64,000 nucleotides of DNA, from positions 744,001-808,000 of the forward strand of contig NZ_CP097128.1 in NCBI RefSeq assembly GCF_023330685.1. The letters run 5' to 3'. The DNA comes from Conexibacter sp. DBS9H8. Its GTDB lineage: Bacteria; Actinomycetota; Thermoleophilia; Solirubrobacterales; Solirubrobacteraceae. The position numbers and the translations under genes are program-made. The notes under the pieces are model-generated. The model made no database searches. It worked only from the letters and a program-made list of their open reading frames with translations, and was not told the origin of the DNA. Of the stretch, positions 1-64,000 are shown piece after piece; position 1 is the first letter of the stretch, and each line of letters starts with the position of its first letter.

Positions 1-221
1 ACCGCCGTCACCTCCGCGCCGATCGCCTCGACGACGCCGATGAACTCGTGCCCGATCGGCCCAGGAGCAAAATCGGTCGCGCCGCGGTAGTACCAGAGAT
101 CGGATCCGCACACGCAGGCGAGGACGACCCGGACGACCGCGTCGGTCGGCTCGCGCAGGCCGGCGTCCGGCCGGTCACCGGCGCGAACATCACGGGGGGC
201 ATGGAAGATCGCTGCGCGCAC
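1..221 (-). CDS. Zinc-dependent alcohol dehydrogenase, N-terminal part (cut by window edge)
   Basis: Reading leftwards from a GTG start, the frame encodes about 73 residues of a medium-chain dehydrogenase. It contains an ACVCGSDLWYYRG segment (catalytic-zinc Cys) and GPIGHEFIGVVEAIG (zinc-binding His-Glu motif), both typical of the GroES-like N-terminal domain. A GAGGAG ribosome binding site lies 6 nt upstream of the GTG, which decides the start. The Rossmann half lies outside the window, so cofactor and substrate cannot be judged. Family assignment is firm; exact substrate is unknown. Confidence 0.8.
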   Translation of the reverse strand, partial: MRAAIFHAPRDVRAGDRPDAGLREPTDAVVRVVLACVCGSDLWYYRGATDFAPGPIGHEFIGVVEAIGAEVTA

Positions 222-344
222 GTACGGCTCCTCGGTCGCTTACGGGAGAGGGGACGTCCCTAGGGTGACAGGCCGCGGCGGGGTGGGGCCGGCGGCCGCT
301 GTCGTGAACGCGGCTGCCTACGGTCTGCCTCGGTCGCGGCGGCC

Positions 345-1628
345 TCAGGCTCCCGGTGGTGAGGGTGACTCGGTGATCGAGGCGCCCTCGAGGTCGGCCA
401 GCTCGGTCGGGTTGACCGCGGCGAGGGTCGCCAGCGCGCAGACGCCGAGGGAGATCACCCCGATCGTGTGCGCCCAGGGTGGGTTGGCGAACGTGAGAAA
501 ACCGAGCCCGCCGAGCAATCCGGCGATCGCCACCCTCACACTGACGGTCGCCGAGCGCGTCCGTCCGCCATCGGTCGGGACGGCGAGGATGACCGCGAGC
601 GGCTGGTCGTCGAAGCCGCCGCGCAGGAACAGGCCGAAGAGCAGCCCGAGGGAGGGGAACAGGATGACGATCCCCATCCCGATCGCGATGAGAACGGCGA
701 TCAGCGTCGTCGTCGGGGCGGCCGCCTGGGCGACGGTGAGATCGGGCAGCAGCCGAGGCTGCTGGGCGAGCGCCCAGCCGACGATCATCCCGACGACCGC
801 GAGCGCGGCGGAGATCCGCGCCTGACCGTAGCGGCGGGCGAGCACGAGCCCGAGCGTCGTCACCCCGGCGAGCAGGGAGATCCCCACCCCGACGAGACCA
901 GGTCCCTCCAGCAGCCCGACGTAGAGACGGTGGGCGTCTGCGTGCAGGACGGGCAGGCCGGCGAGGGCGATCGCCCCGGCGATCACGGCCGTCACGAGCG
1001 CGCGGCGCCGGAACGCCCCCGCGAGCTCGGTTTCGTCGTGTCGGTCGGCGTCGGCGGCGAGGTAGACGGCCGCGAGGTAGGCGGAGAGGACGACCGCGAG
1101 GGCGCCGGCGAGCAGGGAGGTCGGGTTGAGCCACGAGCTGATCAGGTTGCCCGCCGCGTTGCCCTTGGGCACCCGGCCGGAGGCGATCGCGCCGACCATC
1201 GTCCCGAGCGCGAACGGGGTGAGGAAGGAGGCGGCGGAGAACAGCCCGTCGATGATCCGCAGCTCCCGGCGCTGCGCCGTCCCCGACCGGAGCGCGTAGG
1301 CGGTGCCGCGGAAGATGATCCCGACCCCGGCGAACAGGAGCGGCACCGCGAGCGTGGAGGCGAGCGCGCCGAACGCCGCCGGGTAGGCGGTCCAGGTGAC
1401 GGTGAGCACGAAGATCAACCACACGTGGTTGGCCTCCCACACCGGCCCGATCGCATGGTGGGCGTGCTCGCGGATCGCCCGCGAGCGCCCGCGCCCCTCC
1501 GCGCTGCTCGCCGGGGTGAGGAGGGACACGAGCTGCCAGATGCCGGCACCGAAGTCCGCCCCGCCGAGGATCGTGTAGAGCGCGAGGCCGATGAGGACCG
1601 CGATGATCGGGAGGTCATAGAGGTGCAT
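345..1628 (-). CDS. cydB: Cytochrome bd ubiquinol oxidase subunit II
   Basis: A 427-residue, strongly hydrophobic protein with the CydB N-terminal signature, including LYTILGGADFGAGIWQL in the first membrane segment. With CydA it forms the heterodimeric cytochrome bd complex in the cytoplasmic membrane, which oxidises quinol and reduces O2 to water with high oxygen affinity. CydB itself carries no conserved haem ligands and is known as the structural partner. The ATG lies 6 nt after the cydA stop codon, so the two are clearly co-transcribed. It is somewhat longer than E. coli CydB (379 aa). No cydC/cydD assembly exporter is adjacent. Function assignment is secure. Confidence 0.95.
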   Translation of the reverse strand: MHLYDLPIIAVLIGLALYTILGGADFGAGIWQLVSLLTPASSAEGRGRSRAIREHAHHAIGPVWEANHVWLIFVLTVTWTAYPAAFGALASTLAVPLLFAGVGIIFRGTAYALRSGTAQRRELRIIDGLFSAASFLTPFALGTMVGAIASGRVPKGNAAGNLISSWLNPTSLLAGALAVVLSAYLAAVYLAADADRHDETELAGAFRRRALVTAVIAGAIALAGLPVLHADAHRLYVGLLEGPGLVGVGISLLAGVTTLGLVLARRYGQARISAALAVVGMIVGWALAQQPRLLPDLTVAQAAAPTTTLIAVLIAIGMGIVILFPSLGLLFGLFLRGGFDDQPLAVILAVPTDGGRTRSATVSVRVAIAGLLGGLGFLTFANPPWAHTIGVISLGVCALATLAAVNPTELADLEGASITESPSPPGA

Positions 1629-1634
1629 GAGCGA

Positions 1635-3008
1635 TCACACCCCGAGCAGCTGTCGGTCCTGGTTGTTCCTCTCCAGGGGATCCTCCGCCCCGCCGAGTGG
1701 GGCCCGGGCGAGCCGGCGCAGAATCCACACGGCGGCGATCGCGATCATCACGTAGGCGGCCGACAGCACGCCGTAGCTGACGGGTACCGAGCCCGCGCGG
1801 GTCACCGCCTGGGCGGTCGTCATCACGTGGTAGACGACCCAGGGCTGGCGGCCGACCTCGGTCACCATCCACCCGGCGATGAGGGCGGTGATCGCCCCGG
1901 GGCCGGCGGCCGCGGCGGCGAGGAAGAACAGGCGTTGGCGGGGCAGGCGACGGTGACGGTAACGAACCCACAGGAACCACATGGCGAGCACCGCGAGCCC
2001 GGTCCCGATCCCAACCATCGTCTGGAAGGAGATCCGGGTGATGTTGATCGGCGGTCGGTAGGCGACCGGCACGGCGTCGAGTCCGGTCACCTTCGCGTTG
2101 AAACTGTGGAAGGCGAGCAGGGAGAGAAGGTGGGGGATCGCGATCCCGAACTTGATCTGACCGTTCGTGTACCAGCCGAGCAGGTGCTCGGGGGCCCCGC
2201 GGGTCGTCTTGGCGAGCCCCTCGATGGCGGCGAGCTTGATCGGCTGCTCCGTCGCGACGTCACGAGCGACCCAGTCGCCGATGAGCACCTCCAGCGGTGA
2301 GGCGATCGCGGCGATCGAGAACGGCACCGTGAAGGCGATCCGCTCATAGCGGCTCCAGCGTCCGCGCAGGCGCCCGATCGCATACGGCATCGCGAGCAGG
2401 AACCCGGCGACCATGAACGCCCCGACGTACATGTGGATGAGCTCGTTCCAGAGGAAGCTGTTGCCGAACAGGGCGGCCCACGGGTGGACGTCGTAGACGT
2501 GCCCGTGGTGAAGTCGGAACCCGGAGGGATGCTGCATCCAGGCGTTGACCGAGATGACCATCAGCGACCCGGTGAAACCGGCGAAGATCATCGGCAGGGC
2601 GGTGAGGAAGTGGACGCGCGGTGAGAACCGCTTCCAGCCGTAGACGTAGATCCCGACGAAGATCGCCTCAAGGAAGAACGAGAACCCCTCGATCGCGAAG
2701 CCGAGACCGAACACGCTGCCGAACGTCGACATGAAGGACGGCCACAGCATCCCCATCTCGAAGGAGAGGATCGTGCCGGTCACCGCGCCGATCGCGAACA
2801 GCGCGGCCATGATCCGGGTCCAGCGCCGGGCGATCGTGCGGTATAGCTCGTCACCGGTCCGGAGGTAGCGCCACTCGACGTAGGCGACGATCGCGGGCAG
2901 GGCGATGCCGAAGCAGATGAACGGCACGTGCGCGGTGAAGGAGAGCGCCTGGAGCTGGCTGGCCGCCTTGAGGTAGACGGCGTGCCCGGCGGTGGTGGGC
3001 GGATTCAT
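1635..3008 (-). CDS. cydA: Cytochrome bd ubiquinol oxidase subunit I
   Basis: A 457-residue polytopic membrane protein. Family features are visible: a His near residue 27 in the first helix (matching the haem ligand His19 of E. coli), the FEMGMLWPSFMSTFGSVFG helix, a second helix His in ELIHMYVGA, and the GRQPWVVYH motif in the C-terminal half. CydA binds haems b558, b595 and d and the quinol site. The length fits the short-Q-loop form common outside proteobacteria. First gene of a cydA-cydB operon. Its start lies 156 nt from the divergent kinase gene, so that spacer should carry both promoters; I see no confident operator there. Confidence 0.95.
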   Translation of the reverse strand: MNPPTTAGHAVYLKAASQLQALSFTAHVPFICFGIALPAIVAYVEWRYLRTGDELYRTIARRWTRIMAALFAIGAVTGTILSFEMGMLWPSFMSTFGSVFGLGFAIEGFSFFLEAIFVGIYVYGWKRFSPRVHFLTALPMIFAGFTGSLMVISVNAWMQHPSGFRLHHGHVYDVHPWAALFGNSFLWNELIHMYVGAFMVAGFLLAMPYAIGRLRGRWSRYERIAFTVPFSIAAIASPLEVLIGDWVARDVATEQPIKLAAIEGLAKTTRGAPEHLLGWYTNGQIKFGIAIPHLLSLLAFHSFNAKVTGLDAVPVAYRPPINITRISFQTMVGIGTGLAVLAMWFLWVRYRHRRLPRQRLFFLAAAAAGPGAITALIAGWMVTEVGRQPWVVYHVMTTAQAVTRAGSVPVSYGVLSAAYVMIAIAAVWILRRLARAPLGGAEDPLERNNQDRQLLGV

Positions 3009-3164
3009 GCCGGCCTCACCGGGTGAGGCGGAATACGGAAGGGGATGGTCACGTGCGAACTCCCAGGGAAAGGTTTGAGAGGACGGAGCGATCGTGACTC
3101 CGAGCGGCCGCCAACCGTGAGCGACGCAACCTCAGTTATACCAGCGCGGATCTACCCTTCAGGG

Positions 3165-4367
3165 ATGAGTCGCCAAACGCCTCCGGGACACGACGATCCG
3201 CCGCGGCAGCGGGCGGCCCGTTCCCTCCCGCGACCGCTGGCACCTGCCACCGGCTGGGAGAGTGAGCTGGAGGTCCGCGCGGCCGCCCGCCGCGCCGGCG
3301 TCTGGCTCGGCTGGTCCTCGGTCGCCGCCGTGCTGATCGCGCTCGCGCTCGGCATCCACGCCCACCGGCGCGTCGTTGTCGTCGTCCTCATCGTCGGCGC
3401 CGCCCTGCTCAACGGGTCGATGCTCGTCGTCCCCCACCGCTGGTGGCGCAGCCGTCGCTGGAGCCGGCCCCTGTTCACCGTGTGGTCGGGCGGGCTGCTG
3501 ATCCTCGTCGCCCTGCTCGTGCTCGTCGCCGGTGCCCACGCCGACCTCGACCTGCTCCTGTTCCTGATCGTCCCGTTCCTCGCGACGATCCACTCCGGGT
3601 CCGCCCGGGTCGCGTGGCTCGCCGCCGCGATCGGCCTGCTCGTGCTCCTCACCGGCGCCAGCGGTGACTTCAGCGCCGGCGCGGTCGCGCTCCGCGCCGT
3701 GTTGCTGCTCGGTGCCGCCGTGCTCGCGGTCGCCCTCGCCGACCTCAACCGGGCGGCCGCGGCCACCCGGATCGCCCTCCACGACCGGGCCGAGCTCGAG
3801 CGGCTCCTGCTCGCCGAGGCTCACCACCGCGTCAAGAACAGCCTGCAGACCGTCGCGGACCTGCTGTTGCTCAGCCGACCCGCAGGAACCGGGGACGCTC
3901 GTGCCTTCGATGAGACCGCCGACCGGATCCGGGCGATCGCCGTCGTCCACCGGCTGCTCGCGGACCGGCGCGGGGCCGACGTGGACGCGGGCGAACTCCT
4001 GCGCCTGATCACCCGCTCGGTCGCTCCCGACGCCGAGGTGTCCACCGTCCCCGAGCGGCTCGACCCGGACGTCGCCCAACAGGTCGGGATCGTCGCCAAC
4101 GAGCTGATCGCCAACGCCGTCGAGCACGGGCTCGCACCGATCCGGGTCGCCCTCGCCCACGGGGATGACCCGACGAGCCTGTCGCTCACCGTCAGTGACG
4201 GCGGCGATGGACCGAACGGCCATGCCCCCGGGCTCGGGCTCGCGCTCGTCGAGCGGATCACCCGCCAGGGCCTGCACGGCCGCTTCCGGCTCGCGCACGA
4301 GCCCGACGGGCCGACCGTCGCCACCGTCTCCTTCGCAGCCCACCTCTCCGTCGCCGAGAACCCCTGA
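3165..4367 (+). CDS. Membrane sensor histidine kinase, HisKA_2 (PdtaS-like) family
   Basis: With the ATG at 3165 this is a 400-residue protein: roughly five hydrophobic segments in the first 190 residues, then a HisKA_2 dimerisation/phosphoacceptor helix (AEAHHRVKNSLQTVADLLLL, His220/His221) and a HATPase_c domain with N-box GIVANELIANAVEHG and a G-box rich in GLGLALVERI. An in-frame ATG 40 codons upstream exists, but the extra residues look non-coding. HisKA_2 kinases commonly pair with ANTAR response regulators, and the next gene is exactly that. The signal is unknown; the N-terminus has no recognisable periplasmic sensor domain, so membrane or intramembrane sensing is possible. Confidence 0.85.
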   Translation: MSRQTPPGHDDPPRQRAARSLPRPLAPATGWESELEVRAAARRAGVWLGWSSVAAVLIALALGIHAHRRVVVVVLIVGAALLNGSMLVVPHRWWRSRRWSRPLFTVWSGGLLILVALLVLVAGAHADLDLLLFLIVPFLATIHSGSARVAWLAAAIGLLVLLTGASGDFSAGAVALRAVLLLGAAVLAVALADLNRAAAATRIALHDRAELERLLLAEAHHRVKNSLQTVADLLLLSRPAGTGDARAFDETADRIRAIAVVHRLLADRRGADVDAGELLRLITRSVAPDAEVSTVPERLDPDVAQQVGIVANELIANAVEHGLAPIRVALAHGDDPTSLSLTVSDGGDGPNGHAPGLGLALVERITRQGLHGRFRLAHEPDGPTVATVSFAAHLSVAENP

Positions 4368-4431
4368 TGCAGGCATCCCGACACGCCCCGTCGCTCTCCC
4401 CGTCCCCGATCGCCGCGTCCGGACGGGATCG

Positions 4432-5046
4432 ATGCGGATCCTGATCGCCGAGGACGACCCGGTCATCGGTCTCGCCCTCACCCGCCGGGTGGAGGCGCTC
4501 GGGCACACGGCGATCGGGCTCGCCGGGGACGGGGAGGAGGCGATCGCGCTCGCGCGCAGCGCGCCGCCGGACCTGTACCTGTTTGACATCGACATGCCCC
4601 GCCGGGACGGTCTCAGCGCCGCCTCCGCGCTCGCCGACCTCGGCCTGCGCCGGCCCGTCGTCGTGATCACCGGGGTCGAGGATCCGGGGCTGATCGACAG
4701 GTGCATCGCCACCGGGGTGAGCGCCTACCTCGCCAAGCCGGTCAACGACCGTGAGCTCGCGGCGGCGATCGCCCTCGCCGAGATCCGGCACCGGGAGTTC
4801 CGCGACCTCGAGGCGGAGGTCACCGAGGCCCGCCAGGCTCTCGCCGACCGCAAGCTCGTCGAGCGGGCCAAGGCGGTGCTGATCACCTCCGCCGGCCTCA
4901 GCGAACCGGACGCGTTCCGGCGTATCCAGCGCGCCGCCCGGGACCGCAACCTCCGGCTCGTGGAGATGGCCCGGGTGATCCTCGACGGGGCTGAGCTGCT
5001 GGCACCGCCCGCGGACGGGGAGAGCCCGTCGGCGGGAGGCGGTTGA
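4432..5046 (+). CDS. Response regulator with ANTAR RNA-binding output (PdtaR-like)
   Basis: A 204-residue protein in two parts: a receiver domain (acidic pocket Glu7-Asp8-Asp9, phosphoacceptor Asp52 in LFDIDMP, conserved Lys in YLAKPVN) and a C-terminal ANTAR helix bundle (LVERAKAVLI...SEPDAFRRIQRAAR...VEMARVIL). ANTAR proteins bind paired hexaloop RNA hairpins and prevent transcription termination. It starts 64 nt after the sensor kinase and is almost certainly its partner, as in the mycobacterial PdtaS/PdtaR pair. The ATG at 4432 begins directly with the MRILIAEDD receiver strand, so longer upstream starts are unlikely. Target RNAs cannot be told from this window. Confidence 0.88.
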   Translation: MRILIAEDDPVIGLALTRRVEALGHTAIGLAGDGEEAIALARSAPPDLYLFDIDMPRRDGLSAASALADLGLRRPVVVITGVEDPGLIDRCIATGVSAYLAKPVNDRELAAAIALAEIRHREFRDLEAEVTEARQALADRKLVERAKAVLITSAGLSEPDAFRRIQRAARDRNLRLVEMARVILDGAELLAPPADGESPSAGGG

Positions 5047-5101
5047 GGCGGCTGGTGAGGGCCCCCGGCGGGGTGACGCGCCCCTCTCGCGAGGGTGAGC
5101 C

Positions 5102-5160
5102 CGACGAGGGGGTGAACCGCGACGAGGGGGGGGTGAACCGCGACGGGGGGGGTGAACCGC
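5102..5160. repeat. Short direct repeats with variable G-tracts
   Basis: Three imperfect copies of a unit of about 18-21 nt (CGACGAGGGGG followed by TGAACCG) differ mainly in the length of the G run (5 to 8 G). They lead directly into a long hairpin. The block lies between the 3' ends of the regulator gene and the crotonase gene, so it is non-coding. G-run variation of this type is prone to replication slippage. Function unknown. Confidence 0.7.
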
Positions 5161-5209
5161 GACGAGGGGGGACAAATGCGTTCCCACGACACATTTCTCC
5201 CCCCACGTC
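5161..5209. repeat. Long hairpin element, copy 1, with conserved 13-nt loop
   Basis: Two 18-nt arms (GACGAGGGGGGACAAATG against CATTTCTCCCCCCACGTC) pair at 16 of 18 positions around the loop CGTTCCCACGACA. The element begins at the stop codon of the minus-strand crotonase gene and could serve as its terminator, although no T-tract follows. A second copy with the same loop occurs at 17.11 kb, so this is a repeated element and not a one-off terminator. Confidence 0.75.
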
Positions 5210-5963
5210 AGCTGCCCCCGGCTCTGAGCGCGCGTCGTCGCAGTGACCACATCTGCGCGGACCGCTCGAGCTCGAGCGCGGCCGGCCACGGCAGCGCCGG
5301 CGGCCCGGTCACCGTCGCCATCGAGCGCGCGGTCGCCCGCGCGAGGGCCGGATCGGCCGCCGGGACCGCCGCGAGCGTGGTCGCGGCCTCCAGGACCTCG
5401 GCGGCCGGCAGCGCCCGCCAGGCGAGGCCGCGGGCGGCGGCCTCCGTCCCGGTCATCGCTGCGCCGAATAGGGCGAGTGCGTTGGCGGCCTCCCGGCCTG
5501 CCGCGCGGCTCAGCAGCAGGCTGTGGCCGCCGCCGGGATGCAGGCCGATCGGAAGGAACCCCGACCGCAGCGTTGCGTCCTCGGCGATGACCCGCAGGTC
5601 GGTCGCGAGGGCGAGGTTGAGGCCCGCACCGACGGCCCCGCCGACGATCGCGGCGACGGTCGGCACTCTGAGCGCCCCGATCCGGGTGAAGGCCTGATAC
5701 ACCGCCCCGAGCTGGTCGTAGCGGTCCGGGGCGGCGGGGTCCTCCCCGGCACGGGTCAGGAGCGCCCGGTCCGCCCCGGCACAGAAGTAGCCGCCCGCCC
5801 CGAAGATGACCGCCGCTCCGACGGCCGGGTCGCCGTCCACCCGCTCACAGGCGGCGATGATCGCCTCGGCCATCGCGACGGTGAGCGCGTTGCGCCGCCC
5901 CGGCGCGTCGAGGGTGAGCGTCGCCAACCCGCCCTCGACCTGAAGGATGACCTCGGAGTCCAT
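5208..5963 (-). CDS. Enoyl-CoA hydratase/isomerase (crotonase) family protein
   Basis: 251 residues with the crotonase fold signatures: FGAGGYFCAGAD forms the first oxyanion-hole strand and AIVGGAVGAGLNLALATDLR the second. The usual second catalytic Glu of hydratases is not obvious; the corresponding loop reads GFLPIGLHPGGG. Isomerase, thioesterase-like or other acyl-CoA chemistry is therefore as likely as hydration. It is a single minus-strand gene, with a convergent two-component pair on one side and an MFS gene on the other, so context gives no pathway. The C-terminal helix rich in Arg is typical of the trimerisation region. Family is secure, reaction is open. Confidence 0.85.
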   Translation of the reverse strand: MDSEVILQVEGGLATLTLDAPGRRNALTVAMAEAIIAACERVDGDPAVGAAVIFGAGGYFCAGADRALLTRAGEDPAAPDRYDQLGAVYQAFTRIGALRVPTVAAIVGGAVGAGLNLALATDLRVIAEDATLRSGFLPIGLHPGGGHSLLLSRAAGREAANALALFGAAMTGTEAAARGLAWRALPAAEVLEAATTLAAVPAADPALARATARSMATVTGPPALPWPAALELERSAQMWSLRRRALRAGGS

Positions 5964-6123
5964 GCCCCGATCATCGCAACTCGGCGGTCCGAGAGACCTC
6001 GGGGGGCGCCGGCAGGCCCACAGTGACGCCGGTGCGCCCCCGCCTGGGGAGCCGCCGGCGCGCCCTCACCCGGAGGCGTACCGGCGCGCTCACCCCCGAG
6101 CGCGCCGGCATCGCCCATCCGGT

Positions 6124-8010
6124 TCAGCTGCCGGGCTGTGGCCCGGCGGAACCGCCGGCCCGGAGCTTGGCCATCTCCGCCGCCAGCCAGGCGTCGTGCG
6201 CCTCCTCCGCGCGCTTGGCCTTGCGCGGATCCCAGAAGCCCGCCATCAGCAGGATCAGCGGGATGAACACGGCCTCACCGGCGACGCCGATGAGGAAGAA
6301 GCTGCGCCACTGCTTCGGGGACCGCTTGGCCGCGCTCGCCACCGGCGGGCCGTCGGTCGCCAGGGTCTTCAACGCCGCGCCGAGCGCCGGGGTCGGCGCC
6401 GACAGGGCGGCGAACTGGGCGGCTCCGAGCGTCTTGGGTGCGGTGGTGGAGAGGAACGCCAGGTCACTCGCCGCCGTCGGGGCGATCAGCTCGCTGAACG
6501 CCTTGGCTCCGATCGCCGCCCTGATCGCGCCCAGTTGGGCGGCCGTCGGGGTGACCCCGGCCGCCTGCGCCTTGGCGAGTGCGGCGGCGATCGTCGGGTT
6601 CGCCTTCAGCGCGGCGATCAGGGCCGCGTCCCGGGCGGCGACGGTCTGCAGCTTGGCGACCGTCGTCGGATGGGCGGCGACCGCGGTCGCGACCTTCCCG
6701 ATCGTCGTCGAACCGACCGGAACGGTCGAGCTGAGCACCGCCTGGACACCCGGGCCCTGCTCCACGAGCGTCGTCGCGGTCGTCACGACCTTCGGCACGA
6801 AGAACACGGACACGGCGATCACCACGCGGATCGTCAGCCCCCACACGGCGAGGCCGGTGGCGATCAGCGCCGGGTTGCGTCGCTCGACCGTCTCGGTGAA
6901 GCTCGCCATCCACGGGGCGAACGCGATCGCCAGCGACACCGCGATCGCCGACAGGAGGAACACGAACGTCCCGTAGGAGGTGTGCGCGTTCGTCGCCTTC
7001 AGCGCGAAGATGAGCGTGAAGATGATCGACAGGATCGCGCCGAGGACCATGAACGGCTTGCGCACCCGCAGCCGGTCAGAGATCAGCCCGACGATGATCA
7101 GTCCGCCCGCGTCAAAGGCCCAGAAGTAGTTGCCCAGCGTGTTCGCCCGGGCCTGGGTGTAGCGGAAGACGGTCTCAAAGAAGATCGGGAAGAACCCGAC
7201 GGCGACGTAGTAGATGATCAGGAACACGCTGATCGCGAACGCCGACCCGAGGATGTCGAGGTGGAGCATCTGCCGGAACGGCTTGCGCAGGCTCGCCTCG
7301 ATGTCAATCCCGGCGGCCCGGGCCTCGATCAGCTCGCGGTCCTTGCTGGAGACCATCAACTGGTCCCGCAGGCCGGGGGACAGCTCCCGCAGGCCCAGCA
7401 GCGCGACGACGAACACGATCAGGCCGATGATTCCCGCCTTCTCATATTGGTGTTGCCAGGTCGCGTTGCCCGAGCTGGAGACGAACGCGGAGACGACGAG
7501 GGAGCCGAGGACGGGACCGAGGGTCCAGAAGCCCATCGCGGAGGCGCGCCCGAGCTGGGGGGAGAAGTCGCGGATCAGCGCCGGGGTGGCGACGAGGATG
7601 ATCCCCTCGACGAAGCCGATCGCGACGTAGACGATCCCGAACCCGAGCTTGGAGTGCACGTTCGGCAGTGCGAACAGACACAGCAGGCCGACGATGCCGA
7701 GCCCGACGGTGACGATGTTCGCCCGCCCGTAGCGGTCCGCGAGCCCCGCCACGACCGAGGCGGTCGCGCCGAGCAGGTAGCCGACGACGCTGACGTTCAC
7801 GTAGTAGGTGAAGGACATGTGGAGATCCCGGAGGATCGCCGTCGCCACCCCACCGCTGAGGTACAGCTGGTAGTAGAGGACGATCGTCGTCGCGACGACG
7901 ATCCCCAGGCTCATGAACCGCGTCGTGTTCCCCGGATAGTGGACTAGGGTGCGGTTCCAGAGCCGCTGCACGGGGCTCGGGGCTGCGTCGGAGACAGGGG
8001 CGGTGCTCAC
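6124..8010 (-). CDS. MFS transporter with large extracytoplasmic insertion
   Basis: About 628 residues. The first 400 residues form 11 predicted membrane helices with an MFS motif A (GLADRYGRANIVTVG). A soluble Ala/Thr-rich stretch of roughly 170 residues follows, then one last helix (FFLIGVAGEAVFIPLILLMAG) and a charged tail. Ordinary MFS carriers have about 400-450 residues. I place the start at GTG (8010), preceded by GGGAGG at 5-nt spacing, in preference to an ATG 13 codons upstream. It lies downstream of the glycolate genes in the same direction. A role in glycolate or other carboxylate uptake is plausible but is inference only. A short upstream ORF ends on its start codon. Confidence 0.85.
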   Translation of the reverse strand: MSTAPVSDAAPSPVQRLWNRTLVHYPGNTTRFMSLGIVVATTIVLYYQLYLSGGVATAILRDLHMSFTYYVNVSVVGYLLGATASVVAGLADRYGRANIVTVGLGIVGLLCLFALPNVHSKLGFGIVYVAIGFVEGIILVATPALIRDFSPQLGRASAMGFWTLGPVLGSLVVSAFVSSSGNATWQHQYEKAGIIGLIVFVVALLGLRELSPGLRDQLMVSSKDRELIEARAAGIDIEASLRKPFRQMLHLDILGSAFAISVFLIIYYVAVGFFPIFFETVFRYTQARANTLGNYFWAFDAGGLIIVGLISDRLRVRKPFMVLGAILSIIFTLIFALKATNAHTSYGTFVFLLSAIAVSLAIAFAPWMASFTETVERRNPALIATGLAVWGLTIRVVIAVSVFFVPKVVTTATTLVEQGPGVQAVLSSTVPVGSTTIGKVATAVAAHPTTVAKLQTVAARDAALIAALKANPTIAAALAKAQAAGVTPTAAQLGAIRAAIGAKAFSELIAPTAASDLAFLSTTAPKTLGAAQFAALSAPTPALGAALKTLATDGPPVASAAKRSPKQWRSFFLIGVAGEAVFIPLILLMAGFWDPRKAKRAEEAHDAWLAAEMAKLRAGGSAGPQPGS

Positions 8011-8081
8011 ACGCGCCTCCCGTCGGTCGATCGGATCGGGTCCTCGCACGGGCCCGTGGCCCGCGGCGTCACTGCTCGCAT
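8007..8081 (-). CDS. Candidate 24-codon leader ORF overlapping the MFS start
   Basis: An ATG preceded by an excellent GGAGGAG sequence opens a 24-codon frame (MRAVTPRATG...). Its TGA stop overlaps the GTG start of the transporter gene in the string GTGTGAGC. The arrangement looks like a leader peptide or a translational-coupling device: ribosomes ending the leader would be placed at the transporter start. No amino acid is enriched enough to suggest classical attenuation, although Arg and Pro are frequent. Coding is not proven; it is too short for composition tests. Confidence 0.4.
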   Translation of the reverse strand: MRAVTPRATGPCEDPIRSTDGRRV

Positions 8082-8099
8082 CTCATCTCCTCCGTTGAG

Positions 8100-8154
8100 G
8101 TGACCAGCTCCCGGTCAGGGTGGTCACGGTCTCTCTCCTGGCGCAGACCCTATA
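8100..8154 (-). promoter_or_regulatory. Putative promoter and operator of the MFS transporter
   Basis: A TATAGG -10-like hexamer lies at 8149-8154 on the minus strand. Just downstream of it is an inverted repeat GTGACCA / TGGTCAC (8100-8106 and 8121-8127, 14-nt spacer). A dyad with a TGGT core placed after the -10 would suit a repressor of the GntR type, but no regulator gene is adjacent. No convincing -35 box was found. Confidence 0.35.
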
Positions 8155-8247
8155 GAGACGCCCGGCGGCGGGGCGCAGTTCCCCCCGAGTCGGCGTGATC
8201 GCCGCCGCGGCTCGGTGTCCGGCCGTCCGCGAAGCCGCCGAGCCGAT

Positions 8248-8679
8248 TCAGTCGACCTGTGCGGTGAGCCCCGCCGCCCCCGCCCCGGCGACCGCGGCCG
8301 CCTCATCGTTGTCGGAGCTGTCCCCGGAGACGCCGACCGCGCCGAGGATTGCGCCGCCGGCGCCGTCGCGCAGCAGCACCCCGCCGGGCACGGGCACGAA
8401 CGGCCCGGTGACGGCGGCGGCGACACTCGTGATGAAGTAGGCCTGCACCTCCGCTCGGGCCATCAGCGCCCGCGACCCCATCCCGAGCGCGAGGGCGGCG
8501 TTCGCCTTCCCCCAGGCGACCTGGACGCGCTGGTTGGAGGCCCCGTCCTCCCGCTCGACGCTGCGGATATGACCCCCTGAGTCCAGGATGACGACGGTGA
8601 GCGGCTTGAGGCCGTGCGCGGTTCCGTGGGCGAGCGCGGCCGCGGTGATCTGACGGGCGGTGGCGAGGGTGAGGCACAT
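8248..8679 (-). CDS. glcG: GlcG/HbpS family protein
   Basis: 143 residues matching the GlcG/HbpS fold: an N-terminal helix LATARQITAAALAHGTAHGL, then VVILDSGGHIRSVEREDGA and a Gly-rich GVLLRDGAGGAILGAVGVSG core. Proteins of this family are encoded in glycolate operons in many bacteria; some bind haem or corrinoids, but the role of GlcG in glycolate use is not settled. The ATG follows the stop of the malate synthase gene without a gap, so it is the last gene of the tight glc operon. No signal peptide is visible, so it is probably cytosolic here. Confidence 0.85.
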   Translation of the reverse strand: MCLTLATARQITAAALAHGTAHGLKPLTVVILDSGGHIRSVEREDGASNQRVQVAWGKANAALALGMGSRALMARAEVQAYFITSVAAAVTGPFVPVPGGVLLRDGAGGAILGAVGVSGDSSDNDEAAAVAGAGAAGLTAQVD

Positions 8680-10890
8680 TCAGGTCAACGACTCCTGGGC
8701 GTGTTTGGCGGCGATCCGTCGGCGGTGGAGGATCGGCTCGGTGTAGCCGCACGGCTGGGCGGCGCCCTCGAGCAGCAGCTCCCGTGCGGCGAGGAAGGCG
8801 TGCCCGTCACAGGCCGGTGCGATCGCCACATAGTGAGGGTCCCCGGCGTTCTGGGCGTCGACGACGGCGGCCATCTTGGCCAGCGACGCCTCCACCTCCG
8901 CGATGGTGACGATGCCGTGGGCGAGCCAGTTGGCGACCATCTGGGAGCTGATCCGGCAGGTCGCCCGGTCCTCCATCAGCGGGGTGCCGGTGATGTCGGG
9001 GACCTTCGAGCAGCCGACGCCCTGGTCGATCCAGCGGACGACGTAGCCGAGCGTGCTCTGCACGTTCGTGTCGAGCTCGGCCAGCCGCTCGCTCTCGCTC
9101 AGGCGTTCGGGGTCCAGGAGCGGGAGGGTGAGCAGGTCGGCCAACCGCACCTCCGCTCCAGTGGCGGCGAGCTCGCGCTGGCGGGCGGCGACGTCGACGG
9201 CGTGGTAGTGGAGGGCGTGCAGCGTCGCCGCCGTCGGCGAGGGCACCCACGCGCAGTTCGCCCCCGCCTGGGGATGGGCGACCTTCGCCTCCAGCATGTC
9301 GGCGAGGTTGTCCGGGGCCGCCCACATCCCCTTGCCGATCTGGGCGACCCCGGCGAAGCCGCAGGCGAGCCCGGTGGTGACGTTCGCGTCCTCATAGGCT
9401 CCCAGCCACGCCTGGGACTTCATCGTCGCCTTCGGCACCATCGGCCCGACCGTGAGGGAGGTGTGGATCTCATCCCCGGTCCGGTCGAGGAACCCGGTGT
9501 TGATGAACACGACCCGGTCCGCGGCGGCGGCGATGCACGCCTTCAGGTTGAGGCTCGTGCGCCGCTCCTCGTCCATGATCCCGAGCTTGATCGTCTGCGG
9601 CGCAAGCCCGAGGATCGCCTCGACCCGGGCGCACAACTCGACGGTGAGGGCGACCTCCGCGGGGCCGTGCAGCTTCGGCTTGACGACATAGAGCGATCCG
9701 GCCCGCGAGTTCGCGCCCGCCCGTGGCCCGCGCAGGTCGTGGACCCCGATGAGACCGCAGACGAGCGCGTCGACGATCCCCTCGGGCACCGGCGCACCGT
9801 CCCCGTCGCAGATCATGTCGGAGAACATGTGGTGGCCGACCTGGCGGACGAACAGCAGCGCCCGCCCCTTCAGCCTCAGCTCCCCGCCCGCCACGGCCGT
9901 GTAGGTGCGATCCCCGGCCAGCGCACGGGTGAACCGCGTGCCGTCCTTGTCCACCTCGGCGGTGAGCGTGCCCTGCATCAACCCGAGCCAGTTGCGGTAA
10001 CCGACGAGCTTGTCCGCGACATCGACGGCGGCGACCGAGTCCTCCAGGTCCATGATCGCCGTCAGCGCCGCCTCGAGCGCGATGTCGCACACCCCGGCGG
10101 GGTCCGTCGCGCCGATCGGGTGCTCCCGGTCGATCCGGACCTCGACGTGGAGGCCGTGGTGGGACAGCGCCAGCGCCGAGGGCGCCTCCGCCGGACCGCG
10201 GAAACCTCTGAGCTGGGACGGGTCCGCCAGACCCGTCCCAGCCCCGTCCGCCCCGTCCGCCCCGTCCGCCCCGCTCGCACCGGACCGGTCCGCGGCGAGC
10301 GCGCCCGCGGCGATCCGGTAGGCGCAGACATCGGCGTGGGAGCCCTCCGCGAGCGGGAAGTGCGCATCGAGGAAGGCGCGGCCGCGCGCGATCACCGCCG
10401 CCCCCCGGACCGGGTTGTACGGGCCATCGGCGCTGCGTCCGTCGGTCTCGTCGATCACGTCCGAGCCGTACAGGGCGTCATAGAGCGACCCCCAGCGGGC
10501 GTTCGCCGCGTTCGTGACAAACCGAGCGTTGAGCAGTGGGACGACGAGCTGGGGGCCCGCCTGCTCGGCGATCTCGGTGTCGACGTCGGTTGTCGTGATC
10601 CTCACCGGGCCGGGGTCGGGCTCGAGGTAGCCGATGTCACGCAGAAACGTCTCGGCGGTCGCGGGGTCGGCGGCGGCCGCCCGGCCCGCGGGGGTCTCGA
10701 GGGCGCCCTGCAGCTCGGCGCGGCGGGCCAGGCAGGCCCGGATCTGTGGGGTGAGGTCGTGGATGAGCGCTTCTGCCCCCGCCCAGAAGGCGTCCTCCTC
10801 CACGCCGGTGCCCGGGAGCGCCTCCTCGGCGATGAATGCATGCAGTGGGGCGGCGACTCTGAGGCGGCCGACCTGGACGGTCTCGGTCAT
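8680..10890 (-). CDS. glcB: Malate synthase G
   Basis: 736 residues, the length of the monomeric G isoform (about 720 in E. coli). It condenses glyoxylate with acetyl-CoA to give malate. Visible signatures are [17 protein letters not shown] and [16 protein letters not shown] in the TIM-barrel core, the [16 protein letters not shown] segment, and a C-terminal [18 protein letters not shown] region. The ATG overlaps the glcF stop by 4 nt. It follows glcDEF, so glyoxylate made from glycolate would be used directly. Isocitrate lyase is not nearby, arguing for glycolate assimilation over a classical glyoxylate shunt here. A short (Gly-Ala-Asp)n insertion encoded by a DNA microsatellite sits in the N-terminal third. 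Confidence 0.95.
10241..10276. repeat. In-frame 9-bp microsatellite inside glcB
   Basis: Three exact tandem copies of GCCCCGTCC plus a diverged fourth encode a Gly-Ala-Asp tripeptide run in malate synthase G. Because the unit is 9 bp, copy-number changes keep the reading frame, so the insertion can vary in length harmlessly. Confidence 0.75.
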
Positions 10891-12167
10891 CGGGGCGGGG
10901 CTCCCTTCAGGGCGTGGGCGTAGGCACGGTCGAGCACCTGCACCGTGTGCAGGAGCGCCATCTCGACGCCCGCCTCGCGCAGGTGCAGGCCGATCTGGGT
11001 GAGGCAGCCGATGTTCGCGGTGACGATCAGCTCCGCGCCGGTCGCCCGGAGGTTCGCCGCCTTGCGCGCCCCGAGCCGGCGGGCGAGCTCGGGATGCTCG
11101 ACGTTGTAGGTGCCCGCCGAGCCGCAGCAGAGCTCCCACTCGGCCGGTTCGACGAGCGTCAGGCCGTCGATGGCGCCCAGCAGCCGCCGCGGCGCCGTAC
11201 GCTCACGCTGGGCGTGGGCGAGATGGCAGGCGTCGTGGTAGGCGACCGTGATCGGCTCGGGCAGCGGGGGCGGGGCGATCAGACCGACCCGGTCAAGGAA
11301 CGTCGCGACGTCGCAGACCCGCTCGGCGAGGGCGGCCCCCGCCTCGGCATCCGGCTCACCGGCGAGGAGCAGCCCGTACTCACGCATGCCCGAGCCGCAC
11401 CCCGCGGCGGTCGTGATGATCGCGTCGACGTCCGTCGGGAAGGCGGCGAGGTTGGCCCGCGCGAGCGGGCGCGCGCGCTCACTCGCGCCGGTGTGCATCG
11501 CCAGCGCGCCACAGCAGGCCTGGCCGGGCGGGATCACCGTCTCAATCCCGTTGGCGGCGAGCACCCGCAGCGCCGCCCAGTTGATGTCGGGGTCGAGCAC
11601 CTGCTGGGCACAGCCGGCGAGCAGGGCGACGCGCGCCCGGCGCGGGCCCTGGGCGGGCATCCGGGCCGGCAGTGGCGCGGCCGGCGGGAGGCGGTCCGGG
11701 ATCAGGGCGAGCATCGCCGCGAGCGGGCTCGGCAGCCGCTCGGCGAGTGCGCGGGCGGGCCGGCCCAGCCGGGCGGCGAGCGCGAACCGGCGCGGGAACG
11801 GGAGGGTCTCGAGCAGCAGCCGGCGCTGGAGCCGAGCGGCCGCCGGGCGGCGGCGGACCGGTTCGACGTGGGCGCGGAAGCCGGTGATCAGCTCCCCGTA
11901 GTGGACTCCGGACGGGCATGCGGTCTCACACGCCTGGCAGCCGAGACAGTTGTCGAGGTACGGGAGGGCACTGTCGAGCTCGAGCGTCCCCTCGAGCACC
12001 TCCTTCATCAACAGGATCCGCCCGCGCGGGGAGTCCATCTCCTCCCCGAGGGTGACGTAGGTCGGGCAGCTCGGGAGGCAGAACCCGCAGTGGACGCAGG
12101 CGTCGATCGGGGCGGTGAGGGCCGGGCCGCGCGGCCCGAGCGTGTCGGTGGCGATCGTGTGGCGCAT
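10887..12167 (-). CDS. glcF: Glycolate oxidase iron-sulfur subunit
   Basis: About 426 residues. Two ferredoxin-type cluster motifs occur near the N-terminus ([12 protein letters not shown] and [14 protein letters not shown]), followed by two CCG domains ([13 protein letters not shown] and [11 protein letters not shown]). This is the standard GlcF layout; the subunit passes electrons from the flavin subunits toward the quinone pool. The ATG at 12167 was chosen because [14 protein letters not shown] leads directly into the first cluster domain, while the upstream residues look non-coding. It lies 7 nt after glcE and overlaps glcB by 4 nt, so it sits inside one transcription unit. Confidence 0.92.
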
Positions 12168-12174
12168 AGGCTGC

Positions 12175-13302
12175 TCAGAGCTCCGGGAAGCGGTGGTCGG
12201 GGTCGAGGGCGGCACGCACCCGGTCGGCGAACGGGCCACCGGGGACGGTGCCGAGCAGCGGCGGTCCAGGCCGGCCCCACAGCCGCTGACCGCCGAGACC
12301 GAGATCCGCGAGCCGGTCCGACAGCTCGGTGAGGGTGCGGTCAGCCGGCCAGTGGGCCCAGGCGACGCTCGCGCCGCGGCTGAAGCGGTGGCGGGCGCCG
12401 GCGGCTGTGAGCGCGGTGCTGAGGGGCGGGAGTTGGGGCGGGGTGAGCGGGATGCGGATGAGGTCGCCGCTGGGGGCGTCGCTGTCGCTGGGGTTCTCGC
12501 TGGCGCGGTCGCCGTTGCCGCGGAGGGCGGTCAGCGCGGCGGAGGCGGCCCACATGGCCGCCTCCTCAGGCCCGTCGATCCGCTCACAGGCGGTGCCGAT
12601 GGTCGCCTCGGCCCGCTCGGTGAGGGCCGTGAGCGTCCCGTCGTCGCCGCCGAGGCGCACGAGCAGACGTCCCTCTGAGGTGAGATCGAGCGCTTCGAGC
12701 GCGAGCGGGCCGCGGTTGAGCACGCCGATCGTGTCGAGCGCAGCCGCCGGGCTGGCGAACGTCGCGGCGAGGGTGCGGTGGGCGCGGGCACGGGGGAACA
12801 CCTTGAGGGAGACGGCGACGATCACCCCGAGCCGCCCGAGGGAGCCGACCATCAGCTTGGGCAGGTCAAACCCGGCCGCGTTCTTGACGACCCGCCCTCC
12901 GCCGTGGACGTGGCGCCCGCGCCCGTCGACGAACTCGACGCCGATGATGAAGTCTCGCAGGCCGCCGTAGCGTTGGGCTCCGGCGCCGGACAGGCCGGCG
13001 GCGACGGTACCCGCGAGCGTCGCCCCAGCCGCAGCGAGCGGCGGGTCGAAGGGGAGGTACTGGCCGTGGGCCGCCAGCGCGTCGGCGAGCTCGACGATCG
13101 GGGTGCCCGCCGCGGCGGTGAGGGTCAGCTCGGCCGGGTCATAGGCCGAGATCCCCGACAGCCCGGCGCAGTCGAGCCGGACCGTGCCCGGGTCGGTGAC
13201 GGCTGACAGCGCCGGCTTGGTCTGGGCGCCGACCGGCAGCAGCCGGTCGCTCACGAGCACCGCCTCCTGCACGGCGGCGACGCTGTCGACGGTGGCGATC
13301 AT
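12175..13302 (-). CDS. glcE: Glycolate oxidase FAD-binding subunit GlcE
   Basis: 375 residues with an FAD-binding PCMH-type domain: a [10 protein letters not shown] motif and [27 protein letters not shown]-like nucleotide-binding region (shown here only in outline), then [17 protein letters not shown], characteristic of GlcE. It forms the flavin part of glycolate dehydrogenase together with GlcD. The C-terminal half has weaker conservation and a polar linker of Asp/Ser/Asn-rich residues. The start is 7 nt after glcD and the stop is 7 nt before glcF. Assignment is well supported by both sequence and gene order. Confidence 0.92.
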
Positions 13303-13309
13303 CTGTGCC

Positions 13310-14698
13310 TCACGCGGCTGTGCCCTCCGCCATGGGGACGAGCATCTTGCCGCGGTTGGCCAGCTCGCCCGGATCGACGCTGCGGCGGATCTCCCCCATC
13401 AGGGTGAGGTCGTCGGGGGAGAACATCAGCGGCAGGTGGGCGCGCTTCTCCACCCCGACCCCGTGCTCACCGGTGATCGAGCCGCCGAGGCGCACGCACA
13501 TGCTGAGGATGTCGGCGGCGAGCTGCTCGGCCCGTTCCAGCGCGCCCGCCTCCGCCCCGTCAAAGAGGATCAGCGGGTGGAGGTTCCCGTCGCCGGCGTG
13601 GAAGACGTTGGCGACGCGGATCCCCGCGGCGGCGCTGAGGGCCTCGACCTCAGCGAGGGCCCGGCCAAGCTGGGTGCGGGGGACGACGCCGTCCTGGACG
13701 ATGTAGTCGGGGGCGAGCCAGCCGACGGCCGAGAACGCGCTCTTGCGCCCCTTCCAGATCAGTGCCCGCTCCTCCGGATCGGCGGTGTGGGTGACCGACA
13801 CGGCGCCGGAGACGGCGATCAGCGCCTCCAGGGCGGTCGTGTCGGCGGCGACGGTGTCTCGGTCGCCCTCGAGCTCGACGATCAGCAGCGCCGCGGCGGG
13901 CGGGTAGCGGGGCTTGACCGACGCCTCGGCCGCTTCGATCGCCAGCGCGTCCATGATCTCCATCGCGACCGGCAGCAGGCCCGCGGCGACGATCGCCGAG
14001 ACGGCGTCGCCGGCCGCGCTGAGACTGTCGTAGGCGGCAAGGAAGGTTGCGGTCGCCTCGGCGATCGGGATCAGTGAGACGGTCACCTCGACCGCGATGC
14101 CGAACAGGCCCTCCGAGCCGCAGAACATCCCCGTCCAGTCGGGCCCGAGCCCCTCCCGGGACGGGCCCCCGAGGGTCGTCAGCTCCCCGTCGGGGAGGAC
14201 GACGGTCATCCCGAGGATGTGGTTGGCTGTCATCCCGTGCCGGAGGCAGTGCGCCCCGCCCGAGTTGAAGGCGAGGTTGCCGCCGATCGAGCAGACCGAC
14301 TGGCTCGAGGGGTCGGGAGCGTAGGCGAGGCCATGGGCGGCGGCGGCCCGGCTCACGTCGAGGTTGATCACGCCGGGCTCGAGCACGGCGGTGCGCGACT
14401 CGGGGTCGATGGAGAGGACGCGGTTGAGCCGGTTGAGGGCGATCAGCACCCCGCCGGCGACCGGCAGCGACCCGCCCGACAGCGATGTGCCGCTGCCGCG
14501 GGCGACGAACGGCGTCCCGGTCGCGTGGCAGGCCCGGACCGTGGCGACGACCTCCGCCGTCGACTCGGCGAGGACCGCCGCACACGGCCGGGCGGTGAAC
14601 GCCGTCAGCCCGTCACAGCTGAAGGCGGCGAGGGCCGCCGGGGTGGTGAGCAGGCGCTCACCGAGTCCGAGCTCGCCGAGGGCGGCGATGATCTCCAC
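13310..14698 (-). CDS. glcD: Glycolate oxidase subunit GlcD (FAD-linked oxidase)
   Basis: 462 residues from a GTG start directly after a G-rich Shine-Dalgarno-like stretch. The FAD PCMH domain shows [18 protein letters not shown] and [20 protein letters not shown]; the FAD-oxidase C-terminal domain shows [15 protein letters not shown] and [17 protein letters not shown] with its conserved His. It is the catalytic flavin subunit that oxidises glycolate to glyoxylate; D-lactate or other 2-hydroxy acids are alternative substrates for close relatives, but the malate synthase partner favours glycolate. The reading frame is open much further upstream without homology, so the GTG at 14698 is the sensible start. 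Confidence 0.93.
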
Positions 14699-14763
14699 CC
14701 CCCTGTATCTATCACCCGGCCCGCGGGGATGCGGCGATGTACGCCTGGGGGGGTCGGAGCCCC

Positions 14764-15108
14764 TCAACCGGCTCGCGGAGCGGCGGAGATGTCCTGGGTG
14801 GCCAGCCGGGCGGCCCGGGGACGCAGCTCGATCTGCAGCGCGCCCCAGACAAACCGCTGGGTCCGCCCCTGCCAGGGGACCTCCGCCGGATGGTCGACGT
14901 CGGGATGTAGGACCCGCAGGCCGTGGAGGCGGTGGGCGTAGCGGACCGCGTGGACACGGATCGACCGCTGCGCCTCGAGTGGCTGGAGCCGCCACCCGGC
15001 GGCCAGCAGGGTCGGCCCGTGCCACAGCTCCCAGTGCCAGCGCCGGAACGGGGTCCGCCCGCGGGGCAGCAGGTGGAGGTCGTAGTCGAGTCCGACGGGG
15101 TCGGTCAT
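14764..15108 (-). CDS. Hypothetical protein, Trp/His/Arg-rich
   Basis: A 114-residue protein I do not recognise. It is rich in Trp, His, Arg and Leu (for example [19 protein letters not shown]) and lacks membrane segments or a signal peptide. It sits between the ABC permease and glcD on the same strand, 33 nt after the permease stop (with the ATG used here) and about 65 nt before glcD, so it may be co-transcribed with either. A GTG four codons upstream is an alternative start; neither has a clear Shine-Dalgarno. Codon use is like the neighbours, so it is probably real. Confidence 0.6.
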
Positions 15109-15141
15109 GGGCGGGGTCACGATCAGATCGTCGTCTGTTCG

Positions 15142-16062
15142 TCAGTCGATCAGGCGGCGTTGCATCTGGGTCGTGGCCAGCCGCCAGAGCAGGAGGGCGA
15201 AGATGACGAGGACCCCGAGGTGCAGCAGGTCGGAGAGGTGGAAGGTCTCCAGCGACAGGTCGCGGACGAGGGCGACACAGTGATAGAGCGGGTTGAACTG
15301 GGCGATCGTGCGCAGCGCGCCCGGGAGCTGGGTGATCGGGAAGAACGTGCCGGCGACGAGGAACATCGGGGTGAGCACCGCGCTCGTGACGTAGTTGAAG
15401 TTGTCGATCGTCTTGGCGAAGGCGGCGATCAGCACCCCGAAGTTGGCAAAGCCAAAGCCGGTGATGAGACCGATGAACGGCACGAGCAGCATCGCCGGCT
15501 CCGGGGTCAACCCCCAGAAGAACCCGACGACGAGTGGCGCGACCCCGTACACGCCCGAGCGGATCGCGATCCACAGCGTCTCGGCGGTGACGAGCTCCTC
15601 CGCGTCGATCGGCGCGGCGAGCAGGGCGTCGTAGGTGCGCTGGAACCGCCAGCGCACGAACGTGTTGAACATGCCCGGGAAGGCGGATGAGAAGAGAACC
15701 GCGGTGGCGACGACGCCGGTGGCGACGTACTGGACGTACCGGAAGTGGCCGACGTGGTGGACGAGGGAGCCGAACCCGAGCCCGAAGGCGAGCAGGTAGA
15801 TCACCGGCTGGACGACGGAGGAGAACGTCGTCGCCCGCCAGTAGCGCTTGAACATGACGATGTCGCGGGCCATCACCGCGCTGATCGCGGCCGGCTCGAG
15901 CCGGCCGACGCGGACGGTCGCCGGGACGGCGGCGTGGGTGGGGCCGGGCAGATGGCCGGCGGGCGGCCGGCGGGTGAGTGTGTCTGGGTCGCCGCCCTCG
16001 GGCGTGGGCGGGCGGTCACCGGGCGGGGGCGTTCCCGCGGCCGGGTCGGTCTCGAGGTTCAT
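15142..16062 (-). CDS. ABC-2 type transporter permease
   Basis: 306 residues: a Pro-rich cytosolic N-terminus of about 60 residues, then six predicted membrane helices of the ABC-2 (DrrB/NodJ-like) type, including the diagnostic [13 protein letters not shown] segment before the last helix. It would pair with the ATPase encoded just upstream; the ATG overlaps the ATPase stop by 4 nt (ATGA). Such exporters move drugs, lipids or polysaccharide precursors outward; the substrate here cannot be predicted. The long Pro/Gly-rich N-terminal tail is unusual in length but typical in composition for this organism. Confidence 0.88.
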
Positions 16063-16964
16063 TCGATCTCCTCGCCGGTGAGGGCGACAAAGGCATCCTC
16101 GAGGTTCGCGGGCCGGCGCACGCCCGCCGGTGCGTCGCCGTCGAGACGCTCGGCGTTGAGGATCGCCAGCGCGGGTCCGCTGCGTCGGTGTGACCAGCCG
16201 CGACGGGACGCCTCCGCGGTGAGGGCGGTGAGCTCGGCCGGGGGGCCGTACACCTCGATCACCTCGCGGCCGGCGTGAGCGCGCACGAGCTCGGCCGGGG
16301 TTCCCTGGGCGATGATCTGCCCCGCCGACATCACCGCGACCGTGTCCGCCAGCCGCTCGGCCTCCTCGATGTAATGGGTGGACATCAGTACGGTGACCCC
16401 GTCGGCGCGCAGCCCGGCGATGAGCGTCCACAGCTCCTGGCGGACCTGCGGGTCGAGGCCGACGGTCGGCTCGTCCAGGAGCACGAGGCGGGGACGGTGG
16501 ATGAGCGCGCGGGCGACGAGCAGGCGCCGGCGCATCCCGCCGGAGAGATCGCGGACGACCGTGTCGGCGCGGGCACCGAGGTTGGCGATGCCGAGCGCCC
16601 GGGTCACCGCCGCCTCCCGCTCTGAGCGCGGGACCCGATAGAGGCGGGCGAAGATCGACAGGATCTGTCGGCAGGTGAGCTCGACGTCGAGGTTGTCGAG
16701 CTGGGGCACGACCCCCATCGCCATGCGTGCCTGCTTGGACTGGGCGGGGAGCGCGTGGCCGAGCAGCGTGATCGACCCCTCGGTCGCCAGCGTCTGGCCG
16801 GTGAGCATCCGCATCGTCGTCGACTTGCCCGCCCCGTTCGGGCCGAGCAGGCCGAGACAGACGCCGGAGGGCACGCTGAGGTCGAGCCCCGCGACGGCCG
16901 TGAGCGAGCCGAACCGCTTGACGATCCCCCGCAGCTCGATCGCGTTCCCCGGGCCGCCGGTCAT
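16059..16964 (-). CDS. ABC transporter ATP-binding protein (DrrA/NodI-like)
   Basis: 301 residues with a full nucleotide-binding domain: Walker A GPNGAGKST, Q-loop in GVVPQLDNLD, signature LSGGMRRRL, Walker B LVLLDEPTVGLD and H-loop MSTHYIEEAERL. The C-terminal 70 residues form the extension typical of DrrA/NodI ATPases. The ATG at 16964 was chosen because MTGGPGNAIELRGIVKRFG starts the domain directly. It is translationally coupled to the permease, so the two make one export system. Confidence 0.92.
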   Translation of the reverse strand: MTGGPGNAIELRGIVKRFGSLTAVAGLDLSVPSGVCLGLLGPNGAGKSTTMRMLTGQTLATEGSITLLGHALPAQSKQARMAMGVVPQLDNLDVELTCRQILSIFARLYRVPRSEREAAVTRALGIANLGARADTVVRDLSGGMRRRLLVARALIHRPRLVLLDEPTVGLDPQVRQELWTLIAGLRADGVTVLMSTHYIEEAERLADTVAVMSAGQIIAQGTPAELVRAHAGREVIEVYGPPAELTALTAEASRRGWSHRRSGPALAILNAERLDGDAPAGVRRPANLEDAFVALTGEEIE

Positions 16965-17109
16965 CCGGGCGAGGATAGGTGAGGCCGAAGGCGGGGCGGC
17001 CGGGCCGGCCGGGGTCGGGCGGTGAGGCGGGTGCGCGGGCGGGTCAGACAGCGGGGGCGGCCGGCGGCTCAGGTGAGCAGGCGGGCTCGGGTCGGGCGGC
17101 GGATCCAGA

Positions 17110-17156
17110 ACGAGGGGGGACAAATGCGTTCCCACGACACATTTGTCCTCCCTCGT
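17110..17156. repeat. Long hairpin element, copy 2, identical loop to copy 1
   Basis: Arms ACGAGGGGGGACAAATG and CATTTGTCCTCCCTCGT pair at 16 of 17 positions around the same 13-nt loop, CGTTCCCACGACA, found in the 5.16-kb copy. It lies between the 3' end of the LacI-type gene and the 5' end of the ABC ATPase gene. It could terminate the LacI transcript, but the preserved loop suggests a repeated element with its own role. Confidence 0.75.
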
Positions 17157-17291
17157 CGGGCGGCGGGGCCCCGTTGGGCCCCCGGTCCACCGTGCGCCGC
17201 GCGTCCCCACCCACTGCACGGTCCAGCCCCCGTCGACGGCGAGTACGTGCCCGGTGGCCGAGGAGAGATCCGGTGGGGGCCGGCCCCGGAC

Positions 17292-18353
17292 TCAGCTCTC
17301 CTCCGGCGGTGGGGCGAGGGTGTCCCGGACGACGAGGCGGGGCGCGAAGACCATCTGGCGGCCCGCCTCCGCCTCCGCCCGCCCGTCGATCCGCTCGATC
17401 AGCAGCCGCACGGCGGTCCGGGCCATCTCCTCGATCGGCTGGTGGACGGTCGTCAGCCTGAAGACCTCCCAGTCGGCCATCGGCAGATCATCAAAGCCGG
17501 CGAGCGACACGTCCTCGGGCACGCGGAGCTCGAGCGCGCGAGCTGCATTGAAGGCGCCGATCGCGACGGTGTCGTTCGCACAGAGAACGACGGTCGGGGC
17601 GGGCTGCTCCGCCATCAGCTCGGTCATCGCCCCGTAACCTGCCGCGAAGGTGAACAGCCCGTGGCGCACCCGGTGGTCGGGCAGCTCGATCCCGGCGGCG
17701 GCGAGCGCCGCGCGGGTTCCGCGCTCGCGGTCACGGCCGGTGCTCGCATCCGCCGGCCCGAAGATCGCCCCGATCCGGCGGTGGCCGAGCCGGATCGCCT
17801 CATGGGCGATCAGCGAGGCGCCGAGGGAGTTGTCGACGATCGCCCAGTCGGCGGCGATCCCCTCCGTGTAGCGGGTGAGGAAGACGAACGGCAGTGCGTG
17901 CTGGGTGAGGACGCGAGGGACGATTCCGTCCAGTCGGCTCGTCGTCAGCACGACCCCGTCGGTCGCCCGGTTGAGCAGCCGATCGATCAGCGGCTTGACC
18001 TCCTCCTCCCGGGTGAGTGGCTCCGCTCCGTCCGGCCGTTCGCGGTGGCCCTCGACCGGCTCGGTGAACAGGACCATCCGGTACGCCCGGGCCGACAGCT
18101 CATCGTGCAAGGGGGCGATCAGGTGTGTGTCGTGGGCGCTCGTCAGGTCGGTGATGACGATCGCGATCGTCCGGGTTGCGCGCGTGACGAGGCTGCGGCC
18201 AACGTCACTGGGCACGTACCCGAGTGCCGTGGCCACCGTGAGCACCTTCTCCCGGGTTGGGGCGGACACGCGGCCTGGGGTGCGCAGCACACGGGAGACG
18301 GTGGACTGAGAGACCCCGGCGGCGCGGGCGACGTCGTGGCTGGTGACGGCCAT
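17292..18353 (-). CDS. LacI family transcriptional regulator
   Basis: 353 residues: an N-terminal LacI helix-turn-helix (VTSHDVARAAGVSQSTVSRV) with hinge, then a periplasmic-binding-protein-like effector domain (IVITDLTSAHDTHLIAPLHDEL, ...TVVLCANDTVAIGAFNAARAL, VSLAGFDDLPMADW). The ATG at 18353 leaves one residue before the standard VTSHDVA start; an ATG 18 codons upstream is possible but would add an atypical tail. The binding ligand is probably a sugar or nucleoside, as in the family. No sugar-uptake genes lie nearby, so the regulon is not evident. A perfect 10-bp dyad lies about 180 nt upstream. Confidence 0.85.
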   Translation of the reverse strand: MAVTSHDVARAAGVSQSTVSRVLRTPGRVSAPTREKVLTVATALGYVPSDVGRSLVTRATRTIAIVITDLTSAHDTHLIAPLHDELSARAYRMVLFTEPVEGHRERPDGAEPLTREEEVKPLIDRLLNRATDGVVLTTSRLDGIVPRVLTQHALPFVFLTRYTEGIAADWAIVDNSLGASLIAHEAIRLGHRRIGAIFGPADASTGRDRERGTRAALAAAGIELPDHRVRHGLFTFAAGYGAMTELMAEQPAPTVVLCANDTVAIGAFNAARALELRVPEDVSLAGFDDLPMADWEVFRLTTVHQPIEEMARTAVRLLIERIDGRAEAEAGRQMVFAPRLVVRDTLAPPPEES

Positions 18354-18490
18354 GCCGGCCCGGCGCTGGGCCGGGAGGTGATCATCCGGTCCCGCGAATG
18401 CCTCCATCGCGGCGGAGCCTAATGGCTCGCTGGGGTCGCCGCCACCGGCCCGCGCGGTCGGGCAGCGCCCGGACCGCCGTCACGTCGCTC

Positions 18491-18527
18491 GGCGGTCCGG
18501 CGGTCCGGCGGTCCGGCGGTCCGGCGG
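18491..18527. repeat. 8-bp tandem repeat GGCGGTCC x4
   Basis: Four exact tandem copies of GGCGGTCC plus a partial fifth lie in the spacer between the LacI gene and the divergent GGDEF/HD-GYP gene. The unit is not a multiple of three and no gene spans it. It is probably a slippage-prone microsatellite. Confidence 0.75.
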
Positions 18528-18532
18528 AGCGG

Positions 18533-18561
18533 GCGTGAGCCGGCAGCCCGGCGGCTCACGC
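18533..18561. promoter_or_regulatory. Perfect 10-bp inverted repeat in a divergent spacer
   Basis: GCGTGAGCCG and CGGCTCACGC are exact reverse complements separated by 9 nt. The dyad lies in the roughly 500-bp spacer between the divergent LacI and GGDEF/HD-GYP genes, which otherwise holds no supported gene. It may be an operator or a transcript hairpin; LacI-type operators usually have a central CG and shorter spacing, so LacI binding is not assumed. Confidence 0.4.
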
Positions 18562-18849
18562 TCGCGGCGCACGCCTCCGCTGATGGCATGACAGTTGATC
18601 CACAGGCCACAGGTGTGGGCGTGGCCGGCGAAGTGCTCGTTGCGATCGCCCGCTGCACGCTCGTCATCTCCGGGCAGCTCGATCCAGTTCTGTCCGCCGG
18701 TGCGCCAGGAGGGCTCGCCGTGCGATCCCGGGCGCGCCGCCGTTCGGGGTGCCGGCCCAGACGGTCGCGTGGCGGTCGTCTGGACGGTTTCCGGAGGTCC
18801 GCCGCCGGGACCTACACATTCACAGTCCGACTGCCGATAGGGAGGGGAT

Positions 18850-21618
18850 ATGGCTCTCCGCCTCCGCCTCCGCCTCTCTCGTCGGGTTTGCGTGGTGGTG
18901 GGCGGCTGTCTCGTCCTCGCCTACGCGGGAATCGTCGGGCGCTACACCGGCCTCGGGCCGGGGTTCGCCTACGACATCGCGTGGTCGTTCTCCGCGCTGG
19001 CCGCGACGCTTGCCTGCTTTGCCGCCTACCGGTCCGCCGCCCCCGGGAACCGCCGGCGCTGGGCGCTGTGGACGGCCGCCTGCACGAGCTGGTTCGTCGC
19101 CCAGCTGATCTGGGACCTGTACGGCCTCATCGGCTTCGCCGGGGACCCGAACCCGGCGGACCTCGGGTGGTGGGCCTTTGCGTTCCTCGTCACCGCCAGC
19201 GTCCTGCCCGACCACCGGCGCGGACGCTCGCACCTCGCCGTGGCGGCGGTCGAGTCGGTGCCGCTGATGTGCGCCGCGGTCGGGCTCTGTCTCGCCCTGC
19301 TCTGGCGGACCGCGACCCACTCGCCTGTCGCCCCCTCCGCCCGCGTGTCCGACCTCATCTACCCGTGCGTGTACGCGGCGGCGACGATCCTCACCCTGCA
19401 GGCGATGCTCGGCGGCACGTTGCGCGGCTTCCGGCTCTGGCCCTCCGGCCTGTTTCTCGCGGGCACCGCCGTGATCTCCGCCGCCTTCATCCTGTGGAGC
19501 GGCGAGTTGCTGAACCGCACCTACGTGTCGGGCACCTCCATCCTCGACCCGCTGTGGGTCATCGGCCTCAGCCTGATCAGCCTCGGGGCGATCACGGCCG
19601 CCGGCGCCCCCGAGCCGGCCACCCCGAGCCAATCGTCGAATCAGCTCGGCGTCATCCTGCCCGCCGGGATGCTCGCGCTGCTCGCCGGCGTCCTGCTCAC
19701 CGAAACCCTTGCCGGGGCGCCCCGGCCGGTGAAGGAGATCCTGCTGCTCGGCGTCCTCTGTTCGGGGACCGCGCTGATCGTCCGCTCGAACCTGATCAGC
19801 CGCCAGATTCGCGGCCTGCTCGACCGCGAGCAGGCCGCCTTCCGCGTGCTCGCCGAACGCGAGGTCGAGCTCGGCCGGCTCAACGCCCAGCTCGTCCAGG
19901 ACTCACGCCACGATCCGCTCACCGGGATCGGCAACCGCCGTGCCCTCGCCGACGACCTGCCGAAGTACCTCACCCGCCAACGCGAGGCGGCGGAGCCGAT
20001 CGCCGTACTCGTCTGCGACGTCGACCATTTCAAGGCCTACAACGACAGCTTCGGCCACCTCGCCGGGGACCGTGCGCTGACGACGCTGACCGCGATCGTG
20101 CGCGGGGTCCTGCGTGCCGATGACGCCGCCTACCGGTTCGGCGGGGAGGAGCTGATCATCATCCTCCGCGGGGCCCTCCACGACCAGGCTCGGGAGGTGG
20201 CCGAGCGGATCCGGGTCGCCATCGCCCACGCCGGCATCCACCACCCGCTCACCGAGGCGGGCGTCCTCACCGTCTCGATTGGGATCGCCTGCGGCCTCGA
20301 TCCGCCCGAGACGCTGATCGCCCGGGCGGATGCCGCCCTCTATCAGGCCAAAGAGCAGGGGCGCGACCGGGTCGCGGACGCGGCCGGTCCGGTGCCGCTC
20401 GACTCGGGCGGTCGGGGACGAGTGCCCGAGGAGCCGGCGGCCCGGCACCTGCGCAGCATGCTCGCGGTGTCGCGGGCCGCCGCCGGCGGGCAGGGGGAGG
20501 ATGCGGTGATCGAGGCGCTCGCCGAAGCGATCCGGATCGAACTCTCCTTCTCGGTCGTCGTCGTCAACCTCCGTGACGCCGAGCAGGACGGGTTCCAGGT
20601 CGTGACCGTGTCCGGAGACTCGGCCGCCCGTGCTGAACTGCTCGGTACCCGCGTCTCTGAGAAGGAGTGGGCCGACATGCACGCCGCGGCGATCGACGTC
20701 CACGGAGCGCTGTGGCTTCCGGCCGGCAGCTACGACCACGATCGCGGGTCGCCCTACTGGCGGCCGCAGGCGGTCGGCTCGCTCGCCGTCGAGGGCTGGC
20801 ATCCCGATGACATGCTGCTGCTGCCCCTTCGCTCGCAGGCCAACGATGTCCTCGGGTTCGTCTCCGTCGACCAGCCGCTGTTCGGTCACCGGCCCGGGGA
20901 GGCTCAGATCGCCGTGATGATGGCCGTCGTCGATCATGCCGCGCTCGCCCTCGAGCAGATGCAGGATGGTGGGGGACGGCCCGGCTCAGAGAGCGACGGG
21001 ATCCGGCTTGCGGCGGTGATGCTGCTCGCCGAAACTCTCGACCTGAGGCATCCGAGCACCGGCTCGCATGCGCGGACCGTCGGTGCCCTCGCTGGGGCAA
21101 CCGCCGCGGTGATGGGCCTGGACCGGACAGGCGTGGATCGCGTCCGGGCGGCCGGGGTGCTCCACGATCTCGGCAAGCTCGGCATCCCCGACGCGATCCT
21201 CTACAAGCCCGGCAGCCTCGACGCCGCCGAGTGGGTCGAGATCCGCCGCCACCCGGAGATCGGAGCGCGGATCCTCGAGCACGCCGGGCTGACGGACATC
21301 GCCGAGTGGGTGCGAGACCACCATGAGCGGATGGACGGCGCGGGGTATCCGCGAGGTCTGCCGCCGGAGCGGATTCCGTTGCCGGCCCGGATCCTCGCCG
21401 TCGCCGACGCGTTTGAGGCGATGGTCGCCGATCGTCCCTACCGGCGCGGGATGCCGCTCGACATGGCGCGCGCGGAGCTGCGCGAGTGCGCCGGGAGCCA
21501 GTTCGACCCGGCCGTCGTCGACGCATTTCTCACCGCGCTCGACGGTTCGGTCAGCGCTGAGAACGGCAACCTCGCGCAACTCGCCATCTCCGGCCTGACC
21601 CAGCGGCCAGAGGGGTAA
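18850..21618 (+). CDS. Membrane-bound GGDEF and HD-GYP protein (c-di-GMP turnover)
   Basis: 922 residues. About eight hydrophobic segments occupy residues 10-310, followed by a GGDEF domain (HDPLTGIGNRRAL; active site RFGGEEL; I-site RADD), a GAF-like middle region (about 540-700), and an HD-GYP phosphodiesterase domain (VLHDLGKLGIPD, HHERMDGAGYPRG, VADAFEAMVADRPYR). Both enzyme domains keep their catalytic residues, so it could make and degrade c-di-GMP. A strong GGGAGGGG Shine-Dalgarno precedes the ATG. A related but shorter GGDEF/HD-GYP gene occurs at 60.3 kb. No partner gene is adjacent. Confidence 0.92.
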   Translation: MALRLRLRLSRRVCVVVGGCLVLAYAGIVGRYTGLGPGFAYDIAWSFSALAATLACFAAYRSAAPGNRRRWALWTAACTSWFVAQLIWDLYGLIGFAGDPNPADLGWWAFAFLVTASVLPDHRRGRSHLAVAAVESVPLMCAAVGLCLALLWRTATHSPVAPSARVSDLIYPCVYAAATILTLQAMLGGTLRGFRLWPSGLFLAGTAVISAAFILWSGELLNRTYVSGTSILDPLWVIGLSLISLGAITAAGAPEPATPSQSSNQLGVILPAGMLALLAGVLLTETLAGAPRPVKEILLLGVLCSGTALIVRSNLISRQIRGLLDREQAAFRVLAEREVELGRLNAQLVQDSRHDPLTGIGNRRALADDLPKYLTRQREAAEPIAVLVCDVDHFKAYNDSFGHLAGDRALTTLTAIVRGVLRADDAAYRFGGEELIIILRGALHDQAREVAERIRVAIAHAGIHHPLTEAGVLTVSIGIACGLDPPETLIARADAALYQAKEQGRDRVADAAGPVPLDSGGRGRVPEEPAARHLRSMLAVSRAAAGGQGEDAVIEALAEAIRIELSFSVVVVNLRDAEQDGFQVVTVSGDSAARAELLGTRVSEKEWADMHAAAIDVHGALWLPAGSYDHDRGSPYWRPQAVGSLAVEGWHPDDMLLLPLRSQANDVLGFVSVDQPLFGHRPGEAQIAVMMAVVDHAALALEQMQDGGGRPGSESDGIRLAAVMLLAETLDLRHPSTGSHARTVGALAGATAAVMGLDRTGVDRVRAAGVLHDLGKLGIPDAILYKPGSLDAAEWVEIRRHPEIGARILEHAGLTDIAEWVRDHHERMDGAGYPRGLPPERIPLPARILAVADAFEAMVADRPYRRGMPLDMARAELRECAGSQFDPAVVDAFLTALDGSVSAENGNLAQLAISGLTQRPEG

Positions 21619-21648
21619 GGCGACCAAAAAGCCGGGCCGCGGAGGCCG

Positions 21649-23190
21649 TCAGCCGCGGGGCACCTCCAGCAGCCACGCGCTGTGGGCCGGCATCGTGACG
21701 GTATAAGTCCCGGGGGAAGTCGGGGTGAGGGAGGTCGCCTGGGGGGTGCCGGTGAGCGTCCCGGTCGTCGTTGCCGGGCTGAAGCGCTGGCCGGCGATGG
21801 TGACCCCGCCGGTCGCGCCGGCGGACGGGGCCCGCAGGCCGACGAGGGCGGCCGCGTGGGTCGTCGAGATCCCCGCCCGCACCGTCACGGTACGGGCGCC
21901 ATCCGGGTTGACGATCAGGACACGGAGGTCCGTCGGGGTCTCGGACGCGTAGGTGCTGAGTGTCGCCGATGACCCGGTCGTGGCAAGCAGCCGGGAGCCG
22001 GCCGGGGCGGCCCAGTTGAACATCAGCAGCCCGTAGTAGATCGGGGAGACGCTCGCGTGCCAGACGCCGTGCACCTGCCAGAAGTTGAACAGCCGGTGCG
22101 CGGCGGCGGGGACGGTGTCGAAGTTGATCCCGCCGACTCCGGCGCGGGCGAGGTCGTAGCTGGCCTGAAGGGCGAACAGGGCGTCGGCGAAGCTGTTGGA
22201 GACCCCGGCGACCCCGAAGCAGGCGGCGTCGCCGATCTCATCGACCCGGAGCGGAAGGTGCCGGGCGCGCGCGGCGGCGAGCGCCGGCCCGACGTTGGCG
22301 GTGAGGTCCGCCGCGGTCGCCGGACGGGCGAGCGCGGTCACCGTCGGATACTCCGGGCTGGTCGGCGGCACGCCGCAGCGCCGCAGCGCGTACTCGTGCA
22401 GGGTGAGCAGGCTGAGCCGGTCGGCCCGGGAGCGGGCGGCCGCGAGCGCCTCCACCCAGGCCGGGCTTCCGCTCGCGGGGCCGGCCGTGGCGACCGACGG
22501 CAGCCCGGCGGCGAACTGGTTGAACTGGGCGATGTAATCGGCCGGGGTGTAGCCGGGGGGGCGGGCGAAGATCTTCGGCAGCGGCGGGCGTGACCAGGCG
22601 AGGGTCGAGTAGAGCTCGGGTTCGTTGCCGATCTCCAGCGCGCGAACGTACTGGGGCCCGATGCCGTCCACGAGGGTGCGTGCTTCGACGGCCGCGAGGC
22701 GCGGGTTGTCGGCGGCCAGGTTGAGATCGAGGAGGTAGCGTGCGTTGACCTGCCGGGCGGTGGCGGCGAGCACGGAGCTGAACGCCGGGCGGATGCTGAA
22801 GACGACCGGGCGCGGCGGGTGCAACCCCGGGGCGGGAACGTAGCTCCAGTCGGCGCTCTCGCCGCCGATCCGAATGCTCGGTTCGGTCGACAGCTGATGG
22901 ATGAGCGCCGTGAAGATCGGGTTGACGTGGGCCGGGCTTGCCCCGAGCGTCTCGGCGACCGCGTAGTACTCGATGGAGACGCCGATCATCGAGGCCGGCA
23001 CCGGTGGCGCGGCGAGCGGCTGACCGACGGTCACCTCGGCCGCGGACAACGAGGCGCCGCGGGCCGGGTGGGCCCCCGCGGACGGGGTGAGGCCGAGCAG
23101 GCCGACGGCGACCCCGGTGAGCGTCGCCCCAAGCACGCGCCACCGGTAGCCGGCCCGGCGGTGTCCTCCGTGGACCCGGTCGATCACCAT
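21649..23190 (-). CDS. Secreted glycoside hydrolase, GH79 (heparanase/glucuronidase)-like
   Basis: 513 residues starting with an Arg-rich n-region, a hydrophobic helix and an AHA cleavage-like site near residue 41, so it is exported. A TIM-barrel region follows with LEIGNEPELYS (acid/base Glu) and LRVDEIGDAACFG (nucleophile Glu), an arrangement seen in clan GH-A families such as GH79, and then a C-terminal beta domain ending VTMPAHSAWLLEVPRG. GH79 enzymes cleave glucuronides in plant or animal polysaccharides and arabinogalactan. The exact substrate is unknown. The gene is convergent with the preceding GGDEF/HD-GYP gene (30-nt gap) and stands alone. Confidence 0.75.
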   Translation of the reverse strand: MVIDRVHGGHRRAGYRWRVLGATLTGVAVGLLGLTPSAGAHPARGASLSAAEVTVGQPLAAPPVPASMIGVSIEYYAVAETLGASPAHVNPIFTALIHQLSTEPSIRIGGESADWSYVPAPGLHPPRPVVFSIRPAFSSVLAATARQVNARYLLDLNLAADNPRLAAVEARTLVDGIGPQYVRALEIGNEPELYSTLAWSRPPLPKIFARPPGYTPADYIAQFNQFAAGLPSVATAGPASGSPAWVEALAAARSRADRLSLLTLHEYALRRCGVPPTSPEYPTVTALARPATAADLTANVGPALAAARARHLPLRVDEIGDAACFGVAGVSNSFADALFALQASYDLARAGVGGINFDTVPAAAHRLFNFWQVHGVWHASVSPIYYGLLMFNWAAPAGSRLLATTGSSATLSTYASETPTDLRVLIVNPDGARTVTVRAGISTTHAAALVGLRAPSAGATGGVTIAGQRFSPATTTGTLTGTPQATSLTPTSPGTYTVTMPAHSAWLLEVPRG

Positions 23191-23332
23191 CGCCGACGGA
23201 GGGTACCGTGCTCGGTGTCGGGTCCGTGTGTGGAGGCGCTGTGGCGGGTCGCTGTGGCCCGGCGCTGTCGCCAGGCGCTGTGGCCGGGGCGGGTGTGGGT
23301 CGGGGCCGTGTAGCGCGCCCGGTGCGGTCGGT

Positions 23333-24469
23333 TCAGCCGGCGCGGTCGCGTGAGGGGTCGATCAGGTACTTCGAGCCGGTCCGCCGTTCGGCGACGGCGG
23401 CGAGAACCGCCGGGTCGAGCAGGTCGCCGAGCCCGACCGTCCGCGCGTAGTGGGAGGCGAACGTCGTCGTCGCCTCAGCGAGCACCCGGGCGCGCATCCG
23501 CTCGACCGCCTCCCCGCCGAGCCGGCCCAGGGCGTTGGTGAGCAGGTAGCCGCCGACCCCCCAGGTGAGCCCGAATGTGCGGCGCAGGACGGTCGGGGAG
23601 AAGTCGAGGGCGCCGTAGATGTAGACCTGCTTGAGGACCGGACTGCCGTAGGGGGTGTAGGAGGCCAGCGGCGGCTGGGCCCGTTCCATCGCTCCGAGGA
23701 TGTCCCCGGCGAGGGTCCCGCCGCCGATCGCGTCGAAGGCGAGGGTGGCCCCGGTCGCCCGGATCGCGTCGGTGAGCTCCTCCCGGAAGCTTGCGGCCGA
23801 GGAGTCGACGACGAACTCGGCGCCGAGGCCCCGCAGCAACTCGACCTGCTCGGGGCGGCGGACGACGTTGACCAGCCCGACGCCGTCGGCGGCGCAGATT
23901 CGCACGAGCATCTGTCCGAGGTTGGAGGCTGCCGCGGTGTGCACGAGCGCGTGGTGTCCCTCGGCGCGCATCGTCTCGACCATGGACAGGGCGGTGAGCG
24001 GGTTGACGAACAGGGAGGCGCCCGCCGCCGTGCTCACCGACTCGGGGAGGACGAGCACCCCGGATCCCGACGCGACCCGGTAGTCGGCCCACATCGAGCC
24101 GCCGAACAGGGCGACCCGCGCGCCGAGCAGCTCGGTCGCGTCCGCACCGGTGATGACGACGGTCCCCGCCCCCTCGTTGCCGATCGGCAGCGGCTTACCG
24201 AGGCGGTCCCGGAACAGGCCGAGGGCGGCCTCCGGCACCGCGGCCGTGAGCGTGCCCGACTCGGCCTCCAGCGCCTCCGGGGCCACCGGCCCGAGCAGAA
24301 CGGCGATGTCGGACGGGTTGATCGGGGAGGCCTCGACGGCCACGAGCACCTCATCGGCGGCCAGCTCGGGCAGCTCGCGCTCCTGGAGGGACAGGGTGAG
24401 GTGGCCGTCGGCGGTGATCGTCGAGCGCAGGCTGCGGCTGCGGCGGGGAGTCGGCTGGGAAGTGGTCAT
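23333..24469 (-). CDS. MDR family quinone oxidoreductase-like dehydrogenase (zinc-free)
   Basis: 378 residues. The N-terminal GroES-like domain has VLVAVEASPINPSDIAVLLG and LPIGNEGAGTVV, the pattern of zinc-lacking quinone oxidoreductases and enoyl reductases. A Rossmann region follows (ALVHTAAASNLGQMLVRIC, AFDAIGGGTLAGDILGAM). It probably uses NADPH to reduce an alkene or quinone. Zinc ligands of true alcohol dehydrogenases are absent. It is divergent from the Fpg/Nei gene with a 112-nt spacer. Substrate unknown. Confidence 0.82.
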   Translation of the reverse strand: MTTSQPTPRRSRSLRSTITADGHLTLSLQERELPELAADEVLVAVEASPINPSDIAVLLGPVAPEALEAESGTLTAAVPEAALGLFRDRLGKPLPIGNEGAGTVVITGADATELLGARVALFGGSMWADYRVASGSGVLVLPESVSTAAGASLFVNPLTALSMVETMRAEGHHALVHTAAASNLGQMLVRICAADGVGLVNVVRRPEQVELLRGLGAEFVVDSSAASFREELTDAIRATGATLAFDAIGGGTLAGDILGAMERAQPPLASYTPYGSPVLKQVYIYGALDFSPTVLRRTFGLTWGVGGYLLTNALGRLGGEAVERMRARVLAEATTTFASHYARTVGLGDLLDPAVLAAVAERRTGSKYLIDPSRDRAG

Positions 24470-24581
24470 GGCGGGCCTTGATCGGGGAAGGCCAGCCTAC
24501 ACCGCGCGCCGGGCCCGGCGGGACGGGTCAGGTGCGCGTCGGCGCGGGATCCGGGCTCGGGGCCGGCGCTAGCCTCACGGC

Positions 24582-25343
24582 GTGCCCGAACTGCCTGAAG
24601 CCGAGCGCGCCCGCCTCACCCTCGAGGAGATCCTCGGCCGCCGGATCGCCGCCGTCGATGACACGGACACCTACGTCTGTCGACCCCATCCCCCCGGTGA
24701 GATCAGCGCGGCCCTGGTCGGCCACCGGTTCCTCTCCGCCCACCGGCGCGGCAAGTTCCTCTGGCTCGCCGGCGACGGCCCGACGCTCGGGCTGCACCTC
24801 GGCATGGCCGGCCGAATCTGGATCGACCGGCTGGCGGCGGAGCCGCGCTGGGACCGCTTCACCGTCCACTTCGACGACGGGAGCTTCTTCACGCTGCGAG
24901 ACAAGCGCCGGCTCGGCCGCGCGGTCCTCAACCCGGACTTCGACCATGTCGGCCCGGACGCCGCCGACGTCACCCGGACCGAGTTTCGCCGCCGGATCGG
25001 GGCGGGGAACGCGCCGGTCAAGGCGCGTCTGCTCGATCAGGGCGCGATCGCCGGGGTCGGGAACCTGCTCGCCGACCAGAGCCTGTGGCAGGCGGGGATC
25101 GCTCCGACCCGGCGGACCGGGTCGCTGACGGAAACCGAACTCGACCATCTCCGGCGTGAGCTGCGGGCGGCGATCCGCGCGGCGATCGCTCACGGTGGCG
25201 TCCACACCGCCAGCTTCATCCCGGCCCGCCGGAGCGGGCACCTCTGCCCACGCTGCCACAGCGACCTGAGCCGTGATCGCATCGGCGGCCGGACCACCTG
25301 GTGGTGCCCGGTCTGCCAGCCCGAGCCGCCGACCGTCGATTAG
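24582..25343 (+). CDS. Fpg/Nei family DNA glycosylase/AP lyase
   Basis: 253 residues beginning, after a GTG start, with PELPEAE, the family N-terminus where the mature Pro is the nucleophile and the next Glu the acid. The helix-two-turn-helix is seen around QGAIAGVGNLLADQSLW, and a C-terminal zinc finger has CPRC...CPVC spacing (C-X2-C-X16-C-X2-C). It removes oxidised bases from DNA in base excision repair. Fpg and Nei subtypes cannot be separated with confidence. The second-to-third position change from PELPEVE to PELPEAE is minor. It is a single gene divergent from the MDR gene. Confidence 0.88.
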   Translation: MPELPEAERARLTLEEILGRRIAAVDDTDTYVCRPHPPGEISAALVGHRFLSAHRRGKFLWLAGDGPTLGLHLGMAGRIWIDRLAAEPRWDRFTVHFDDGSFFTLRDKRRLGRAVLNPDFDHVGPDAADVTRTEFRRRIGAGNAPVKARLLDQGAIAGVGNLLADQSLWQAGIAPTRRTGSLTETELDHLRRELRAAIRAAIAHGGVHTASFIPARRSGHLCPRCHSDLSRDRIGGRTTWWCPVCQPEPPTVD

Positions 25344-25597
25344 GCGGTCACCGGGCCGGCTCTCAGGGATCAGCCTGCGCCATGGCGCAGGGCCATCACG
25401 AGGTTGTCGAACCGCGCGTGGAAGGGGGCGGGGAACCCCGCCGGCCCGGCTTGGAGGGGCTCAGCCGTCGTTGACGGTCGCAAGGACGCGCCGTCCTGGC
25501 TGGACAGGTCCGTCGCCAGGGTCCTGAGGTCATCCTCGGACCGGGTGCCGGTGACCCGATGATCCCGGAGCGGGAACGGGTCGCCGCGCGCAGTGGC

Positions 25598-25627
25598 GGC
25601 CATTGGGGCCCGGTGGCCCCAATGGCC
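25598..25627 (-). terminator. Perfect 13-bp hairpin after the cold-shock gene
   Basis: GGCCATTGGGGCC and GGCCCCAATGGCC form a perfect stem with a 4-nt loop (CGGT), starting 15 nt after the csp stop. No T-run follows on the minus strand, so it could be a T-less terminator or an mRNA-stabilising 3' hairpin. Confidence 0.55.
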
Positions 25628-25642
25628 GTGATCACGCGGGTG

Positions 25643-25849
25643 TCAGTCGACGAGGACGACGAAGGCCGCGGCGGGGCCCTTGGGACCCTGCTCGGCCTCG
25701 TAGCTCACCTTGGCGCCCTCAGGCAGGGACTTGTAGCCCTCGCCCTGGATCGCCGAGTGGTGAACGAACAGGTCCTTGCCATTGTCGTCGGGGCTGATGA
25801 AGCCAAACCCCTTCTCGTCGCTGAACCACTTCACGGTTCCTGTGGGCAT
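25643..25849 (-). CDS. Cold-shock protein, CspA family
   Basis: 68 residues forming a single cold-shock domain: [18 protein letters not shown] with RNP1 (KGFGFI) and RNP2 (LFVHHS), ending in AAFVVLVD. It binds single-stranded nucleic acid and acts as an RNA chaperone. Full length and all key aromatic residues are retained. About 195 bp of non-coding DNA lies between its ATG and the next gene upstream, leaving room for the long 5' untranslated region common in csp genes. A strong hairpin follows its stop. Confidence 0.95.
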
Positions 25850-26043
25850 ATGTGGTACCTCCGGTTGTGTGCTGGGCGAAACACGGAGGCGCTGACGAGC
25901 AACGAACTGGGGTGACGCGAGCACGGCTTTTGTGATCAAGCAGGCGCTCGACCTGGGCTGAGCGTAGCGCACGCGGCGCCACACCCCGCCACCGGAGCGG
26001 GGTGTGGCCTGGGCGGCACCGTCGGACGGGGCCTCGCGCGGGG

Positions 26044-27102
26044 TCAGCCGACCGCGCCCTGGGGTTCGACCCGGAGACCGGTCAGTTCGTTCGCCGGCTC
26101 AAGGCGGGCGAACGCCTCGCGTGCCTGGGCCCAGGTGACGAGCTTGCCGGCGTCCTCGTCATAGAGCTTGAAGCGGGTTGCGCGCAGGCCCTCGCGGATC
26201 CCGATCGTCGGCACGGTCGCGAAGATCGGGTCCGACTGGTGGGCGCGCGCCAGGTTGTAGTTGGGGACGCGCGGGTTGAGGTGGTGGACGTGGTGGAGGC
26301 CGATGCTCGCCGAGAAGAAGTTCAGCAGCCACGGCAGCTTGAGGTACGTGCTGCCCTGCAGGGCAGCCTCGGCGTAGACCCAGTCGTCACCACGCGCCCA
26401 GTAGGCGTCCTCGAACTGGTGCTGGACGTAGAAGAGCCAGACCCCGGCGGAGCCGGCGAGCAGTGCGGCGGGCAGCCAGACGAGCAGGAACGGTCCCCAG
26501 CCGAGGAACTGGCCGAACCCGACGATCGCGGCGAGAATGCTGAGGTCGGTCAGCAGGACGCTGCGGCGCTGGCGCAGGCGGGCCTCCTTGACCGGGATCC
26601 GCGGGAGGATCATCATCGCGACGATCGGTCCGATTCCGAACATGATCGCCGGGGTGCGGAAGAGCCGGTAGGCGAGGCGGCCGCCGCGGCCCTTGGCCTG
26701 GTACTCGCGCACCGTCAGCGTCTCCACGTCACCGACGCCACGGCGGTCGAGGTCGCCGGAGGTGGCGTGGTGAACGGCGTGCTCGTGCTGCCACTGGCGG
26801 AAGGGCGCGAGGACGAACAGGCCGAGCACCATGCCGACCCAGCGGTTGGCGCGCCGGGACGGGAAGAGGGATCCGTGCGTGCAGTCGTGGAAGATCACGA
26901 ACGTGCGGACGAGGAACCCGGCCGCGAGCACGATCAGCAGCGCGGTGAGGAGCACCGAGGTACCGAGGGTCAGGTACATCAGGGTGGTGAGCGCCAGATA
27001 GGGCAGCAGCGAGGTGAGCAGCTGCAGGACGGCGCGGTCAGTCCGGGCGCGCGCGTGCGGGGCGAGCGCCGCCTTCCAGGTGGGGGTGAGGGATTCGGTC
27101 AT
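26044..27102 (-). CDS. Membrane fatty acid desaturase (DesA-like)
   Basis: 352 residues with four or more membrane helices and the three histidine clusters of membrane di-iron desaturases: HDCTHGS, HEHAVHH and HHVHH (in [18 protein letters not shown]). These enzymes insert a double bond into acyl-lipid or acyl-CoA chains using O2 and reduced ferredoxin or flavodoxin. The ATG at 27102 gives [20 protein letters not shown] and overlaps the preceding small gene's stop by 4 nt. It lies one gene downstream of a cold-shock gene by position, but they are separate units; cold regulation of desaturation would be sensible but is inference. Confidence 0.9.
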
Positions 27103-27311
27103 GATCGGTCCACGGTCGCTTGTGGTTCGGGTTGGGGTGTCGGGTCGGTCGGAAGTGCCGCCCACGGGTCATAGGGGGTGGCGCCAGCCGCCTCAGGCCC
27201 GGCCTCTCGCCGGATCTGCTTGCGGGCCGCCTTCTCTGCCCGGCGCTCACGGAGCGCCGCCTCGCGTTGAAGCTTTGCCATCGTCGTCTTGGGTTTTCCG
27301 CTTGATGCCAT
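27099..27311 (-). CDS. Small basic protein translationally coupled to the desaturase
   Basis: 70 residues: a Lys/Arg-rich amphipathic N-terminal half (MAKLQREAALRERRAEKAAR) and a Pro-rich C-terminal tail. I do not recognise a family with certainty. The ATG at 27311 follows a GAGGAC sequence and the stop overlaps the desaturase ATG (ATGA), which strongly suggests the two are expressed together. It may bind nucleic acid or lipid headgroups, or simply serve to drive translation of the desaturase. Codon use matches real genes. Confidence 0.6.
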   Translation of the reverse strand: MASSGKPKTTMAKLQREAALRERRAEKAARKQIRREAGPEAAGATPYDPWAALPTDPTPQPEPQATVDRS

Positions 27312-27791
27312 GCTGCCGTCCTCGTTGTCGTTCGGGGAATCGTCAAGCACGTCAGCGACGGGCCAGAGACTCGGTTCTGAGCGTCCGCCGGATGGCGGTC
27401 GCGGGGGCCCGATCACCGGACCGGGCGCTCGGCGGCGTTGCCGGGGGAGGCCGGAACGCGTCGCGAGCCGTCAGGGTGATCTGGGCTGTCGGCGCCCCTC
27501 TCAGGCGCCCATGGTCATCGTCAGGCGGTTCCTCCCACTGGCGGCATCAGAAGCCGGACGGCTTGGTCAACCATGACACGACTCCTTTTGGCAATCCGTC
27601 GGTGGCAAGCGGTTGACCTCCACAGACGACGTCAGGTCGGCGGCAGCTCTCGGGGGCGCCGGTGGGGCGTCCGAGCGGGTGCCGAGATGAGCACGGGACT
27701 CTAGCGATGATCGGCGTCAGGCGAGTGAACTTTCACTAACCCTTACCTGAGAACCTGCACAGGTGCCGCCCCGACGCCATAGGCTGCGCAG
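27312..27791. other. Gene-free spacer with one short perfect dyad
   Basis: I see no supported gene in this 480-bp divergent spacer between the small basic protein and the alpha/beta hydrolase. The only clear signal is the perfect palindrome AGTGAA-CT-TTCACT at 27724-27737, about 55 nt before the hydrolase start. It is well placed to be a repressor operator. Confidence 0.5.
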
Positions 27792-28724
27792 ATGACCCGC
27801 AGCGACAGCCACTTCCTTTCCGACGGTACGTCCTGCGCCGCCTGGATCTACCGTCCCGACGGGGACGGTCCCCATCCGATCCTCGTGATGGCTCACGGAT
27901 TCTCCGCGACGCGCGAGCAGCGCCTCGATGCCTTCGCCGAGCGGTTCGCCGCCGCCGGGATCGGCGTCCTCCTGTTCGACTACCGCCACTTCGGCGCAAG
28001 CGCCGGCGAGCCGCGCCAACTCCTCGACATCCATCGCCAGCAGGCGGACTTCCACGCGGGGATCGCCCACGCCCGCAGCCTCGACTGGGTCGACCCCGAC
28101 CGGGTCGGCCTGTTCGGCTCCTCCTTCTCCGGCGGGCACGTGATCGAGGTCGCCGCCGCCGACCCGTCGATCGCCGCGATCGTCTCCCAGTGCCCGTTCA
28201 CCGACGGCTTCGCCTCACTCCCGATCCTCGGGGCGGCCAACATCGTCCGCGGCGCGGTCGTCGGGCTGTGGGATCAGCTCAGCGCCCTGCGCGGTGGTCA
28301 GACCCACTACATCGCCACGGTGGGACCGCCCGGAAGCTTCGCGGTGATCACGACCCTCGACTCGGAGGCCGGGTTCGCTGCGATCACCCCGGCCAACAGC
28401 ACGTGGGTCAACCGGGTCGCCGGCCGGATCGCCCTGTGGGTCGGGCTCTACCGGCCCGGCCGGGCGGCCGCCCGGCTGCGCTGCCCGAGCCTGTTCTGTG
28501 TCTGTGACCGCGACTCGGTCGCACCGGCGGAGCGGACGGTCGCCCTCGTCAGCGCCGCTCCGCGCGGGGAGATCAAGCGCTACCCGGTCGGGCACTTCGA
28601 CGTCTACGTCGGCGAGCCGTTCGAGCGGGCGGTCGCCGATCAGATCGCGTTTCTCCAACGGATCCTGCGCCCGGGCGCCCGGGCCGCGGCGAGCGGACCG
28701 GCCTCGGAAGCGACCGCCGTCTGA
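27792..28724 (+). CDS. Alpha/beta hydrolase (dipeptidyl-peptidase/acetyl-esterase-like)
   Basis: 310 residues with an alpha/beta hydrolase fold: oxyanion-loop MAHGFSATREQR, nucleophile elbow GSSFSGGH, acid in CVCDRDSVAPAER and catalytic His in YPVGHFDVY. The architecture (short N-terminal beta extension, then VMAHGFSAT) resembles cytoplasmic serine hydrolases of the DUF1749/FrsA-like and acetyl-xylan-esterase groups; no signal peptide is visible. Substrate unknown. It stands alone, convergent with xseB, with a palindrome in its upstream region that may be regulatory. Confidence 0.82.
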   Translation: MTRSDSHFLSDGTSCAAWIYRPDGDGPHPILVMAHGFSATREQRLDAFAERFAAAGIGVLLFDYRHFGASAGEPRQLLDIHRQQADFHAGIAHARSLDWVDPDRVGLFGSSFSGGHVIEVAAADPSIAAIVSQCPFTDGFASLPILGAANIVRGAVVGLWDQLSALRGGQTHYIATVGPPGSFAVITTLDSEAGFAAITPANSTWVNRVAGRIALWVGLYRPGRAAARLRCPSLFCVCDRDSVAPAERTVALVSAAPRGEIKRYPVGHFDVYVGEPFERAVADQIAFLQRILRPGARAAASGPASEATAV

Positions 28725-28807
28725 GGCGAGCGGTGGCACGGCTCTTCGGCGGGCCCGCGCGCCCGGGGGCCGGCACCCGCCGCTGGGCGGGCCCGAGGGC
28801 CCGTGGC

Positions 28808-29143
28808 TCAGAAGGGGAGCGTGTCCTCGACCGCTCTCAGCGTCGCCGTCGCGGTGATCTCGAAGGTGTGGATCCCCTCCCCACGGTCGATCGCCTCGAC
28901 GCGCGCCCGCTGGGTGTCGAGAAACGCCGTGAGGGAGCGCTCGAGCCCCTTGCCCTCGGCGAACAGGTCGCACATCTCCGAGACGGGGACGTCATTCTCG
29001 TTGAGCCGGTCGGCGATCGCCTGCAGGCGCGTGTAGCCCTGCTCGAAGGTGAGCCGCGTCGGGGCGGCCGGCGCCGCCGGGGCGGCTGCGGCAGCCGGGT
29101 TGGCCGCGGCGGGCGGGGTGTCGGGTGTGGTGGGCGGTGTCAT
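28808..29143 (-). CDS. xseB: Exodeoxyribonuclease VII small subunit
   Basis: 111 residues: a Pro/Ala-rich N-terminal tail of about 30 residues, then the XseB helical core (LTFEQGYTRLQAIADRLNEN, MCDLFAEGKGLERSL). Exonuclease VII degrades single-stranded DNA from both ends into short oligonucleotides; several XseB copies bind one XseA. The ATG lies 2 nt after the xseA stop, so the two form an operon. The C-terminal extension after the core is longer than in E. coli XseB (80 aa). Confidence 0.9.
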   Translation of the reverse strand: MTPPTTPDTPPAAANPAAAAAPAAPAAPTRLTFEQGYTRLQAIADRLNENDVPVSEMCDLFAEGKGLERSLTAFLDTQRARVEAIDRGEGIHTFEITATATLRAVEDTLPF

Positions 29144-29145
29144 CG

Positions 29146-30552
29146 TCAGTCGCTCCGGGGGTCGGGGGTGATCGCCTCCACGAGGACGTCGGCGGCGCCG
29201 TCATGGAGGTCAAGGCGGAGATGGGATCGAGGGGTGAGGTCCCCGACCCCGCGTATGGGGGTGCCATCGGGGCGGCTGGCCAGCAGCCAGCCGCGGGGAC
29301 GGAAGTCGAGCGCGCCGACGAGTTCGGCCCGGTGGGTGACCGCGACGGTCGCGGCCTCGAGCCGGCGCCGGGTCCCCTCGGCGAGCCGGTCCCCGAGCCG
29401 CTCGATTGCCTCGGTCTGGCGGGTGAGGGCCACGCCGGTGCGGGCGATCCCCGTCCCGGCGGCCATCAGGTCGCCCCGGGCGTGGCCGAGCTGGGCGACG
29501 GCGCGGTGGGGGACGGCCAGGAGGCGCGCATCGGCCCGGGTGAGACGGTCCCGGCGGCCGTTCAGGTGGGCGTCGAGGGCGGCGCCCGCACGGGCGAGGT
29601 GCGCGGCCACCTCGGTCGCAACGGTCGCCAGCGGTCCGTGCGGATCGATCGCCGCGCCGCGGTGGGCGAGCCGCTCGGCGGCCCGCGCGATCCGGTCCGG
29701 CACGGTGTCGAGGTGGTCGCGGGTGACGGCGATCTCGCGGCGCAGCTCCCGGGCGCAGGGGACGGCGAGCTCGGCCGACCGCGACGGCGTGTAGGCCGCC
29801 CAGGCGACCTCATTGCAGACCGGGGTGTTGTCGGTGTGCCCGATCGCGCAGACGACCGGGACGAGACAGGCCGACAGGGCCCGGCACAGCCGCTCATCGT
29901 CGAAACAGGCGAGGTCCTGGACCGATCCGCCGCCGCGGGCCATCACGATCACGTCGACGGCCGGGTGGGACTGGAGCCGGGCGAGCGCGTCAATCAGGGC
30001 CGCCGGGGCGGCCTTGCCCTGCACCGGGCTCGGGCAGGCGACGATCGCGACCGCCGGCCAGCGGTCAGTGAGCGCCCGGATCACGTCACTCATCCCGTCT
30101 GAGCTGGCGCCCGCGATCACCCCGACCGCGCGGGGAAAGGCCGGCAGCCGCCGGCGCCGCTGCGGGTCACAGAGACCCTCGGCGCGCAGCCGGGCGAGCA
30201 ACTCGGCGCGCCGGCGCAGCAGCTCACCCTCCCCGGCGAGCCGGACGGCGGAGACGACGAGGCTCACCGACCCCTGCGCGGCATAGAAGTCGGGACGGTC
30301 GACCCGGACCTCAACGAGGTCGCCGGCGGCCGGCCGGTGCTCGAGACCCGCCACGTCCCGGGGAAACACCTTCGCGGTGAGGCGCGCCTCCCCGTCGGTG
30401 AGATCGAAGAACAGCATCCCCCCGCCCGTCCGGGTGACCTTCTGCACCTCCCCCTCGATCACCGCGCCGCCGACGCTGCGCAGCGCGCTGCCGAGCCGGG
30501 CCGCGTAGGCGCTGACGGTGAGAGTGGTGGCGCAAATCGGCTCCGACGGCAT
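29146..30552 (-). CDS. xseA: Exodeoxyribonuclease VII large subunit
   Basis: 468 residues: an N-terminal OB-fold for single-stranded DNA (VIEGEVQKVTRTGGGMLFFDL), the catalytic domain with GVIAGASSDGMSDVIRALTDR and the hallmark VMARGGGSVQDLACFDDERL, then a long helical segment and C-terminal beta region. Length and motif order match the family. It forms an operon with xseB. The gene is divergent from the SDR at 30.65 kb with about a 100-nt spacer. Confidence 0.95.
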   Translation of the reverse strand: MPSEPICATTLTVSAYAARLGSALRSVGGAVIEGEVQKVTRTGGGMLFFDLTDGEARLTAKVFPRDVAGLEHRPAAGDLVEVRVDRPDFYAAQGSVSLVVSAVRLAGEGELLRRRAELLARLRAEGLCDPQRRRRLPAFPRAVGVIAGASSDGMSDVIRALTDRWPAVAIVACPSPVQGKAAPAALIDALARLQSHPAVDVIVMARGGGSVQDLACFDDERLCRALSACLVPVVCAIGHTDNTPVCNEVAWAAYTPSRSAELAVPCARELRREIAVTRDHLDTVPDRIARAAERLAHRGAAIDPHGPLATVATEVAAHLARAGAALDAHLNGRRDRLTRADARLLAVPHRAVAQLGHARGDLMAAGTGIARTGVALTRQTEAIERLGDRLAEGTRRRLEAATVAVTHRAELVGALDFRPRGWLLASRPDGTPIRGVGDLTPRSHLRLDLHDGAADVLVEAITPDPRSD

Positions 30553-30653
30553 CCCCTCCGATGCTAAGGGCCGTGGCGGCGGTCGCCCGCGAGCCCGCCG
30601 AAGCTCCCGCGAGCGTTCCCGCCGCCCCGCCGCGCTCGGTTAGCATCGCCGCC

Positions 30654-31520
30654 ATGAGTTCACTCGCAGGGAAGGTCCTCTTCATCACCGGCGCCGCCCG
30701 CGGGATCGGCGCGGGCGCCGCCCGGGCGGCGGTTCAGCGGGGCGCCCGGGTCGTCCTCACCGACGTCGATGAGGCGCCGCTCACCGCGCTCGCCGCCGAG
30801 CTCGGGGCCGAGCACACCCTCGCGATCGCCTGCGATGTCTGCGACCTCGGGTCGATGGAGGCCGCCGCGGCGGCGGCGGTCGAGCGCTTCGGCGGGATCG
30901 ACCTCGTCCTCGCCAACGCGGGTATCGCCAGCTACGGCTCGGTGCTCGCCGTCGACCCGGCCGTCTTCCGGCGGGTGCTCGACGTCAACGTGCTCGGCGT
31001 CTTCCACACGGTGCGGGCGACCCTCCCCGCCGTCCTTCAGCGGCGCGGCTACATGCTGATCGTCTCCTCCGAGGCTGCGTTCGCCCCCGCACCCGGGCTC
31101 GTCGCCTACAACGCCTCCAAGGCCGGCGTCGAGCACCTCGCCAACGCGCTGCGCCTCGAGGTCGCCTTCCGCGGCGTCGACATCGGCTCCGCGCACATGT
31201 CGTGGATCGACACCCCGCTCGTCCAGGACGCAAAGGCCGACCTCGGCGCCTTCAACAAGATGCTCGCCGGTCTTCCCGGCCCGCTGGGCAAGACGATCCC
31301 GCTGCAGACCTGCGTCGACGCGTTCATCGACGGGCTCGAGAACCGCCGTCGCCGCGTCTACGTCCCCCGCTGGGTCGCCCTGCTCGCCTGGTTCAAGCCG
31401 CTGCTCACCTCCCGCCTCGGGGACCGCGAGACCCTCAAGCAGGCCGAGGCGCTGCTGACGGAGATGGACGCTGAGGTCGCCCGCCTCGGCCGCAGCACCA
31501 GCGCGCGCAACCGCGTGTGA
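30654..31520 (+). CDS. Short-chain dehydrogenase/reductase
   Basis: 288 residues of the classical SDR type: cofactor motif TGAARGIGAG, NAG motif LANAGIASYG, active-site Ser in VSSEAAF and Tyr-X3-Lys in YNASKAG. A C-terminal extension (RRVYVPRWVALLAWFKPLLTS) resembles membrane-associated SDRs. The ATG at 30654 (MSSLAGKVLFITGAARG) is the natural start. The whole gene is overlapped on the opposite strand by the run-on of the neighbouring LysR frame, which does not weaken this call because all catalytic residues are intact. Confidence 0.9.
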   Translation: MSSLAGKVLFITGAARGIGAGAARAAVQRGARVVLTDVDEAPLTALAAELGAEHTLAIACDVCDLGSMEAAAAAAVERFGGIDLVLANAGIASYGSVLAVDPAVFRRVLDVNVLGVFHTVRATLPAVLQRRGYMLIVSSEAAFAPAPGLVAYNASKAGVEHLANALRLEVAFRGVDIGSAHMSWIDTPLVQDAKADLGAFNKMLAGLPGPLGKTIPLQTCVDAFIDGLENRRRRVYVPRWVALLAWFKPLLTSRLGDRETLKQAEALLTEMDAEVARLGRSTSARNRV

Positions 31521-32489
31521 GGGGGCCGTGGCCCGGGTCGCTCCGGACGGCGGCGTGATCTGGCCGGCCACCCAGTCGGGCGCGAGCTCGATCAGGATCT
31601 CCAGCATCGCCGTCACCGGGGCCGAGCGGTAGGCGGCGTTGACGGCGGCGGTCACCGGCCGGGCGGGCAGCGGTGGATCGAGTTGGCGCAGGGTGACGTC
31701 GGCGCGGGCGCTGCGGGCGACCATCTCGGGCACGACCGCGATCCCCACCCCGGCGGTGACGAACCCGAGCAGGGCGGCGTAGTCGTCGTACTGGAAGGCG
31801 ACGCGCGGAACGACGCCCGCCCGCGTACAGGCGCTGAGGAACAGCTCGGAGTCGGGGCAGGTCGCCGTCGTCGTCAGCATCCACGGCTCGGCGGCGAGAT
31901 CCCCCAGGGCCAGCCGGGGCGCCTCGGTGAGCGGATGCTCAGGCGGGAGGGCGACGAACATCGGATCGTTGAAGAGGTGGACGAAGCTCACCGGCAGGCC
32001 CGGCCCACCGAGGCCGGGCCTGCCCCCGGCGCTGGCCTCGCTCTGGTTGCACAGCGCGATGTCGAGCTCCCCCGCGCTGAGCTGGGGCAGTGAGTCGACC
32101 GGGTCGGCGACGGTGACGGTGAGTTCGACGGCGGGATGGCGCTCGCGGAAGCGGGCGAGCGCGGGCGGGATCACCGACGCGGCCCCGGAGGCGAAGGCGG
32201 TGATCGCCAGCGTCCCCGAGTCGAGGCCGCGCAGGGCGTCCAGTTCGCTCTCGGTGCGGCTGAGGGTGGCGAGGATCTCCCGCGCGCGAGCGACGAGCAG
32301 CGCCCCCGCGTCCGTGACCGCGACTCCCTGCGGGAGGCGCTGCAGCAGCTGAACGCCGGCTTCCGCCTCAAGGACGGCGATCTGGCGGGAGATGGCCGGT
32401 TGGGTGTAGCCGAGTGCGGTCGCGGCCGCCGTCAGTGAGCCGTGCTCGGCGACGGCGACGAGAACCCGGAGACGGCGGACGTCGAGCAT
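30660..32489 (-). CDS. LysR family regulator with abnormal 290-residue run-on C-terminus
   Basis: The first 320 residues are a standard LysR protein: helix-turn-helix LGYTQPAISRQIAVLEAEAG, then a type 2 periplasmic-binding fold (LDIALCNQSEA, GVGIAVVPEMVA). LysR proteins are normally about 300 residues. Here no stop codon follows; the frame continues for a further 286 codons entirely antisense to the SDR gene. The extra part is Gly/Asp/Glu/Arg-rich and looks like antisense sequence, not evolved protein. Either the true stop was lost by mutation or there is an indel in the sequence near 31530. The functional regulator probably spans about 31520-32489. It is divergent from a tiny ORF. Confidence 0.75.
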   Translation of the reverse strand: MLDVRRLRVLVAVAEHGSLTAAATALGYTQPAISRQIAVLEAEAGVQLLQRLPQGVAVTDAGALLVARAREILATLSRTESELDALRGLDSGTLAITAFASGAASVIPPALARFRERHPAVELTVTVADPVDSLPQLSAGELDIALCNQSEASAGGRPGLGGPGLPVSFVHLFNDPMFVALPPEHPLTEAPRLALGDLAAEPWMLTTTATCPDSELFLSACTRAGVVPRVAFQYDDYAALLGFVTAGVGIAVVPEMVARSARADVTLRQLDPPLPARPVTAAVNAAYRSAPVTAMLEILIELAPDWVAGQITPPSGATRATAPSHAVARAGAAAEAGDLSVHLRQQRLGLLEGLAVPEAGGEQRLEPGEQGDPAGDVDAATAVLEPVDERVDAGLQRDRLAQRAGKTGEHLVEGAEVGLCVLDERGVDPRHVRGADVDAAEGDLEAQRVGEVLDAGLGGVVGDEPGCGGERSLGGDDQHVAAPLKDGGEGRPHRVEDAEHVDVEHPPEDGRVDGEHRAVAGDTRVGEDEVDPAEALDRRRRGGLHRPEVADIAGDREGVLGPELGGERGERRLIDVGEDDPGAPLNRRPGGARADPAGGAGDEEDLPCE

Positions 32490-32615
32490 GTCGTGTGGTT
32501 ATAGCTCATACAGCAAAGGCGTATTTGCCTTTATGGCTCGTGAGGGGGACCATCGCGGTGGGCCTCCCGATCTGGCGCCCAGCCGCTTTCTCTCCCCCAT
32601 GAAAGGACCGAACCC
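32490..32615. promoter_or_regulatory. AT-richer divergent promoter region with LysR-type dyad
   Basis: This spacer is clearly less GC-rich than its surroundings. It holds the inverted repeat AAAGGC-N6-GCCTTT, with TATAAC close to the regulator's ATG on the minus strand, which could be its -10 box. A dyad between a LysR gene and its divergent neighbour is the usual binding site for the regulator. Confidence 0.45.
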
Positions 32616-32759
32616 ATGACCACCCTCGCCTCCCAACTGCGCCGCGTCATCTCTGAGATCGGCTACGCGGACCGGCGGCTCTTCAGCCTCCGGACCGGGA
32701 TCACGCTCGAGGACCGCCGCCGCCCGGGTCAGCCCCGACGCGGCGGCGCCGGAGCCTGA
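32616..32759 (+). CDS. 47-residue small protein divergent from LysR
   Basis: An ATG with GAAAGGA upstream opens a 47-codon frame beginning MTTLASQLRRVISEIGYADR and continuing RLFSLRTGITLEDRRR. The N-terminal 30 residues look like a genuine amphipathic helix with a Tyr-Ala-Asp-Arg-Arg-Leu-Phe core, while the tail is basic. Being divergent from a LysR gene, it may be that regulator's target. Its last 59 nt overlap the end of the convergent DedA-like gene. I do not know a named family. Confidence 0.5.
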   Translation: MTTLASQLRRVISEIGYADRRLFSLRTGITLEDRRRPGQPRRGGAGA

Positions 32760-33627
32760 GCCGCGCACGAGCCGACGGCGGCCTCACGGCGGCGGCGTCC
32801 GGTGTCTGGGCGGCCGCGACCGCATCAGCGCCGGCCGCAGTGTCGTCAAGGCCCGTCCCCGGTCGTGCCCCAGCGGGGGCGCGACCGGGCCAGGACCCCA
32901 GATCGGGGACGCCGGGGGCCGAGACGCGGCGCAGTCCCGCCTCCGGCCGGCGGCGGCGCAGGGAGACGATGACGACGATCGCGACGATCGCGACGGTGAG
33001 GATCAGGCCGTAGTGGCTGATGTCGTGGGCGACGGTGACCGCCGAATGGCCGATCCCCCAGCCGAGGCCGACGAACAGGCCAACCCAGAGGAGCGTGCCG
33101 ATGAGATCGAGGGCGAGGAAGCGGACCAAGCCCATGCCGCCCCAGCCGGCGGCGAGGTAGACGACGGCGCTCGGCACCGGCAGGAACGGAGCGGCGATCA
33201 CCGCGAGGGTGTCGTAGCGTTCGACCCAACCCAGGGCACGGGCGGTCCGGCGCTGCGCCCGCGGGCTGGTGCCGCCGAGGTAGCGAGCCGCCGCGGGGCC
33301 CCACAGCCGCCCGGCCCACCAGTAGAGCGGGTCGCCCATCATCAGCGCCGGCAGCGGCGCGAGGATGGCGAGGATGAGCGCGGCCCGGCCGACCCGAGCG
33401 AACGCGCCGGCACTGATGAGCGCGGCCGTCGACCCGCTGAGCAGCTCGAGGCGGACCGGGTGGGTGCCGATCAGGGACGGGATCAGCCCGAGCACCGCGA
33501 GCGAGTAGATCCCCTCGATGACGAGGATCGTCACGCAGATGAGGCCGGCCCGGCCGGCTCTCAGCGGCTCGGGGATCGTGACCTGGTGATCGTCGCCGCC
33601 GTGCCGCTCCCGTCGATCACGTGGCAT
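32701..33627 (-). CDS. DedA/VTT-domain membrane protein
   Basis: 308 residues. After a polar N-terminus there are about five membrane segments with DedA hallmarks: GDPLYWWAGRLWG in the first half and PFLPVPSAVVYLAAGWGGMG in the second. VTT proteins act as lipid scramblases or flippases, for example for undecaprenyl phosphate or phosphatidylethanolamine. The C-terminal 85 residues are low-complexity Pro/Ala/Arg-rich, without similarity that I can see, and may be disordered; part of it is antisense to the small ORF near 32.7 kb. The gene has no obvious operon partner. Confidence 0.75.
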   Translation of the reverse strand: MPRDRRERHGGDDHQVTIPEPLRAGRAGLICVTILVIEGIYSLAVLGLIPSLIGTHPVRLELLSGSTAALISAGAFARVGRAALILAILAPLPALMMGDPLYWWAGRLWGPAAARYLGGTSPRAQRRTARALGWVERYDTLAVIAAPFLPVPSAVVYLAAGWGGMGLVRFLALDLIGTLLWVGLFVGLGWGIGHSAVTVAHDISHYGLILTVAIVAIVVIVSLRRRRPEAGLRRVSAPGVPDLGSWPGRAPAGARPGTGLDDTAAGADAVAAAQTPDAAAVRPPSARARLRLRRRRVGADPGGGGPRA

Positions 33628-33670
33628 CGCTCCACGGTAGCGGCCGGGGGCGGCCGGTCCGGGGTGGCGC

Positions 33671-34888
33671 CTAGGCGGCCGCCAGTTCGGCGAACTTGGC
33701 CGCCATCGTCGGGTTCCCCTTCGTCAGCCGCTGAATCGTGACCCGTTCGGCCTTCTCGTTGGCCAGTCGGAGGTTGTTCTCGGAGCCGAGCAGCGCCTCC
33801 TTGGTCTTCTGCAGCGCGGCGATCGACTTGTCGATCTCCTTGATCGCGGTCCCGAACTTCTCCGAGGCGAGCCGGAAGTTCCGGCCGAATTGCTCCTTGA
33901 AGGTGTCCAGTTCCGCCTCGAAGGTGGTGATGTCGATGTTCTGGGCGCGGGCGAGTGCGAGTTCGCGCTTGTACTGCAACGCGTTGAGGGCGGCGTTGCG
34001 CAGCAGGGTGATCAGAGGGATGAAGAACTGCGGGCGGATCACGTACAGCTTCGGGTAGCGGTGGGAGACGTCGGTGATCCCCCCGTTGTAGAGCTCACTG
34101 TCGGCTTCGAGCATGCTGACGAGCACCGCGTACTCACAGCCCTTCTCCCGGCGGTCACGGTCGAGCTCGGCGAAGAAGTGCTCGTTCTTGTGCTTGCTCG
34201 CCGTGGTGTCGCACTCGTTCTTCATCTCGAACATGATCGAGACGATCTCCGTCCCGGTTTCGTCGCAGTCCCGGAAGATGTAGTCGCCCTTGCTGCCGGA
34301 GCGGCTGTCGTTGTCCTTCTCGAAGTAGGCCTGGGGGAAGGCGAGGGCGCGCAGCCGGTTGAACTCGATCTCGCAGTGCTGCTCGAGCGTCTCACCGACC
34401 ATCTTCGTGGAGAGGCGGGCCTTGAAATCGGCGAGCCGGGCGATCTCGGCATCCCGGTCACGGATCGCCTCCTCGCGGCTCGCCAGCTCGAGCTGGTGCT
34501 GTTCACGCAGGCCGGCGACCCGCAGTTGCTCCTCCGTCGCCTTGCGCTCGAGCGCGTGTCGGAGTTCGTCGCGTTCCCGCTCCGCTGCGCTGACCGCCTT
34601 GCGCACCTCGAGCTCGACGGTCGTCGCCGTCGCCTGGCCGGCGGCAGCGAGCTCAGCCGTGAGCCGGGCGATCTCCCGGTCCCGCGCGCCGGTCTGTTCG
34701 CTCAAGCGCACCGCCGCCTCCTGCCGCGCCGCCTCGACCTCCATCGCCTTCCTCTGCTCGGCATCCCGCAGTCGAACCTGCACCTCGGCGTCGAACTCGC
34801 GGCCACGGACCTGGTTGAGGATCTCCGCGTAGGCGGCCTGGTCGACCGTGAACGCGGACCGGCAGTGGGGACAGGTGATCTCGTGCAT
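33671..34888 (-). CDS. DUF2130 domain protein, coiled coil plus nuclease-like C-terminus
   Basis: 405 residues from the ATG at 34888: an N-terminal [10 protein letters not shown] half-zinc-ribbon, about 150 residues of heptad-rich Glu/Arg/Ala coiled coil, then a DUF2130 domain. The latter has [10 protein letters not shown] and [12 protein letters not shown], a spacing compatible with a PD-(D/E)XK nuclease core, and [20 protein letters not shown]. The C-terminal helix carries another coiled coil ([18 protein letters not shown]). The function of the family is unknown; DNA-related roles are suggested by the fold. It stands alone here. Confidence 0.8.
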
Positions 34889-35058
34889 CGTGGCTCTCCT
34901 CGCGGATCCGAAGGTGATGGGCGCCGTGTGGGAGGGACCGGTGTTCCGTGCCCCTCCTCCACCCCTGGTCGCTCTCCGGAGATCATTCCTGACTCGGCGG
35001 ACGTCACCCGGGTTCCGGCCCGGACCCGGCGGACCGCCGTGGGCGGCCGGGCGCCGGC

Positions 35059-35427
35059 TCAGCCCCACGGGACGGTGGCGGCGAGCACCGCCTCGGTGAG
35101 CGCCTCACTGCGCAGGTGGGTGACCTTCTGATACTCGGGGTCGGCGACCATCGCGCTGAAGGTCGCCCGGCTCGGGTAGCGGACGACGAGCAGCGTGTCC
35201 CAGTCCCATCCCGTCGGGGCGACGAGCACGCTCGAGCAGTCCCCGACGTAGAGCACCTCGGCGCCGATCCGGGGCAGGTAGTCGGCGAGCGCGGCGCTGT
35301 AGGCGCGGTAGCTGGCCTCCCCGCCGTCCCGGTACTTGAGCAGGTTGAGCATCACGACCGGGCCGCCGGGGTCCTCGCTGAGGAAGCGTTTGAGGTCGGC
35401 GCCGGTGGGGTCGACGGGCGTGGTCAG
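35059..35427 (-). CDS. DUF1330-like protein lacking a conventional start codon
   Basis: The frame encodes a dimeric alpha-beta barrel-like domain: [20 protein letters not shown], then [20 protein letters not shown] and [20 protein letters not shown]. These are the hallmarks of DUF1330. No ATG, GTG or TTG lies in frame near the expected N-terminus; the only candidate with a Shine-Dalgarno (AAAGGA) is a CTG giving 122 residues, which I use. An internal ATG at [11 protein letters not shown] would remove the first strand. A rare CTG start or a sequence error upstream are both possible. Confidence 0.65.
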
Positions 35428-35550
35428 GTCGGTCCTTTGTCTTGGGAACGGGGTCGGGCACGCGGTGGCGCGCGCATCGCGGCATTGTGGACTCCCAGCA
35501 CGGACGTCCGGCCCGCCTGGCCGGACCCCACGGCGGCGTAGGCTGATCGG

Positions 35551-36318
35551 ATGGATCTGCAGCTGAGCGGGAAACGAGCGGTGATCACCGGCGGGAGTCG
35601 CGGGATCGGCCTGGCGGTCGCGAGGGCGCTGGCGGCGGAGGGTGTGCGGGTGGCGCTCGTCGCCAGGGACGGAGACGCGCTCGCCCGCGCTGTGACTGAG
35701 GTCGGCGCCGGGGCGATCGCCGCCGTCTGTGACACCGGTGAGGACGCGGCGGTGAGCGCGATGGCCACGTCGGTCACGGCGGCCCTCGGCGGCGTCGACA
35801 TCCTCGTCAACTGTGCCGCTCAGGCCAACCAGGGGCCGATGGGGGACGAGCTGTTCGACGCGCAGATCAACGTGAAGGTCAAGGGAGCGCTGCGCTGTGC
35901 CCGTGCCTTCGCCCCGCAGATGGCCGAGCGCGGGTGGGGGCGGATCGTCACCATCAGCGGCCTCGCCGCCCGGTCGACCGGGTCGGTCGTCGGGTCGGTG
36001 CGCAACGTCGCGCTCGTGGCGATGACCAAGAACCTCGCCGACGAGTACGGCCCCGCCGGCATCAACGTCACCGTCGTCCACCCCGGGATGACGGTGACCG
36101 AGCGGTTCCCCGACACGGTCGCGAAGATGGCCGCCGCCGCCGGTCTCGACGCCGTCGGGATGGAGGCGCGCCTCGCCGCTGCGACGAGTGTCGGGCGGGT
36201 GATCGATGCCTCCGAGGTCGCCGACGTCGTCGTCTTCCTCGCCTCGCCGCGCAGTGTCGCCATCAGCGGTGACGTGATCGCCGCCGGGGGTGGCGCCCGG
36301 GGTGTCATCCACTACTGA
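35551..36318 (+). CDS. SDR family protein lacking the catalytic Tyr/Lys
   Basis: 255 residues of the SDR fold: cofactor motif TGGSRGIGLAVARAL, NCAAQANQG in place of NNAG, Ser in VTISGLAARS, and the late GINVTVVHPGMTVTERF loop. The Tyr-X3-Lys pair that normally follows the Ser is missing: aligning to the invariant ALVAxTKxLA helix puts Gly and Asn at those sites (GSVRNVALVAMTKNLADEYG). Activity as a normal oxidoreductase is therefore doubtful; it may belong to a divergent subgroup with different chemistry or be a binding protein. It is divergent from the DUF1330 gene. Confidence 0.82.
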   Translation: MDLQLSGKRAVITGGSRGIGLAVARALAAEGVRVALVARDGDALARAVTEVGAGAIAAVCDTGEDAAVSAMATSVTAALGGVDILVNCAAQANQGPMGDELFDAQINVKVKGALRCARAFAPQMAERGWGRIVTISGLAARSTGSVVGSVRNVALVAMTKNLADEYGPAGINVTVVHPGMTVTERFPDTVAKMAAAAGLDAVGMEARLAAATSVGRVIDASEVADVVVFLASPRSVAISGDVIAAGGGARGVIHY

Positions 36319-36491
36319 TCTGAGTGGCCGCGGAGGCGGGCGGATCGGTCCCGGCGGCGGGTGGCGCGGCAGTGGCACCGACGGTGCCCGCGAGGTATCG
36401 TCGCGGCCATAGAGTCCCAGTCGCCCGCGCCCGACGCGGCGGCCGCCGCCGTCGGCGTGTGCCCGTCGCACGGGTCGGCCTCCTCGGGTCG

Positions 36492-36946
36492 ATGATCCTC
36501 GGTTGCCTCGGGACGGGGGACGCAGCTGCGCCTGCTGCCCCCGGCCGGCCCCGCGCTCACGCTGACGGTTCCAGGGCGTCCAAGCTCGCAGATGTTCACC
36601 GGCCCGAGCGGCGCTCCCGGCGGCCCGCGATCCCTCGACACGGGTCTCTACGTCGGACAGACCCTGTCGGTCACCTACACCCACGGTCCACGCGGAAGCC
36701 TGATGCTGCGCCAGCGCCGTGTCATCTCGACACCGACAACACGGTGACGACGTTCACCTGGCACCCGGTCAGGGAGGCGACTTCAGCGGCATCTCCAACG
36801 GCTGTGCGCTGACGGTCAGCTACTACGCGTCCGTCGACGGACTCCCCCCGGCCCGCATCTCGGCGCAGTTCCTCAGCCACTGGATCGCCCCCTCCGGGTT
36901 CACGGCGGCTTCCGGCATCACCGCCTACGGGGCCTGTTTTCACTGA
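36492..36946 (+). pseudogene. Fragmented gene for a small, perhaps secreted protein
   Basis: Protein-like stretches occur in succession in three frames: a hydrophobic start MILGCLGTGDAAAPAAPG, then FTGPSGAPGGPRSLDTGLYV and QTLSVTYTHGPRGSLMLRQ, then DNTVTTFTWHP, and finally GISNGCALTVSYYASVDGLP continuing to AYGACFH before a TGA. Joining them needs about three frame changes. This looks like a decayed gene of roughly 150 codons, or the effect of indels in the sequence. I do not recognise the family. Confidence 0.4.
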
Positions 36947-36977
36947 CCGCCGGCATCGAGCCGGGTGCCGGCGGCGG

Positions 36978-37703
36978 TCAGGACGGGCTCGCCGGTGCGA
37001 TCGTGAACACGACGGTGACCGTCGCGCTGACCGCCTGGGCTCCGGGAGACAGGGTCGTGGGGACCGAGGCGCTCGGGGCCGCCGCGGCGGCTGACCCCGG
37101 CGTGCTCAGGACCCCCGACTGCGGGTTGAGCGCCACCGACTGAACCCCGGTGACGGTGTCACCGAGCTGGGCGGCCGCGACGTTCGCCTGAGCCTGCGCG
37201 TTGGTGATCGCCGCGCTCTCAGCGGCGATCACCAACGCGGCCGGGTTGGAGAAGCTGAAGTTCGGCCCGTTGATCGCGCTTGCCCCCGCGTGGGTGGCGG
37301 CGTCGATGACGCGACCGGCCTGCGCCGGCGTTCCGGTGATCGACAGGGACTCAGACGCCGTGCAGCGGCGGATCTCGCGGCGGTGGCGCTTGGGGCCCAC
37401 CCGCACCCGGCCACACGCGGTGTTGACCGACTCGGTCTGGATCTGGGTGGCGGGGACCCCGAGGCTCCGGCTCGCCGCAACGATCGCGTCGACGCTTCGG
37501 TTGGCCGCCGACAGCGCCGACGCCGTCGTGGCGGCGGACCGGTTCACCGTCACCGACAGGTTCGCCTGGTCGGGCACGGCCATCACCGTTCCTTGTCCGC
37601 TGACGGTGAGTGTCCCCGGCGTCCCCGAGGTGGTGCTCGCGAGCGCCGCCGGCGCGGTGCCGAGCAGGATCAGGGCGACGGTGATGGCGGCACGGACGAA
37701 CAC
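36978..37703 (-). CDS. Secreted SIMPL-domain (DUF541) protein
   Basis: 241 residues from a GTG preceded by GAGGAG. The first 24 residues form a clear signal peptide (VRAAITVALILLGTAPAALA). The mature part starts TLTVSGQGTVMAVPDQANLS, the classic SIMPL opening, and continues with SVDAIVAASRSLGVPATQIQ and AITNAQAQANVAAAQLG. Family members are exported or outer-surface proteins with poorly known roles. A Cys pair (TACGRVRVG...RRCTASES) may form a disulfide. It stands alone. Confidence 0.85.
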   Translation of the reverse strand: MFVRAAITVALILLGTAPAALASTTSGTPGTLTVSGQGTVMAVPDQANLSVTVNRSAATTASALSAANRSVDAIVAASRSLGVPATQIQTESVNTACGRVRVGPKRHRREIRRCTASESLSITGTPAQAGRVIDAATHAGASAINGPNFSFSNPAALVIAAESAAITNAQAQANVAAAQLGDTVTGVQSVALNPQSGVLSTPGSAAAAAPSASVPTTLSPGAQAVSATVTVVFTIAPASPS

Positions 37704-37887
37704 GGGACTCCTCAGGCCGGGGGGTGACTTTCGCGACCCTAACGGGCGGGCCCGTGTTCGTGGGAGTGATTGCCTGCGGTTGCCGGGGCTGCGGCGGGGA
37801 GCGGAACGTCCGTCCCCGTTCACGGCGACAACGAGTGCGCCCGCTGCCCGTGGCATCCGTCCGTCACGGGGCCGGCTCGCGGTTCGG

Positions 37888-38457
37888 TCACTCCGAGGCG
37901 TGAGCCGCGATCCAGCGTCCGAGCGCGTGGTGTCCGACCTGCGTGAGGGTTCCGGTCGCGTTGATCCAGTCACGGGCGCGGAGCTCACCGATCAGCTCTG
38001 AGGCGCCTTCGGGGACGGGGCTTGCGTCGTGGGAGACGAACTCGTGGCTGCCGGGCGCGACGCTCAAGCGCCCCGAGTCGATGGCACTGAGCGCACGCCC
38101 CTGGGCGAGGGTCGGAACGTCAAGGGGGTGGGGGGCGGTGCTCGCCGGGGTGTCGTCGGCCCCCGGGCCGCCGGCGGACGACGCCCCGGCGGCGAACCGG
38201 CTGAGGCGGCTGAACAGGTCCGGTCCGATCAGCCCGCCGAGTTGGCGCAGCGCGTCCCCGGGCCCGTCCTCGGCCCGGGAGCGCAGCCACTCCTCAACCC
38301 GGTCGAGGTACTCGCGGGCCCGGTCGGCGTCAAGGCCCGTGACGCGCGCGAGCATGTCGAGGTCAAGCCGCTCGAGGTCTTCGACGGACCGGGCCATCTG
38401 CTCGATGATCCAGCGCAGGGCTGCGTCGCGGTCGCCGTTGTCACCGTCTGGGCTCAT
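37888..38457 (-). CDS. Hypothetical helical acidic protein
   Basis: 189 residues. The N-terminal 70 residues are strongly helical and acidic (ALRWIIEQMARSVEDLERLD, LDADRAREYLDRVEEWLRSR). A Gly/Ser/Ala/Pro linker follows, then a C-terminal domain with ELIGELRARDWINATGTLTQ and VGHHALGRWIAAH, which resembles a winged-helix or small regulatory module. No family recognised. The ATG at 38457 is preferred over one 57 codons upstream because the intervening translation looks non-coding. It is a single gene between the SIMPL gene and a divergent small membrane protein. Confidence 0.65.
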   Translation of the reverse strand: MSPDGDNGDRDAALRWIIEQMARSVEDLERLDLDMLARVTGLDADRAREYLDRVEEWLRSRAEDGPGDALRQLGGLIGPDLFSRLSRFAAGASSAGGPGADDTPASTAPHPLDVPTLAQGRALSAIDSGRLSVAPGSHEFVSHDASPVPEGASELIGELRARDWINATGTLTQVGHHALGRWIAAHASE

Positions 38458-38642
38458 CCCCCCATCATCGCAGGCACGCGCACTCTCCCTGGTGGGACGG
38501 ATCCGGCGGGCGACGGAGAGGGCGAGCCCTCGGGCGTGGGAGCCGGGCGAGCGGAGTGTCGCGTTTTGAATCCTCGCCAACTTGGGCAGCAGTGGGGGGA
38601 CACGGCATCCCGGATGGATGTCGCGCAAAACAAAGGAGAGAC

Positions 38643-38798
38643 ATGATCACCCTGGGCATCATCCTGCTCATCATCGGCTTCGTCGCCAAGATCGCGGTTC
38701 TGTGGTCCATTGGCATCATCCTGGTCCTCGTCGGACTGATCCTCGTCGTCCTCGGTGGCATGGGTCGGGCCGTCGGCGGCCGGCGTCACTACTTCTGA
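38643..38798 (+). CDS. DUF6131-like 51-residue membrane protein
   Basis: A tiny protein with two predicted membrane helices (MITLGIILLIIGFVAKIAVL and SIGIILVLVGLILVVLGG) and a basic GRAVGGRRHYF tail. It matches small actinobacterial membrane proteins often annotated DUF6131; function unknown. AAAGGAGA precedes the ATG at ideal spacing, so this start is preferred over upstream in-frame options. A GC-rich hairpin (CCCCGGC/GCCGGGG, 38875-38891) lies downstream and may terminate its transcript. Confidence 0.8.
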   Translation: MITLGIILLIIGFVAKIAVLWSIGIILVLVGLILVVLGGMGRAVGGRRHYF

Positions 38799-38874
38799 GT
38801 CGCGTCCGCGGGGAGCCGGCCACCGGCTCAAGGCAGGTCAGGTGAGGCGCAGAGGCGCCGGGCGCTGCGGGGCG

Positions 38875-39049
38875 CCCCGGCGGCGCCGGGGCATTGATAG
38901 GTCCCGGGGTATTCGACAGGTCCGGAACACGGGCGACGAGGAGACCCGTGGGTCCTCGTCACCGGAGCGACCCAAATCGTGCACGCCCGCCCTCCTCGGC
39001 GGCTGTGGGCACGATTGGGTGCGCCCAGTGCGCCCGATCGTGAACAGCC
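38875..39049. repeat. Cluster of inverted repeats upstream of a YdeI-like gene
   Basis: Four dyads occur in 175 nt: CCCCGGC/GCCGGGG (38875-38891); GACGAGG..ACCC with GGGTCCTCGTC (38935-38960); CCCAAATCGTGC (38971-38982) with GCACGATTGGG (39009-39019); and GGCTGTGGGCACGAT (from 39001) with ATCGTGAACAGCC (to 39049). The last two share the arm around GCACGATTGGG, so they are mutually exclusive. The region contains no gene and ends 44 nt before the next start codon. Confidence 0.55.
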
Positions 39050-39093
39050 GCCCCCGTGCCCGTTTCCCGCCGTCAAGCTGAGATCATCCCCCG

Positions 39094-39690
39094 ATGGCCA
39101 GTGAGCGGCAGACGCCCCGCCCCTCCGGTGAGATTGTGCAGTTCGCCACCGCCGACGCGTTCGCTGACTGGCTCGAGCTCCACCACGCCACCCATCCGGG
39201 GATCTGGCTCACGCTCGCCAAGAAGAAGGCTGAGGCGGTGACGCTCACCTACGCCGAGGCACTTGACGTCGCGCTCTGCTTCGGCTGGATCGACGGGCAG
39301 AAGGCTCGGCTCGATGAGCAGCATTGGCGCCAGCGCTTCACGCGCCGCTCGCCCCGCAGCCGCTGGTCACAGATCAACCGCGAGAAGGCGGAAGCCCTGA
39401 TCGCCGCCGATCGCATGCGGCCTGCCGGACATGCCGAGGTCGAGCGCGCCCGGGCCGACGGCCGCTGGGACGCGGCGTATGCGGGCCAGCGCACCGCCAC
39501 CGTCCCGGAGGACCTCCAACGCGAACTCGACCGCGACCCTCAGGCGGCCGCGGCGTTTGACGCCCTCGATGGCGCAAACCGCTACGCGATCATCTACCGC
39601 GTCAACGACGCCAAGCGTCCAGAGACCCGCGCGCGCCGGATCGGCACGTTTCTGGAGATGCTGCGGCGAGGCGAGCGCATCCACAACTGA
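39094..39690 (+). CDS. YdeI/OmpD-associated family protein
   Basis: 198 residues matching the YdeI family: HATHPGIWLTLAKKKAEAV, YAEALDVALCFGWIDGQKAR, FTRRSPRSRWSQINREKAE and a C-terminal helical part with ARRIGTFLEMLRRGERIHN. Members are small cytosolic proteins of uncertain role, linked to antimicrobial-peptide or stress resistance in some species. The protein is full length. It lies 69 nt upstream of the Wadjet operon on the same strand; YdeI is not a known part of that system. Alternative pairing hairpins lie just upstream. Confidence 0.85.
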   Translation: MASERQTPRPSGEIVQFATADAFADWLELHHATHPGIWLTLAKKKAEAVTLTYAEALDVALCFGWIDGQKARLDEQHWRQRFTRRSPRSRWSQINREKAEALIAADRMRPAGHAEVERARADGRWDAAYAGQRTATVPEDLQRELDRDPQAAAAFDALDGANRYAIIYRVNDAKRPETRARRIGTFLEMLRRGERIHN

Positions 39691-39759
39691 CCCGACCGGT
39701 CGGCCGGCTTCCTCCTGAGCCGTTCCGGTCAAGCGACGACCTCCGCGCACGTTCTGTCC

Positions 39760-41394
39760 GTGGCGAGCGCGATCCTCAAATCCACCATGGACGCAATCGC
39801 GGTGAGAGCCCACGCGGATGCGACGGCCCCCGAGTCGCCGGCGACTTCGACCGCGTACGGATTCGACGACGGCCAGCTCGGCGCCCACCGGGTCCTCACC
39901 TACGCGGTCGTCGATGGCGCAGACACCTACCGCCGGATCATGCGGATCCTCTACCTCGAGCACCAGTCCTTCGGCCTGCGGCTGCGTCCCGCCCAGGTGG
40001 CCGACCGGCTGCGGGAGCGCTACGGCCGGGAGTTCGACGCCGAGTGGCTCGATGCCCGCCTGCACGCACTCGCCGACTGGGGTGCCGTGGAACGCGACCA
40101 TGACGCAGGGCTCGCGTCCACGGCCGCGGAGTGGCGTCGCAACCGCTACACCTACGACGTGACGCCGGCAGGACGGCTGACCGAGGAACTGCTCGGACGC
40201 CTCGACGCGCTCGGTGAGGAGATCGGCCGCCTCGACACCGCCCGGCTGCCCCGCATCCGGGACGCCCTGAGCATGCTCGTGACGGAGCTGACCCGGCCCG
40301 AACCGGACGGCACCGAGCTTCGCGGGCTGTTCGAGAAGCTGCTCAATGAGGTCGAGCAGCTCCACCAGGGCGCCCTCTCCTTCATGCGCTCCCTCGGTGA
40401 TCTGATGCGCACCGTCGAACAGGTCGGTGAGGCGGAGTTCGAGCGCGGCAAGGCCGCGCTACTCGAGCACCTCCAGGGCTTCAAACGCACCCGGCTGCGC
40501 TACTCCGCCGAGATCCTCGCTCGGCTGGAGGAGATCGAGGGACACGGTGCCGACCAGCTTGTGGCGAGGATCGTCGTCGCTGAGGTGTTCGTCGAGCTTC
40601 CGGGCGGCGTATCGGTCGCCATCCAGCAGGAGCGTCGGCGCACGGAACTGCTCGAACGGTGGCACGGGCTGCGCTCATGGTTCGTCGGGGATGAGAACGA
40701 CCGCCGCTCGCCGTGGCGGACGCTCAACGACCAGGTCGTCGACGCGATCCGTGCCGTGCTGGCCATCGCCGAACGGCTGATCGAGCGCCGGTCGACCCGC
40801 ATCGACCGGGCCGGCGTCTTCCTTCACCTCGCCGCACAGGTGGCCCAGGCCCCACCGGGAGACGCCACCGGCTGGCTGCGGGTGGCCTTCGGACTCCGCA
40901 GCCCGCGCCACGTCGGCGTGCCCGAGGTCGACGCTGATCAGGTCGTCGCACCCGGCCGCACCTCATGGCACGCGGCGGACCCCGCCCCGGTCGTCACGTA
41001 CCTGCGCACGCCCGGAGCGGCGAAACCCGGGCGCGGCCGCGGCGCGCAGATCCGCGACCTCACCGAGATCCGCCGCCGCGTCCAGGAGCGCCGAGCCGCC
41101 GAACAGTGCGAACTCGACGCGCTGCTGGCGCGGATGTCGACCCGCGGACCGACATCCCTCTCGATGCTCGAGCACGTCGACGCCCAGGAGTTCCGCCACC
41201 TCCTCGGCTGGATCAGCCGGGCCTATGAGTCACCGGCCGGGGCCGACCAGACGCGCCGCGCCGGATCCACCGACGGTCGCGCGACGATCGTGCTGCACCC
41301 ACCCGTCGATCCACAGCGAGCGCGCACGCGCCTGCGCGCCCCCCACGGCACGCTCGAACTTCCCGACTTCACGATCGAGGTGATCCGCCGGTGA
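39760..41394 (+). CDS. jetA: Wadjet type II protein JetA (TIGR02677/DUF2397)
   Basis: 544 residues from GTG (535 from an ATG nine codons downstream; neither has a clear Shine-Dalgarno). It resembles the TIGR02677 family, with YRRIMRILYLEHQSFGLRLR near the start, winged-helix character and long helices such as RLPRIRDALSMLVTEL and a C-terminal LPDFTIEV end. In Wadjet/MksBEFG-like complexes this is the kleisin-like subunit linking the SMC dimer. It opens the four-gene operon and its stop overlaps the jetB GTG by 4 nt. Assignment rests on family resemblance and the unmistakable operon order. Confidence 0.85.
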   Translation: MASAILKSTMDAIAVRAHADATAPESPATSTAYGFDDGQLGAHRVLTYAVVDGADTYRRIMRILYLEHQSFGLRLRPAQVADRLRERYGREFDAEWLDARLHALADWGAVERDHDAGLASTAAEWRRNRYTYDVTPAGRLTEELLGRLDALGEEIGRLDTARLPRIRDALSMLVTELTRPEPDGTELRGLFEKLLNEVEQLHQGALSFMRSLGDLMRTVEQVGEAEFERGKAALLEHLQGFKRTRLRYSAEILARLEEIEGHGADQLVARIVVAEVFVELPGGVSVAIQQERRRTELLERWHGLRSWFVGDENDRRSPWRTLNDQVVDAIRAVLAIAERLIERRSTRIDRAGVFLHLAAQVAQAPPGDATGWLRVAFGLRSPRHVGVPEVDADQVVAPGRTSWHAADPAPVVTYLRTPGAAKPGRGRGAQIRDLTEIRRRVQERRAAEQCELDALLARMSTRGPTSLSMLEHVDAQEFRHLLGWISRAYESPAGADQTRRAGSTDGRATIVLHPPVDPQRARTRLRAPHGTLELPDFTIEVIRR

Positions 41395-42590
41395 CCCTCC
41401 GCGAGCTCGATGACCGCACCGAACGGACGATGGCCCTACGCGCGCTGTTGGCCGAGCCGTTCCTCGACCGCCGCGCACCCGCCTACGCGCTCGTCCGCCG
41501 TCACGAGCGGGAGATCGCCCGCGAGCTGCAGACGACCTTCGGCTACCAGCTCCAGGTCGGCAGTACCGCGGCTCGCGCCTCCGGTCCACCCACCGCCGCG
41601 GGGCACCACCGTCCGATCCGGGTACCGCCCGCCTCGGCGACCGGCCGGCGCCTGCCGCCGGATGAGTGGCCGGCCCTCAGCGACCGCGCCGGCCTCCTGC
41701 TGCTGCTGACCCTCGCAGCGCTCGAGCGCAGCGGCGCCCAGACGGCGATCGCCGAGCTCGCGCGGGACGTCGAGCGCGCCGCCGCCGACGTCGACCCGCC
41801 GGTGAGCGTCGACTTCAACCGCCGCGGCGAGCGCGTCGCGTTCGCCGACGGCCTAGACCTCCTCTGCCACTGGGGGGTTCTTGAGCACGCGTCCGGATCC
41901 CACGACAGCTACACGCGCCGCGAGCAGGGGGATGATGAGGCGCTGTTCACGATCGATCACCGCCGCCTTGCCCTCCTGCTCGAGGATCCCGCGGCCGCGC
42001 TCGCGGCGACGCACCTCGCGCAGCTGAGGGAGGCGTCCGGGCGCTACGCCCCGACGCCCGAGGGGGAGAACCGGGCTCGCTTTGAAGCGCTCACCCGCCG
42101 GCTCGCCGAGGATCCGGTGCTGCTGCTCGGCGATCTCGGGCCTGAGGAGCAGGCCTACTTCCTTGGCCAGCGCGCCCGCATCGAGGAGGCCGTCGCCCAC
42201 ACGACCGGTTATGTCGTCGAGCGCCGCCAGGAAGGCAGCGCGCTCATCTGTGATGACCGCGCGTTCACTGACCTGCCGTTCCCGACCAACGCGACGGTCA
42301 AGCAGGTCGCCCTGCTGCTCTGTGACCGGCTCAGCACGTGCGGCCCCGACGGCGAGCTGAGCCCGGAGGCGCTCCGTGATGCCGTCGGCGCGCTCATCCG
42401 CGAACACGGCGAGCACTGGGGGCGGGATACCCGCGACGTCACCCAGGTCACGGCACTTGCCGACGCGGCCATCGAGGTGCTCCTCGCCTGTGACCTGCTG
42501 CGGCGATCGGCCGGCGGCACCCTCGTGCCGATCCCGCTCGCGGCCCGCTTCCGGAGCCCGACGCTGCGCAGCGGGGGAGTCGCACGATGA
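41391..42590 (+). CDS. jetB: Wadjet type II protein JetB (TIGR02678/DUF2398)
   Basis: 399 residues starting at a GTG inside the jetA stop (GTGA). It resembles the TIGR02678 family: MALRALLAEPFLDRRAP, REIARELQTTFGYQLQV, DGLDLLCHWGVLEHASGSHD, and RFEALTRRLAEDPVLLLGDL. It is probably built of winged-helix domains and corresponds to the KITE subunit of SMC complexes. The stop overlaps the jetC ATG by 4 nt. Codon use and GC content resemble flanking core genes, so if the operon was acquired, it was acquired long ago or from a similar genome. Confidence 0.85.
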   Translation: MTLRELDDRTERTMALRALLAEPFLDRRAPAYALVRRHEREIARELQTTFGYQLQVGSTAARASGPPTAAGHHRPIRVPPASATGRRLPPDEWPALSDRAGLLLLLTLAALERSGAQTAIAELARDVERAAADVDPPVSVDFNRRGERVAFADGLDLLCHWGVLEHASGSHDSYTRREQGDDEALFTIDHRRLALLLEDPAAALAATHLAQLREASGRYAPTPEGENRARFEALTRRLAEDPVLLLGDLGPEEQAYFLGQRARIEEAVAHTTGYVVERRQEGSALICDDRAFTDLPFPTNATVKQVALLLCDRLSTCGPDGELSPEALRDAVGALIREHGEHWGRDTRDVTQVTALADAAIEVLLACDLLRRSAGGTLVPIPLAARFRSPTLRSGGVAR

Positions 42591-45500
42591 CCCCGAGCCC
42601 GGACCGCTGGCGGCCACGGCGTGCCGGCATCATCAATCTCTACGAGTACGCCGACCAGGTCTTTGACTTTGCCGGCGGGCGACTGCTGCTGCGCGGCCAC
42701 AACACGTCCGGCAAGACCAAGGCGCTTGAGCTGCTGTTGCCCTTCTGCCTCGACGGGGACATCAGTCCGAACAAGCTCGACCCGTTCGGAGGCGCCTACA
42801 AGGACATGAAGTGGAACCTCGTCGGCTGCACCGACGATGAGAAGCGCACCGGGTACGTGTGGATCGAGTTCGAGCGCCTCGACGCCAGCGGAGGGCTGCA
42901 GCGCCTCACCGCCGGCATCGGGCTGCGCGCCCAGAAGTCGCTTCCCAACGTCACGCGCTGGCACTTCATCGCGCGCAACCGGCACGTTGGCAGCGATCTC
43001 TCGTTCCTGCGCGGGCGTGAGCCGATCAGCCGCGCCGAGCTTGCCGCCGCCCTCGGAGATGACGGAGAGGTCCTCGAGAGCCAGCGCGACTATCGCGGGC
43101 GACTCGCCGATCTCCTGTTCGGCTTCTCCGGGGAGGAGCAGTACCAGACGATGCTGCGTCTGATGCGGGACCTGCGCCGCCCGCACCTGTCAAAGACCCT
43201 CGACCCCGATCGTGTCGCCGCGCAGCTTGCCGTCGGACTCCCCGCCGTCGACGAGGACCTGATGCGCCGGCTCGCCGGTGGTCTCGAGCAGATCGAGACG
43301 CTCGAGCGTGGCCTCAGCCGCCTCCGTGAGGTGCGCAGCCAGGTCAGCCGCTTCCATCAGCGCACCTACAGCGCCTACGCCCGAGCGATCGTCCGTGAGC
43401 GCACCGAGGCGTTGCGCCAGGCCCAGGTTGGCGTCGAGACCGCGGCCGAGCAGCTCAGGGACAGTGAGGCGCAGCTTGCCGACGAGCGGGAGGCCGCGAC
43501 ACGGGCGACCGCCGGGCGCCTCGCTGCCGATGCCGCCCTCAACCGCCTGGGCGCCGAACGGGACGCGCTCGTCACCTCCACGGAGTGGTCCTCGATTGCG
43601 GAGGTGGAGGCGATCGGGGCCCACGCAGCCAGCCGACAGCAGGCCGCTACCGCCTCCCGCGACTACGCCGACCGGGCCGGCGAGGCGGCGACCTCGGCGG
43701 AGGCGGAGCGGATCACCGCGGAGGCGGTCGCCGCCGACCAGCGTGAGGTGGCCGACGGCGACCTGGCCGCGGCGCGGGAGATCGCCGCCCGCGCGGGTCT
43801 CGGCGCTCGCGTCGGCCCGCTTTCCGAGCAGCTGGCCGCGACGGCGCTGAGCGCCGACACGTGGCGGTCGCTCGTGCACGATCTCGGCGCTGACTGGCGT
43901 GACGTCCTGCATCGCCACCGTGAGCTGATCCGGGCCTCCCTCGCCGCCCGCCACGCCGTCGAGCGGGCACGAGCGGACGAGCGGACCGCCGCGGAGCGCC
44001 TTGAGATCGCCGGCACGCGCGTCAGTGCGGCTGAGGCCTGCCTCGAAACCGCCCGGAGCGCCGTGTCCGACGCCCTCGCCCGCTGGAGGCGGGCACTCGG
44101 TGAGCTCGTCGTCTCAGACGAGGCGAGCGCGGCCGCCGACGAGCTCGCCTGCGCCGGGCAGGCCCCCGTCGATGCCCTCCGGCCGGCGATCGACCACTCT
44201 CGCCAGGCCCTCGCCGAGGAGCAGGCGACACTGCGGGCACAACGGGTGGGCCTGGAGCAGGCGACCCGCGCCGGCGAGTCCGAGATCGAGGTCTTGCGAT
44301 CCGCCCGCGACGATGGGCCCTCCGTCCCCGCCTGGTCACGGGCCCCACGCACCGGGCGCACCGGCGCTCCGCTGTGGCGGCTGATTGATTTCCAGGTAGC
44401 GCTCACCGTCGAGGAACGCGCCGCCTGTGAGGCGGCGCTTGAGGCCGCCGGTCTCCTCGATGCGTGGGTGACGCCCGACGGGCGCCTTGCCGACGCCTCT
44501 CTCGCCGACGTTGTCGCCCGGACCGGAGCGCCGGTCCCCGGATCATCCCTGCTCGCCGCCCTCACCCCGGTACCCGATCAGGCCGTCCCGGTGGGTGTGA
44601 TTGAGGCGCTGCTCGGCTCACTCGCCCTCGGCGAGCAGCCCGGCTGCAGCTGGATCGCCCTCGACGGACGGTTCTCGCTCGGCCCGTTGGGGGGACGTGG
44701 CGCCAAGGCCATGGCCGAGCACATCGGGGCGTCGGCCCGCGAGGCTCGGCGCGCCCGCCGGATCGCCGAACTGGCCCGCCAGATCGAGGAATTGGCCGCC
44801 CAGATCGCCACCCTCGATGCTCAGCTGACGGTCCTCGGTGAGCGCTGGGACACCCTTGACGCGGAGGTCGCGGCGATCCCGAAGGTGGAGGAGGTGGCCG
44901 CGGCGCTGCAGGCGCTCGGGGTCGCGACGACCCTCCTGGCCAGTGCTGCCCGCGAGCACGAGACGGCCTGTGCGGTGACCCGGGGGGCCGCCGAGGCCGA
45001 GATCGCCGCCGACGGCGCCCGCCGTGAGCACGCAGCCACCCACCGTCTCGCCCCCGCACTCGACGAGGTCACCCTCGACGAGCTGCGCCACGCCACCGCC
45101 GAACTGGCCGGGGCCGCCACCACCGCGGCCCGCTCCTGGGTCCAGGCCGAGCGGGCGGCGGCCGCCGCGCAGGCGGCCAGCGCCCGCACCGTCGAGCTTC
45201 AGGACGCGGCAGCGACCGAGGACGAGCGCGCCCGCCACGTCGAGGCTGAGGCCCAGCGGCTGCAGGCGGAGTACGACACGCGTCAGGCGGCGCTCGGGAG
45301 AACCGGTGACCAGCTGCGCCAGCGCCATTCCGAGGTGATGGCCGCCCTCGAGCAGGCCCGCAGCGACCACGCTCACGGGCTGGAGGCCGAGCAGACGGCG
45401 GTCATCCGCGTGCATGACCTCGAGCGCGACTGCCTCACGCGTCGCAGCGCCCATGAGATTGCGCGCGCCCACCGCGAGACGACGGTGGCCGGCCTCCGCC

Positions 45501-46618
45501 AGCTCGGGCGGGCCGGGCTGCTCGAGCTCGTCCTCGGCTCAGAGGCCCTGGCCGATGCCGCCCAGGCGACGACGTGGACGCTGACCCGCGCGCTGGAGAT
45601 CGTCCGTCTGCTGCCGGGGGAGCTGCTGGCCACCCGAACGAGTTCGGGGGAGCGTGGGGTTGAGGTCCAGCGCCAGGTGCAGCTGCTTGACCGTGAGCTC
45701 GCAGAGGCCGACATGGGGGCGTATGCGATCACCGGCGAGGATGAGCTGCTCACCGTCCGGGTGAGCGAGGGTGGCGTCGACCGGTCACTGCCGGTGATCT
45801 TGGACAGCCTCACTGCGGAGATCGAGGCAAACGAGCAGGTGCTGAGCGCTGAGGAGCGTCGCGTGTTCAATGACGCGCTCGTTGAGGAGATCGCCGACCA
45901 CCTGCGTCAGCGGATCCACGCGGTCCGCGGCACGGTCGAGCGGATGAACGCGGTTCTCCGTCACAGCCCGACGGCCGCCGGCAAGCTCGTCGAGCTCGAC
46001 TGGCAGCCGGTGGAGGACGACAGCGGTACCCGGGCTGCCGCGCTCGCGCTGCTGCGACGGGAGCTCCGCCACCTCGATGAGGGCGGACGGGAGGAACTCG
46101 TCGGATTCTTCCGGGCGCGGATCGAGGCCGCCCGCCGCGAGCACTCCTGGAGCGAGCAGCCCCAGCCGATGGCCGAGACGCTGATGCAGGCCTTTGACTA
46201 CCGGTCCTGGTTCGCTTTCGGTCTGTGGGAGCGCAGCAGCGCCGGACGGGTGCGGTTGACCAAGCGCCGCCACGCCGTCGGCTCCGGCGGTGAGCAGTCG
46301 GTGCTCATCCACCTGCCGCTGTTTGCCGCCGCGGCTGCGCTCTACGGGGACGGGCACGCCCCCCGGCTGATCATGCTCGATGAGGCGCTGTCGGGAATCG
46401 ACGATGAGACGCGCGAGCGGGTGCTGAAGGCGACGGTGGACTTTGACCTTGATGTCGTCATGACCTCCCACGAGCTGTGGGGCACCTACGCGTCGGTGCC
46501 CCAGCTGGCGATCTACCAGCTCCACCGCGAGAACGGCAGCTTCGGCGTGCACGCCATCCCGTTCCTGTGGGACGGCGACGTGCTACGAGAGCTGGAGCAG
46601 GGCGAGCTGCTGGTGTGA
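42587..46618 (+). CDS. jetC: Wadjet type II SMC-like ATPase JetC (TIGR02680)
   Basis: 1343 residues. Walker A GHNTSGKT lies at residues 37-44, two very long Ala/Glu/Arg-rich coiled-coil regions flank a central domain, and the C-terminal head has the signature GSGGEQSVLIHLPLF (about residue 1232) and Walker B LIMLDEALSGIDDE (about 1264). This is the SMC/MukB-like motor that, in Wadjet systems, extrudes DNA loops and recognises small circular DNA. All ATPase motifs are intact, so the system looks functional. It is the third gene of the operon, with 4-nt overlaps on both sides. Confidence 0.92.
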   Translation: MTPSPDRWRPRRAGIINLYEYADQVFDFAGGRLLLRGHNTSGKTKALELLLPFCLDGDISPNKLDPFGGAYKDMKWNLVGCTDDEKRTGYVWIEFERLDASGGLQRLTAGIGLRAQKSLPNVTRWHFIARNRHVGSDLSFLRGREPISRAELAAALGDDGEVLESQRDYRGRLADLLFGFSGEEQYQTMLRLMRDLRRPHLSKTLDPDRVAAQLAVGLPAVDEDLMRRLAGGLEQIETLERGLSRLREVRSQVSRFHQRTYSAYARAIVRERTEALRQAQVGVETAAEQLRDSEAQLADEREAATRATAGRLAADAALNRLGAERDALVTSTEWSSIAEVEAIGAHAASRQQAATASRDYADRAGEAATSAEAERITAEAVAADQREVADGDLAAAREIAARAGLGARVGPLSEQLAATALSADTWRSLVHDLGADWRDVLHRHRELIRASLAARHAVERARADERTAAERLEIAGTRVSAAEACLETARSAVSDALARWRRALGELVVSDEASAAADELACAGQAPVDALRPAIDHSRQALAEEQATLRAQRVGLEQATRAGESEIEVLRSARDDGPSVPAWSRAPRTGRTGAPLWRLIDFQVALTVEERAACEAALEAAGLLDAWVTPDGRLADASLADVVARTGAPVPGSSLLAALTPVPDQAVPVGVIEALLGSLALGEQPGCSWIALDGRFSLGPLGGRGAKAMAEHIGASAREARRARRIAELARQIEELAAQIATLDAQLTVLGERWDTLDAEVAAIPKVEEVAAALQALGVATTLLASAAREHETACAVTRGAAEAEIAADGARREHAATHRLAPALDEVTLDELRHATAELAGAATTAARSWVQAERAAAAAQAASARTVELQDAAATEDERARHVEAEAQRLQAEYDTRQAALGRTGDQLRQRHSEVMAALEQARSDHAHGLEAEQTAVIRVHDLERDCLTRRSAHEIARAHRETTVAGLRQLGRAGLLELVLGSEALADAAQATTWTLTRALEIVRLLPGELLATRTSSGERGVEVQRQVQLLDRELAEADMGAYAITGEDELLTVRVSEGGVDRSLPVILDSLTAEIEANEQVLSAEERRVFNDALVEEIADHLRQRIHAVRGTVERMNAVLRHSPTAAGKLVELDWQPVEDDSGTRAAALALLRRELRHLDEGGREELVGFFRARIEAARREHSWSEQPQPMAETLMQAFDYRSWFAFGLWERSSAGRVRLTKRRHAVGSGGEQSVLIHLPLFAAAAALYGDGHAPRLIMLDEALSGIDDETRERVLKATVDFDLDVVMTSHELWGTYASVPQLAIYQLHRENGSFGVHAIPFLWDGDVLRELEQGELLV

Positions 46619-47826
46619 ACCGTCCACCGCTCGGCCCGGCACTCGATCGGGTGCTGCTCGCCGCCCGGGACCGGCGCGAACGGCGCGGGGCGAGCGGCGA
46701 CGCTCAGATCCGCCTGAGCGACGTCAGTCCCGACGAGGCCCTCGCCCTTGACGCGCTCCTCGCCGTCTCGGCCCGCCGGCGCCCCGTGCTGCCCGGCCGG
46801 CCCCTCACGCTCCGGCTGTCGGAGCTCGAGGCCGCTCTGCGCGCCTGCGCCGGTGATCCCCGCGCCGAGTACGAACGCGTCGGCGGCCGTCCGCTGCGTG
46901 ACCTCCCCGCCGACCGGGCGACCGCCCGGGCGGCCCGAGAGGACTTCCGCGCCTGGCTGCTTGGACATCCGGCGCTCGAGGGCCGACCACGCCTCGCCGA
47001 GTGGGTGCAGGCGGCGATCGCCCAGGGACGACTCCACAGCGGGATGCGACCGCTGATCGCTTCGGCCCTCGTCGTGCTCGACGCCCTCCCCGCCGGGGAG
47101 CCGGTGCAGCGGACCGTCCTCGCTGCCCGGCTCCTGGACGGAGATCCCCACGCGCTCGATGCCGGCACCCCGCTGCACAGCCTCCTCGTCGCGTTGCTCA
47201 TCGCCGACGCGGGACTCGACCCCACCACGAGCCCGCGAATGGTCTGGGCACACGCCAACGTGACCGTCGACCCGGTCTCCTCAACCGTGCTCGCGCTCGG
47301 GCTCACACTGCTCGGCGACGGCGTCGCCGCACAACTCGTCCGGGCCGCCGACGGTGGCCACGTCATCCTCAGCCACGGTCAGCTGGCCGCCGGCGGCTTT
47401 GCCTGGCCGGCGGGCACTGACTGCTTCAGCGCAGAGAACCCGTCGGTGCTGGTCGCCGCCGAGCAGAAACACAAAAGCGAGTGCCGGCCGCTCATCTGCA
47501 CGGGCGGACATCCCTCTGACGCCGTTCGCCTGCTGCTTGGTGCGATCGTCGATGCCGGAGGCCACATCCACCATCACGGTGACTTTGATGAGGCAGGTCT
47601 GCTCATCTTCGGTGATCTCGAGGCCCGCTACGGGGCACGGCCGTGGCGCTATGACCTCGACACCCTGGAAAGTGCGTTGACGGGCCATCCCGAGATCGCA
47701 CCTCGGCGACCCGTCAAGACATTCGCCTCAGCGGTCGCGGGACTGAGACGGCCGCTGCCCGAGGAACTCTGCCTCGACGACCTCCTCAGCGACCTGGGGC
47801 CGGGCGGCCGGGACTCGCGGTGCTGA
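46615..47826 (+). CDS. jetD: Wadjet type II nuclease subunit JetD (TIGR02679, DUF3323-DUF2399)
   Basis: 403 residues from a GTG overlapping the jetC stop (GTGTGA). The C-terminal DUF2399 part has a Toprim-like layout: a Glu in FSAENPSVLVAAEQ, then the DxD motif in HHHGDFDEAGLLIF, as in topoisomerase VI A/Spo11. The N-terminal part corresponds to DUF3323. JetD is the subunit that cuts the plasmid once the SMC motor has detected a small circle. The key acidic residues are intact. Its last 41 nt overlap the end of a decayed toxin gene on the other strand. Confidence 0.9.
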   Translation: MNRPPLGPALDRVLLAARDRRERRGASGDAQIRLSDVSPDEALALDALLAVSARRRPVLPGRPLTLRLSELEAALRACAGDPRAEYERVGGRPLRDLPADRATARAAREDFRAWLLGHPALEGRPRLAEWVQAAIAQGRLHSGMRPLIASALVVLDALPAGEPVQRTVLAARLLDGDPHALDAGTPLHSLLVALLIADAGLDPTTSPRMVWAHANVTVDPVSSTVLALGLTLLGDGVAAQLVRAADGGHVILSHGQLAAGGFAWPAGTDCFSAENPSVLVAAEQKHKSECRPLICTGGHPSDAVRLLLGAIVDAGGHIHHHGDFDEAGLLIFGDLEARYGARPWRYDLDTLESALTGHPEIAPRRPVKTFASAVAGLRRPLPEELCLDDLLSDLGPGGRDSRC

Positions 47827-48179
47827 GACCGTTGTGTCGGCACGCCTCGATCAGGCGGTCGTCGTAGAGGACGACGTCGTCGACGTCGAGCAGGATGGCG
47901 GTGGCGACATGGATCGCACCGAGGGAGCGCAACCGGGACGGTGCGACCCGGCGACCCCGGAGAGGGCCGTCGCCCCGGCTCTGTAAAGGTCATTCTCACC
48001 GTCGGAACCGACCGTGAGCTGGCTGCGCAGGGCACGACTCACCTCAACCAAGGTCAGTGATGAGGAGAGGATGACCGAGCCCCGGCGTGGTAGCGGTCCA
48101 GCGCCGCTTCGAGCGCCTCCGATTCGGGCTCCTCCACCGTACGCTTGATCAGTGCGCTGCTGTCACAGTAGATGCGCAA
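47786..48179 (-). pseudogene. Decayed PIN-domain toxin (VapC-like)
   Basis: Three consecutive pieces in different frames rebuild a PIN protein: RIYCDSSALIKRTVEEPESE from a TTG; then VILSSSLTLVEVSRALRSQL after a frameshift near 48090; then LRSLGAIHVATAILLDVDDV and VLYDDRLIEACRHNGLSTAS after another near 47930. The order of D...E...D sites is preserved, but the third acidic site is Gly (SLGAIH for the usual SLDAIH). Stop codons interrupt every single frame. It is therefore inactive. It directly follows its antitoxin remnant. Confidence 0.75.
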
Positions 48180-48453
48180 TCAGATCCGGTCGTCACGGTC
48201 GAGCAGGTCCGCGCTCGTCATCCCCTCGGCAAGCCTCAGTCGCCACGTCAGCGGGTGAGACGGTGTCCTCGGTGCCGGACGACGCCGGTGGCGATCAGTG
48301 CGCCGAGCTCATCGCGCGGTCGTTCAGTCGCCGCCAAGCCGAGATGGCGGTTGACCGCTTCTCGAATCACCTCCTGCTGTGAGCGGCCCGTGCGCAGGGC
48401 TTCGCGCCGGACCGCCTCCTCGGCGCAGGGCCGAGTCTCAGGTTCCTCGCCAT
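48180..48453 (-). pseudogene. Decayed RHH-type antitoxin (VapB-like)
   Basis: Pieces from three frames rebuild a ribbon-helix-helix antitoxin: MARNLRL from an ATG at 48453, then EEAVRREALRTGRSQQEVIR followed by EAVNRHLGLAATERPRDELG, then LRLAEGMTSADLLDRDDRI before a TGA. The last piece is a toxin-binding tail. Two frameshifts separate them. The TGA abuts the TTG of the toxin remnant, which is the usual vapBC spacing. A GGTACC palindrome pair remains upstream. Confidence 0.7.
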
Positions 48454-48471
48454 CCCTCGATGGTGGCAGTG

Positions 48472-48492
48472 CTGGTACCGAGTTGGTACCAG
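48472..48492. promoter_or_regulatory. Relict operator of the decayed toxin-antitoxin pair
   Basis: CTGGTACC and GGTACCAG form an exact inverted repeat with a 5-nt spacer, 18 nt upstream of the antitoxin remnant's ATG. RHH antitoxins autoregulate by binding such dyads. It has survived although the coding region is broken. Confidence 0.55.
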
Positions 48493-48516
48493 TCAGATCG
48501 GGCACCGCGATCACAG

Positions 48517-48535
48517 CTTTACCGATACAGTAAAG
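48517..48535. promoter_or_regulatory. Putative autoregulatory operator of the AbrB/PIN pair
   Basis: CTTTAC and GTAAAG form an exact dyad (7-nt spacer). It ends within the AAAGG Shine-Dalgarno of the antitoxin gene, 3 nt before its ATG, so protein bound there would block expression. The site is much less GC-rich than its surroundings. Confidence 0.55.
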
Positions 48536-48538
48536 GTG

Positions 48539-48760
48539 ATGGCACGAATCTCAGCCAAGAACCAGATTACGGTTCCGGTGGCAACCCTCCAAGAGGTCGG
48601 CCTGCACGCCGGCGAGCACGTCACGGTTGAGCCGGCGGGTGACGGAGAGCTACGGATCCGCCGGGCCACGTTCACGTTCGAAGACGCGTTCGGAGCGCTC
48701 ACGGGAACCTACCCGGCCGGCTACCTCGATCGCCTTGACGCTGAGGACGCGGCGAGATGA
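48539..48760 (+). CDS. AbrB-family (VapB-type) antitoxin
   Basis: 73 residues: a SpoVT/AbrB DNA-binding fold (MARISAKNQITVPVATLQEV, then GLHAGEHVTVEPAGDGELRI) and an acidic C-terminal tail (FEDAFGALTGTYPAGYLDRL) that would clamp the toxin. ATG at 48539 is preferred over the adjacent GTG because of spacing to AAAGG. The stop overlaps the toxin ATG by 4 nt. The protein would repress its own promoter through the CTTTAC/GTAAAG dyad just upstream. Confidence 0.85.
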   Translation: MARISAKNQITVPVATLQEVGLHAGEHVTVEPAGDGELRIRRATFTFEDAFGALTGTYPAGYLDRLDAEDAAR

Positions 48761-49149
48761 AGCGACTACTCGATGCGGACGTGCTGATCGGCGCCCTCGA
48801 CGCGAACGACGCTCATCACATCCACGTTCGGGAGCTCCTCACCGGTTGGCGCGAGAACAGGGACCAGTGCGTGGTGAGCGTTGTGAACCTCACCGAAGTG
48901 CTGATCGCACCCTCAGCCGATGTGGCCCGTCTCGCCGCCGCGCGTGAGGCCATCGCCGCGCTCGGGATCGCTGTCCACCAGCCAAATGAGGCGATCGGAG
49001 TCGAGGCTGCACGCCTGCGACGGCGCTACCCGATCAGCCTCCCCGACGCCTATTGCCTCGCGACCGCGAAGCACACCGGCGGGGCGCTCAGTTCCTTCGA
49101 CGAGAAGCTCCTCAATGCAGCCGGCCGCGAGCAGATCACCGTCAGCTGA
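48757..49149 (+). CDS. PIN-domain toxin (VapC-type ribonuclease)
   Basis: 130 residues with intact PIN acidic residues: Asp in RLLDADVLIGALD, Glu in VVNLTEVLI, Asp in SLPDAYCLATAKH and Asp in LSSFDEKLL. These metal-dependent RNases cut tRNA or rRNA when released from the antitoxin. Start overlaps the antitoxin stop (ATGA), giving a standard toxin-antitoxin operon. Unlike the decayed pair next to it, this module appears functional. It sits between the Wadjet operon and arfB in the accessory zone. Confidence 0.85.
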   Translation: MKRLLDADVLIGALDANDAHHIHVRELLTGWRENRDQCVVSVVNLTEVLIAPSADVARLAAAREAIAALGIAVHQPNEAIGVEAARLRRRYPISLPDAYCLATAKHTGGALSSFDEKLLNAAGREQITVS

Positions 49150-49328
49150 AGAGGCGCACTGCTGCCACACCGCAGAGCCGTAGCCGCCCACGCGTCGCCA
49201 TCTGGCCGAGCGTCGACAGCTGGCGATTGGCTGACGGTGAGATCGGGCGTCTGAGGCTCCCATCAGGCTTCACTGGAAGCCGAGCGCCGGAAGCGCTGTC
49301 TGTGGACCTGTAGGTGCCTCGCGAAGCC

Positions 49329-49742
49329 TCAGGTGTCGGACGGCGGGCGCCGGTCGTGCTTGCGGGCGCTCTGGCGTCGCTTGCTCTGCAGTCGCCGCTC
49401 CACGCTCGCGCGCGTCGGACGTGAGGGTCGGCGCGGGGGCGGCGGGGTGAGCGCGACCCGTAGCTTCGCTTCGAGTCGCTCGAGCGCGAGTTCCCGGTTC
49501 CGGAGCTGGCTGCGGGTGTCCTGGGCCACCGCGCTCGCCCGCGTGCCGAAGCGTGCTTCGAGCCGGTTGCGCTGAGCGGCGTTCAGGACGTCGGCGAGCG
49601 TGTCCAGGTCGATGCTTGCCTCGATGCGGGAGGCGGTCACGTTGGCATGCTGGCCGCCGGGGCCGGATGAGCGGCTCGCCCGGATTTGGACCAGGTCCAG
49701 CGGGATGGCGATCCCGGGACCGATGTGGAGTTCGTCATCCAT
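49329..49742 (-). CDS. arfB: Alternative ribosome-rescue factor ArfB (YaeJ-like)
   Basis: 137 residues: a release-factor catalytic domain with the GGQ tripeptide in SRSSGPGGQHANVTASRIEA, followed by a basic C-terminal tail (RRLQSKRRQSARKHDRRPPS) that enters the empty mRNA channel. It hydrolyses peptidyl-tRNA on stalled ribosomes that lack a stop codon. Length fits ArfB/ICT1. The ATG at 49742 gives MDDELHIGPGIAIPLDLVQI; longer starts add unlikely sequence. A single gene. Confidence 0.9.
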   Translation of the reverse strand: MDDELHIGPGIAIPLDLVQIRASRSSGPGGQHANVTASRIEASIDLDTLADVLNAAQRNRLEARFGTRASAVAQDTRSQLRNRELALERLEAKLRVALTPPPPRRPSRPTRASVERRLQSKRRQSARKHDRRPPSDT

Positions 49743-49937
49743 GAGTTGTGGGGACGGTGGGTCGCTCTGATTGTGAACGGCGAGAGCGCCGTGATCGATG
49801 CCATGCCTCGCGCTGCCCGCGAGAACGGTGCCGCAGAACGGGTCCTCGCCCCGCATGAACTTCGGGCTCGCCCTCGCTCGGGCGGTTTGGGGCGATCCCT
49901 ACCGGCCCTCCCCATCGTGGGGTGGTAACTCCGCGGT

Positions 49938-49967
49938 CGCGCCGGTGGTGCCCCGACCACCGGCGCG
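49938..49967 (-). terminator. Perfect 12-bp hairpin downstream of the MBL gene
   Basis: CGCGCCGGTGGT and ACCACCGGCGCG pair exactly around a 6-nt loop, 45 nt after the stop of the metallo-hydrolase gene. No T-tract follows, so it is a T-less terminator or 3' stabiliser. Confidence 0.55.
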
Positions 49968-50012
49968 CGGTACGGCCCGGGCAGCCGTGCGGTGTCATTG
50001 CCACCGCCTGAT

Positions 50013-50804
50013 TCAGGGGACGGTGCGCGTCCGTTCGAGCTGAGTGAGGTTGGCGGCGTGAATCGTGAGCTGGTGGGGGTTGGTTCGGGACGGCGGCGGG
50101 GTCGCGTCGGCCGGGTCGGCGAGGAGGGCCTCCGCGTAGATGGTGTCCTCGGCGAGGATCTCGCGAGCCCGACCCACACACACTGGCGGGCCGTGGCCGG
50201 GGATGACGGTCTCGACGGCGCCGAGCAGCGCGCCGAGACGCCTGAGCGTGGCGACGTAGTCCTCGATCGAGCCTGAGGCGTTGAGCATGGGGATCTCGAC
50301 CGAGGACAGGTAGTCGCCACAGACCAGGGTCTTCAGCCAGGGCAGGTGATAGGCGCAGCCGTCCGCGGTGTGGCCGGGGGTGGGGTGCAACTCGATCGTC
50401 TGTTCGGCGATCTGCCAGGAACCCGGAAGCGGGTGCGCCGTGAGAGCGGGGAGAGCGAACGGCTCACGCAGGATGTACCACTGCTCGTCGAATGAGCGCA
50501 GGGCGGCCGCCGTCTCCTCCGGCGTCGCAGCCAGCCGCGAGCAGGTTGACGCTCCGGTGTGCACCGGCGCGTCGGGAAACACCGTGGGTGCGAGCACGTG
50601 ATCCCAATCACCGTGGGTGATGGCGATGGCCACGTCACCCATCGCTCCGCGGTTGATCGCGCTCGCCACGTCCGCGAGTTCCTCGGGCAGGACGACGGAG
50701 TCGATCACCAGCGTCGTCTCGCCGCAGCGCACCCTGGTGGACGTCGTCTGCCAGATCGCCGAGACGTAGACCGTGAGCTCTGGACGCAGAGAGATCGACT
50801 CCAT
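50013..50804 (-). CDS. MBL-fold metallo-hydrolase
   Basis: 263 residues with the metallo-beta-lactamase fold: ITHGDWDHVLAP is the metal-binding loop, with Trp for the usual His at the second position (H-x-D-x-D-H to H-G-D-W-D-H). TPGHTADGCAYHLP, VCGDYLSSVEIP and VIPGHGPPVCVG supply further ligands. Relatives hydrolyse thioesters, lactones or phosphoesters; the substrate is unknown. It lies just outside the tRNA-Ala island on its tRNA-distal side. Confidence 0.85.
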   Translation of the reverse strand: MESISLRPELTVYVSAIWQTTSTRVRCGETTLVIDSVVLPEELADVASAINRGAMGDVAIAITHGDWDHVLAPTVFPDAPVHTGASTCSRLAATPEETAAALRSFDEQWYILREPFALPALTAHPLPGSWQIAEQTIELHPTPGHTADGCAYHLPWLKTLVCGDYLSSVEIPMLNASGSIEDYVATLRRLGALLGAVETVIPGHGPPVCVGRAREILAEDTIYAEALLADPADATPPPSRTNPHQLTIHAANLTQLERTRTVP

Positions 50805-50912
50805 GGGGTCCGGAGGCTACCTTCGTCCGTCCCGGCGAACAGCGGTCACCTCCGTCGGGCCCACGGAGCCACGTCTGCCGACGTGCCGAGCTCAGCGCGC
50901 TCGTAGGACTGA

Positions 50913-50955
50913 TGGACCCTACCGGGATCGAACCGGTGACCTCCTGCGTGCAAAG
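50913..50955 (-). repeat. Duplicated tRNA-Ala 3' half (far att site)
   Basis: 43 bp identical to the anticodon-to-3'-end part of the complete tRNA-Ala(UGC) 2.6 kb away, in the same orientation. It lacks the 5' half, so it is not a gene. Such partial tRNA copies mark the far end of elements integrated into a tRNA 3' end. Confidence 0.9.
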
Positions 50956-51060
50956 AGCCGAGAGGTGCTGTGCTTTTGCCGATCGGTCAGGGTCGGTTTG
51001 CGGCGCCGCGACGGGCTGAATGGAGCTGGCGGGCCGCTGGCGGTTGCTCGACGATGAATG

Positions 51061-51081
51061 AGGCTTCCTTGCAGCTTCCAT
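51061..51081 (+). repeat. 21-nt motif near the far end of the island
   Basis: AGGCTTCC-TTGC-AGCTTCCAT. The same motif with a different 4-nt centre occurs near the tRNA end, in the same orientation. It could be an integrase arm-type binding site. Confidence 0.4.
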
Positions 51082-51155
51082 TACGCAGGAGGTCACTCGC
51101 CGATCGCCGTTCACGTTAGCGGCGTGGAATCAGGGAGCGCGGCGGCGCTCTTTGA

Positions 51156-52589
51156 TCAATACGGTCGCAGTGCGGCGCGGGCGAGCTCTCGCGCGGTCGG
51201 GCTGAGTCGCCATCGGTCGTGGGGTCCTGTCTCGGGTTCTGAGGCGTTGCGCAGGACGCCCATGGCTGTCAGCCAGTAGAGCTGGTGATCCTTGATTGGG
51301 CTTCTGGTGCTCCTACGCCAGCCAAGGTGCGTCAGTGCTTGGGCGATCGCGTCGAGCGGTAGATCTCCGTGGGAGGACGTGGCTGCGAAGAGCAGGAGAA
51401 GCAGGGTGGCGTCGGTCTCGAATCCGTCTTTGGTTGGTACGAGCCGGTCGGCAAGGTGGCTCCAGAGTTCCTCCCACGCCTCGGCCGCGTTCTTCCCGGC
51501 GCGCGTCAGGCGGAGAGTGCCCTTGAGCTTCCGTATGAGTCCGAGCGACTGCAGCGCTTCGCGAAAGCGGAGAACCGGGAGCGTGTCGCTCTCTCGATTG
51601 GCCTTCCCGATCCAGCTGGCCATCGTTGGCAGCTGTGCGGCGGTCGCTTCGACGTCAGTCGGTCGGAGGTAGCCAGCGGCGGTGAGCGTGAGGCCGTCGT
51701 TGCCGACTCGATCGAGAAACCACGTGATGGGCTTGAGAGACGCGCGGAAAGCGGCATCGTCAGGGACGGGCCGGTCTCCGAGCAGCGCGTAGGCAGCTGC
51801 CGTGATGTCCTCCCCGACAGCTGTGTAGGCGAGTCGGTAGACGAGATCAGCAAGTCGACGGTCGAACCCCGCTTGGGTGAGGAGCAGGAACGGATCGCGG
51901 AGTGCTTCGTTGACTTCGGTCAGTGAGAAGGCGGACGGGTCTTCGAGCACGTCCGCGAGTTCCTCTGCCGTTCGCAGGCTGCCGCAGTCCTCTGGCGGTG
52001 CGGCACGTCGGCCGTCGATCGCGACCGCCGCCGGTGCGTCGAGGCCCGCCTCCAGGACGTTCTCGAGTCGCAAGAAGAGTTCCCAGTTGTCGCCGTAGTC
52101 GTAGATGTAGGAGAGCACATCGCCCGGGGCCTGGACCGTCTCATCCAGGCGGACGCGACTTGCTGGAACGCCGCCTTCATCATCGAGCTCGCCCTCATCG
52201 ACGTCCCACTGGCACAGGAACACTTGGCTGGCGGAATCGAAGGGATCTCCGCCGAGGGAAAAGCGCCACAAATGCGTGTCGGTCCAGTTGAACGCCGCCT
52301 GCAGCACACGGTGGAGAACGTCGAGCGTGAGATCGGAACGGAGCTCAAGCCGTCGCCAGATCGGAGGCTCGGCGTGCTTGAGGTCGACCCTGACACGGAA
52401 GAGCCTCAGGTCCGAGAGCGGCGGCGGACGCAACTCAGGCCGTTTTGGCCGTGCTCGTTCCCGACGCGCTTGCGCGCCGAGCACCGATAGATCGGCGGCC
52501 ATCTGGCGGAGGTCGTCAAGTTCGGCGCCGCTGATCACCGCTTGGAACCGTCGTAACAGCTCCGCCTGAGGGTCTTCGTCGATGCCCAT
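51156..52589 (-). CDS. pRiA4b ORF-3-like (IS1096 TnpR-like) protein
   Basis: 477 residues from the ATG at 52589. After a helical N-terminus (QAELLRRFQAVISGAELDDL) comes the plasmid pRiA4b ORF-3 domain: LFRVRVDLKHAEPPIWRRLE, DVLHRVLQAAFNWTDTHLWR and VLSYIYDYGDNWELFLRLEN. The remaining 250 residues are helical, with winged-helix-like parts, and may regulate or bind DNA. The domain's function is unknown; it is spread by plasmids and transposons. It is divergent from the NYN gene with an 80-nt spacer, the usual arrangement for a co-regulated pair. It is the main cargo of the tRNA island. Confidence 0.8.
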   Translation of the reverse strand: MGIDEDPQAELLRRFQAVISGAELDDLRQMAADLSVLGAQARRERARPKRPELRPPPLSDLRLFRVRVDLKHAEPPIWRRLELRSDLTLDVLHRVLQAAFNWTDTHLWRFSLGGDPFDSASQVFLCQWDVDEGELDDEGGVPASRVRLDETVQAPGDVLSYIYDYGDNWELFLRLENVLEAGLDAPAAVAIDGRRAAPPEDCGSLRTAEELADVLEDPSAFSLTEVNEALRDPFLLLTQAGFDRRLADLVYRLAYTAVGEDITAAAYALLGDRPVPDDAAFRASLKPITWFLDRVGNDGLTLTAAGYLRPTDVEATAAQLPTMASWIGKANRESDTLPVLRFREALQSLGLIRKLKGTLRLTRAGKNAAEAWEELWSHLADRLVPTKDGFETDATLLLLLFAATSSHGDLPLDAIAQALTHLGWRRSTRSPIKDHQLYWLTAMGVLRNASEPETGPHDRWRLSPTARELARAALRPY

Positions 52590-52670
52590 GCGGAAACCGT
52601 AACGGCTGTCATTTAGACGAGTGGGCCGCCGGCTTCGGTCGTTGACAGGGCGGGCTGCCAAAGTGCGCCA

Positions 52671-53381
52671 GTGCCAAACGGTCGGCGACCAACCGCCTCG
52701 CTCTATCTCGATCGCCTGAATCTGTACAGGCGACTCCTGGCCGGCTACCCGCAGCATAAGTGGCTGGACATCGAAGCCCTCGGCGAGCAGGTGATGCCGG
52801 AGTACGACCTCGTCCGAGTGCGCTACTTCACGGCCGTGATCAAGCCGTTGCCAGGGGCCGACGTCAGGGCTCCGCAGCGCCAGCAGGCATATCTACGCGC
52901 GCTGGAAACGCTGCCGCGCACGACCATCCATCTGGGGAAGTTCCGCGTCGATCCTCGCGTGATGCCGCTTCATCCGACCCGGTATGACGAGGCCGGCGAA
53001 CCAGTCCGGGTCACGGTGAAGAAAACCGAGGAGAAGGGTTCTGATGTGGCCTTGGCGAGCATGCTGCTTGTTGATGCCATGCGCGGTGACTGTGACGTCT
53101 ACGCGGTCTGTACGAACGACTCGGATCTGACGATGCCGCTCCGACTTGTACGCGAGGAACTGGGCCGGCAGGTCGGTCTCATCTCACCGATGCAACCGAA
53201 GCGAGCGAGTAACGAGCTGAAGCGGACCGCGCCGACTTGGCACCGCCAAGTCACCCCGGAGATCCTCGAAGCCTCGCAACTACCGGACGAGATCAGAGAC
53301 TCAGTTGGCGTTATCCGGCGCCCGCCGGAGTGGTCCAGAAATTCCGAAGGCCCCGCCGAAGCGAGGCCTTCTAACCAGTAG
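52671..53381 (+). CDS. NYN-domain (PIN-like) nuclease-type protein
   Basis: 236 residues from a GTG. The NYN/LabA-like fold is clear: ASLYLDRLNLYRR (first Asp and Asn), then EKGSDVALASMLLVDAMRGD and CDVYAVCTNDSDLTMPLRLV with the remaining acidic residues. NYN proteins are predicted metal-dependent RNases and occur in several phage-defence and toxin modules. The C-terminal 40 residues are polar and probably flexible. Being one of only two genes in the island, it may be the active part of a defence or maintenance cargo; this is inference. Confidence 0.8.
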   Translation: MPNGRRPTASLYLDRLNLYRRLLAGYPQHKWLDIEALGEQVMPEYDLVRVRYFTAVIKPLPGADVRAPQRQQAYLRALETLPRTTIHLGKFRVDPRVMPLHPTRYDEAGEPVRVTVKKTEEKGSDVALASMLLVDAMRGDCDVYAVCTNDSDLTMPLRLVREELGRQVGLISPMQPKRASNELKRTAPTWHRQVTPEILEASQLPDEIRDSVGVIRRPPEWSRNSEGPAEARPSNQ

Positions 53382-53439
53382 CCGAAGCATCTGGGGATGT
53401 GCTCTTAAGCCTAGCGCCGGGAGCAAGGCCGACTCGAGC

Positions 53440-53460
53440 AGGCTTCCAAAAAGCTTCCAT
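53440..53460 (+). repeat. 21-nt motif near the tRNA end of the island
   Basis: AGGCTTCC-AAAA-AGCTTCCAT, matching 17 of 21 positions with the copy at the opposite end of the island. The location 74 nt from the tRNA 3' end is suitable for an integrase arm site. Confidence 0.4.
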
Positions 53461-53533
53461 GGAGGCATTACCGCGACTCAGGAGTCAATGGCCAGAAGCG
53501 CGAATTGCCCGTACTTACAGGCAATCGTACTAA

Positions 53534-53606
53534 TGGACCCTACCGGGATCGAACCGGTGACCTCCTGCGTGCAAAGCAGGCGCTCTCCCAGCTGAGCTAA
53601 GGGCCC
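53534..53606 (-). tRNA. tRNA-Ala (anticodon UGC)
   Basis: 73 nt with a full cloverleaf: a 7-bp acceptor stem including the alanine-specific G3:U70 pair, D-arm GCTC/GAGC, anticodon loop TTTGCAC (anticodon TGC), variable loop AGGTC, T-arm with TTCGATC loop, and discriminator A. CCA is not encoded. The 3' half is duplicated 2.6 kb away, marking an integration site. Confidence 0.97.
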
Positions 53607-53822
53607 GAGGGCGCGTGGGGCGTTCGGCACCACGCACGGACCGATGAGTGTAGGGCGCACGTGCACGGTGCCGTGACGCTGGCTCGCCGCCCGCCAGCGG
53701 GATCGTCAAGGTGGCCGGCCGCGTAGGCTGAGAGCCCGGGTCGCCTCGGCGTCGTGGTGTCCGTCGCCCGCCACCGGAGAGGCGACCCATCCCGACCCCC
53801 GATCCCGGAACCCTCGATCTCC

Positions 53823-54755
53823 ATGCCCCACAGTCCTGTCTCACACTCCGTTCCCACCGTCGTCGTCACCGGCGCGAACGGGCTGGTCGGTGCCGCCGTC
53901 TGCGGGGCGCTCGCCGAGCGCGGTGCACACGTGCGGGCGATCGTCCGCCGCGCCGGCAGCGCCCCCGCCCAGCCGAATCTCGAGGAGATCGTCGGCGACT
54001 TCAGCGACGCCGGCGTCGCCGGCCGCGCCCTCGACGGTGCCGCGGCGGTCATCAGCACGGTCTACCCCATGGGCGCCGATGACCGCGCGACGCGGCAGCG
54101 CATCAGCGTCGACGGGACCGCGCGGCTCGCCACGCTCGCGGCGGCAGCCGGGGTCGCCCGCCACGTCCACATCTCGACCGCGGCGGTCTATGACCGCTCC
54201 TCGGAGGTCGGGGACATCGATGAGAGCGGCAGGCTCGTGAGCGACGACGCAAACGACTACGCGGTCACCAAGCGCGACACCGACCTCGCGATCGCAACGA
54301 TCGGCGGGATCACCCGCGTGCTGCTGCGTCCCCCCGCGCTGCTCGGCCCCGGCCCCAGCTCGGTCTGGAACACCGTCCGCCCGCAGATGGTGGTCGACGA
54401 CCCTGCGGCCCGTGCTGCGATCCCCGAGCAGACCTGGCCGTGGGTGCACGTCCGCGACCTCGCCGCACTCGCTGCCGATCTCGCGACCGGGGCGATCCGC
54501 GACGCAGACGACGTGAAGTCAGGTCCGGTTCCCGGCGGGTGTGTGCCCGTCAACGTCGCCGCCGCACCGGCGACCCAGCGTGACTACGTCGGGACCGTCA
54601 GCGCCGCCCTCGGACTGGAGCCGGAATGGCGCTCGGGTCCGGCCTGGACCGGTGCGCTGATCGCGACCCGGGCCCGGGGATGGGGCTGGAACCCCCAGGT
54701 CGGCCTTGAGGAGGCACTGGCCGAGCTCACCGCCGGCCTCCGTCCCGCCGCCTGA
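53823..54755 (+). CDS. NAD-dependent epimerase/dehydratase-like protein
   Basis: 310 residues of the extended-SDR type: VVVTGANGLVGAAVCGALAE supplies the GxxGxxG cofactor motif, and Ser in HISTAAVYD and Tyr-X3-Lys in YAVTKRD give the catalytic set. A substrate-binding half follows with HVRDLAALAADLATG. The ATG at 53823 was chosen because MPHSPVSHSVPTVVVTGANG starts the fold directly. Substrate unknown (nucleoside sugar or flavonoid-like). It stands alone after the tRNA island. Confidence 0.8.
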   Translation: MPHSPVSHSVPTVVVTGANGLVGAAVCGALAERGAHVRAIVRRAGSAPAQPNLEEIVGDFSDAGVAGRALDGAAAVISTVYPMGADDRATRQRISVDGTARLATLAAAAGVARHVHISTAAVYDRSSEVGDIDESGRLVSDDANDYAVTKRDTDLAIATIGGITRVLLRPPALLGPGPSSVWNTVRPQMVVDDPAARAAIPEQTWPWVHVRDLAALAADLATGAIRDADDVKSGPVPGGCVPVNVAAAPATQRDYVGTVSAALGLEPEWRSGPAWTGALIATRARGWGWNPQVGLEEALAELTAGLRPAA

Positions 54756-54967
54756 CCGCTCGACCGGATCCGAACCAAGCCCCGCTCCGCCCGCCCGGCC
54801 GACCGCCGACCCGGCCCACGGACCCTGCTCTGATGCCTACGAGCTCCTCACCGAGCCAGTGGCAGGGCTTCTCACCGAGCCGGCGGCGGCAGTGACCCCG
54901 CTGCAGTGCCGCTCCCGCCTCCGACCAAACCCTTCAGTCTGAGTGCTTTCCCGCCGATCTTTCGGAC

Positions 54968-55894
54968 ATGTCGATTCACGTGCCCCACCTGCGAGCCCAC
55001 CGGACGCCGTCCGTCTCGGTGCTTGAGTCGCTGTGGCTCGAGGACGGCCGGCGCATCTGTGTGCGCACCTGGCCGGGAACCGGGGATCAGACGATCGTCT
55101 TCCTGCATGGGCTGCTCGACTCTTCGGAGGGGTGGGCGGCCACCTGCGAGCGCCGCGATGGCGGCGACGGCCGGCCGACGCTGAGGCGGATCGCCTTCGA
55201 TATCGCCGGGTTTGGCAACTCGGACCCGCCCACGTGCGGCTCGATCGACCTCTACGCCGAGGACATCATCGCCGGCCTCAACCAGCTCGGCGTCGAGCGC
55301 TTCGTTCTCGTCGGCCACTCCCTCGGCGGCGCGATCGCCACCCGGATCGCCGCCCTCATCCCCGACCGGGTCGAGTCACTGCTGCTCTTCGCTCCGGTCG
55401 GCTTTGGGCGGATTCAGCTCGCCGAACTGGCCGTTCGCCCCGGGGTGCTGCCCGTCGTCTCCCTCGGCATGCCCCTCGTGCTCACCAACCGCCGCCTCGT
55501 CCGCCTCGGCTACCGGCTGATGGTCGCCAACGGCACCCGACCCGAGGAGGAGCTGCTCGACCGGATCCTCCGGGCGGGCGGCCAGGTCGTCGCCGGTGCC
55601 CGGGAGGCGATCCGGGCGATCGCCCAGTCCGGCTCCGGCGTCGCCGGCGGTAGGCCCCTCGACTACACCGGACCGGTGATCGCGATCTGGGGGGATCGCG
55701 ACCGGCTCGTGCCGCCCCGGCACCGATACGCCCTCCAGCGCGTCCTTCCCCAGGCTGAGGTCGAGGTGTGGTCCGGGATGGGCCACCACCCCCAACGTGA
55801 GCGGTTCGAGGACCTCCTCGCCGTGATCCGCCGGGTCGCCGGCTACGACCTGCGTCCGCCCGCCGAGTACGTCCGCGCCCAGGTCGGCGCCTGA
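54968..55894 (+). CDS. Alpha/beta hydrolase
   Basis: 308 residues with the canonical fold: oxyanion motif VFLHGLLDSSEGW, nucleophile elbow LVGHSLGGAIATR, acid in IWGDRDRLVPP and catalytic His in GMGHHPQRER. It resembles epoxide hydrolases, haloperoxidases and lactonases; no lid-domain motif allows a finer call. No signal peptide. About 210 bp without a supported gene separates it from the preceding gene, and a tandem repeat with hairpins follows its stop. Confidence 0.85.
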   Translation: MSIHVPHLRAHRTPSVSVLESLWLEDGRRICVRTWPGTGDQTIVFLHGLLDSSEGWAATCERRDGGDGRPTLRRIAFDIAGFGNSDPPTCGSIDLYAEDIIAGLNQLGVERFVLVGHSLGGAIATRIAALIPDRVESLLLFAPVGFGRIQLAELAVRPGVLPVVSLGMPLVLTNRRLVRLGYRLMVANGTRPEEELLDRILRAGGQVVAGAREAIRAIAQSGSGVAGGRPLDYTGPVIAIWGDRDRLVPPRHRYALQRVLPQAEVEVWSGMGHHPQRERFEDLLAVIRRVAGYDLRPPAEYVRAQVGA

Positions 55895-55897
55895 CCA

Positions 55898-55997
55898 CCG
55901 GGACCGCCGGCCCCGTTGACCGGGTCCCGGCCCTCCGGCCACCCCAACCGGGACCGCCGGCCCCGTTGACCGGGTCCCGGCCCGCCGGCCACCCCAA
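55898..55997. repeat. Two tandem 50-bp repeats with internal hairpins
   Basis: Two copies (one mismatch) of a 50-bp unit start just after the hydrolase stop; the first bases of a third unit follow. Each unit contains CCGGGACC...GGGTCCCGG, which can fold into a hairpin. They lie between convergent genes and may act as a bidirectional terminator. Confidence 0.7.
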
Positions 55998-56044
55998 CCG
56001 GGGGCCCGGCCCGGCAGGCCGGGCCCGCCGTCGCTGCGCTGCGC

Positions 56045-56887
56045 TCAGCTCGGGACCATGTCGAAGGTGTCGGGGTCCGGGCCGGTCCGCTCGTCGCGGT
56101 TGAGCTCGCTGATCGCCGCCATCTCCGCATCGGAGAGGGAGAAGTCGAAGATCGCGATGTTCTCCCGGATCCGCTCGGGCGTGGCGGACTTCGGGAAGAT
56201 GATGTGGTTGCGCTGCAGATGCCAGCGCAGGGTCACCTGGGCGGGGCTGCGTCCGTGGCGCTCGGCGATCTCGACAAGGGTCGCGTCCCCGAGCACCTTC
56301 CCCTGGGCGATCGGCGACCACGCCTCCACGCCGATCCCGTGCTCGTGGCAGTAGGCCGACAGGTCCGGCTGGGTGAGGTAGGGGTGCAGCTCGATCTGGT
56401 TGACCGACGGTGTCGGAGCACCCGCCCGGGCGAGCCCCTCGAGGTGGTGGATCTGGAAGTTCGAGACGCCGAGGGAGCGGGCCGCCCCGGACGTCGTCAG
56501 CTCCTGCATTGCCTCCCACGTGAGCGCCGGGTCGCTCAGCATCGCCAGCGGCCAGTGGATGAGAAAGAGGTCCATGTAGCCGCCGAGCCGTTCGGCCGAG
56601 CGGGCCCCCTCGGTGCGGGCCGCCGCGGGGTCGTGGAAGCGGTTGGAGAGCTTGGAGGTGACCCAGATCTCCTCACGGGGAATCCCAGACTCGCCGACCG
56701 CCGCCCCGACCTCGGCCTCGTTCTCGTACATCTCGGCGGTGTCGATGTGGCGGTAGCCCGCCTCGAGCGCGGTGAGGACGGCCGCCTTGGTCTCCGCCGG
56801 AGGGATCTGGAAGACGCCGAAGCCAAGCTGGGGGATGCGTGTCCCGTCGTTGAGATCGACGACGGGAACGCTGTGGGATGTCGTCAT
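56045..56887 (-). CDS. Aldo/keto reductase
   Basis: 280 residues of the AKR superfamily (2,5-diketo-gluconate reductase-like): GYRHIDTAEMYENEAEVG carries the Asp and Tyr, VTSKLSNR the Lys, LIHWPLA the His; FPKSATPERIRENIAIF is the NADPH-binding loop. The full catalytic tetrad is present, so it should reduce aldehydes or ketones with NADPH. The ATG at 56887 begins MTTSHSVPVVDLNDGTRIPQ. Single gene, 31 nt after the upstream acidic-protein gene on the same strand, so co-transcription is possible. Confidence 0.9.
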   Translation of the reverse strand: MTTSHSVPVVDLNDGTRIPQLGFGVFQIPPAETKAAVLTALEAGYRHIDTAEMYENEAEVGAAVGESGIPREEIWVTSKLSNRFHDPAAARTEGARSAERLGGYMDLFLIHWPLAMLSDPALTWEAMQELTTSGAARSLGVSNFQIHHLEGLARAGAPTPSVNQIELHPYLTQPDLSAYCHEHGIGVEAWSPIAQGKVLGDATLVEIAERHGRSPAQVTLRWHLQRNHIIFPKSATPERIRENIAIFDFSLSDAEMAAISELNRDERTGPDPDTFDMVPS

Positions 56888-56918
56888 GGGAGGGATAACT
56901 ACCCCCTGACGGCGCGGA

Positions 56919-57908
56919 TCAGCCCTCGAAATCGAAGTCCGGCGGGGGCTTCTGCTCGAACCAGAGCCGGTCGTGGTCGGGAGTGTCGGCGAGGAACTCG
57001 GGGGTCTCCTCCAGCAGATCCGGACCCTCGGCGGGGGCGGGCTCGCCGCTCGAGTCCTCCTCATCGAAGATCCGCTCGACGTCATATTCGGCCGTCTGGC
57101 CCGGCTCGTGCTCGGGGCGGATCTGCAGCGGTGGCGGACCCCCGGCGTCGGTCGGCTCGGAGGAGGCAGCCGCCTGGTCAGATCGTGGTCGGCCCGTCTC
57201 GGGATCCGCCACGCCCATCTCATCGAGTGGGAGCGGAAGCACCGGCTCAGCCCCTGCGGACGGCTCGGCTGGGCCCGCCTCGGCCGCCGCGACGACCGGG
57301 TCGATCCCGATCCGGACATCGTCGCGGGGGTGCTCGGGGAAGGGGCCGTCGTCGGCGAACGGATCGTCCTCGGCGAAGGCGCCGCCGTCGTCGTGGTCAT
57401 GGTCGTGTTCGTGCGAGCGCCGGTGAAACAGCCCGCGGAGGCGATGGCGCGGCTCCCGGGAGGACGTGATGTCGCCGGCGTGGAACTCGTCGAAGTCCGG
57501 GTCGCTGTAGTCGGGGGAGGCGATGCCGCGAGCCGGCTCGGCGGGGAATGCGTGCTCGGAGTCGGCGTCGCTGAGGCTGGGGTGCAGCATCGTCGGGGAG
57601 TCCGCCTCGCCGGGATCGGAATCGTCCGCTCCGCCACGATCGAAATCGTTTGCGTGCCCGGGCAGATCGCCGCCGGTGAAAGGGTCCGCCTCCGCGACGG
57701 TGAACTCGTCCTCGTCAGCGAAGTCGTCGTGGTCGGGGACAGTGTGAGCAAAGGCGGGCGGGGGCCCGTCCAATCCGCTCGGCATCGTCGGCTCACGCCG
57801 GACGGGACCGAGCGCTTCCCGTTCGGCGCGTTCGATCTCCGCCGGATCGGCGCCGCGTCGCCGTTTGAGATCGAGGTGCTCGCGGATCGCGTCGTCCAAC
57901 AGGCCCAT
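56919..57908 (-). CDS. Acidic, mostly disordered protein with conserved-looking ends
   Basis: 329 residues. The N-terminal 40 residues form a charged helix (MGLLDDAIREHLDLKRRRGA, then DPAEIERAEREALGPVRREP). The middle 240 residues are Asp/Glu/Pro/Gly-rich and likely disordered, including a His/Asp run (HEHDHDHDDGG) that could bind metal. The last 25 residues (EFLADTPDHDRLWFEQKPPP followed by DFDFEG) look like a structured or docking motif. I know no function. It could be a scaffold or division-linked protein; that is a guess. Confidence 0.7.
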   Translation of the reverse strand: MGLLDDAIREHLDLKRRRGADPAEIERAEREALGPVRREPTMPSGLDGPPPAFAHTVPDHDDFADEDEFTVAEADPFTGGDLPGHANDFDRGGADDSDPGEADSPTMLHPSLSDADSEHAFPAEPARGIASPDYSDPDFDEFHAGDITSSREPRHRLRGLFHRRSHEHDHDHDDGGAFAEDDPFADDGPFPEHPRDDVRIGIDPVVAAAEAGPAEPSAGAEPVLPLPLDEMGVADPETGRPRSDQAAASSEPTDAGGPPPLQIRPEHEPGQTAEYDVERIFDEEDSSGEPAPAEGPDLLEETPEFLADTPDHDRLWFEQKPPPDFDFEG

Positions 57909-58074
57909 ATCTCGAGAAAGCCTACCCGGCTCGGCCGCGGTTTTCAGATGTGAAAGAACCTATGCCGTTTGACGCGCGGATGGCACGCGGGATCCGTGTG
58001 AGCGAATCCGGCCTTGGGCCCGGACCGGTTCGGGCGGCGGTGGTCTCCGGCGGGGGCGCGCACTTCCGCCGAGC

Positions 58075-59931
58075 TCAGGAGGCGGCCGGCAGCCCGGCCG
58101 AGCGGACCGTGCGGTTCTTGCCCGTCCGCTTGGCCGCGTAGAGCGCGCTGTCGGCCTCGGCGATCAGCTCGTCCTTCGGTCCGGTGATCGAGGCGCTCAC
58201 CCCGACTGAGGCGGTGACCCGCAGGTCCGGCCCGTCCCCGTCGACCCGTGTGATGCGCAGCTCGGCGACGGATGCTCGGATCCGCTCGGCGATCGTGAAG
58301 GCTCCGTCGAGGTCGGTATGGGGCAGGATCAGCGCGAGCTCCTCACCGCCGTAGCGGGCGGCCGTGTCCCCCTCCCGGCTCGTTTCGGCAAGCACGTGGG
58401 CGACCGCGCGCAGGACCGCGTCACCCTGGAGATGGCCGTGGGTGTCGTTGACCGCCTTGAAGTCGTCGAGGTCGAGCAGGATCAGCCCGACCGGGTAGTG
58501 GTAACGCCGCGCCCCCTCGAGCTCACGGTGCAGCACCGCTTGGAACTCGCCGTGGTTGGCGAGGCCGGTGAGGAGATCGGTGACGGCCTTGCGTTCGGCC
58601 TCATCGTGGAGGCGCACGTTGTCAAGGGCCCTCCAGGCCTGCCCGGCGAGGGAGCGGAACAGGGTCATGTCCTCGGCGCTGAACGGCCGTCCGCGCCGTC
58701 CGATCACCAGGGTCCCGTAGGCGAGTGCGCGCTGCGGGGTCGTCCCCATCCGGGCGGCGATCACGTACAGGTCGTCCCCCGAGGCCTCCCCGAAGCTCGC
58801 CTCGTTGAGGGCGATCCGCTCCGCCTCCATGATGAGCGGCCCGGCTGGGGTGAGGTCACCGCTCACCTGGCGGACCCGGAGCGGGGAGAGCTCGTCCTCA
58901 CGCCGGGTGAGCCGGCCGAACTCCGCCTCCAGGCCGGTGATCGCCGTCTCCAGGGTGAGCGCCTCGAGCTGCTGGCGGTCGCGGCTGGACTCGAACGTCT
59001 CCCCGGTGCGCCGGATCGCCTCGCGCAGCCGTACCCGCTCGGCGTCGAGCCGGGCGATGTACTCCTCGAGCTGGTCCGACATCGTGTTGAACGCAGTCGC
59101 GAGGTGGGCGAACTCGTCCTGGCCTTCGACGGGTACGCGGACGGAGAAGTCGCGCGCGGCAAGCCGGGTGGCGGCGGCGAGGAACCGCTTGACCATCTCA
59201 TTGAGCCCGCGGGAGGCAAGCCCGGCAAACCCGAAGGCGAGCAGGGCGAGGCCGCCGAGGAAGGCGACCGCGAGCACGTCCGAACCGGTGTTGGAGGCGG
59301 TCGAGGCGCGCAGGTTCGAGAGGACGACCAGTGTGATCGGCGCGCCGTCAAAGCCCGCCAGGCGACTGTCGCGGGCGGTCGCATACCGGGTTCCCGCGAC
59401 GGTGACCTGGGTGGGCGCGGCGCCCGCCGGGAGGTGCCCGCGGAGGCTGCTGGCGAGGACCGTGGGACCGCGGCTCAGCACGGCGGCGCTGAGTGGCCCG
59501 GTGACGGCCTGGACGTACTGCCTCGCGGTGATCAGAGACGCGGTGACGGTCGTGTTGACCCGGCCGACGCGCAGGGCGACGACCCCCGGAGCGACCGCGC
59601 TGGCGCTCCCGTAGGTGGCGATCCGTCGCCCGTCCCGGATCACCTCGATCCGTACGAGCCCCGCCGCCCGTGCCGCCGCGGCGATCCGCGCCTGCACCCG
59701 GTCGGCGGGCAGGCGTGCGACCGCTTCAGCGACCGCCTCAGCGGCTCCGCGGGCGAGGCGTTCGTCGGCGGCGTAGACCCCGGAGGCGGCGGTGATCAGG
59801 CCGTCCGCCCGCGCCCCCGCCCGCCCCAGGCTCGTCGCGTCGATCAGGCGGAAGCCGAGCACGCCGATCCCGACGATCGGCACGAGGACCATCAGGACGA
59901 AGAAGGTCGTCAGGCGGTTAGCGAAGCTCAT
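58075..59931 (-). CDS. Diguanylate cyclase with extracytoplasmic sensor and HAMP
   Basis: 618 residues: an N-terminal membrane helix (LTTFFVLMVLVPIVGIGVLG), a periplasmic sensor of about 190 residues, a second helix near 225, a HAMP domain (FLAAATRLAARDFSVRVPVE), a coiled coil, a GAF-like region and a GGDEF domain (TDLLTGLANHGEF; active site RYGGEEL; I-site REGD). It should synthesise c-di-GMP in response to an external signal, with product inhibition. The signal is unknown. It is divergent from tRNA-Ala(CGC) and the 60.3-kb GGDEF/HD-GYP gene. Confidence 0.92.
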   Translation of the reverse strand: MSFANRLTTFFVLMVLVPIVGIGVLGFRLIDATSLGRAGARADGLITAASGVYAADERLARGAAEAVAEAVARLPADRVQARIAAAARAAGLVRIEVIRDGRRIATYGSASAVAPGVVALRVGRVNTTVTASLITARQYVQAVTGPLSAAVLSRGPTVLASSLRGHLPAGAAPTQVTVAGTRYATARDSRLAGFDGAPITLVVLSNLRASTASNTGSDVLAVAFLGGLALLAFGFAGLASRGLNEMVKRFLAAATRLAARDFSVRVPVEGQDEFAHLATAFNTMSDQLEEYIARLDAERVRLREAIRRTGETFESSRDRQQLEALTLETAITGLEAEFGRLTRREDELSPLRVRQVSGDLTPAGPLIMEAERIALNEASFGEASGDDLYVIAARMGTTPQRALAYGTLVIGRRGRPFSAEDMTLFRSLAGQAWRALDNVRLHDEAERKAVTDLLTGLANHGEFQAVLHRELEGARRYHYPVGLILLDLDDFKAVNDTHGHLQGDAVLRAVAHVLAETSREGDTAARYGGEELALILPHTDLDGAFTIAERIRASVAELRITRVDGDGPDLRVTASVGVSASITGPKDELIAEADSALYAAKRTGKNRTVRSAGLPAAS

Positions 59932-60189
59932 CGGCCCTCATCCACGGCAGGCTATCGGTCAATCCAACGGGTTTTGCAAGGGTTTGGGCAAGGTGGAGGC
60001 GGCCCGGAAGGGCTGGGGGGGCGTGCGCGGGACTCGGGGTTGTGGCCGGCGCTCCGAGGGTGGGCGAAGTCGGCCCGGAGGTCGGCGGCTCCGTGACGGG
60101 CTTTCGCCGCCGGTGGCGCTGGGGGTCGCTGCCGGCTGACCCCCAGCGGCGATCGCCTCCGTGGGCTCGGGCTACACTTCAGCGGTCGC

Positions 60190-60262
60190 GGGGCTATAGC
60201 TCAGTTGGTAGAGCGCCTGGATCGCACCCAGGAGGTCAGCGGTTCGAATCCGCTTAGCTCCA
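60190..60262 (+). tRNA. tRNA-Ala (anticodon CGC)
   Basis: 73 nt with a complete cloverleaf: acceptor stem with the alanine-specific G3:U70 pair, anticodon loop ATCGCAC (anticodon CGC), variable loop AGGTC, T-loop TTCGAAT, discriminator A. CCA not encoded. It lies 57 nt before a GGDEF/HD-GYP gene. No duplicated 3' end was found nearby, so no element is integrated here. Confidence 0.97.
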
Positions 60263-60319
60263 CTGCCGCCGACCCACGCATGCACTCATGCATGCCAGCG
60301 CCGATGCCGATGAGGAGAT

Positions 60320-62050
60320 ATGCCTCGCGTCGCGGCAGATCCCGTTGGGCCGCCGGATGAGGACGCGGTCACCGCGATGACCCAAACGCCGTTGATGGCC
60401 CGCGCCTTGGCCTGCCTGTTCGCCGCCGGGGCCAGCCTCGCGGCGCTCACGCTTGCGCTTCCGCATTCGCCGCGCGTCAATGAGGCAGGGCTGGTGACGG
60501 TCATCGTGCTCGCGTATCTCATCGCTGCACTCCTGTTCTGGCGCAGCCAATCGATGTCGGCCGTGATCCCGCGGGGTGCCGTGGCCGCGGGAAGCACGCT
60601 GATCACGGCGGTGGCGTACTTCTCCGGTCAGACTCCGAGCCCCCTCATCTTCTTCTACCTGTGGGTCTTTCTCTACGTGGGCTACTTCCTGACCAGGCGG
60701 CAAGCAGCGGTTCAGATCGCCTTCGTCGGGCTCCTCTACGCCGCTCTGCTGGCGGCGGCTCCGCCTGTGGGCGGAGGCGGCGTCGAGTGGTGGCTGGTGG
60801 CCTTCGGGGCCCTGATCGTCGCCGCCGTCCTGATCGCGACGATGCGGGCGCGCAGCGAGCAGCTGATCGCCCGCCTGCATGACGCCGCGCGCACCGATCC
60901 ACTGACGGGACTGTTGAACCGCCGGGGGTTCCGTGAGCTTCTCGACCTGGAGGTCGAGCGGGCGCGCCGGATGGGTGCTCCGGTCGCGCTGGTCACCGGA
61001 GACCTCGACCACTTCAAGCAGGTCAACGACCGTTGTGGTCATCCGGCGGGGGACGCGGCGCTGTGCCGGGCGGCTGAACTGCTGCGCGCCGGGGTGCGCC
61101 AGATCGACGGTGTCGCTCGTATCGGCGGAGAGGAGTTCGCGCTCGTGCTGCCCGGCACCGACCAGGAGGGCGCCGCCGCGGTGGCCGATCGGCTGCGCTG
61201 TGCCCTGGGGGAGGAGTTCCGCGCGGCCACGGTCCCGATCACGATCAGCTTCGGAATCGCCCTCTGTCCCGAGCACGGCGCCACGGCCGGGTCACTGTTG
61301 CAGGCCTGTGACGAGGCACTCTACGCCGCCAAGCAGGGCGGCCGTGACCGCGTCGTCTGGCATTCACCCGCCGTCGCCCGTCAGTTCCTCGACGGAGCGC
61401 GCGGGAACGACGTTCAGGAGGACCGCTTCGTTGCGGTCCTGCTCGAGTTGGCGACGACCGTCGACCTGCGCTTCAGCGGCAGCGCACGGCACTCCGAGAC
61501 CGTCGGTCGCTACGCGGAGATGGTGTCGGTCGAACTCGGGCTGCCCGAGGAACGGGTCGCCCGGGTGCGCCTTGCGGGCCTGCTGCACGACCTCGGCAAG
61601 GTCGGTGTGCCCGACGCCATCCTGCAGAAGCCCGGCCGCCTCACGGAGGAGGAGTTTTCTTTGGTCAAGGAGCATCCAGCGCTCGGCGCTCAACTGCTCC
61701 AGCACCCGGGTCTCAGCGACGTCCGGGGCTGGGTGGCCGCCCACCACGAACGGCCGGACGGGCGCGGATACCCCCTCGGGGTGGGCGCCGACGCGATCGC
61801 GCTCGAGGCGCAGATCGTCGCGGTCGCGGACGCATATGAGGCGATGACCAGCGACCGACCCTACCGCCGTGCGATCGGGCGCGACGCCGCCATGGCCGAG
61901 CTCCGGCGCGGAGCCTCCACCCAGTTTGACCCGAAGGTCGTCACCGCCTTCCTCCGCGTCCTCGAGCGAGAGGCCCGCAGAATCGACATGCTGTTCAGGG
62001 CCGCCCTGGACGACGAGCTCCGGTCAGGCGCGCGAAGCGCTCGCGCATAG
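60320..62050 (+). CDS. Membrane GGDEF and HD-GYP protein
   Basis: 576 residues: about six membrane helices (residues 25-175), a GGDEF domain (TDPLTGLLNRRGF; active site RIGGEEF; I-site RQID) and an HD-GYP domain (LLHDLGKVGVPD, HHERPDGRGYPLG, VADAYEAMTSDRPYR). Both catalytic sets are intact. GAGGAG at good spacing precedes the ATG. It is shorter than the 18.85-kb paralogue because the GAF-like middle region is missing. Together with the divergent HAMP-GGDEF cyclase it forms a local c-di-GMP pair. Confidence 0.92.
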   Translation: MPRVAADPVGPPDEDAVTAMTQTPLMARALACLFAAGASLAALTLALPHSPRVNEAGLVTVIVLAYLIAALLFWRSQSMSAVIPRGAVAAGSTLITAVAYFSGQTPSPLIFFYLWVFLYVGYFLTRRQAAVQIAFVGLLYAALLAAAPPVGGGGVEWWLVAFGALIVAAVLIATMRARSEQLIARLHDAARTDPLTGLLNRRGFRELLDLEVERARRMGAPVALVTGDLDHFKQVNDRCGHPAGDAALCRAAELLRAGVRQIDGVARIGGEEFALVLPGTDQEGAAAVADRLRCALGEEFRAATVPITISFGIALCPEHGATAGSLLQACDEALYAAKQGGRDRVVWHSPAVARQFLDGARGNDVQEDRFVAVLLELATTVDLRFSGSARHSETVGRYAEMVSVELGLPEERVARVRLAGLLHDLGKVGVPDAILQKPGRLTEEEFSLVKEHPALGAQLLQHPGLSDVRGWVAAHHERPDGRGYPLGVGADAIALEAQIVAVADAYEAMTSDRPYRRAIGRDAAMAELRRGASTQFDPKVVTAFLRVLEREARRIDMLFRAALDDELRSGARSARA

Positions 62051-62224
62051 CGTGGGTCGCGCGCCCATCGCGTGTCTCCCGCGCTGACCGGGATGGGAGC
62101 CTCCACGACCGCGGCCGTGGCTGTCGGGAGCTCGTCTGCCTGACCGCGGTGACCTCCGTCGCCACAGCGCCGCGCTCACAGACTCTCAACCTCGATCCAG
62201 CCGTCGGTTGGTAGCGTTTTGACC

Positions 62225-62620
62225 GTGTTCCTCCGCGCCAGAGCCCTCGTTGTCGCGGCGGTCGCCGCTGTCGCCGTCATCGTCATCGTGGTCATCACCG
62301 CCTCCGCCGGCGGTGCCCCGCGGGTGACGAGCCATCGCTGTGCGAGCGTCGTGCTCAACCAGATCTCCGGGGCGGAGAGCTTCGACGTCAAGGCGCGTGG
62401 CATCTCATGCGCGACGGCGGCCACGGTCGAGCGTGGTGATGACGCTCGCGCCGCCAAGAGCGTGCTCGCCAAGCACGGCGCACACACCGCGACCGTCTCC
62501 TTCAGCGGGTGGCGCTGTGTCAACGGGCGGCGCTTCTTCGCCGGCGCCGTCCCCTACGGCGCGGTCTCCTGCCGCGCCTCCCACGGGCGCGCGCTGAGCT
62601 TCAACTTCCAGAACACCTGA
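62225..62620 (+). CDS. Small exported Cys-containing protein
   Basis: 131 residues from a GTG (a TTG two codons earlier is possible). A hydrophobic segment (VVAAVAAVAVIVIVVITASA) at the N-terminus is a signal peptide or anchor. The exported part has four Cys (SHRCASVV, GISCATAA, WRCVNGRR, AVSCRASH) that may form two disulfides. No family recognised. It stands alone between the GGDEF/HD-GYP gene and the arsenic operon. Confidence 0.65.
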   Translation: MFLRARALVVAAVAAVAVIVIVVITASAGGAPRVTSHRCASVVLNQISGAESFDVKARGISCATAATVERGDDARAAKSVLAKHGAHTATVSFSGWRCVNGRRFFAGAVPYGAVSCRASHGRALSFNFQNT

Positions 62621-62774
62621 TCTCCGGACAGGCTCGTCGCCGGGTGGCGGCGGACGGGCCCCAGGCAGGCGGCCGACTCCGTGTTCGACCGGGGCCGTGA
62701 TCGGCCGGGGTGTCGCCGCTCGGGCGCTCCCTGACGCGCGCTGCTCCCGGTCGCAGTACTTCAGATCAATGGAG

Positions 62775-62804
62775 TTGCATGTGAGCGCTCGAGCGTGGTA
62801 TGGT
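62775..62804 (+). promoter_or_regulatory. Promoter of the arsenic operon
   Basis: TTGCAT (-35) and TATGGT (-10) are separated by 18 bp and lie about 17 nt before the likely arsR ATG. ATCAATG (62765-62771) and CATTGAT (62826-62832) flank the promoter as an exact inverted pair; ATCAA-type half-sites are typical for ArsR/SmtB repressors. Confidence 0.55.
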
Positions 62805-62820
62805 CGCGGCTGTCACAACA

Positions 62821-63219
62821 ATGTGCATTGATATGAGCTTGACGATCGACCCGACCACCACGACCGCCGCGACCACCGAGAGCGGCCGGCCGCGCCGCGC
62901 GCCCGGCCCGGCGGCGGCGGACTGCTGCGTCCCGTCCGGTGAGGTGGAGGTGTTCGCCGGCGCCGGCCGGATCGCTGAGCTCGCCAAGGCGCTGTCGGAT
63001 CCGCTGCGGGTGCAGATCGTCGATCTGCTGTGCTCCAGCGAGCAGGAGGTCTGTCAGTGCGAGCTGATTCCCCGCTTGCAGATCACCCAGCCGTTGCTCT
63101 CCCATCACATGCGCAAGCTCGTCGACGCCGGCCTGATCGAGGTCCAGCGCCGCCACCGCTGGGCCTACTACCGCGTCAACCGGGCGGCTCTCGCCGAGCT
63201 CGCCGACTGGCTCGGATGA
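62821..63219 (+). CDS. arsR: ArsR family arsenic-responsive repressor
   Basis: 132 residues from ATG 62821 (an ATG four codons later is an alternative). A Thr/Ala-rich N-terminal tail ends in a CC pair (ADCCVPSG). The winged-helix domain has VQIVDLLCSSEQEVCQCELI, with the paired Cys (CQC) of As(III)-sensing ArsR proteins, and recognition helix TQPLLSHHMRKLVDAGLIEV. Binding of arsenite would release the operator and induce arsR-arsD-arsA. First gene of that operon; arsD follows after 76 nt. Confidence 0.92.
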   Translation: MCIDMSLTIDPTTTTAATTESGRPRRAPGPAAADCCVPSGEVEVFAGAGRIAELAKALSDPLRVQIVDLLCSSEQEVCQCELIPRLQITQPLLSHHMRKLVDAGLIEVQRRHRWAYYRVNRAALAELADWLG

Positions 63220-63295
63220 ACCCGTCGTCCCGTCCCGTCCCCGGATGCCCGTCTTCTGCTCTGCGTTCCCCACACCGACCCGAGGTTGAACTGAC

Positions 63296-63705
63296 ATGTC
63301 CTCTCTCACCCACCCCGCATCCGAGTCGAACCCGTCCGCGCCGGCCGGTCACGCGCTTGAACTGTTCGAGCCGGCCATGTGCTGTGAGACCGGCGTCTGC
63401 GGGCCGGCCGTCGACCAGTCGCTGATCACCCTGCGTGAGGACCTGCGCTGGGCCGGTGAGAACGGTGCGACGGTCGCCCGGCACAACCTCGCCACCGATC
63501 CGGACGCCTTCGTCGCGAGCCCGAAGGTGACGGGGCTGATCGCGGCCTTCGGGGAACGGGCGCTGCCGGCGCTCGTGCTCGACGGCGAGATCGTCCTCCA
63601 CGGCCGCTACCCGAGCCGGGACGAGCTCGCCGGGTTCCTCTCGGCACCGGTCGAGGCCGACCCGGCCGCCTCGGGGGGCGGCTGTGGCTCGAGCGGATGC
63701 TGTTG

Positions 63706-63706
<1 letters not shown>
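63296..63706 (+). CDS. arsD: Arsenite metallochaperone ArsD
   Basis: 136 residues with the ArsD signature LFEPAMCCETGVCGPAVDQS (three As(III)-binding Cys) and a thioredoxin-like core (LREDLRWAGENGATVARHNL, ALPALVLDGEIVLHGRYPSR). The C-terminus ends GCGSSGCC, matching the extra Cys pairs of longer ArsD proteins. It delivers arsenite to the ArsA ATPase and weakly represses the operon in E. coli. Its stop codon overlaps the arsA ATG (TGATG). Confidence 0.94.

Positions 63707-64000
<294 letters not shown>

What the first reader, a model, noticed from the sequence alone, without database searches (positions are those of the whole stretch)
50913..53606. Tiny tRNA-Ala island with two divergent genes and no integrase
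A perfect 43-bp copy of the tRNA-Ala(UGC) 3' half lies 2,621 bp from the intact tRNA in the same orientation, the classical mark of site-specific integration. Inside are only a pRiA4b ORF-3-like protein and an NYN nuclease-like protein, divergent over 80 nt. Either this is a remnant or a minimal passenger element mobilised in trans, and the gene pair may be an undescribed defence or stabilisation module.
Basis: partly seen in the sequence, partly recalled or inferred. Interest (0 to 1): 0.75.

Follow-up and report, generated by a model that had tools for sequence, protein, structure and literature searches.

The report
tRNA mini-island carrying RNA–nuclease pair
A tiny genomic island beside a tRNA gene has lost its integrase but keeps that enzyme's likely landing sites, and it carries a nuclease gene that in many bacteria sits next to a conserved small RNA, which looks like an unrecognised toxin–antitoxin-like or defence pair.

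Summary
In detail: a 3'-half copy of tRNA-Ala(UGC) bounds a 2.6-kb island with no integrase found, holding a pRiA4b-ORF3-like gene and a NYN gene. Two things were missed.

(1) Both inner ends carry GCTTCCA-N4-GCTTCCA (one mismatch on the left). In this order the motif recurs mostly 70-75 nt inside intact tRNA 3' ends or 106-109 nt inside tRNA copies, at many tRNAs, sometimes beside one tyrosine-integrase family that the island's own genome lacks. It fits a cis-mobilizable (CIME) cassette; four similar islands without a detected integrase were seen.

(2) The NYN gene's regular partner is not the pRiA4b gene but a ~60-nt structured RNA (53406-53335, minus strand), found within 250 nt of NYN in 78 of 83 sources, with strong covariation, pointing toward NYN in 82 of 84 hits. 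In two small Enterobacteriaceae plasmids a 33-bp repeat array and a terminator precede NYN, the layout of type III toxin–antitoxin loci. My paper searches and Rfam showed no description.

As a genetic unit the pair is well supported; antitoxin function is inferred. Mobilisation in trans and decay cannot be separated here.

The parts
53534..53606 (-). intact tRNA-Ala(TGC), integration target
   Evidence: ARAGORN
53529..53576 (-). attR core repeat (3' half of the tRNA plus 5 nt)
   Evidence: direct repeat D1
50908..50955 (-). attL core repeat, copy of the tRNA 3' half (44 nt without mismatch)
   Evidence: direct repeat D1
53442..53459 (+). attR arm-type site GCTTCCA-N4-GCTTCCA, exact, 75 nt inside the tRNA 3' end
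51063..51080 (+). attL arm-type site, one mismatch, 108 nt inside the copy
51083..51096 (+). 14-nt inverted copy of the tRNA core, next to the attL arm; meaning unknown
   Evidence: inverted repeats I5 and I6
51156..52589 (-). pRiA4b ORF-3-like protein (PF07929), cargo; start codon is a choice
52671..53381 (+). NYN-domain protein, PADLOC HEC-09 family, conserved acids kept; the ORF runs into the RNA element
53335..53406 (-). small structured RNA (hairpin, then terminator-like hairpin), convergent with the NYN gene
   Evidence: cmsearch R2 E 2.6e-15; the one match listed for this genome; fold
53408..53413 (-). TAGGCT, candidate -10 box of the RNA; no good -35 box seen here
   Evidence: position as in relatives; inference

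Best explanation
The island is an integrase-less cargo cassette (CIME type) of a family of tRNA-targeting integrative elements. Its attL and attR cores, and the two arm-type repeats at the family's spacing, are what a tyrosine integrase of that family would bind; the integrase itself is absent here and no close relative of it is in the genome. The main cargo is a two-part unit: a NYN-fold ribonuclease and a ~60-nt structured RNA encoded beside it and read toward it. I think the RNA restrains the nuclease, as in type III toxin–antitoxin systems, and that loss of the RNA or phage attack frees it, so the unit stabilises its carrier or defends the host. Shown by sequence: the island, the arm sites, the RNA structure and its tight link to NYN genes. 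Inferred: that the RNA is transcribed, that it binds and inhibits the NYN protein, that the protein is a toxic RNase, and that the island can still move in trans.
For: Arm sites: the order-wide search gave 84 exact sites in 49 of 232 genomes, against 13 sites for the backward-read control pattern. Of 83 distinct exact sites in the loci I fetched, 66 lie within 200 nt of a tRNA 3' end or tRNA copy, all 66 in one orientation, at 70-75 nt in 29 of 36 attR-type cases and 106-109 nt in 22 of 30 attL-type cases. Integrase family: relatives of the L058 integrase at 57-76% identity, some partial, in 13 of 27 same-genus relatives (L058's own genome counted); in the own genome the best match by E-value is 29% and the highest identity 38% over part. 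Of the 66 arm sites 8 have an intact family integrase within 5 kb. Islands with both arms and no integrase by my profile: window, L057, L147, L167, L112; one arm of L057 and of L112 has two mismatches. Covariation: 19 of 20 pairs have changes on both sides, score 0.526 against 0.215 shuffled, 0 of 500 shuffles as high. Layout over 84 hits: 46 upstream on the NYN strand, 36 downstream and convergent, 2 the other way, both second copies. Promoter score upstream 8.67 against 6.92 in shuffles; -10 at 15-17 nt in 52 of 75. Reverse test with the RNA alone in 396 genomes: NYN beside 13 of 17 examined strong hits (12 of 16 without the window itself) and 0 of 13 examined weak ones. Plasmids of E. coli (L288) and K. 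quasipneumoniae (L289): 33-bp repeats, 3.5 and 3.8 copies, then a terminator, then NYN; arrays of period 25-60 in 1 of 139 control windows. NYN fold: AF2 pLDDT 91.6, best matches include MARF1 NYN.
Against: No expression, toxicity or binding data. In the window the RNA is a single unit and convergent, not repeats upstream, and its promoter is weak. The RNA also occurs without a NYN gene nearby (4 of 17 strong hits) and beside broken NYN genes (L263, L268). Five of 83 NYN sources lack it within 250 nt; one of these (L064) is a distant paralogue. A passage in PMC12447246 reports that HEC-09 correlated with susceptibility, not resistance, to phages in the Pseudomonas strains of that study. In the own genome the arm pattern with up to one mismatch occurs 3 times and the backward control 5 times, so number alone is no evidence there; only position is. 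The attL arm has a mismatch, and sister islands hold integrase fragments (L103, L113, L162), which fits decay as well as mobilisation in trans.
Confidence: 0.6

Rival explanations
1. The island is only a decayed relic: a once complete element lost its integrase by deletion, and the att and arm sites have not yet eroded. The cargo stays because it is useful or harmless.
For: No close relative of the integrase in the genome; one arm mismatch; broken or partial integrases in sister islands L113, L103, L162; tandem accretion of other-family elements next to old ones is my reading of L123, L128, L156. The CIME definition in PMC5704250 (passages read) is an element that lost integration and transfer genes but kept attL and attR.
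Against: Five islands without a detected integrase keep arms at both ends while most of their cargo is unrelated, which deletion alone does not predict. The window NYN has an 81%-identical relative (116 residues, the front part missing) at tRNA-Val in G008 with an exact arm.
Confidence: 0.5
2. The RNA is not an antitoxin but a regulatory or terminator element of the NYN gene: a shared double hairpin that ends or attenuates transcription.
For: A T-run follows the NYN-proximal hairpin in 68 of 84 hits (no control run); in the window the NYN ORF runs into the element.
Against: The distal hairpin covaries strongly too (9 of 9 pairs with changes on both sides) and a terminator does not need it; a promoter-like sequence points at the RNA; 82 of 84 hits point toward NYN, upstream and downstream alike.
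Confidence: 0.2
3. The RNA is a guide, cofactor or substrate of the NYN nuclease in a defence complex rather than an inhibitor.
For: HEC-09 is listed among defence candidates in PADLOC; in L268 the broken NYN gene sits beside a gene that I read as a DNA methylase (by eye, family recalled); MARF1-like fold.
Against: RNAs persist where the NYN gene is broken or not found, and repeat arrays plus terminator upstream match the antitoxin layout.
Confidence: 0.15
4. The pRiA4b-like and NYN proteins form the module.
For: They are divergent over 81 nt here; L232 (Bacteriovoracaceae) has a 28% pRiA4b-like match directly after its NYN gene.
Against: 1 of 80 NYN loci, each with up to 5 kb of flank, has such a neighbour; the genome with the closest pRiA4b relative has no NYN match.
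Confidence: 0.05

Closest known systems
CIME (cis-mobilizable element), PMC5704250, passages read
   Same: Keeps attL and attR, shows no integration or transfer genes, sits at a tRNA 3' end.
   Different: Very small; belongs to a recognisable arm-site family with several members without a detected integrase; no conjugative relative was looked for.
Type III toxin–antitoxin systems (ToxIN, CptIN, TenpIN), PMC5086642, passages read
   Same: Structured RNA next to a predicted ribonuclease gene. In 46 of 84 hits the RNA lies upstream on the NYN strand; E. coli and K. quasipneumoniae plasmid relatives have a tandem repeat array and a terminator before NYN.
   Different: Toxin candidate has the NYN fold, not the ToxN fold; mostly one RNA unit; in the window the RNA is downstream and convergent, as in 36 of 84 hits.
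HEC-09 (PADLOC-DB candidate defence gene)
   Same: The window NYN and the L057 NYN match PDLC04163 at 4.5e-32 and 8e-36.
   Different: That model is of a protein; an RNA partner is not part of it. In the PADLOC paper (PMC8565338, term search of the main text) Hma is named, HEC and NYN are not.
MITEs and CALIN (integrase-less cassette arrays), as discussed in PMC11389934, passages read
   Same: Non-autonomous DNA with the recognition ends of an absent recombinase.
   Different: Here the recombinase would be a tRNA-targeting tyrosine integrase with arm sites, and the cargo are whole genes.
MARF1 NYN domain (PDB 5yaa, 6fdl) and VPA0982 (2qip)
   Same: Same fold in the structure search, the 5 matches at E of 0.001 or better.
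   Different: 11-14% identity in those rows; MARF1 has other domains (recalled).

Membership tests
CIME | attL and attR retained | tested here: met
   48-nt direct repeat and two arm sites at the family spacing
CIME | no integration or transfer genes inside | tested here: met
   two genes, PF07929 and PF01936; no integrase by profile
CIME | can be moved by a related element | not testable with these tools
   no reads, no circle data; candidate integrases exist in other genomes
Type III toxin–antitoxin | toxin is an endoribonuclease | not testable with these tools
   NYN fold and invariant acids D14, E121, D125, D150, D152; activity not measured
Type III toxin–antitoxin | toxin of the ToxN, CptN or TenpN fold | tested here: not met
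   model matches MARF1 NYN and VPA0982; no ToxN-type entry among the 50 rows shown
Type III toxin–antitoxin | antitoxin encoded as tandem repeats | tested here: not met
   single unit in the window; met in relatives L288 and L289, period 33
Type III toxin–antitoxin | RNA upstream in the same operon with a terminator between | tested here: not met
   window RNA is downstream and convergent; the upstream layout is seen in 46 of 84 hits
Type III toxin–antitoxin | RNA neutralises the toxin | not testable with these tools
   bench work needed
HEC-09 (PADLOC) | match to the PDLC04163 model | tested here: met
   4.5e-32 over residues 11-222
Known Rfam RNA family | match to one of 4227 models at the RNA | tested here: not met
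   12 sources at E up to 1: none at the window-type RNA; upstream of NYN in L293 only matches far below the gathering score (mir-24 E 0.018, mir-374 E 0.94, STnc50 E 0.43)

The most novel reading that the evidence does not exclude
NYN-domain nucleases of the HEC-09 group and their plasmid relatives form an unrecognised, multi-phylum class of RNA-antitoxin systems with more than one RNA type: a UUCG-hairpin RNA in the window type, a CCTACGGCGTGCCGTAGG hairpin in E. coli, Phaeobacter and Acetobacter plasmids, and a GCGATTnAGTTACGC type in Klebsiella and Thiothrix (the last two types read by eye). Such units ride on tiny tRNA islands that lack an integrase and are moved by the integrases of relatives that share their arm sites.
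Probability: 0.45. Interest if true: 0.9.

Novelty: new variant of a known kind. Interest (0 to 1): 0.82.

Why it matters
If the RNA restrains the NYN protein, RNA-antitoxin systems reach a new nuclease fold and several phyla, including very small plasmids of E. coli and Klebsiella (440 of 72,556 plasmid records match the NYN protein, 207 of them Klebsiella and 46 Escherichia), and they become testable in laboratory E. coli. The arm-site motif also gives a handle for finding integrase-less tRNA islands, which integrase-based searches miss, so that one can ask how often cargo moves in trans rather than decaying in place.

Tried and rejected
pRiA4b plus NYN as a module: 1 of 80 loci, rejected. 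NYN as a marker of att sites in general: a tRNA or tRNA copy lies in 14 of 80 NYN loci and an integrase match in 7 of 80, so NYN looks like common cargo, not part of the integration machinery. First reading of the hairpins as a 3' UTR on the NYN strand (model R1): replaced after the alignment showed upstream copies and a promoter-like sequence on the other strand. Integrases at tRNA copies in L060, L062, L063: seen as a different type and set aside without further test. NCBIfam gave no family for the window proteins, and the PDB sequence search none for the NYN profile. Paper searches used (10 of 10); none of the rows shown described a NYN toxin with an RNA partner, but most calls list at most 20 rows and only open PubMed Central papers are held, so this is no proof of absence. 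Papers beyond search listings: passages of PMC11389934, PMC8565338, PMC12447246, PMC5086642, PMC5704250; PMC7180214 gave only reference-list entries. Rows dropped: 9 of 84 RNA hits before the promoter count and the 75-item list, and 16 more of those 75 before the alignment of 59. Left out of the 83 NYN sources: L196 and L211, which are the same contigs as L057 and L058, and L208, which I took for a duplicate of L206 because the stretch after its NYN gene was the same; its NYN DNA is not identical. NYN rows with stops or frame breaks were left out of A5. One of the 84 exact arm sites (G223) was not fetched. Islands whose copy does not reach the tRNA 3' end, and islands split over contigs, are not; short islands are over-represented because most relatives are fragmented. 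Not every cargo ORF of the islands was given to Pfam (10 given, none of L112 or L145).
Full report
Where it is. The window is 744001-808000 of a single-contig genome of 3.64 Mb. A same-genus relative, G001, carries a contig identical to PMOY01000310.1, 'Solirubrobacterales bacterium isolate palsa_465', so the window belongs to an actinobacterial lineage of that order; the genus name Palsa-465 is my inference from the isolate name.

The island. The intact tRNA-Ala(TGC) at 53534-53606 and a copy of its 3' half at 50908-50955 bound 2,621 bp. Inside are a pRiA4b ORF-3-like gene (51156-52589, minus) and a NYN gene (52671-53381, plus). GC is about 0.61-0.66 inside, 0.71-0.74 just right of it and 0.65-0.72 on the left. 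The tRNA-Ala(TGC), a conserved ORF (56919-57908) and tRNA-Ala(CGC) form an orthologous locus in the genus. Of 14 relatives whose locus with an intact tRNA was in hand, 4 carry the arm motif at the attR position and 10 do not. NYN relatives exist in 3 of 60 relatives, and the closest pRiA4b relative is in another genome, with no tRNA found in the 20 kb around it. So this content was acquired by this lineage at a site used more than once.

Arm sites. The repeat finder showed a 21-nt repeat near both inner ends. Reading it in relatives gave GCTTCCA-N4-GCTTCCA. In the own genome 3 places match with at most one mismatch and two are this island's; the backward control gives 5, so the number there means nothing and only the position counts. 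Exact matches occur in 33 of 101 genomes and in 49 of 232 of the order, 84 sites against 13 for the control. Of 83 distinct exact sites in fetched loci, 66 lie within 200 nt of a tRNA 3' end or tRNA copy, all in one orientation, at 70-75 nt from intact 3' ends or attR-like copies (29 of 36) or 106-109 nt from attL copies (22 of 30); 17 are unassigned. Targets include Ala, Val, Thr, Glu, Ile, Gly, Ser, Asp and Arg tRNAs. I read this as the geometry of arm-type sites of a tyrosine integrase. L058 (G001) shows an intact integrase, a NYN gene and the tRNA-Ala copy with an arm site. Relatives of that integrase at 57-76% identity, some partial, occur in 13 of 27 same-genus relatives, G001 itself counted, but the own genome's best match is 29%, with 38% over a short part in another gene. 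Within 5 kb inward, 8 of 66 arm sites have an intact family integrase, 8 a partial or other one, 23 none with at least 5 kb read, and 27 none with less than 5 kb read. The 5-kb reading can run past the end of a small island.

Islands without an integrase. One search lists islands with the tRNA and its copy on one contig. With both arms and no integrase by my profile: the window, L057 (2,069 bp, its own NYN gene plus HNH_2; one arm with two mismatches), L147 (2,510 bp, tRNA-Ile), L167 (2,996 bp, tRNA-Ser) and L112 (4,783 bp, tRNA-Gly; one arm with two mismatches). With both arms and only broken or partial integrases: L113 and L162. L107 has two arm sites and an intact integrase about 9.8 kb apart, next to an incomplete tRNA-Thr, and so is the one complete integrase-bearing example seen. 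Other islands have one arm, such as L176 with an Mrr_cat gene. Cargo differs from island to island. This fits CIMEs as defined in PMC5704250 (passages). Whether they move in trans or are relics is not settled here.

The NYN gene and its RNA. The NYN protein matches the PADLOC candidate HEC-09. AlphaFold gives a confident model (pLDDT 91.6) whose best solved matches are VPA0982 and the MARF1 NYN domain; D14, N17, E121, K122, D125, D150 and D152 are invariant in the alignment of 51. Looking at sequence after NYN genes I saw a double hairpin. A first covariance model from 17 sequences found it in most NYN loci: 78 of 83 sources within 250 nt, 73 of them at E of 0.001 or better, or 61 of 66 outside the training set. 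The five without it are L064 (the own genome's distant paralogue), L195, L198, L215 and L231. A later unfiltered scan with the second model gave weak matches near NYN in L195, L198 and L231 (E 0.064, 1.4e-4, 0.0018).

Strand and layout. Over 84 hits, read on the other strand, 46 lie upstream of NYN on its strand, 36 downstream and convergent, and 2, both second copies, point away. So 82 of 84 point at the NYN gene. Upstream of it a sigma-70-like promoter is enriched (mean score 8.67 against 6.92 in shuffles of single bases; -10 at 15-17 nt from the model start in 52 of 75), and 68 of 84 have a T-run after the NYN-proximal hairpin, for which I ran no control. I read it as a ~60-nt RNA: a 5' C-run, a hairpin often closed by UUCG, then a terminator-like hairpin. 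On 59 aligned sequences 19 of 20 pairs show changes on both sides, 190 such cells against 56 in shuffles, and none of 500 shuffles reaches the observed values; slid structures pair in 39-49% of cells against 90.7%. The structure was drawn from these sequences, which favours it over slid versions, and related sequences can exceed shuffles, but the number of pair types is far beyond both. The window RNA is 53406-53335, minus strand, E 2.6e-15, and folds at -29.8 kcal/mol, z -3.5. Its candidate -10 is TAGGCT with no good -35.

Reverse test. Searching 396 genomes of the phylum with the RNA model alone gave 31 genomes with a match, 34 matches, 19 of them at E of 1e-8 or better. Of the 17 strong loci examined, 13 have a NYN gene beside the RNA; without the window, the only one that trained the model, 12 of 16. 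None of the 13 weak loci examined (of 15) has one. Four strong hits stand without a NYN match in about 1.5 kb on either side (L262, L267, L269, L272), and in L263 and L268 the NYN gene is broken while the RNA stays.

Plasmids and phages. A NYN relative is in 440 of 72,556 plasmid records and 3 of 50,697 phage records. I fetched 15 of these loci. Two (Paenarthrobacter plasmid L290, Mycobacterium prophage L291) have the window-type RNA downstream and convergent, and L300 a weak one (E 2.5e-4); L287 (E. coli, 3.5 kb) and L295 (Leptospira weilii) have it upstream (E 6e-8 and 1e-8). In the 4.6-kb E. coli plasmid pUN_J9_5 (L288) and a K. quasipneumoniae plasmid (L289) the NYN gene is preceded by 3.5 and 3.8 copies of a 33-bp repeat and a terminator. 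The same hairpin occurs once upstream of NYN in Phaeobacter and Acetobacter plasmids (L292, L294), and another repeated hairpin in a K. pneumoniae plasmid (L293) and once in Thiothrix (L299) (read by eye). A terminator-like site lies upstream of NYN in 9 of 15, against 43 of 267 random windows. L301 shows no terminator and only a chance-level RNA match. Type III loci have repeats, terminator, then toxin gene (PMC5086642, passages), so the resemblance is close in L288 and L289 and partial in the window.

Against a defence role. A passage of PMC12447246 reports HEC-09 among systems correlated with susceptibility, not resistance, in the Pseudomonas strains studied. That speaks against simple protection, less against a stabilising role.

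Judgement. The island is a member of a family of tRNA-targeted elements and has no integrase. Its interesting content is the NYN gene with its RNA. As a genetic unit the pair is well supported; as an antitoxin system it is a hypothesis with a clear test. No Rfam model matched the window-type RNA in 12 sources, and ten paper searches showed no description (listed in Tried and rejected).

Noticed in passing
window 42587-47826: Large SbcC-like gene (PF13558) followed by a DUF3323/DUF2399 gene, which resembles part of a Wadjet-type (JetABCD) system (name recalled).
   Followed up: no
window 48536-49149: MazE-like antitoxin gene (below the Pfam cut-off) overlapping a PIN-domain gene, a possible toxin–antitoxin pair, left of the island.
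   Followed up: no
L156 (own genome 442259): A second arm-like site (one mismatch) 76 nt from a tRNA-Ile(GAT) copy, with an integrase of another kind on the other side: perhaps an old element displaced by a newer one.
   Followed up: partly
17 sites listed (L104 to L175): 17 of 83 exact arm sites could not be tied to a tRNA; some may use tRNAs missing from my library or other targets.
   Followed up: no
L178: NYN gene with the RNA, near an integrase match and two tRNA-Thr copies 1.9 kb apart, in an uncultured actinobacterium.
   Followed up: partly
L232 (Bacteriovoracaceae): A pRiA4b-like match (28%) directly follows a NYN gene, the only such neighbour in 80 loci.
   Followed up: no
L207, L210, L219: In three Chloroflexi or Dehalococcoidia genomes a tRNA-Gly(TCC) lies about 690-850 bp upstream of the NYN gene.
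   Followed up: no
window 51083-51096: 14-nt inverted copy of the tRNA core directly inside the attL arm; not checked in other islands.
   Followed up: no
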